Virus record (IMG/VR): IMGVR_UViG_3300042691_007365
Span: 1 to 22,768 of that record
Origin: a virus
Direction: 5' to 3' (one strand)
Length of the DNA stretch: 22,768 nt
The position numbers were made by a program, and so were the translations under genes. The notes beneath the pieces were generated by a model. The model did no database searches and was not told where the DNA came from. It saw nothing but the letters and a program-made list of their open reading frames with translations. Below, piece after piece: positions 1 through 22,768 of the stretch (positions within the stretch are counted from its first letter, which is position 1; every line of letters begins with the position of its first letter).

Positions 1-455
1 GAGCCAAGGCATACAAATGATCCTCCGCCACCAGCAGCTGCACCAGATGCTGCAATAACTTCATTATCTGATGTATCACCAGGTGTTTGACCAACAACCA
101 TTTCTAGTTTTTGACCAACTGTTAAGTTAAACCTTGCGGTAATAACAGCGCCGAGCCCTGGATCAGTCAATGATCCATAGCTTCCCTGTGCACCGCGAGC
201 AGTGATTTCGTAAATTCCAGTTGCTGGAACTGTCCACAATTGATATCCGTCTGCTCGACCAATATTAAAATTCGCAGGATTTGATGTCCAAGTAGCTGCG
301 CTATAAGCAGAAAGCATCTGCGCTATGGTTGGACCAAACCTCCCAGCTTTTCCAGCAGTTGTAAATGTATGCGTTGTAAACGAATACAATACTTCTTTTG
401 CTTGGAATCTCCCTTGCGGTCCATATGCTCCTCGAACTGTTGAAAGTAGAGGCAT
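1..455 (-). CDS. Glycine-rich tail fibre/adhesin, 3' end cut off by the window
   Basis: An open frame starts at an ATG at 455 and runs off the left edge with no stop, so about 151 residues are visible and the C-terminus is missing. The start follows AGGAGGAG with four bases between, and the stop TAG of the upstream fibre gene is part of that ribosome binding site. The protein begins MPLLSTVRGAYGPQG. Around residues 75-90 it has the pattern LWTVPATGIYEITARGAQG, followed by a VGQ turn and a Gly-rich stretch ending GGGGSF near the edge. This layout (W-x-VP-x-TG-x-Y, then GxG-rich loops) is seen in glycine-rich phage tail-tip proteins and adhesins, where Gly-rich loops can contact the host surface. 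The role in receptor binding is inferred from family resemblance and from its place at the end of the fibre cluster. Confidence 0.72.
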   Translation of the reverse strand, partial: MPLLSTVRGAYGPQGRFQAKEVLYSFTTHTFTTAGKAGRFGPTIAQMLSAYSAATWTSNPANFNIGRADGYQLWTVPATGIYEITARGAQGSYGSLTDPGLGAVITARFNLTVGQKLEMVVGQTPGDTSDNEVIAASGAAAGGGGSFVCLG

Positions 456-463
456 AACTCCTC

Positions 464-2248
464 CTAGAAGTTGTTCATTGCTCCGCCGTATACGATCCAA
501 GATCCGCCGCTTGTGCGCATCATTGTAAACGTAAAAATATCAATTTTCCCAGCACCATTTGTTCCACTTGGAGCAGATCCACCAGCCCACTTAAGCGTCT
601 GAGTTGATCCGTCAATTTGGAACGTTGTTGGAATATAACCAGTAGAGCCTTGAGTTACGAACACGTTGATGGTCATTACTCGGGATGCTGTGGTTGGCAC
701 ATTCGTTACGTTAAATGTCATTGCACCAGTTGGCGCAGTAGCAATGTAATAAATGTTCCCTGATGTCCAGTTAAGAGTTCCTACATTTGATGCAAGTGTA
801 ACGTCAACAACTTGTTCACGCATTTCCTGCACGTCTGTGGTTCCAGTAAACGAAGATCCGCCAGTAAATGTTACTAGCCCACTAGCAGAAATTGTTGAAG
901 CTGTTAGCGCACCAGTTTGGAAGTCTCCATTAATAAGACCAGCTTCGCTAAAGTTAACGGTGTTGGATGGCTTGGTTGTTGCCTCTTCGAATACTTTGAT
1001 AATACCATCAGAAGCATCCCTGACCATTCCGCCGAATCGTCGCTTTGCCGAGACCGTGACGGAACCAGCAGGTGAAACAGCTGCAGACGTGACGTTCGCT
1101 GCTGTCTTCTGATATGTAAACGTCGTCGTAGTAGGCACGCTGGCAATTGGATAAGTTCCGTTAAAAGTTGCATCAACACCAGTGATTACTGCAATATCGC
1201 CAATTGAATACCCATGGGCAGTCCCAGTGGTAAGAGTTGCAATATTTGAAGTGAGTGCTTTATTTGTAATTGTTTTTGTTGATGGTGTAGTCGGAATACC
1301 GTATTCAAGAACAATACCAAGGTCAACAACATCTGTTACGTTGTTAGATCCAACAGTAATCGTTGCGTCTTCAACTGCAAGGTTGTCCGTTGTTACTGAA
1401 GTCCCAGATCCACCAAAAGAAATTGCACCTTGGATGTTAACATCGCCCTGGATGCCAACTCCGCCGACTACAGTAAGTGCTCCTGTCGTTGGGCTTGTTG
1501 ATGCGGTTGGAATTTCGATATGGATATTCTGGTCTGGCGTAATAACCATCTGGGTATTGTCGCTTGACAAACCTCCAGCGGCAAATACGATCTTGTTTTG
1601 AGCGCCGTTAGATCCCGTGGCGAATACAAGGTTCCCATCGCCAGATGTTCCAGCTGGTGCTTCCATGAAGACGTATCCATCATGACCACCAGTGATAGTA
1701 AACTCTGGATCAGAGAAGTTTGCTGCAGTGATCCCCATGTCAATCCAGCCAGAATCATCTGTACCGTTATTGGCATAGGCGATAAAGTCTGTGGAAGAGT
1801 CAGCGCTGTTTCCAGTATTTCGGAATGCGATTTGCGCATAGTCAGTCGCAGAAGTCTGAACGACAGCCTTTGGGTTTGTTAGAGAATCATAGAATGTTGA
1901 TGCGCCAGATCCAGCAAGAATACTGTCAGAGGAAATAAGGTCATCACCAGCAGTGATATCTCCACTTGTAGTAACAGTAGTTACAGATGGATTAGTTGTC
2001 CACTGAGTGACTGTACCGTTATTGGTGAGGATATATCCAGAATATTCATTAGCTACATTAACACCTTCAGCAAGTTTATCCCAATAAGCTGAATCCGTTG
2101 GAGAATTTCCAGCAGCAGACTCTACGTTCTTGTAAACGTATGAGCTTCCGTTATATAGCACTACATCATTTCGCTCATAGGTCGTTCCAGAGCTGTATGC
2201 ACCTTTAAAGTCAAACCTAATTTTACCAAGATCGATTAGCTCAGCCAT
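464..2248 (-). CDS. Large modular tail fibre protein (594 aa)
   Basis: The ATG at 2248 lies just after the stop of the 87-aa gene, with GGAGG overlapping that gene's last codons. The N-terminus (residues 9-55) has F-x-G-x-Y, then YERNDVVLYNGSSYVYKN and a final YWDKL, a small beta module resembling chitin-binding type 5/12 domains that is common at the start of phage fibres. Residues about 105-275 contain DFIAYANNGTDDSGWIDMG and later TGALTVVGGVGIQGDV; from memory this module occurs in T4-like cyanophage structural proteins. Residues about 330-400 form a Thr/Val-rich beta domain (GTAHGYSIGD, then VDATFNGTY). The C-terminal 100 residues are beta-rich and end GGAMNNF. No enzymatic motif is seen. 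It is probably a structural or receptor-binding fibre subunit. Exact function and oligomeric state are unknown. Confidence 0.8.
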   Translation of the reverse strand: MAELIDLGKIRFDFKGAYSSGTTYERNDVVLYNGSSYVYKNVESAAGNSPTDSAYWDKLAEGVNVANEYSGYILTNNGTVTQWTTNPSVTTVTTSGDITAGDDLISSDSILAGSGASTFYDSLTNPKAVVQTSATDYAQIAFRNTGNSADSSTDFIAYANNGTDDSGWIDMGITAANFSDPEFTITGGHDGYVFMEAPAGTSGDGNLVFATGSNGAQNKIVFAAGGLSSDNTQMVITPDQNIHIEIPTASTSPTTGALTVVGGVGIQGDVNIQGAISFGGSGTSVTTDNLAVEDATITVGSNNVTDVVDLGIVLEYGIPTTPSTKTITNKALTSNIATLTTGTAHGYSIGDIAVITGVDATFNGTYPIASVPTTTTFTYQKTAANVTSAAVSPAGSVTVSAKRRFGGMVRDASDGIIKVFEEATTKPSNTVNFSEAGLINGDFQTGALTASTISASGLVTFTGGSSFTGTTDVQEMREQVVDVTLASNVGTLNWTSGNIYYIATAPTGAMTFNVTNVPTTASRVMTINVFVTQGSTGYIPTTFQIDGSTQTLKWAGGSAPSGTNGAGKIDIFTFTMMRTSGGSWIVYGGAMNNF

Positions 2249-2249
2249 G

Positions 2250-2513
2250 TTACCTTACCTCCATTAGAAGATGCCCACTGGCACTAAAAGAAAAGACCAG
2301 CTTATTTTGTGTCCACACCCACTGGTCATAGTCTGAAGAACGATTCGTAAGACCGTTCTCTGGGAGATAGACTGCAGTACCATCTGCAATTTTATTAATT
2401 GTTAGCGTACCGTCGTCTTCCAGACGAAAGCCATAGAACGCCTTTCCGAGTACGTTCTTTCCGCCAGCAATGAGGATTGGAGTCAGAGACTCCTTAGATC
2501 GTGCGTATGCCAT
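2250..2513 (-). CDS. Small hypothetical protein in the fibre cluster (87 aa)
   Basis: The ATG at 2513 is preceded by TAAGGAGT, which also carries the stop codon of the upstream 106-aa gene, so the two are tightly coupled. The protein is a short soluble polypeptide without signal peptide or membrane segment. It has alternating short beta-type stretches (GFRLEDDGTLTINKI, KLVFSFSASGHLLMEV) and aromatic residues in the middle (YDQWVWTQ). I do not recognise the family. Position between fibre genes and the good ribosome binding site argue for a small tail-tip or fibre accessory protein, such as a fibre connector or chaperone. This is context only. Confidence 0.7.
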   Translation of the reverse strand: MAYARSKESLTPILIAGGKNVLGKAFYGFRLEDDGTLTINKIADGTAVYLPENGLTNRSSDYDQWVWTQNKLVFSFSASGHLLMEVR

Positions 2514-2522
2514 GCTGACTCC

Positions 2523-2843
2523 TTATAGCTGGTCAATGCCATTGACAACAAATGAGGTATGACCATTTGTTGCTTTGACATAGATTTTGTCAGTATTGAT
2601 AACAGCGAAGCGATATGTTTCGTAGCTATTGGATGGCTCAAGTGTTAAATTGTGGGCGATATACCCCCTGCTCGACTCTGTGTTATCGTTCAGAGGAGCG
2701 ATCCAAACATATACCCTTGAGGATTCCACCTGACTTTTATTTGTTGCAATCACAGATACAAGATAGGTCGATGCGGAGGTAAATGCAACGGCATCGGTAT
2801 CTTCGGCTGGATTTGAAATAGCTAGCCTAGTAATTTCTGCCAT
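2523..2843 (-). CDS. Small beta-sandwich-like tail protein (106 aa)
   Basis: I place the start at the ATG at 2843, where TAATG overlaps the stop of the 280-aa fibre gene and a GGGGG run lies just upstream. A longer frame beginning at 2858 would reach further into that gene and has no better ribosome binding site. The sequence begins MAEITRLAISNPAEDTDAV and has repeated beta-type strands: SSRVYVWIAPL, then GYIAHNLTLEPSNSYETYRFAV, then DKIYVKATNGHTSFVVNGI. This pattern (hydrophobic strand, a loop giving a default value, then a strand ending in 'asfvvnGi') is familiar in small phage structural proteins that sit beside fibres. No specific family or receptor can be named. Confidence 0.72.
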   Translation of the reverse strand: MAEITRLAISNPAEDTDAVAFTSASTYLVSVIATNKSQVESSRVYVWIAPLNDNTESSRGYIAHNLTLEPSNSYETYRFAVINTDKIYVKATNGHTSFVVNGIDQL

Positions 2844-3685
2844 TATGCCCCCATCCACCAGACTGTTGCAATGCCGCCTGAAACCAAGCCGCCGCTGTCA
2901 ATCGTGGCGTTAACCCATTTAGTCCCATCATATTTCAGATATTGCCCAGCCTCAAGAGAGGTAATGAGCACATTGTGCAATTCTTCTAGTTCAAATCCGT
3001 TTTGTATGTACACAAAAATCTCGCCATTTGCGTCGATTTTAGGAACAAATCCAACAAGAACTGCGTGATTTGGTACTGATGGTCTTGTACCAGTAATACC
3101 ACCAGGTGTTGTGGCAGAAAGCCATACTGCTTGTCCAGCAGTTAATCCAGTAGTATCAACATTTTTTAGCAAACCAGATACAGTCAAATACCCAGTTTCG
3201 TTATTTGTAATAGTTTGACGAACAATCCCTACCGTTTTAGAAGATGTTGATTCACCGCTAGCGGATGCTAGCGCAACAGTTGGAACATTTCCGCTAGCTC
3301 CGTTGATGTAGACAACCTGACCCCTGGTTAATGTTGAACCAGTTAGGTTTTTCACAAGCAATCGGAGCTCATCGGCAACGTTATCAATCCATTCAAGACC
3401 GCCAGAAACGGTACTATTCGCCGAAAGGATTTGACCATTTGATCCAACAGCTAAACGGATTGGAGTATCTGATGCCCCACCTACAATCAAATCGCCTTTC
3501 GCATCAATGATTGTATCTGGGATGCCAGACCCACCTTCTGAGGTGGCTCCAAGGTCTATCCACAAGCCATTAGCACGGGCATAGACCTTGTTAAGATCTG
3601 TGTTATAGTACACGTCTCCATCTGATGGGGAAGTAGGCTCTGAAGCGTACTTCGGCAGATTTAGACTGGCTGTAAACTTGGGCAT
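2843..3685 (-). CDS. Tail fibre protein with beta-rich modules (280 aa)
   Basis: The ATG at 3685 follows TAAGGAGG with seven bases between, so the start is secure. The N-terminus (MPKFTASLNLPKYA, then SDGDVYYNTDLNKVYAR and NGLWIDLG) matches in layout the start of the next fibre gene upstream (3704-5155), so both appear to share one N-terminal module for attachment. Residues about 60-95 carry the pattern IDAKGDLIVG...DTPIRLAVGSNGQIL followed by GGLEWID, a module common in environmental phage fibres. Residues about 110-210 have LTRGQVVYINGASG and GLTAGQAVWLSATTPGG, which look like an exchangeable beta domain. The C-terminus (QYLKYDGTKWVNATID, then VWWMGA) is probably the distal end. No hydrolase motif is visible. 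Confidence 0.8.
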   Translation of the reverse strand: MPKFTASLNLPKYASEPTSPSDGDVYYNTDLNKVYARANGLWIDLGATSEGGSGIPDTIIDAKGDLIVGGASDTPIRLAVGSNGQILSANSTVSGGLEWIDNVADELRLLVKNLTGSTLTRGQVVYINGASGNVPTVALASASGESTSSKTVGIVRQTITNNETGYLTVSGLLKNVDTTGLTAGQAVWLSATTPGGITGTRPSVPNHAVLVGFVPKIDANGEIFVYIQNGFELEELHNVLITSLEAGQYLKYDGTKWVNATIDSGGLVSGGIATVWWMGA

Positions 3686-3703
3686 CTTAACCTCCTTAGG
3701 TTA

Positions 3704-5155
3704 TTAGCCGATTACTACAACGCGGTAGTCTCCAGCGACACTGCACATCACAGTGATTGCGCTGGTGGTTGTGGTCACTACATCTGCAATGACCATCGCG
3801 TCGGTAGAGTCGTAAACGTTAACGATTACGTTCTTTGTGCCGAGCGAGTGGGTGATTGTCTTATTCTCACCAGCAGTCCACGTTGCCGTGACGCTGTAGC
3901 GAGTCATAAAACCAAGGTTTGTCTTGGCACCAGCCGCATCAGTTGCGCCAGTACCGCCGTTTAGAACTGGTAGTGTTCCTGTAACCGTCGAGGTTCCAAG
4001 ATCAACAGCTCCAGTTGCAAGCTTTGCTGAGCCGATGCCGCCGTCCTTAACGCGCAATGCATCGCTTGAGACTTCAATCGTCGAGTTATCAACGTTGACA
4101 TCAAGAGTATTGCCAGACTTGCTAAGAGCAGAGCCAGCAGTAATCTGACCAGCGCCAGAGAACTGAGCCCAGGTAAGAGGAGTGGTGCCAAGGGTGACAG
4201 ACCCGTTAGTGGTTAGAACCCACCCGCTATCAGCCTGAGATCCTTCCTCAACAAAGGTGAATGCACCAGGAGTGACATCTCCACCTGAATCGAAGTCGGT
4301 TGCTCGTACAGCAGCACCAGTAGCCTGAACGACGTAAATGCCGTTCTCTTCTGGGTTTGCTTGATTCTTGACAAGTACGCGATTGCCAGCAACAAGTGTG
4401 ACCGTATCAACAACATCGCCAGCTTCAAGATCTGTCGCAAGTGCGAGCGTTTCAGTTGTTGCAACTCGAACACTCTCTTTTACGTCAAGCCCAAGTCGTG
4501 ATGCGTCTACATATGCCTTAGTTGCTGCATCCTGAGCATTCTGTGGGTCAGCAAGACCAGTAATTCGGTTGCTGCCAAATGCTACGTTAGTATTTGGAGT
4601 TGCAAACTCATCAAGACGATACGCCTTAACAGTTGTTGCAAGATCAGAGATTGTGCTAGCAGCTTGTGTGCCAGTATGATTTGCTCGATCTAGATACCAA
4701 GTACCATCTTCACCATCAAGTTCGTCTGCATTTGAAGCCGTACCAATAAGATCTGCGCTGATTGTGCCAGCTGAGAAGTCTCCAGAGGCATCTCGTTGAA
4801 CAAGAGTTGATACGGTATTTGAGCTCGTTGCGCCATTGACAAGGTTGTAATGGGCAGAGGACATTGACCCAGCGCTGTCAGCGTCAGCAGCGTCAATTGA
4901 TACTGTGGCAGTTGTTCCTACCGTGCTAACTTGAATTGGCGCTGTGCCAGAAACTGTCTTAATTGCGCCGTCATCGACTGCAACCCAGGCAGTTCCATTA
5001 TAGTACTTCAAAGTGTCAACGGTCGTATCGTAAACAATTTGACCATCGACTGGCGAAGCGATTGCATTGATTTGAGTCGTCGTGAGGTTCTGAATGCGGG
5101 CATTCTGAAGCTCATTCTGGCTCAGGTTTAGATTAGCGAGAAATTTTGTAGCCAT
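3704..5155 (-). CDS. Tail fibre protein, modular, repeat-type (483 aa)
   Basis: The ATG at 5155 is preceded by TAAGGAGTAGAC, giving a clear ribosome binding site. The N-terminal 65 residues contain NLNLSQNELQNARIQNL, SPVDGQIVYDTTVDTLKYYNG and TAWVAV, the same module as the 280-aa fibre. Residues about 70-180 hold DAADADSAGSMSSAHYNLVNG and DASGDFSAGTISADLIGTASNADELDG. Around residues 210-340 a longer module begins ATKAYVDASRLGLDVKESV and contains GNRVLVKNQANPEENGIYVV. Then comes the pattern VLNGGTGATDAAGAKTNLGF, a frequent phage fibre repeat. The last 70 residues (ITHSLGTKNVIVNVYD onward) form a small beta domain like ones found at phage fibre ends. All of this supports a structural fibre. The receptor is unknown. 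Confidence 0.85.
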   Translation of the reverse strand: MATKFLANLNLSQNELQNARIQNLTTTQINAIASPVDGQIVYDTTVDTLKYYNGTAWVAVDDGAIKTVSGTAPIQVSTVGTTATVSIDAADADSAGSMSSAHYNLVNGATSSNTVSTLVQRDASGDFSAGTISADLIGTASNADELDGEDGTWYLDRANHTGTQAASTISDLATTVKAYRLDEFATPNTNVAFGSNRITGLADPQNAQDAATKAYVDASRLGLDVKESVRVATTETLALATDLEAGDVVDTVTLVAGNRVLVKNQANPEENGIYVVQATGAAVRATDFDSGGDVTPGAFTFVEEGSQADSGWVLTTNGSVTLGTTPLTWAQFSGAGQITAGSALSKSGNTLDVNVDNSTIEVSSDALRVKDGGIGSAKLATGAVDLGTSTVTGTLPVLNGGTGATDAAGAKTNLGFMTRYSVTATWTAGENKTITHSLGTKNVIVNVYDSTDAMVIADVVTTTTSAITVMCSVAGDYRVVVIG

Positions 5156-5164
5156 GTCTACTCC

Positions 5165-5524
5165 TTAGTTCAGAAATGCCTGCCCTGAGAATGTCCCAGA
5201 GAAGCTAACAGTGAGGCTATTATTGGAGACGTAATTGACTTCTCCATAGACCACATTACTTGCGCTATCTACAACCGAAACGGAGGGATAGCAAGCAAGA
5301 TTATGAGTAATTGTCCAGCTGCTTGCTGGAACATTTTGATTATGAATGTATGTAGCGTGTGAAGCACCAGATGGACCTTGTGGTCCAACCTCACCCTGGA
5401 TTCCTTGCGGACCGACCTCGGCGAGCACTACCTCAAAGGCATTTGTCTGAACTTCGACTGTTAGATTTTCTTCGTCCACGACTACTACATTGGCTGGCTG
5501 CTCAACTGTAGTATTCGTACTCAT
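5165..5524 (-). CDS. Collagen-like short tail protein (119 aa)
   Basis: The start ATG at 5524 overlaps the TGA stop of the gene before it as ATGA, suggesting coupled translation. The first 35 residues are acidic and beta-rich. Residues 38-53 read GPQGIQGEVGPQGPSG, five Gly-x-y triplets, a collagen-like segment able to trimerise. The C-terminal about 60 residues (SWTITHNLACYPSVSVVDSA onward, ending FSGQAFLN) form a small beta domain that resembles the C-terminal end of the 483-aa fibre (HSLGTKNVIVNVYDS). The protein is probably a short trimeric fibre or a linker between the tail tip and the longer fibres. Only five triplets are present, so the collagen part is a short coupling segment and not a long rod. 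Confidence 0.78.
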   Translation of the reverse strand: MSTNTTVEQPANVVVVDEENLTVEVQTNAFEVVLAEVGPQGIQGEVGPQGPSGASHATYIHNQNVPASSWTITHNLACYPSVSVVDSASNVVYGEVNYVSNNSLTVSFSGTFSGQAFLN

Positions 5525-5874
5525 CTGGTTACCTCCGCGATAATCTCAACGGAGCCACGCAAAAGCCTTGTTACTTCCCCTCCAGAAGAAGTAAGTTCTA
5601 GGTCATACACTCCCTTTGGCATCTCTGACAATAGTGCGGTAACTTCGTCTTGTGCAACAATTGTAATCGTTCCAGCGGAACCGCCTAACGTGATGCGACC
5701 ATTTGCAGTGCTGCATTCGAGCACAACGTCCGAATCTCGGACACGCTCACGCACTTGCATTTTGGCAGTGTAACCAGTAAGATTAATTGGGACCCCAGCG
5801 GAATCCTTCCATGTAATAACTCGTCGGAAGGTTGCGCCTTGCTCGATAATAATGTCATGCTTTCCAGCAGGCAT
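5521..5874 (-). CDS. Small beta-rich tail tip protein (117 aa)
   Basis: I start the gene at the ATG at 5874, which follows TAGGAGGGCAT; the collar gene's TAG stop is part of that site. The same frame stays open to 6093 but that extension lies inside the collar gene and has unlike composition. The sequence has EQGATFRRVITWKDSAGVP, then NLTGYTAKMQVRE, and at the end VYDLELTSSGGEVTRLLRGS followed by EVTR. This order (G-x-T-F, 'PinLTGytakMqvR', 'YdLel', closing eVTR) is a layout I know from short phage tail and baseplate-associated proteins next to fibre genes, some resembling the N-terminal domain of BppU. It probably forms a beta-sandwich adaptor at the tail tip. I cannot assign a definite family. 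Confidence 0.78.
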   Translation of the reverse strand: MPAGKHDIIIEQGATFRRVITWKDSAGVPINLTGYTAKMQVRERVRDSDVVLECSTANGRITLGGSAGTITIVAQDEVTALLSEMPKGVYDLELTSSGGEVTRLLRGSVEIIAEVTR

Positions 5875-5882
5875 ATGCCCTC

Positions 5883-6941
5883 CTAAGTTTTGATAATAAA
5901 GTTTAGTCGTGTTGCTTTTGGTGAAATTGCAGTACCACCATACGTCGCAGCTCCAGTGGCAGTCGTATCTGTTCCAACAGTCCCAGAAACTGATCCGCCA
6001 GCTGTTGTCGCAAACCCAGCCAAAACATTGATTGTGTGGTCGTGGCTTGGAACGTTTACTGTGTGCGTATGCGCTGTGGAGTTTGTAGTCCATGCAGAAG
6101 CTTGGTAACTGTGAGTATGCGTTCCTGATGGAACGCTTACTGAAGTACCAGTTGAAGGGAACAATCGAGATGCAGCAGCACTTGGAGCACCAGTACTTTC
6201 CACTGCATTGGGTGCAGTATGTGTATGTCCAGTAGATCCGCTATCAAATGCTGCGATATCTGTTGATACTGAGTTTATCCCAGCAGCATCATGTGTGTGA
6301 GATGATCCACTAAATGATCCACTGAACGTATGGCTATGAGAAGTGCTGTGAGTATGTGCCCGATCGTTTGTAATTGTCGAGTTTGGTCCAATTGTTCCAG
6401 TAGTGTTCGACCAGGCCCCAACAGTCGTTAAACTGCCTAAAAACCTGTCTCTCATGTCTGGGGTGGTAAAATTTCCCCCTGGAGACCCGCCTAGGAGCGC
6501 TCCTAAGGCTGGATAAGTGTTATATGCGTATAAAGTGCCATCGCAGAAAAGCCAGCCCGTAGGAGCCGTTCCTGTAAGCCACCCGACTACAGAGCCTGTT
6601 GGAGCGCCAGCTACCCCTGTGATAGCCCCAGATGAAATCTGAAGATAAGGGGTACTTGTTGCTGGTCGCACTACGGAATCGATCCAACGATCTTCTCCGT
6701 CAATGCAGGCGATTACCTGATCACCAATCGAAGGCATCTGCAGCCCGCGAACACGGAAGTTTGCAGAAGTCGTATCTGATCCAGAAAGCTTAACCGTAAT
6801 CGCTGAGGTTGCAGTATCAACTGCCGTGACCTCTGCGAGGTAACGATTGACAAATGCATTAGACCCAAGCTCGTTACGGACTGCCTCTTTTACAAGGTTC
6901 ATCAATTCGGTAGTAAATACCTTATCGCCAATCTCAGCCAT
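5883..6941 (-). CDS. Tail spike/fibre: OB-like N-terminus, collar domain, His-x-His repeats (352 aa)
   Basis: TAATG joins its start at 6941 to the stop of the hub-like gene. Residues 1-92 (ending DQVIACIDGEDRWIDSVV) look like the small OB-type barrel found at the base of phage spikes. Residues about 115-170 carry the phage tail collar signature: GSVVGWLTGTAPTGWLFCDG, YPALGALLGG, then FTTPDMRDRFL. From residue 195 to 302 there are seven His-x-His pairs (196/198, 202/204, 215/217, 239/241, 275/277, 291/293, 300/302). The end, ATRLNFIIKT, is the usual finish of collar-type fibres. In T4-type long fibres and in P2/phi92 spikes, His-x-His pairs on three chains bind iron along the axis, so a metal-stabilised trimer is expected. 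It probably forms a central tail-tip fibre or spike. Confidence 0.85.
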   Translation of the reverse strand: MAEIGDKVFTTELMNLVKEAVRNELGSNAFVNRYLAEVTAVDTATSAITVKLSGSDTTSANFRVRGLQMPSIGDQVIACIDGEDRWIDSVVRPATSTPYLQISSGAITGVAGAPTGSVVGWLTGTAPTGWLFCDGTLYAYNTYPALGALLGGSPGGNFTTPDMRDRFLGSLTTVGAWSNTTGTIGPNSTITNDRAHTHSTSHSHTFSGSFSGSSHTHDAAGINSVSTDIAAFDSGSTGHTHTAPNAVESTGAPSAAASRLFPSTGTSVSVPSGTHTHSYQASAWTTNSTAHTHTVNVPSHDHTINVLAGFATTAGGSVSGTVGTDTTATGAATYGGTAISPKATRLNFIIKT

Positions 6942-8146
6942 TACAAAGCCCTCAACTTCTTGACGTTCAATACCTGTCGGCTAGAGCGCATAGGAATATC
7001 AAACGAATCGATACTGTACCTTTGTCCTTGGAGCCCAGCGTTTTTTTCGGTAATCTCGATAACGTCATGACCCTCAAACAAAGGGTTGACAATCAACGGC
7101 AGCTGGATAGTCTCTTCTACAACTAGGTTCTTTGACAGCTCCACCATCGCACGGTCGAGACACTGTTGAGATGTCTTTAGAGTCGTTGTGCGAATAATCT
7201 TTGTTTTGTCGCCAAGCTCGGCGATTGTTAGACCAGTATTGGATCTTCCATTATATTTTCGCCTAAGGGCGGCGGTGCTAACGTCAGTGCCAGTTCCCTC
7301 GATATACTCACCACGCACAGCAGCGGTTCCATCTGGATTATCTCCAGTTACAACAATGTGATTGTAGATAGTGTGTGACGACTGAGCCTTAGATAGCCCA
7401 AGCATAATCGCATTATCGCCAACTGCAAAGCTTGCGTCTGGAGCGCTGCCGTCAACACCAGTATATGGTGGAAGCGTCATGTCTCTTGTGACCAAGTTAC
7501 CATTGACATCGAAATAGATATCAATGGACCAGTCGCTACACCACTTCTTTAGCTTTTCACCGACGTTTTCGCCGATCTCATAGCTCAAAGTTACGTTTGT
7601 TTGCTTCTCTGATGCAGCTCTCCCAGAGAGCGGATCTAAAGTAAGCCTTGTGGATGGAACGCCATACGTCGCTGCAAGCTGAGTAATGACAGTATTGATT
7701 GCTGTGCCGTTTGCCCAGCCGCTACTGCTACTAAAACTCGCCATCGAGAAGTTATCCCACTGGTCGCTTCCGTCGATGTTGATAACGGCAGCGCCATTCT
7801 CAACGATAACCTCAGCACGATCAACAGTGAAAATTCCGAGAGGAACGTAGGTATAATCCCCACCGATCTTCAAGCCATATTCAATCTTGATAAGCTTATC
7901 CCAGTAGAATACTGAGCTACTATCTTTTGGCGTATATTGACCGTCTTTGTCGATCAGACGGAGCTGACACGTTCTCCGTGTCGCTCGGTCTGTATCGACA
8001 TAGACAACTCCCTCAATCGTTGAGGCTGTCACCTCTTCGATTGGGACTAGGCTGCTGTTCAAGGCAGTAACCTTAATCTTTACGTCACGCACAGGCGCAA
8101 GAAGCGCCTCTTTGAATTCCGAGAGATTAGGGATGCCTGTATACAT
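6941..8146 (-). CDS. Tail hub-like protein (401 aa)
   Basis: The start at 8146 overlaps the preceding stop as TAATG. The protein begins MYTGIPNLSEFKEALLAPVR. Residues about 20-110 form a beta-rich domain with GVVYVDTDRATRRTCQLRLID and a following LIKIEYGLKIGG...VPLGIFTVD. Residues about 115-230 contain INIDGSDQWDNFS and a segment ending LKKWCSDWSIDIYFDVNG, as in hub proteins of the gp27/Tal type. The last third (HTIYNHIVVTGDN, then QCLDRAMVELSKNL and a final GHDVIEITE) resembles the C-terminal hub domains of siphovirus tail proteins and the DUF5047-type proteins of actinophages. It probably forms the tail hub that closes the tube. No lytic enzyme domain is visible. The family call is from memory of patterns. 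Confidence 0.75.
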   Translation of the reverse strand: MYTGIPNLSEFKEALLAPVRDVKIKVTALNSSLVPIEEVTASTIEGVVYVDTDRATRRTCQLRLIDKDGQYTPKDSSSVFYWDKLIKIEYGLKIGGDYTYVPLGIFTVDRAEVIVENGAAVINIDGSDQWDNFSMASFSSSSGWANGTAINTVITQLAATYGVPSTRLTLDPLSGRAASEKQTNVTLSYEIGENVGEKLKKWCSDWSIDIYFDVNGNLVTRDMTLPPYTGVDGSAPDASFAVGDNAIMLGLSKAQSSHTIYNHIVVTGDNPDGTAAVRGEYIEGTGTDVSTAALRRKYNGRSNTGLTIAELGDKTKIIRTTTLKTSQQCLDRAMVELSKNLVVEETIQLPLIVNPLFEGHDVIEITEKNAGLQGQRYSIDSFDIPMRSSRQVLNVKKLRAL

Positions 8147-11100
8147 TAGTCAACCTCAATATATGAAACTGATAGCTGCACAGTTCCTGCTGTGGAATAC
8201 TGATAAGATGGAGTTCCAAAATATACTTTATACACATCTCCAAATGGAGTTTTCAAGTACAAAGGAACGGCAAGAGCAAAGAGTTCTTTAATCTTTAGCA
8301 TTTTCTGTGCCGTCTCATCGTGCGGAATATACGCGCTGATATTCCCCTCTACGCCATATTGACCATATCGCACAACAACCTTTTTACCTCGACCGAACGG
8401 CTCGAAGACTTCTTCTTGGTATGGATTTGTGCGATCTTCGCTGTTCACATAGAGCTCAACGCCCAGCGATTCGTTATCCTCATAAACAATCCACCAGTTG
8501 TCAGATTCAGACGCTGCTGTAATAGCTGGCGTTGCATCAATATCAGAATCAACAGCATTAGATCCAGCTGGTTGAGAGGTCTGAGTAATTTTATACTCAT
8601 ACTTTGCGCCAATGCCAGAGCTAAAATCAACATAGTCAATAGTTTGAATGTCGTCTATTGATGTCACAAGAGTAAAATTATCTGCCGTATTAGAAGTTTT
8701 TCGGTAGATATTATATTTCACAAATGATGCATCCGATGACTGATTCCAGTGAAGAACTAGACTCCCTTGACCCTGAGTGATATAAAGACCAGTAATAATT
8801 GCTGGAGCATCCCATAGCGCAAGATAAGTTGCTGAAATTGTTGCAGACTCAACATCGTCTGAGTCAGTCACTGTAACCTCAAATTTATACGTTGCGTTAT
8901 TCAAAATAACATTTTCTGGGGCATCAAACGATGCAGAAGATGTTAGGATAAATCCACTATCATAACGTACAGCATTTGAAGCGCTGGTTTCAATAATCCT
9001 AAGCCTTCGGCTTTTTTGTGCCTTAGAGAATGCACCAGTATAGGTGTAGCTCAGCAAAGGCAGCGGATTATTAATTTTACCAGTCGTCAAGTCAGAAGCG
9101 TCTACAGCAAGACTTGAGATGGTCGGACCATCTGTGGGCTTGAACGCAACATACTCGGAGTACGAACCAGTTGCATTCGATGCTGCAGAGTTATCGATGT
9201 ATTGTGATCGGTATCGGTACTGAACATTCTTTGTCAGCGTCGTACCACCAGCTCCAGCAGTTGTCGTTACACCAGATGCACCCTGAGACAGGGTGTTATC
9301 GGTGCTGGATAGACCAGCAGTCTTAGTCATTGTGTACATCACTACAGAGTCGCTTGATCGGCTAACTTCAATAGATATCGATGTCGGTGAATCTGTAAAT
9401 CCATTCGAAAGATCCTGATCAGAGAATCTTGCAGTAATTTGTGGATTAATCGACGTGATTGCCTGATTGTTTGTCGGGCTAATGTTTTGAGCAACTGGAG
9501 CTGAATTTGTCCAAAAGACAGACTTGGCAGACTCAGGTTGCGTAACATTGCTTGTATCTCGCCAGACTACAGACCATTGATATCTTGTTCCCCATTCTAG
9601 CGCTGGAGTTCCAGCGTAGGTATATGGAGTGGATAGAGTGGTAGCACTTGGACTTACCGCCGTAGGTCCAATTGTACGAATTAACGTACCATTGGTATCA
9701 TAGATCTTCAGCGAATACTGATTCATAAGCGATGGAGTTGTGAAATTGAACGAAGGAGTAAGAGTTTTTACCCATCCAGTTCCGCCAGAGGTTGCTGGTG
9801 TCATATCTGTAACACCCGCAGCATCCGTCACAAATGTTGCTTGCGAAGAAGTGCTGGATGAAGTTCCATTGCTATCTTTTACAACAGCAGTCCAGTAATA
9901 AGTAGTACTGTAGCTTAGATTAAAGTACGTCGTACCGCCACTACCATACTGTTTAGTAAAAGATGCAACACCAGAGGCAAAATCCCCACTGTCCCACATC
10001 ATTACGTTGTCGCTAGCCCTATAGACTCGAATCCTTGCAAGCGCGATATAATCGCCACTATCTGGGTCAGAGGCGCTTCCGCTCAATGTCGGAGTTAGGT
10101 TTGGGACAACAGTTGATCCAGTTGGCGTTAATCCAGTTGGCGTATTTGGCTTTGTGTTCTGCTTAAACGTATCTGTCCCAGATGAATATGGACCCCAAGT
10201 TCCAGACGAATCTGCAGTCCTGGCACGCCAATAATATGTCGTATTGTAGGCGAGTGCCGCAGTGTAGGTATAGGCAAAGCTTGAACCGCTTGACGTAACT
10301 TCACCACTGTCCTGTACAATTGTTGTAAATCCAGAATCGCTTGCGATCTGCACCTGGTACTTCGACATTGTATCGCCAGCATCTGGATCACTAAATGTTC
10401 CAGAGAGCTGCTTATTAGAGATTACTGAACCACCAGTTGGAGATAGATTGGTTGGTGCATTTGGTGCAGTATTTGAATTTGATGTTATCTCAAGCTGCGG
10501 AGGGTTTGAACCCTCAATAGATTGAACCTGCGCAAAAGAGCTAGTGCTCCCTGCAGACTCGTCATCAATCCTAAGAAGGAAACCCCTAAAGGTGAATGTT
10601 GCTTTATTAGCAAGCACCCACTGCATTAGAGATGTAACATTAATGTTAATCGGTGTATTATTTGCAATAACACCGCTAAGGGGATATGATGCATATGATG
10701 GAGTAGTAAGGAACGTCCCATTCGCAAACTGTGTTTCCCAGTTATACCCAGACTTAGATGTCCATCCAGAAGCTGGGAATGGGGTACCGCCACCAGTATT
10801 CACAATTGTGTTATTTGCAAGATAGACACGAATTGTCCTATTTGTCGAGTTGCCAGAATTTCCTGCATTATTGGTTGATGTTCCACTGTGATAGTACCAA
10901 AGCTTTAGCGTAGCATTGGTAATGCTGGTTATACCAGTAGTGGTAAATTCGTTAAAGTCAATTCGTGCACGCCAGACATATTGACCGTCTGCGCTTACCC
11001 CGATTGGAGACATGTAGCCAGTGGCGTTCCAATCGCTCGTGTATCCAGAGCCATTTGGGTTATTGATCGCCGTAGCGTCTGCGCTTGCGATTAGTGCCAT
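8146..11100 (-). CDS. Large distal tail protein with fibronectin-like repeats (984 aa)
   Basis: The ATG at 11100 follows CGGAGGTAGC, a clear ribosome binding site. Residues 1-205 form a beta domain (RARIDFNEF, ATLKLWYYHSG, then INVTSLMQWVLANK, FRGFLLRIDDE and PQLEIT) that looks like the carbohydrate-binding DNRLRE type. Residues about 212-845 hold roughly six fibronectin/Ig-like repeats, often marked by P-x-SPTGG, SDPDAGD, YNTTYYWRAR; the last one (about 764-845) has HWNQSSDASFVKYNIYRK. The last 120 residues (WWIVYEDNESLGVELYVN, then EGNISAYIP, ending VSYIEVD) look like a distal-tail ring core. The gene follows the tape measure, the usual place for distal tail proteins. It is much longer than a usual 250-300 residue distal tail protein because of the added surface-binding domains. 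Confidence 0.8.
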   Translation of the reverse strand: MALIASADATAINNPNGSGYTSDWNATGYMSPIGVSADGQYVWRARIDFNEFTTTGITSITNATLKLWYYHSGTSTNNAGNSGNSTNRTIRVYLANNTIVNTGGGTPFPASGWTSKSGYNWETQFANGTFLTTPSYASYPLSGVIANNTPININVTSLMQWVLANKATFTFRGFLLRIDDESAGSTSSFAQVQSIEGSNPPQLEITSNSNTAPNAPTNLSPTGGSVISNKQLSGTFSDPDAGDTMSKYQVQIASDSGFTTIVQDSGEVTSSGSSFAYTYTAALAYNTTYYWRARTADSSGTWGPYSSGTDTFKQNTKPNTPTGLTPTGSTVVPNLTPTLSGSASDPDSGDYIALARIRVYRASDNVMMWDSGDFASGVASFTKQYGSGGTTYFNLSYSTTYYWTAVVKDSNGTSSSTSSQATFVTDAAGVTDMTPATSGGTGWVKTLTPSFNFTTPSLMNQYSLKIYDTNGTLIRTIGPTAVSPSATTLSTPYTYAGTPALEWGTRYQWSVVWRDTSNVTQPESAKSVFWTNSAPVAQNISPTNNQAITSINPQITARFSDQDLSNGFTDSPTSISIEVSRSSDSVVMYTMTKTAGLSSTDNTLSQGASGVTTTAGAGGTTLTKNVQYRYRSQYIDNSAASNATGSYSEYVAFKPTDGPTISSLAVDASDLTTGKINNPLPLLSYTYTGAFSKAQKSRRLRIIETSASNAVRYDSGFILTSSASFDAPENVILNNATYKFEVTVTDSDDVESATISATYLALWDAPAIITGLYITQGQGSLVLHWNQSSDASFVKYNIYRKTSNTADNFTLVTSIDDIQTIDYVDFSSGIGAKYEYKITQTSQPAGSNAVDSDIDATPAITAASESDNWWIVYEDNESLGVELYVNSEDRTNPYQEEVFEPFGRGKKVVVRYGQYGVEGNISAYIPHDETAQKMLKIKELFALAVPLYLKTPFGDVYKVYFGTPSYQYSTAGTVQLSVSYIEVD

Positions 11101-11117
11101 GCTACCTCCGATGTATT

Positions 11118-11143
11118 GGGGGAGGAGCCGAAGCCCCTCCCCC
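11118..11143 (-). promoter_or_regulatory. Stable UUCG-loop RNA hairpin after the tape measure gene
   Basis: On the minus strand the gap reads GGGGGAGGGGC, then TTCG, then GCTCCTCCCCC: an 11-bp stem with one G-U pair and a C(UUCG)G loop, among the most stable RNA hairpins. On the plus strand the G-U pair becomes A-C and the loop becomes CGAA, so the structure favours the minus-strand transcript. It starts 5 bases after the tape measure stop and ends 17 bases before the next ATG. No U run follows, so it does not look like a classical intrinsic terminator. It more likely protects the 3' end of the tape measure message from exonucleases or marks a processing point. Confidence 0.7.
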
Positions 11144-11148
11144 GTGAA

Positions 11149-14100
11149 CTATTGCGTCTTGATTGTGTGCTGCAAGTTAGTGATGAAGACATCACCGCTG
11201 AGCAGCTGTGCAACCTCTGCAGCCGAGGCATTCTTGAGAACGCCATTCGGATCTGTGACGACGTGATTGATTGTCAGTGTATTGTTATTGCTTCGTGTTA
11301 CCGAAGAGCTAGCTGCACCACCAAGGATTGCATTTAGCCGAGAAGCCTCAGCCGCAAGTGCAGACTCACGGGACTGCATGCCAGCAATAAGGCTATCCAC
11401 AAAACTCGCACCGACAAGCTGAGTTGTCGACGCAAATGCTTCAATAATTGCAAGAACGCTATTGACTGCGGTCTGGAGAGAATCAGCAAGTAGTGCTGGG
11501 TCCCCACCAGTCTCAGTCGCTAGCTTGAAGAACGCATCGAGGGCACCAGCAATTGCCTGTGCAGCCTCAGCCGCGTCCTTCGCCATCTGAATCATACCGA
11601 CAGGCATCGCAGCGGCGATATCCGCCATCTTCTTAATGCCCATCTCGATCCAGCCAAATACCTTGTCGTAATCGATCTCTTCCCTGAATTGATCAACAAA
11701 GTCCATCTGCTTTACGAATGCATCATAGGTCCCGCCGACTGCATCAGCAATCGCTTTCGCTACCATTGCAAACGTATTGACAACTTCCCACTGATCTTTA
11801 TTCAACGAGAATCGACCCATTGAAACGAGCATCTGGCGAATTGCGATCTCGATTGTATCTACGACTGCTTGAAGCATGCTCGGCAGCGGTCGCACATAGT
11901 TTCGTAGATCTTTGAATGCACCGATAGCCGCACCGATAGTGCCAAGGACTGCGTTAGCAGCTTCGGCAAATGCCTTCGCCTTATCGAGCATTGGCTGAGT
12001 TGGAGCTGATGCAAGCTGTCTTGTGAACGCCTGCACAGCTTTTCCAATGTCAGCTGCAATTTGCTTGAGTACTCGCTCTGGAGGATTGTATACTCCAGTT
12101 GCCATTGAGTTGAACGCATCAACTGCAGCGCCAACAGCGCCAACGACTGCGGTTGCAGAGTCAGCATAGAACTGAACGATAGCAACTTGGCTACCAGTAA
12201 ACTTCTTAGCTTCAGCAACCATTGCAGTCATTGCAATGGACATATCTGTAATAATTCGCTTAATCGCCGCTGGTTTAGGAGACTTGTACTCCGCCAGCTT
12301 TGTTGCGGCTTCAACCATACCGCCAACAGCGGAGGCTACGCCTCCAACCGCAGTGGCAAAGTTTCCTACCTTGTCAAGCGTTTTATTAGAGAAGGCTTTT
12401 GCATAAGGTGCAGCCAGCTTGATTGCAAGCTTCATTGCCTCTGCAACTTCGCCCATCGTCTTACGGATCAACGCCTTAAGGTTCAAGCCTTCAATCTTGT
12501 AGAGAGCCTCAGCGAGGCTTGCAGCCTGTTGAGCAAGCTCGAGAGCTTTTTCACGAGCAGACTGCTTGTTGCCTGTAGAAGTACTACCGCCGCCTCCGCC
12601 ACCACCACCGCCATTTGTAGGCGTTGGCTTTGGCATTGCGCCGATAGTGCCAAGTGATTCCCGCTCCATTCGGCGGAAGTCAACTAAGGCTTCAGCTCTT
12701 GCGAGATCATTTGTCTTATTAACCAGTTCAACTAGCTTTAGACGTTCTGCCTCGAGCTGCTTAATACGCTCTTCGTTCTGAGCTCTCTGTGGTCCATAGA
12801 GTCGATCAGACTGCTCCTTTAGGGAGAGAATCTGAAGCTCTACTTCTTTTAGTTTTTCTTTGTTTTTATCAAGAGAATCGTCGTTAAGTTTCTTTAGCTC
12901 GCCAGTGACGCTGTTAATAACATCGCCTAGCCCGCCAAGAACATCACCAACAAATCCGAATGCTGCCCCTAGGACATCAGCCGCTATCTTGAGCGGTCCT
13001 CCGTCCCCAAAGAGCTTGCCAAACTGAATTCCAACCCATCTACCCATCTCAAAGAGTAAGCCGAGGGCGGAAGTCAGAACGTCAACTGCTGATACAACGA
13101 CACCAAACACATCTCCGAGTGTCTTCATGACACCAGAAAGAGCTTCGGTTTCGCTCTTGCCTCCACTGATTGCCTGGAAGAATCCAATAAGTGCTCCAGC
13201 AACCAGCGAAATAAATGCCTGCCATGTTACAGACAGGAATCTTCCAAATTTAGCGATACCACCTAGCACTCCACCAAGTACTTTAGTGATGCCACCCATT
13301 GCAGCAGTGGATACTTTTGCTCCAGAACTGATTGCAGCGAATGGTGCTTTAACCTTGGTAAGGAGACCGCTAAAGAGATTGCGCATAAATCCAAGTGTTT
13401 TTGTAAATGGATTTATATCTCGGATAGATGTCTTTACGGCTGCTGATGTACCTTCTGCTACCACTTTAGTTGTGGCTGCAGCAGCTTCTCCAGCTGCACC
13501 AAGACCAGTCATCTTTCCGACGAGAAGTCCGATTTCTTTAAATGCTACTCTTGTTACAAGCAGGATTGCTCCTACGAGACCAAGGATAGACCCGCCAACA
13601 GTAGCGATAACGCCACCTAGCACTGTGATTTGAGCAATTGTGCTAACCAGCTCTGGGTTTGCTTTTGCGAATGCATCGAATCGTTGTGCGATGTCAGCAA
13701 GAGCGTAAGAAAGTTGTTCAATGGCTGGCGCAAGAGCCTCACCAAACGTAGCCTTGATATTCCTAATGGAATTATCAATTCTCCCAAGTGCAGCTTTTGT
13801 TGATTTTCCGACGAGATCTGTTGCGCTTGCGAAGAGTTCTCGTGCCTTTGCAGCGTCTCCAACACCCTTGGTATTGTTACCAATAGCTGTGGTGCCGCGT
13901 TCCATTGCTTCGCGCTCTTTGTCGATAAGTTGCGTAAGTGCAGGAACCTCTGCCGCAGTAGCGATAATACCAAGGATATTACCACGTTGCTCTTGGTTCA
14001 TTTTTCCTGTGACGGTTGCGAGAGCCTGGATATATCCCTGCATCCCGATAAACTCGCCCTTAGGGAAAACAAGATCCTTAAAGCTCTTGTTCAAACCAAG

Positions 14101-15642
14101 TTGAGACTTAACTGCTTTATCTAGCGCAACTGTTGCACGGTTTGCAGGATCGTTGAGCTGCAGGAACATCTGTCGGACTGCGCGTCCAGCCATTGTTCCA
14201 CGGATACCGCTATCCGCAAGCAGCGCAAGAGCCTTGAGCGTGTCCTCAAAGGATACGCCTGCTTGGTGCGCAACTGGACCAAGCATCTTGAGTGATTCAA
14301 TAAAATCTGGGAATTCTGCTGCCGTTTTTTGTGCTGCATAGTACAGCTGCTCAGTAACAGTTCCAGCATTTTCCATTGGCATAGCGAACTGATTGAGCAC
14401 GCCATATACGCCCTTAATGGTTGTTTCCATATCGGACGATGTAATGGCTGCTGCATTCATGATGGGCGTAAGTTTGCTCATCATGTCGTTCAAATCGCTT
14501 GTACTATCTACCGCAGAACCAGTGGTTGATGCGAAGAAGTACATGCCCTTGGCGATATCTTCAGATGAGAAATATCCCATCGTTTCGGCGAGCCGCTTGG
14601 CACGCTGATTCATCTCGTCGACCATGACAGATGAGCCACTTGTCGCGGCTGCTGCACGGAGGACTTGATACTCGATATTGCCAAACGCCTCAACAGATTC
14701 TCTGCCGAGGACCTTGAGCTGATCACCGTAGTTCTTTAGCTGACCACCAGCAATCGTAAGCGCGTAGGCTTGACGACGAGCTTGGTCAATTTGAGCCTGT
14801 TGCGCAGCAATCTTTTGCTGTCGCTCTTGCTCTGCCGTAAGTTGCTTTTGTGTAACAAGGCGAAGCTTTTCTGATGTAGTAAGCTTTGCCTCTTCTTCTT
14901 TAGTGAGTTTAAGTTTTTGCAGACCGCTAGAAAGCTGACCATTAATCCCGACAAGAATTCTATCACGCTCAGTTTCTTCGCGCTTTAGATCCTTATTGTA
15001 GCGGGTAACAGCTTTGGTAAGCTCAGCTTCGGCTGACTTTAGGCGATTCTGGGTTTCTCCGAGTCGCTTAACTCCAGCCTCATCAGTCGCAAGAACTGCG
15101 CGTAGGTCGTATTCTTTTCGGAGATCAGCTACCTTTGCTCGAAGATCTGATACAATTGTAGCCTGCGTACGGAGTTTTTGTTTGTACGCTTCTGCATTTG
15201 CAGAGATGTCACGCCATGTTCCATCTACCTTGAACAGCGCAGTGCTGATCTTAGGAATTGAATTGGCAGTATTTGTTAGAGCACGCTGTAATTGTTTTGC
15301 CTCTTTGTCACTCAGCTGCCTACGAAGTTTTTCGGCACCTGTTGCTGCACGCTCAAATTCTTTCCCGAGCGACTTGCTGCCCATTGTAGTGACAAGGGTC
15401 TTATGTGCGCTTTCAACCTGCTTGATATCTTTGGCAAACTGAGCGCCAATTGAACCTTTTGCAGGAAGAGGCATATTTGCTGGAAGAGCAAGGATTTGCC
15501 CAATCCTCTTTGCAAACTTCTCGTATTCGCCTTGTAGTTCCTTAGGTGCAAACTTCTTCCAAAGCGCACCCATATTCGCCGCTGCCTGAGCAAGCGGCTG
15601 AATATCAGCTTTTACTCTTGCATTAAATTCAAGATCTGCCAT
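11149..15642 (-). CDS. Tape measure protein (1497 aa)
   Basis: The frame is open from a GTG at 15648, but the GTG lies inside the ribosome binding site GGAGGT (15647-15652); the ATG at 15642, four bases after it, is the likely start (MADLEFNARVKAD). Residues about 50-330 are charged, Lys/Glu/Gln-rich and coiled-coil-like. Residues about 330-640 are the conserved phage minor tail core of the TP901 type, with YFSSEDIAKGMYFFAS and later GIRGTMAGRAVRQMFLQL. Residues about 664-699 and 804-826 are long hydrophobic segments that could enter the host membrane during DNA injection. A run of nine glycines lies at about residues 1009-1019. The protein is packed inside the tail tube, sets its length (about 220 nm at 1.5 angstrom per residue) and may aid DNA transfer. 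No peptidase or lytic domain is obvious. Confidence 0.95.
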   Translation of the reverse strand: MADLEFNARVKADIQPLAQAAANMGALWKKFAPKELQGEYEKFAKRIGQILALPANMPLPAKGSIGAQFAKDIKQVESAHKTLVTTMGSKSLGKEFERAATGAEKLRRQLSDKEAKQLQRALTNTANSIPKISTALFKVDGTWRDISANAEAYKQKLRTQATIVSDLRAKVADLRKEYDLRAVLATDEAGVKRLGETQNRLKSAEAELTKAVTRYNKDLKREETERDRILVGINGQLSSGLQKLKLTKEEEAKLTTSEKLRLVTQKQLTAEQERQQKIAAQQAQIDQARRQAYALTIAGGQLKNYGDQLKVLGRESVEAFGNIEYQVLRAAAATSGSSVMVDEMNQRAKRLAETMGYFSSEDIAKGMYFFASTTGSAVDSTSDLNDMMSKLTPIMNAAAITSSDMETTIKGVYGVLNQFAMPMENAGTVTEQLYYAAQKTAAEFPDFIESLKMLGPVAHQAGVSFEDTLKALALLADSGIRGTMAGRAVRQMFLQLNDPANRATVALDKAVKSQLGLNKSFKDLVFPKGEFIGMQGYIQALATVTGKMNQEQRGNILGIIATAAEVPALTQLIDKEREAMERGTTAIGNNTKGVGDAAKARELFASATDLVGKSTKAALGRIDNSIRNIKATFGEALAPAIEQLSYALADIAQRFDAFAKANPELVSTIAQITVLGGVIATVGGSILGLVGAILLVTRVAFKEIGLLVGKMTGLGAAGEAAAATTKVVAEGTSAAVKTSIRDINPFTKTLGFMRNLFSGLLTKVKAPFAAISSGAKVSTAAMGGITKVLGGVLGGIAKFGRFLSVTWQAFISLVAGALIGFFQAISGGKSETEALSGVMKTLGDVFGVVVSAVDVLTSALGLLFEMGRWVGIQFGKLFGDGGPLKIAADVLGAAFGFVGDVLGGLGDVINSVTGELKKLNDDSLDKNKEKLKEVELQILSLKEQSDRLYGPQRAQNEERIKQLEAERLKLVELVNKTNDLARAEALVDFRRMERESLGTIGAMPKPTPTNGGGGGGGGGSTSTGNKQSAREKALELAQQAASLAEALYKIEGLNLKALIRKTMGEVAEAMKLAIKLAAPYAKAFSNKTLDKVGNFATAVGGVASAVGGMVEAATKLAEYKSPKPAAIKRIITDMSIAMTAMVAEAKKFTGSQVAIVQFYADSATAVVGAVGAAVDAFNSMATGVYNPPERVLKQIAADIGKAVQAFTRQLASAPTQPMLDKAKAFAEAANAVLGTIGAAIGAFKDLRNYVRPLPSMLQAVVDTIEIAIRQMLVSMGRFSLNKDQWEVVNTFAMVAKAIADAVGGTYDAFVKQMDFVDQFREEIDYDKVFGWIEMGIKKMADIAAAMPVGMIQMAKDAAEAAQAIAGALDAFFKLATETGGDPALLADSLQTAVNSVLAIIEAFASTTQLVGASFVDSLIAGMQSRESALAAEASRLNAILGGAASSSVTRSNNNTLTINHVVTDPNGVLKNASAAEVAQLLSGDVFITNLQHTIKTQ

Positions 15643-15646
15643 TTGC

Positions 15647-15652
15647 ACCTCC
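15647..15652 (-). promoter_or_regulatory. Ribosome binding site that decides the tape measure start
   Basis: GGAGGT lies four bases ahead of the ATG at 15642. The in-frame GTG at 15648 overlaps this site and so cannot be its start. The tape measure therefore begins two codons later than the longest open frame. Confidence 0.75.
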
Positions 15653-15659
15653 AGAGAAA

Positions 15660-15699
15660 GTAAAAGATGCCCACACAGGGGATAGCCTGTGCGGGCATC
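15660..15699 (-). terminator. Intrinsic-terminator-like hairpin between the chaperone GT and tape measure genes
   Basis: On the minus strand GATGCCCGCACAGG pairs with CCTGTGTGGGCATC over 14 bp (one G-U pair), with a six-base loop CTATCC, and is followed at once by TTTTACTTTCT. This has the form of an intrinsic terminator. It lies after the stop of the frameshift product (15706) and just ahead of the tape measure ribosome binding site. On the plus strand the G-U pair becomes A-C. Since all genes run in one direction and the tape measure has no obvious promoter in the gap, partial termination is the simplest reading: a full stop would prevent tape measure expression. The expected effect is lower tape measure and tail-tip transcription than tail tube. 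Confidence 0.75.
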
Positions 15700-15705
15700 T
15701 AGTGG

Positions 15706-16379
15706 CTACTTCGACAGCGACTTATTGGAGCCTAATCGTTCGCCATACATAAACTGGGCGAAGGCATCAACAATATAAGATGGCTGATCGAGCAGTCCTC
15801 CCTGGTATGGCAAGAAGGAGTATCCGACAGGTACATAGACCATACGGATCTCCGTTTGTTTGCCTCCAGGCTTCGGTACTTCATGAACTACTAGCTGCCG
15901 TGCTCGGCATTGGTCGTATAGGGCGTAAGCCTCAGCTAAACGTGGATACTTCTGGAGGATATTTGTCCTCTGGTATCCTTCCGCCGCCGCCTTAGCGAGG
16001 TCTACTGCTTTCCCGCTTCGTCACCGCTCAGTGACTGTCCGTTAAAGTGTTCAAATAGGATCTTGTCGATCCAGTTTGCAGCATCGCTAGGGAGCGAAAG
16101 ATATGTATCTACGTTAGGTGTGTCGTCGACAGACCAGGCAACGACAAGATTTGTGAATAGGGTTTCAGCGACCGAACTGAGCATGTCGACCATCTCAGAT
16201 CCAGTTTTTCCCGTGCTTGAACCATCAACGACATCACCAGGCATTACCCTGAGAATTGCGTTGACCTCTCGCTTCGAGAGATTCTGGCGCAGTTCGATCC
16301 AGTCGCCAGATTCGTGTTCATACTTCTTGGTAAGAGTTCGGTCAACTGGTCGAAGAAACTTTGAAGTCTTTTCAGTCAT
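15706..16379 (-). CDS. Tail assembly chaperone GT, -1 frameshift product (about 224 aa)
   Basis: Reading G to its slippery site and shifting back one base gives residues 1-124 of G followed by a new 100-residue tail: AVDLAKAAAEGYQRTN, then a frame that stays open through YALYDQCRA, MVYVPVGYSFLPYQGGLLDQ and ends FMYGERLGSNKSLSK at a TAG at 15706-15708. The -1 frame has no start codon with a ribosome binding site of its own near the junction, yet it is open for 100 codons and fills the otherwise empty 300 bases ahead of the tape measure. This is the classical G/GT layout of siphoviruses, where the T part binds the tail tube and the G part coats the tape measure. The sequence supports the call; frameshift efficiency is unknown. 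Confidence 0.88.
16002..16379 (-). CDS. Tail assembly chaperone G (125 aa)
   Basis: The ATG at 16379 follows AGAGGAG at a long spacing of about eleven bases, so initiation may be modest. The protein begins MTEKTSKFLRPVDRTLTKKY and is acidic toward the end (ANWIDKILFEHFNGQSLSGD). It ends EAGKQ, with the slippery GGGAAAG covering the codons for the last Gly-Lys. It sits between the tail tube and tape measure genes, the standard place for a tail chaperone. Length and layout fit G-type chaperones, which bind the tape measure during assembly and leave before the tail is complete. Its own sequence is not diagnostic: the call rests on position and on the overlapping -1 frame. Confidence 0.85.
   Translation of the reverse strand: MTEKTSKFLRPVDRTLTKKYEHESGDWIELRQNLSKREVNAILRVMPGDVVDGSSTGKTGSEMVDMLSSVAETLFTNLVVAWSVDDTPNVDTYLSLPSDAANWIDKILFEHFNGQSLSGDEAGKQ
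16008..16014 (-). promoter_or_regulatory. -1 ribosomal frameshift slippery site GGGAAAG
   Basis: In the G frame the codons read gcG GGA AAG cag tag, the X XXY YYZ form needed for a -1 shift, one sense codon before the stop. The heptamer is identical to that of the lambda G/T genes. After the shift the next codons are gca gta gac and the frame stays open to 15706. I see no obvious strong hairpin just downstream, as is also often so in phage G/T pairs. Confidence 0.88.
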
Positions 16380-16416
16380 GGAAGTCTTAACTCCTCTTTC
16401 TTTATATTAACTTAGA

Positions 16417-17424
16417 TTACAGGCCAGCGAGAGCAGCGCTCTTGCCATTTACCAGGGTCACCGTAGCGATTTCCGAGGCGTTTGGCTTAAGAACCGTGCA
16501 CTCAACGTCTTGCGTAATGAAGTCGCCAGCGGAGATCGGCACACCGACTCGGCGGTACTTCACGCGAGGAAGGTCAACAGTCAGCTGGTTGTACACAGAG
16601 CCACCAATGAGTGAGCCCTTGAATACCAGAGATACTGAGAACTCGTCCTCATCGAGGAGCGCCTGATAGTCGCTCGTGTCCTGGAAGTCCATGGACATCG
16701 ACATCGTAAGCTCGCGTGCACCAGAGGCGACGCGGCTATAGTTACGAGTCTGGCGAAGCGTACCAATGTGCTCAACGTTGTTGTTGATTGAGAATGTAAG
16801 ATCCTTCACAGTTGCCTTGTCCGTGCCGTCGAACTGAACCTTTGCACCATTGAAGTGGAACGGCTGAAGCGACGTGGCAGCGTAGCTAGGCGTGAGTGGA
16901 TCAAGGTTTCCACCGACAAGCGGCTTGGTCTGTCGGGTCGAGCCGTCAAGACCGAACGATGCAGTCACAATCTCACCGAATGAAGCTCGGAGCTCGAGCG
17001 TGTTAACGCGCACACCACCGTACTGGCGGATCAAGCCGTCCGTGCTGAGACCGTCGCTACCGCCAGTGTAAGCCTCAAACGTAAACGTTGGGGAGATAGC
17101 ACCAGCAGTGAAGACGTGAGAGTAGCTGCTCGAAGCACCAGCGGTCGTTACCGTGGAAGCTGAGAAAGCAGACTTGAGCAGAAGCTCAATGTCGTCAGGA
17201 ACAAGAGGCATCTCCAGCGTACCCGTCACGTTGAACGGAGCAGGCATGGCGAGCGTCATATCCTTTGAGCCACGGATCGTCATTGGGCTCAGGTAATCGT
17301 TTGTGTCGTCGAAGTTGAAGCTGTTGGCAGCGAGGAACTTACCAGCGGTAACGAACGTACCCTCGGTGGTTTCCTTACCGTAGGCGATATACCCTAGAGC
17401 GCCAACGCCAATGTTGTTAGCCAT
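16417..17424 (-). CDS. Major tail tube protein (335 aa)
   Basis: The ATG at 17424 follows AAGGAGAAAATAC, a clear ribosome binding site. The protein begins MANNIGVGALGYIAYGKETT, a start typical of siphovirus tube proteins of the Phage_tube_2 type, where a GxxGxxxYxKE(T/S) pattern recurs. It continues with repeated beta strands: FDDTNDYLSPMTIRGSKDM, then a region with APFNVTGTLEMPLVPDDIEL. There is a second half-like repeat (LTFSINNNVEHIGTLRQTRN, RELTMSMSMDFQDTSDYQAL), as expected for a two-lobed tube monomer. It ends GKSAALAGL. It stacks in rings to form the tail tube around the tape measure. Codon use is even and slightly GC-richer than the fibre genes, in keeping with high expression. Confidence 0.9.
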   Translation of the reverse strand: MANNIGVGALGYIAYGKETTEGTFVTAGKFLAANSFNFDDTNDYLSPMTIRGSKDMTLAMPAPFNVTGTLEMPLVPDDIELLLKSAFSASTVTTAGASSSYSHVFTAGAISPTFTFEAYTGGSDGLSTDGLIRQYGGVRVNTLELRASFGEIVTASFGLDGSTRQTKPLVGGNLDPLTPSYAATSLQPFHFNGAKVQFDGTDKATVKDLTFSINNNVEHIGTLRQTRNYSRVASGARELTMSMSMDFQDTSDYQALLDEDEFSVSLVFKGSLIGGSVYNQLTVDLPRVKYRRVGVPISAGDFITQDVECTVLKPNASEIATVTLVNGKSAALAGL

Positions 17425-17435
17425 GTATTTTCTCC

Positions 17436-17906
17436 TTAGCGGGTAAACGCCTTCATGATCTGAAGGTTGACCCTTGCTGTTTTGACAATCGCATTTCCGC
17501 GATCTTGGATATCATAGGTTGTATCATTCACCATGATATCATTAACTAGTCCACCAAGCTGTCGCTTGTCTTGAGACCTAAAGTATCGGGAGATAATTGC
17601 GGCGGACTGGACAAGTTTCCGATCTCCCATCGCCTCTTCTGCGTCGACCTCGAAGTATTCCCTAGCATCAATCATCACGAGAAGATTGACTTCTAGAAAC
17701 CTCTTGTCGTAAGAGGTAGTTTCTCCATTTGGCGACTCAGCAAGTGGCTCTACCATCACGCAGGGCATAAGGCTCTGCGGAATAACGCCAGGGTCACCGA
17801 AATAGACTGCTTTTACCTCTAGTACGTCTGAGAGACCACCGTCAGTGCGAGTCAGGCTCGTCAAATTTTTGATCTCTTGGATAAGACGGTCAATGATTTC
17901 TTCCAC
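17436..17906 (-). CDS. Tail terminator-like protein (156 aa)
   Basis: It starts at a GTG (17906) preceded by AGGAGCTGCCC, a good ribosome binding site; no nearby ATG is better placed. The N-terminus (EEIIDRLIQEIKNLTSL) is helical, followed by VKAVYFGDPGVIPQSLMPCV, then KRFLEVNLLVMIDAREYFE, and at the end AIVKTARVNLQIMKAF. This alternation of helix and beta strands, length and position just before the tail tube match tail terminators such as lambda gpU, which cap the tail and join it to the head. The call is from layout and gene order, not from an exact motif. Confidence 0.75.
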   Translation of the reverse strand: MEEIIDRLIQEIKNLTSLTRTDGGLSDVLEVKAVYFGDPGVIPQSLMPCVMVEPLAESPNGETTSYDKRFLEVNLLVMIDAREYFEVDAEEAMGDRKLVQSAAIISRYFRSQDKRQLGGLVNDIMVNDTTYDIQDRGNAIVKTARVNLQIMKAFTR

Positions 17907-17918
17907 GGGCAGCTCCTA

Positions 17919-18680
17919 TTACTTGAACTTTTCTACATACCCGTAGCTCTTCACAATTGCTGTAGATGATTTCTCTGTAGCAATCATATTCTGTTTAAAG
18001 GTTTTGTTCAATTGAGACTTAAACCTTTGGAAGTAACTATTAGTAAATTTAGGAACATAAGGTCGTGCTGGGACTTGTGCTTCATACTTGCGCATTCTTC
18101 CAGACTTTGGACCACGCAATCGGACATTTTCAAAGACTTGACTAAATCCGTAAAGATGTCGCACTTTTGGACCGCTCAACTGCCAGTAGAAAGAACCAGC
18201 CATTTGAGTCTCGCCAAGTCGATAATTTACGCGAGTCTGTAGTCTTACTCCATCCTTGGACACGGAACCACTAGACGAGTTTCCGCCCCTATTCCTAGAC
18301 CTGAATCCGCCAGCTACTTGATAAAGTTTTCCACTATCAATAAGCGGGTGAGTAGGACCCATGATATTTTTCCCTTTAACCATTCTTGCAGCGACTGTTT
18401 TTCTTGCAAGTGGCTTGAACTTCTTTCTTGACGTTGGGTCAATACTCCGTTCTAGAGAATCTTGAATCTTTAAGCCAGTATGAACTGTCAGCATCTGAAA
18501 GGCATCTTGACTCCAAATTTTGAGATGTTGCTCAAAATTCTTCATGTGCTGACCTTTGTTATACTTGATCGCTTCTCTTTCAATAGTCGTACCAAAGAAC
18601 CTTTGCATTCTTTGACTTACAAATTTAGGAGAAAGAGATATGCCAAATGCTGGGACGTTTTTTGCTCGATCCCACGCCAT
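17919..18680 (-). CDS. Neck or tail-completion protein, virion morphogenesis type (253 aa)
   Basis: The ATG at 18680 overlaps the upstream stop as TAATG. The protein is basic and rich in Lys, Arg and aromatic residues. Residues about 85-125 carry the pattern KKFKPLARKTVAARM followed by PLIDSGKLYQ, which matches the 'W/F-x-PLS-x-x-T-x-x-R ... PLIDTGRL' signature of phage virion morphogenesis and HK97 gp10-like proteins. The C-terminus (ARPYVPKFTNSYFQRFKSQL) also resembles the 'aRPFl' end segment of those families. Such proteins sit between connector and tail terminator and help join head and tail. At 253 residues it is longer than usual (about 130-180), with additional residues at both ends. 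Confidence 0.75.
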   Translation of the reverse strand: MAWDRAKNVPAFGISLSPKFVSQRMQRFFGTTIEREAIKYNKGQHMKNFEQHLKIWSQDAFQMLTVHTGLKIQDSLERSIDPTSRKKFKPLARKTVAARMVKGKNIMGPTHPLIDSGKLYQVAGGFRSRNRGGNSSSGSVSKDGVRLQTRVNYRLGETQMAGSFYWQLSGPKVRHLYGFSQVFENVRLRGPKSGRMRKYEAQVPARPYVPKFTNSYFQRFKSQLNKTFKQNMIATEKSSTAIVKSYGYVEKFK

Positions 18681-19246
18681 TAGACACCGATCCTTCGTCG
18701 TCGATAGATACTTAGAAGGTCAGCGATTTGCTGGCTGCTTAGAGGAATAATCTCTGGAGTGCTGTCTTGCGCTCCACCGTAGTCAGGCTTTACAAGTTCG
18801 CTCACAAAGAGCGCAGTAGCATGCTTGATTGCTGGTGGTAGCGTTGCGTATCCAGCAGTGTATACGATTGTGTACTTCGCGTTCGGAGAGAACACAGTAG
18901 CTTCGCTAGCTGGACCCAAGCGGACCTTACCAAACTTGTCGGTCTCGCTGGTTCGAACTAGAGTGCTAGGAGTGATAGTCTGTGTGGAAGGCGTAGTTTC
19001 TAGCGTTGTTTCGCTAATGGATGTTACTGAAATCAGCGGGTATTGAAGCGTCAGGTAGGTATTGCTACCGTCTCCAATAAAGTTTTCGGTATACGTCGTC
19101 TGCTCAAATACCCGCTCGCAGAAACTCTCTACCTGTTCAGTCGCAATCTCGATAAGAGAATCAAGCTGATCGCTAGAGTACTGGCGTAGAGCAATGCCCA
19201 GAGGCTTATCTTTAAACTCTGTGGCGGTAATGTACTTCCGCGCCAT
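18680..19246 (-). CDS. Head-tail connector, gp6/gp15-like (188 aa)
   Basis: The ATG at 19246 follows TAAGGAGGTACA; the TAA there is the stop of the small basic gene. The sequence begins MARKYITATEFKDKPLG and shows a helical stretch SDQLDSLIEIATEQVESFCER, then a beta part with FIGDGSNTYLTLQYPLISV, and a late helix PAIKHATALFVSELVKPDYG. This order (paired helices with 'id..i..Ae..ie..c.R', then 'f.g.g.....L...Pi.sv', then 'P..ik.A...l') is that of HK97 gp6 and SPP1 gp15 adaptors, which form a ring under the portal. The position ahead of the neck gene fits. The C-terminus is arginine-rich (IYRRRRIGV). Confidence 0.85.
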   Translation of the reverse strand: MARKYITATEFKDKPLGIALRQYSSDQLDSLIEIATEQVESFCERVFEQTTYTENFIGDGSNTYLTLQYPLISVTSISETTLETTPSTQTITPSTLVRTSETDKFGKVRLGPASEATVFSPNAKYTIVYTAGYATLPPAIKHATALFVSELVKPDYGGAQDSTPEIIPLSSQQIADLLSIYRRRRIGV

Positions 19247-19255
19247 TGTACCTCC

Positions 19256-19459
19256 TTAGACTTTTCGTTTCTTTTTGTTACGGAATGCTTTCGGCATCAG
19301 CTTTGCAGCTGCAAGTCGAGCACGAGAGATCAACCGAAGTTTTCTTCGTTTGAATTGAATTCGCCCGCGTAACGCGAGGTCAAATTTCTTATTCGTGGCA
19401 AACTTACGAGTTAACTTTCGCCTATTTGTTATTCTCGAGAACGGTCGAGGCTTCGCCAT
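19256..19459 (-). CDS. Tiny, very basic protein of unknown function (67 aa)
   Basis: I start it at the ATG at 19459, six bases after GGAGGG; the frame is open to 19513 but that part is inside the glycosyltransferase frame and has no better ribosome binding site. It overlaps the end of the glycosyltransferase gene by 38 bases. The protein begins MAKPRPFSRITNRRK and has 27 Lys or Arg in 67 residues with a single acidic residue (Asp27). It ends AFRNKKKRKV. I know no family for it. The charge suggests binding to DNA or to the acidic inner capsid surface. It could be a minor head protein or a packaged DNA-binding protein. It is not tested by sequence alone and should be called hypothetical. Confidence 0.72.
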   Translation of the reverse strand: MAKPRPFSRITNRRKLTRKFATNKKFDLALRGRIQFKRRKLRLISRARLAAAKLMPKAFRNKKKRKV

Positions 19460-20606
19460 TGAATGCCCTCCACAGTGCTGTGCGGTAGCTGTCCCATGAG
19501 AACTGCTTGGCACGGCTTAGACCCTTGGCTCGCATCTGCTCTCGCAGCGACGGGCTCAGGAACATCTTCTCGATCTCTGCCGCGATTGACTCAGGGCTGA
19601 GGTTTGCGTATCGGCTGTGACTCTTGTTTACTATCCAGTCATGCGGCTCAATGAGAATCCCAGCATCACCCACGACCTCGGCACCTGCGCCGTAGTTCGT
19701 GTGCGCCACTGGAAGTCCACAAGCCATCGCCTCAACAAGTGGCAGCCCAAACCCTTCTACCTGTGAAGGAAGAACGAAACAGTCAGCCATGTTGTATAGG
19801 TCGACAAGACCAGGATAGTTATGAGATGTTAACGCAACTGAGTCATTGTGCTTCGCATGCTTTCCTGAGAACAGCACGTTGTCTACAATGTCTAGTTGGT
19901 GAGCAAGCTGAGGGAGATCGTGTCCACCAAGATGGTAGTTGTCAAACGGCACGGTGTGCGCGTAGAGCACCACTTGCGGGTGCTTAGAAGCTACAATCTT
20001 GATCGCCTCGAATAGCCGAGGCCACTGCTTACGCTCAACGTTCTGAGCCACGTTCATGACAACAAACTTGTCATCCCATCCGACAGACTCACGAAGGAAT
20101 CGTCGGTGTTCTGGCTCATACTGGTAGAAGTCATCAGATACTCCGTGATATGCCATTGTCGACTCAAGTCCATTTCGCTTGAGCTCGTCAACGCCATACT
20201 GTGAGCATGTAATGATCTTTAGGTTTGGTGTCTGGTGTAGAACCTGAACCCAGTTATAGTTCATCGGTGCACCCTCAATCGGCATATAGACCGTAATGGG
20301 GAGCTTAATCAGATCTCGGCGAAGTAGCCACATGACTACCGTCGCTGGGTCTGCGATGATGTGCACTGCATCGATATCATGCTTTTTTAGCGTGATCGAT
20401 ACGTTTTTCCAGCCGATTGCATCTTTCTGCATCGACTCAATTGGGTAATAGTAATGACCCTTGCCAAGATCACGCTTCTGCGTATCTTGACCTCCAATGA
20501 CCACCAGCTGGTGACCGACAGACTTCAGGTGCTCTACAGCCACCGAGTTTACGATTCCAAAACCAGTTTTTATAAACGGTGAATCACCGAGCATGAGGAT
20601 TTTCAT
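19422..20606 (-). CDS. GT4-type glycosyltransferase (394 aa)
   Basis: The ATG at 20606 overlaps the TGA of the upstream small gene as ATGA, so translation is probably coupled. The N-terminal half begins MKILMLGDSPFIKTGFG, the acceptor-side Rossmann start of GT-B enzymes, with TGFG as the Gly loop. Residues 189-195 (NVERKQW) hold the Arg/Lys pair that contacts the donor phosphates. Residues 284-292 (EGFGLPLVE) are the E-x7-E motif of GT4 retaining enzymes, followed by AMACGLPV and GAGAEVVGDAGILIEP. Length is full for the family. The donor and acceptor are unknown. Since it lies between the capsid and connector genes in the same direction, glycosylation of a virion protein is plausible; a role on host surface glycans is also possible. 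Confidence 0.92.
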   Translation of the reverse strand: MKILMLGDSPFIKTGFGIVNSVAVEHLKSVGHQLVVIGGQDTQKRDLGKGHYYYPIESMQKDAIGWKNVSITLKKHDIDAVHIIADPATVVMWLLRRDLIKLPITVYMPIEGAPMNYNWVQVLHQTPNLKIITCSQYGVDELKRNGLESTMAYHGVSDDFYQYEPEHRRFLRESVGWDDKFVVMNVAQNVERKQWPRLFEAIKIVASKHPQVVLYAHTVPFDNYHLGGHDLPQLAHQLDIVDNVLFSGKHAKHNDSVALTSHNYPGLVDLYNMADCFVLPSQVEGFGLPLVEAMACGLPVAHTNYGAGAEVVGDAGILIEPHDWIVNKSHSRYANLSPESIAAEIEKMFLSPSLREQMRAKGLSRAKQFSWDSYRTALWRAFNGEASTVLENNK

Positions 20607-20839
20607 GCTACTTCGTACCCATTCATCCGCATCCGATTGACCCAGTGGGTATTCTCGGCTGGGATGTAGGCTACTCCTTCCACGACTTCAACTTCTCCAT
20701 CGTAGAATGTTTCAATGCAGTTTACTTTTTCCCACTGCTCTGGAGCGAGCATTTTTACAAAACCTTCTCGGTCTTGCTTAGGGCTATTATCCAGTTCTTC
20801 AGTAATAAACTCGATTGAAGTTTTCTTAGCCTTTGGCAT
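20603..20839 (-). CDS. Small protein of unknown function after the capsid gene (78 aa)
   Basis: Two adjacent ATG codons follow AAAGGAGG; the second (20839) has a six-base spacing and is preferred over the first (20842, three bases). The frame is also open to 20899 but that region forms a strong hairpin and is best seen as leader. The protein begins MPKAKKTSIEFITEELDNSP and has MLAPEQWEKVNCIETFYDGE, then GVAYIPAENTHWVNRMRMNG ending YEVA. It is short, mixed in charge and has no membrane part. I do not recognise it. Small genes at this place often encode head decoration or head-completion proteins. Its stop is fused to the glycosyltransferase start (ATGA), so the two are made together. Confidence 0.7.
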   Translation of the reverse strand: MPKAKKTSIEFITEELDNSPKQDREGFVKMLAPEQWEKVNCIETFYDGEVEVVEGVAYIPAENTHWVNRMRMNGYEVA

Positions 20840-20865
20840 CATGTGCCTCCTTTCGTTGGTGTGGT

Positions 20866-20891
20866 AGGGGGATGGATTTCTCCACCCCCCT
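20866..20891 (-). promoter_or_regulatory. GAAA-loop RNA hairpin after the capsid gene
   Basis: The minus-strand RNA reads AGGGGGGTGGA, then GAAA, then TCCATCCCCCT: an 11-bp stem closed by a GNRA-type tetraloop, with one G-U pair that becomes A-C on the plus strand. It starts about 26 bases after the capsid stop and precedes the ribosome binding site of the small gene. There is no U run, so it is not a classical terminator. It could protect the 3' end of a processed capsid message. Confidence 0.7.
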
Positions 20892-20917
20892 AGCATCACC
20901 TAGTTCACGCTAAAAAA

Positions 20918-21790
20918 TTAGATCGTGAAACCCTTGAGGCGCACAGGGCGACCCTCAAGAGCGAAGCCGAAGTACCCCTTAATGTAGAAGTCCTCAGCAT
21001 CCTTCGTCTTGGCAAGCATCTCCATCGTGAAGTCCTGGTTCACAATGAGCTTGGCATCCGCACGGCGGAAGAAGAGAATCTCGTCTTCCTCGTAGTGGTC
21101 GTCCGTAACGATCGGCACGCCGTCGTACGAAAGAACGCGGAAACCAGCGCCGACCTCAACTCGGTCAAGGAAGCGCTGCTGACCCTGAAGAAGGGCATTG
21201 ATCTTGCGGCGGACAGCGCGGCTCGTCATGATAACGTCAGCCTCGCCCTTCGTGTCGTCAAGAGCCTTGTCAATCATGGCAAGGGTCAAAGCGCCAGAAG
21301 CGGTGGTCGTACCACCCTCATCGCCTGGGGTAGAAGTATTGATCTGATTCTTGATGCCGACGATGCCAGCATTTGAATCTTCCGTGCCGTCGCCGACGCA
21401 GATCGCTTCCGCGAGTCGCTCAGCAATCACGCCCGAGTGGACGCGAATCTCTTCCTGCAGCGCGTTAACAACGCCACCAGCAGCCGCGATAAGCGGACCA
21501 GTGACCTCACCACGGGTGTACAGGTACTTGACGGTCTTTGCAACCTTCGCGTATTCCGAAGAAGTTGCAGCTGGGAGTGATCCACCATCGGTGCTGAATG
21601 CAGCCGAAGGAAGTGCGCTGCGCTTGCGGATCCAGTAGGTCTGGGTCGGCCAGTTGACGCGGGTCACAACGCTAAGAACAGGGGTAGCCTTGGCAACGTA
21701 GTCGCGGATTACTGGATCGACAACCTCTGGGAGGAGGTATGCACCAGTCGAAGCGACGGACGTGCTAAGAGCTCGCTCAATGTCAGCCAT
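20918..21790 (-). CDS. Major capsid protein, HK97 fold (290 aa)
   Basis: The ATG at 21790 follows AAGGAGACTTTCA. The protein begins MADIERALSTSVASTGAYLL, then PEVVDPVIRDYVAKATPVLS, which is the usual 'g.lvpe.v...i.......s.vr' start of HK97-fold capsids. It continues WPTQTYWIRKRSALPSAAFS, then AKTVKYLYTRGEVTGPLIAA, and VHSGVIAERLAEAICVGDG followed by GIVGIKNQINTSTPG, the E-loop/P-domain region with 'e..faxGDGt...GI'. Late motifs are VIMTSRAVRRKINALL, GVPIVTDDHY and the closing KGYFGFALEGRPVRLKGFTI. Length and position after the protease/scaffold gene are typical. It shows no long N-terminal delta domain, so scaffolding must be supplied by the separate scaffold described at 21814-22431. This is a confident family call. 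Confidence 0.95.
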   Translation of the reverse strand: MADIERALSTSVASTGAYLLPEVVDPVIRDYVAKATPVLSVVTRVNWPTQTYWIRKRSALPSAAFSTDGGSLPAATSSEYAKVAKTVKYLYTRGEVTGPLIAAAGGVVNALQEEIRVHSGVIAERLAEAICVGDGTEDSNAGIVGIKNQINTSTPGDEGGTTTASGALTLAMIDKALDDTKGEADVIMTSRAVRRKINALLQGQQRFLDRVEVGAGFRVLSYDGVPIVTDDHYEEDEILFFRRADAKLIVNQDFTMEMLAKTKDAEDFYIKGYFGFALEGRPVRLKGFTI

Positions 21791-21813
21791 TGAAAGTCTC
21801 CTTAGTTTTATTA

Positions 21814-22431
21814 TTACTTGTAGATATTACCGAGAGCGTACTTCAGCTTTTCCTCATTGCTCATTGCGCCGAGGTCTGGAAGTCCAGTCTCAAACTTTTC
21901 GCGGACAACGGGAGCAGGCAATTTGCCAGCAGGAAGCTCTTCGAGCTTCTTGATGTATTCAGCCTGCTTCTCGACTGTCTCGCGGAGGACTGCCGTGCTC
22001 TCGTCAACCTTAGCGGTGACAAAGGCGGTAATAGCCTCAGCGAGGTCGCGGCGAACCGAAACCCCATTAAAGTCCACATTCTCATCTGCAGGAGCATCTT
22101 CAGTCTTAGCGACTGGTGCTTCCTCTGCAGCCTGCGGTGCGTCGGGTTCGAAAACCCCGAGCGTCTCGAGTTGCCCCTTGAGCGCGTTGAACGCATCGAC
22201 GAGCTTCTGTGCATCGCGCTTGGCGATACGGGCTCGCTCGACATCCTCAGTCTCCTCAGCGGGAGCAGCAGCCTCAACAGGCGCAGCCTCCTCAGCGGGA
22301 GCGGGGGTTGCCTCAACGACGGGGGCTTCGGTCTGCTCGGTCACCTGATCGGCAACGGGTTCCGCAGACTCATTTGCGGCGACGTTCTCAACCACTTCGG
22401 TTGCGTCGCTCTTAACGAGCTCTTCTGCCAT
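21814..22431 (-). CDS. Scaffold protein from an internal start (about 205 aa)
   Basis: Inside the protease frame, codon 112 is an ATG (22431) preceded by GGAG five bases upstream and an AGGAG a little further off. It is in frame with the larger gene. The product would begin MAEELVKSDATEVVENVAAN, contain an Ala/Pro/Glu-rich stretch (residues about 15-85), a helix ERARIAKRDAQKLVDAF and a coiled-coil-like segment STAVLRETVEKQAEYIKKLE, and end EEKLKYALGNIYK. Acidic, flexible, helical scaffolds of this length are usual for HK97-fold phages, and lambda makes Nu3 in the same manner from inside gene C. That this start is used is inferred from the ribosome binding site and from the abrupt change of composition at this point. 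Confidence 0.7.
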   Translation of the reverse strand: MAEELVKSDATEVVENVAANESAEPVADQVTEQTEAPVVEATPAPAEEAAPVEAAAPAEETEDVERARIAKRDAQKLVDAFNALKGQLETLGVFEPDAPQAAEEAPVAKTEDAPADENVDFNGVSVRRDLAEAITAFVTAKVDESTAVLRETVEKQAEYIKKLEELPAGKLPAPVVREKFETGLPDLGAMSNEEKLKYALGNIYK

Positions 22432-22768
22432 ATTTTCTCCAATCTCCTCACCCTCGATAGAGCGAGCGAGTACAGTGCCGAACGACGGAACCCACGAGGG
22501 GCGCGTCGTATTGCTAATTTCCTTCAGCTTAATCTTGAGGAATCGAATAACCTTTTCTCCAGAGGAGGGGTCATCAATCATGCGGTACTGGACACCATCT
22601 CCAGCGATCGACATCCCATACTTTTTACCCCTCTTAATTCGGCTATGCAAATATGCCGCTGCGGGGTTATCTGGGTGTAGGCGAACCTTGATGTTCAGCC
22701 TATAGTCGCTAGAAACAGAGCCATCCACAACTTCTCCAAGTTCGCGGAGGACACCATCTTTCATGTGA
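21814..22768 (-). CDS. Prohead protease-scaffold fusion, 5' end cut off by the window
   Basis: The frame is open to the right edge: the codon before the ATG at 22764 is His (CAC) and no stop is seen, so the true start is probably outside the window. In the visible part, numbered from that ATG, GMSIAG (residues 50-55) places a serine (Ser52) like the nucleophile of S78/XkdF-type prohead proteases, whose active motif is usually G-(L/M)-S-I-G. Residues 76-95 (LKIKLKEISNTTRPSWVPSF) match the strand with 'L.E.S....P' that follows in that family. The catalytic His of the family usually lies upstream and may be beyond the edge. From residue 112 on the composition changes to an Ala/Pro/Glu-rich and helical scaffold. 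The enzyme cuts scaffold and capsid during head maturation. Confidence 0.8.
   Translation of the reverse strand, partial: HMKDGVLRELGEVVDGSVSSDYRLNIKVRLHPDNPAAAYLHSRIKRGKKYGMSIAGDGVQYRMIDDPSSGEKVIRFLKIKLKEISNTTRPSWVPSFGTVLARSIEGEEIGENMAEELVKSDATEVVENVAANESAEPVADQVTEQTEAPVVEATPAPAEEAAPVEAAAPAEETEDVERARIAKRDAQKLVDAFNALKGQLETLGVFEPDAPQAAEEAPVAKTEDAPADENVDFNGVSVRRDLAEAITAFVTAKVDESTAVLRETVEKQAEYIKKLEELPAGKLPAPVVREKFETGLPDLGAMSNEEKLKYALGNIYK
22437..22448 (-). promoter_or_regulatory. Internal ribosome binding site for the nested scaffold
   Basis: The minus strand reads AGGAG, then ATT, then GGAG, five bases ahead of the in-frame ATG at 22431. Two purine-rich sites in a row at the junction between the protease and scaffold parts are unlikely to be by chance, though Glu-rich coding (GAG GAG ... 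GGA GAA) can also create them. Confidence 0.6.

Follow-up and report, generated by a model that had tools for sequence, protein, structure and literature searches.

Scaffolds are usually acidic proteins that are disordered in their N-terminal part and form long helices towards the C-terminus. In herpesviruses, the nested scaffold UL26.5 shares the C-terminus of the protease UL26, but it is produced from a separate nested transcript and not by internal initiation on one mRNA. Among phages, nested in-frame starts for a protease and its scaffold are already known in lambda and Mu. The likeness to lambda lies in the annotated nested in-frame arrangement of C and Nu3 (Shaw and Murialdo 1980, as given in the reference list of PMC8508860); for Mu it is a likeness by annotation, the record noting for Z a 'start site internal to gene I', followed by the capsid gene. 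In Pseudomonas phage MD8, protease, scaffold and capsid domains have been proposed within one gene (gp5); in that phage the capsid protein is fused too, and the excerpted text of PMC8508860 describes no internal start.

The window analysed here is a virus record of 22,768 bases. As judged from its sequence and those of its relatives, the window's family is a lambda- or Mu-like nesting on another protease type, with unusually good comparative evidence. We consider it very probable that one frame yields both a protease-scaffold and, from an internal ATG at 22431, the scaffold alone. The frame would encode a head-maturation protease with the scaffold as its C-terminal half. Ribosomes initiating at the protease start, upstream of the window edge, would produce the protease-scaffold, and others, directed by a GGAG motif to the ATG at 22431, would produce the scaffold alone. 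Free scaffold would shape the prohead, and copies of the protease-scaffold would be recruited to it by the tail that both proteins share, to break the scaffold down later. What we observe is the start signal, how it is conserved and its turnover among ATG, GTG and TTG; start use, the scaffold role, stoichiometry and recruitment are what we infer.

The protease and the predicted scaffold half

The prohead protease-scaffold frame occupies 21814..22767 on the minus strand (317 open codons, with matches to Peptidase_S78 and phrog_80), and its 5' end is cut by the contig edge; the full-length gene exceeds the window's portion and reaches 606 aa in the complete relative L002. The segment 22432..22767 (minus) holds the C-terminal part of the protease domain and a linker, as delimited by alignments A1 and A2 and by a model of the L002 protease-scaffold (15 sequences, mean pLDDT 64.9), in which the protease is folded over residues 1-154. 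The putative nested scaffold CDS covers 21814..22431 (minus; 205 aa plus stop) and was delimited by composition, L002 secondary structure and alignment A4. A plus-strand frame opposite the gene (21790-22680, 296 codons, TTG start) was set aside as probably arising from codon bias.

Several comparisons place the N-terminal part among the head-maturation proteases. The phrog_80 family (head maturation protease) matched weakly when the window frame was used alone and at 1.6e-9 with the complete relative L002, and a structure search with only the protease part of L002 returned the T4 gp21 fold (5jbl; E 6.4e-6, probability 1.00), with herpesvirus proteases giving weak fold matches (E 0.17 and above). 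Against Peptidase_S78 (PF04586), the window frame scored 19.8 bits (E 9.6e-4, residues 23-94), just under the curated cut-off of 21; with values of 19.8, 18.8, 17.3 and 18.1 bits we call the domain S78-like only. H68 and S120, candidates for the conserved active-site His and Ser of S78, are invariant across the eight rows of alignment A1. No S49 model, the family of lambda C, occurred among the Pfam matches at E up to 1. The lambda C/Nu3 arrangement proposed in the initial annotation holds for the logic of a nested start but not for the protease, since the annotation of lambda C is that of an S49 peptidase whereas the window's family has an S78/T4 gp21-type fold. The likeness to T4 gp21 and Peptidase_S78 is confined to the fold of the protease domain; these families are not, to our knowledge, characterised by a C-terminal scaffold that has its own internal start. 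For nested scaffolds in such proteases, the retrieved portions of open-licence PMC text gave only the lambda, P2, MD8 and HK97 types.

Family searches with the window frame and L002 found no match at useful significance for the scaffold half, and its predicted role consequently rests on position, composition and predicted shape. As to position, the frame directly precedes the major capsid protein gene (20918..21790, minus), which is of HK97/SU10 type (PF17236, 2.8e-15; PF05065, 4.1e-12, with residues 16-278 aligned to positions 1-269 of the profile). The match to the HK97-type model begins as early as residue 16 of the capsid protein, and a long N-terminal delta-like scaffold domain of its own would not fit before it. 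A putative portal gene upstream accompanies the capsid gene downstream, the upstream frame in L002, L039, L042 and L063 having been called portal by eye. As to composition and shape, the nested CDS is acidic and rich in Ala, Pro and Glu, with a C-terminal half predicted to be helical; the L002 model is disordered at 159-250, including Met179, and then forms helices at 248-277, 315-352 and 379-391. The ATG had been placed exactly at the change in composition between protease and scaffold. The combined content of Ala, Pro and Glu indeed rises from 0.16 in the 112 residues before the ATG to 0.41 in the 205 residues from the ATG onward, but the codon is not at the edge of the protease fold: it lies about 25 residues past the last protease strand, in a predicted disordered linker.

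The gene family is already present in public databases as one protein, as the top database match, A0A6J7WT14 (uncultured Caudovirales phage, 602 aa), is 67% identical over 393 columns and is named there as a single protein, 'Prohead protease'. If our reading is right, this single name hides a scaffold, a main assembly protein. In tblastn searches against isolated phages, neither the window's portion of the gene nor the capsid protein found a match, and isolates were matched only by the complete relative including its leader. BFK20, phi674, phiPsal1 and DSL-LC01 were considered as isolates that might share the junction, and no clear counterpart was present in any of the four. The phiPsal1 record gives the order portal, one small gene, protease, two small genes and capsid; a scaffold/propeptide forms part of its capsid gene according to the annotation, so this phage would not be expected to encode a separate one. 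Searches of prokaryote genomes returned 203 pattern-matching stretches, none of which was confirmed as a relative.

Close downstream of the capsid gene, the window also carries a glycosyltransferase gene (19422-20606, minus; PF00534, 5.7e-22); a glycosyltransferase-like frame was seen by eye in L063, and one is annotated in phiPsal1. Two further loci, L005 and L010, belong to one 83-kb contig (IMGVR_UViG_3300027608_000021) with two differing head-module copies at 18-31 kb and 73-83 kb, which is either a chimera or two joined phages.

The internal start signal and its conservation

The internal ATG (22429..22431, minus) is in frame with the protease and shares its stop codon. It is preceded at a 5-nt spacer by GGAG (22437..22440, minus), which forms its Shine-Dalgarno (SD) core, and a second purine run, GAGGAG (22444..22449, minus), lies 12 nt from the ATG. 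The initial annotation described a double ribosome binding site. Since GAGGAG is too distant and is not conserved across the wider family (missing or changed in L033, L036, L037, L039, L063 and L064), the site is really a single one, GGAG. Its duplex energy with the anti-SD sequence is -8.2 kcal/mol, equal to that at the start of the major capsid gene, and an SD this strong occurs at only 4 of the 127 internal in-frame ATGs of 19 window genes. The mRNA from -30 to +30 around the ATG is more open than at 94% of the same 127 ATGs; such openness at the junction start is absent in L037, L063 and L064.

The alignment of the ATG and its ribosome binding site in relatives, proposed at the outset as a check, supports the start at increasing distances. 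A protein search of IMG/VR gave 16 loci, and the 15 that cover the ATG all keep an identical SD-ATG string, including the GGAG; in the nine preceding codons, variation is limited to GGT/GGC and one Ile codon. This identity alone proves little, because synonymous diversity in the close clade is low (mean 0.063) and the test across groups for synonymous-site constraint near the ATG does not reach significance (3 or 6 groups; permutation P 0.097 and 0.063); within the close clade, the constraint is suggestive, short of significance. Capsid searches added ten frames with capsid-protein identity of 65-81%, and an ATG with an SD is present in all nine that cover the site, while the peptide or linker before it varies in sequence and length; in L037, the SD even lies in a different codon phase, with Gln-Glu in place of Gly-Glu. 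In L063-L065, found by the alignment search, the proteases are 47-48% identical and GGAG-5 nt-ATG is kept in 3/3, and their scaffold halves gave no tblastn match.

Capsid-protein searches with L063 and L039 contributed 36 further frames (L106 was omitted because its match was cut off). The set used for counting comprises 58 frames: L095, which has no frame, was dropped, L015, L016 and L032 were left out, and L072-L074 were removed because they duplicate L063-L065, a trio represented in the count by L063 and L064. Grouped at 85% protease identity, the 58 frames fall into 26 lineages. A junction start was scored where ATG, GTG or TTG with an SD core (spacing 4-10) lies 5 to 20 codons past the last protease motif. 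It was found in 22 of the 26 lineages, compared with 2.6 expected under codon shuffling, and in 36 of 536 control windows taken from these frames. With one member per cluster, and excluding frames in which fewer than 90 residues precede the motif, it was found in 7/7 clusters at 60% identity (expected 2.3, nominal P 1.2e-4) and 9/11 at 70% (expected 3.6, nominal P 3e-4); all lineage and cluster P values are nominal, the lineages not being independent.

The 22 positive lineages use 12 ATG, 7 GTG (L096 doubtful) and 3 TTG codons. Junction valines are encoded by GTG in L077, L078, L079, L084, L085, L086, L087, L088, L089 and L097, and junction leucines by TTG in L083, L092 and L104, in every case with GGAG, AGGA or GAGG 5-10 nt ahead of the codon; in these frames, GTG makes up 17% of Val codons and TTG 18% of Leu codons. 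The start-codon label, with misses counted as a label, changes at least 9 times on a tree of 28 rows whose resolution is weak. The match in L096 is probably accidental, as its frame carries an insert. Among the misses, the SD before the ATG is weaker in L080/081, L098 has a TTG with an SD at +30, GGAG stands about 11 nt from the ATG in L099/105 and L109, and the junction of L101-103 carries no start with an SD. Loss of the ATG or its GGAG from relatives that keep the frame had been named as grounds for abandoning the nested start; a start with an SD core persists in 49 of the 58 wider-family frames, and only the L101-103 lineage fails outright. If the nested start is used as proposed, these natural swaps of start codon and SD spacing provide a ready series for asking how phages set the ratio of protease to scaffold, and the junction rule could serve to search the genomes of other phages for hidden scaffolds.

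This ratio had been suggested to depend on relative initiation, which is plausible from the sequences. Of the 20 frames in which both SDs are readable, 18 have the stronger one at the scaffold start (Wilcoxon P 0.0013, uncorrected for kinship), which fits more scaffold than protease. L063 and L064 show the opposite order, and in the window's clade the two are near equal (-7.8 for the protease and -8.2 for the scaffold in L002). In lambda (L116), the annotated Nu3 ATG has a weak SD (-2.7). The strongest internal SD-ATG of gene C (-10.8) lies at record position 5342, which is not the annotated Nu3 start and would give 131 aa. The real lambda Nu3 is probably shorter than annotated and starts later; no paper supporting a later start was found in open-licence PMC text.

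Alternative readings of the junction

The frame might yield only a fused protease-scaffold, as in P2, where gpO is made only in fused form. The conserved motif would then belong to the protein, for instance as a linker or cleavage site, and its Gly-Glu codons would resemble an SD by chance. The peptide alone often produces such a signal, an equally strong SD arising in 30-54% of synonymous recodings (fixed start, nine representatives); the synonymous-constraint test did not reach significance, and L101-103 manage without the signal. However, the peptides at the junction differ widely (GEN, GEV, QEND, GET, GDNP, GVN, GVT or EGN, then M, V or L), and what they have in common is GGAG, AGGA or GAGG together with an ATG, GTG or TTG codon. 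Synonymous redrawing, which keeps the peptide, predicts 5.5 lineages with a junction start against the 22 observed. Since peptide, distance and start codon vary while the initiation signal stays, the pattern points to translation initiation and not to conservation of residues, and we regard production of the fusion alone as improbable. Internal initiation could also be real and its short product something other than a scaffold, for example a regulator of the protease or an internal head protein. The short product has no homology to a known scaffold, which leaves room for such roles, but its coding sequence immediately precedes the capsid gene, no delta-like domain is present in the capsid protein, and the short product is scaffold-like in being acidic, with predicted disorder towards its N-terminus and long helices towards its C-terminus. 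We give this possibility little weight, and favour a nested start for a separate scaffold.

Upstream leaders and a possible third start

In L002, the part of the 606-aa frame ahead of the protease contains a phrog_2859 domain (1.5e-45) and, by a weak match, a TUDOR-like piece. The middle piece of this leader is absent in L012, and a different piece takes its place in L034 and L042. There (L034 2997-3344, L042 2988-3344), a Cys-rich module (CGNC...C...CKLW) replaces the TUDOR-like piece; the L034 leader has no Pfam match. L036, L037, L039 and L063-065 have no leader, and in L037, L039 and L063-065 the protease begins at the end of the preceding frame. GAGGAG with ATG or TTG is found at the protease start in all 13 leader-bearing frames compared, and L063-065 carry a near-identical string, though it lies inside the end of the preceding gene and in another phase. 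Because the string is kept in both settings, the protease start appears to function within the longer frame.

The window's clade may thus have three nested starts, in a frame extending upstream into swappable N-terminal domains; this evidence lies outside the window and is extended to the window's phage from its relatives. The leader modules seen across relatives are the phrog_2859 domain and the TUDOR-like, Cys-rich and ferritin/Dps-like pieces. A more speculative and rather unlikely scheme is that one frame provides starts for a leader-protease-scaffold, a protease-scaffold and a scaffold, with swappable leaders co-assembled through the scaffold tail for cargo loading. If this were true, few leader fusions would enter the prohead and the frame would serve both in assembly and as a device for loading cargo.

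The ferritin/Dps-like domain lies in the leader of L101 (1149-3473; PF00210, 3.4e-9), L102 and L103, the same lineage that lacks the scaffold start. In Roseobacter phage CRP-811 (L070, 2986-5436), a phrog_2859-like leader, protease-like and capsid parts occur in one 816-aa frame, which is annotated as major capsid protein and has AAGGAG before an in-frame ATG (codon 404). The annotated protease of phage BFK20 (L069, 2063-3115) looks P-loop-like by eye in its N-terminal part; codon 147, an internal ATG with a very strong SD (-12.9), is possibly where the protease really starts.
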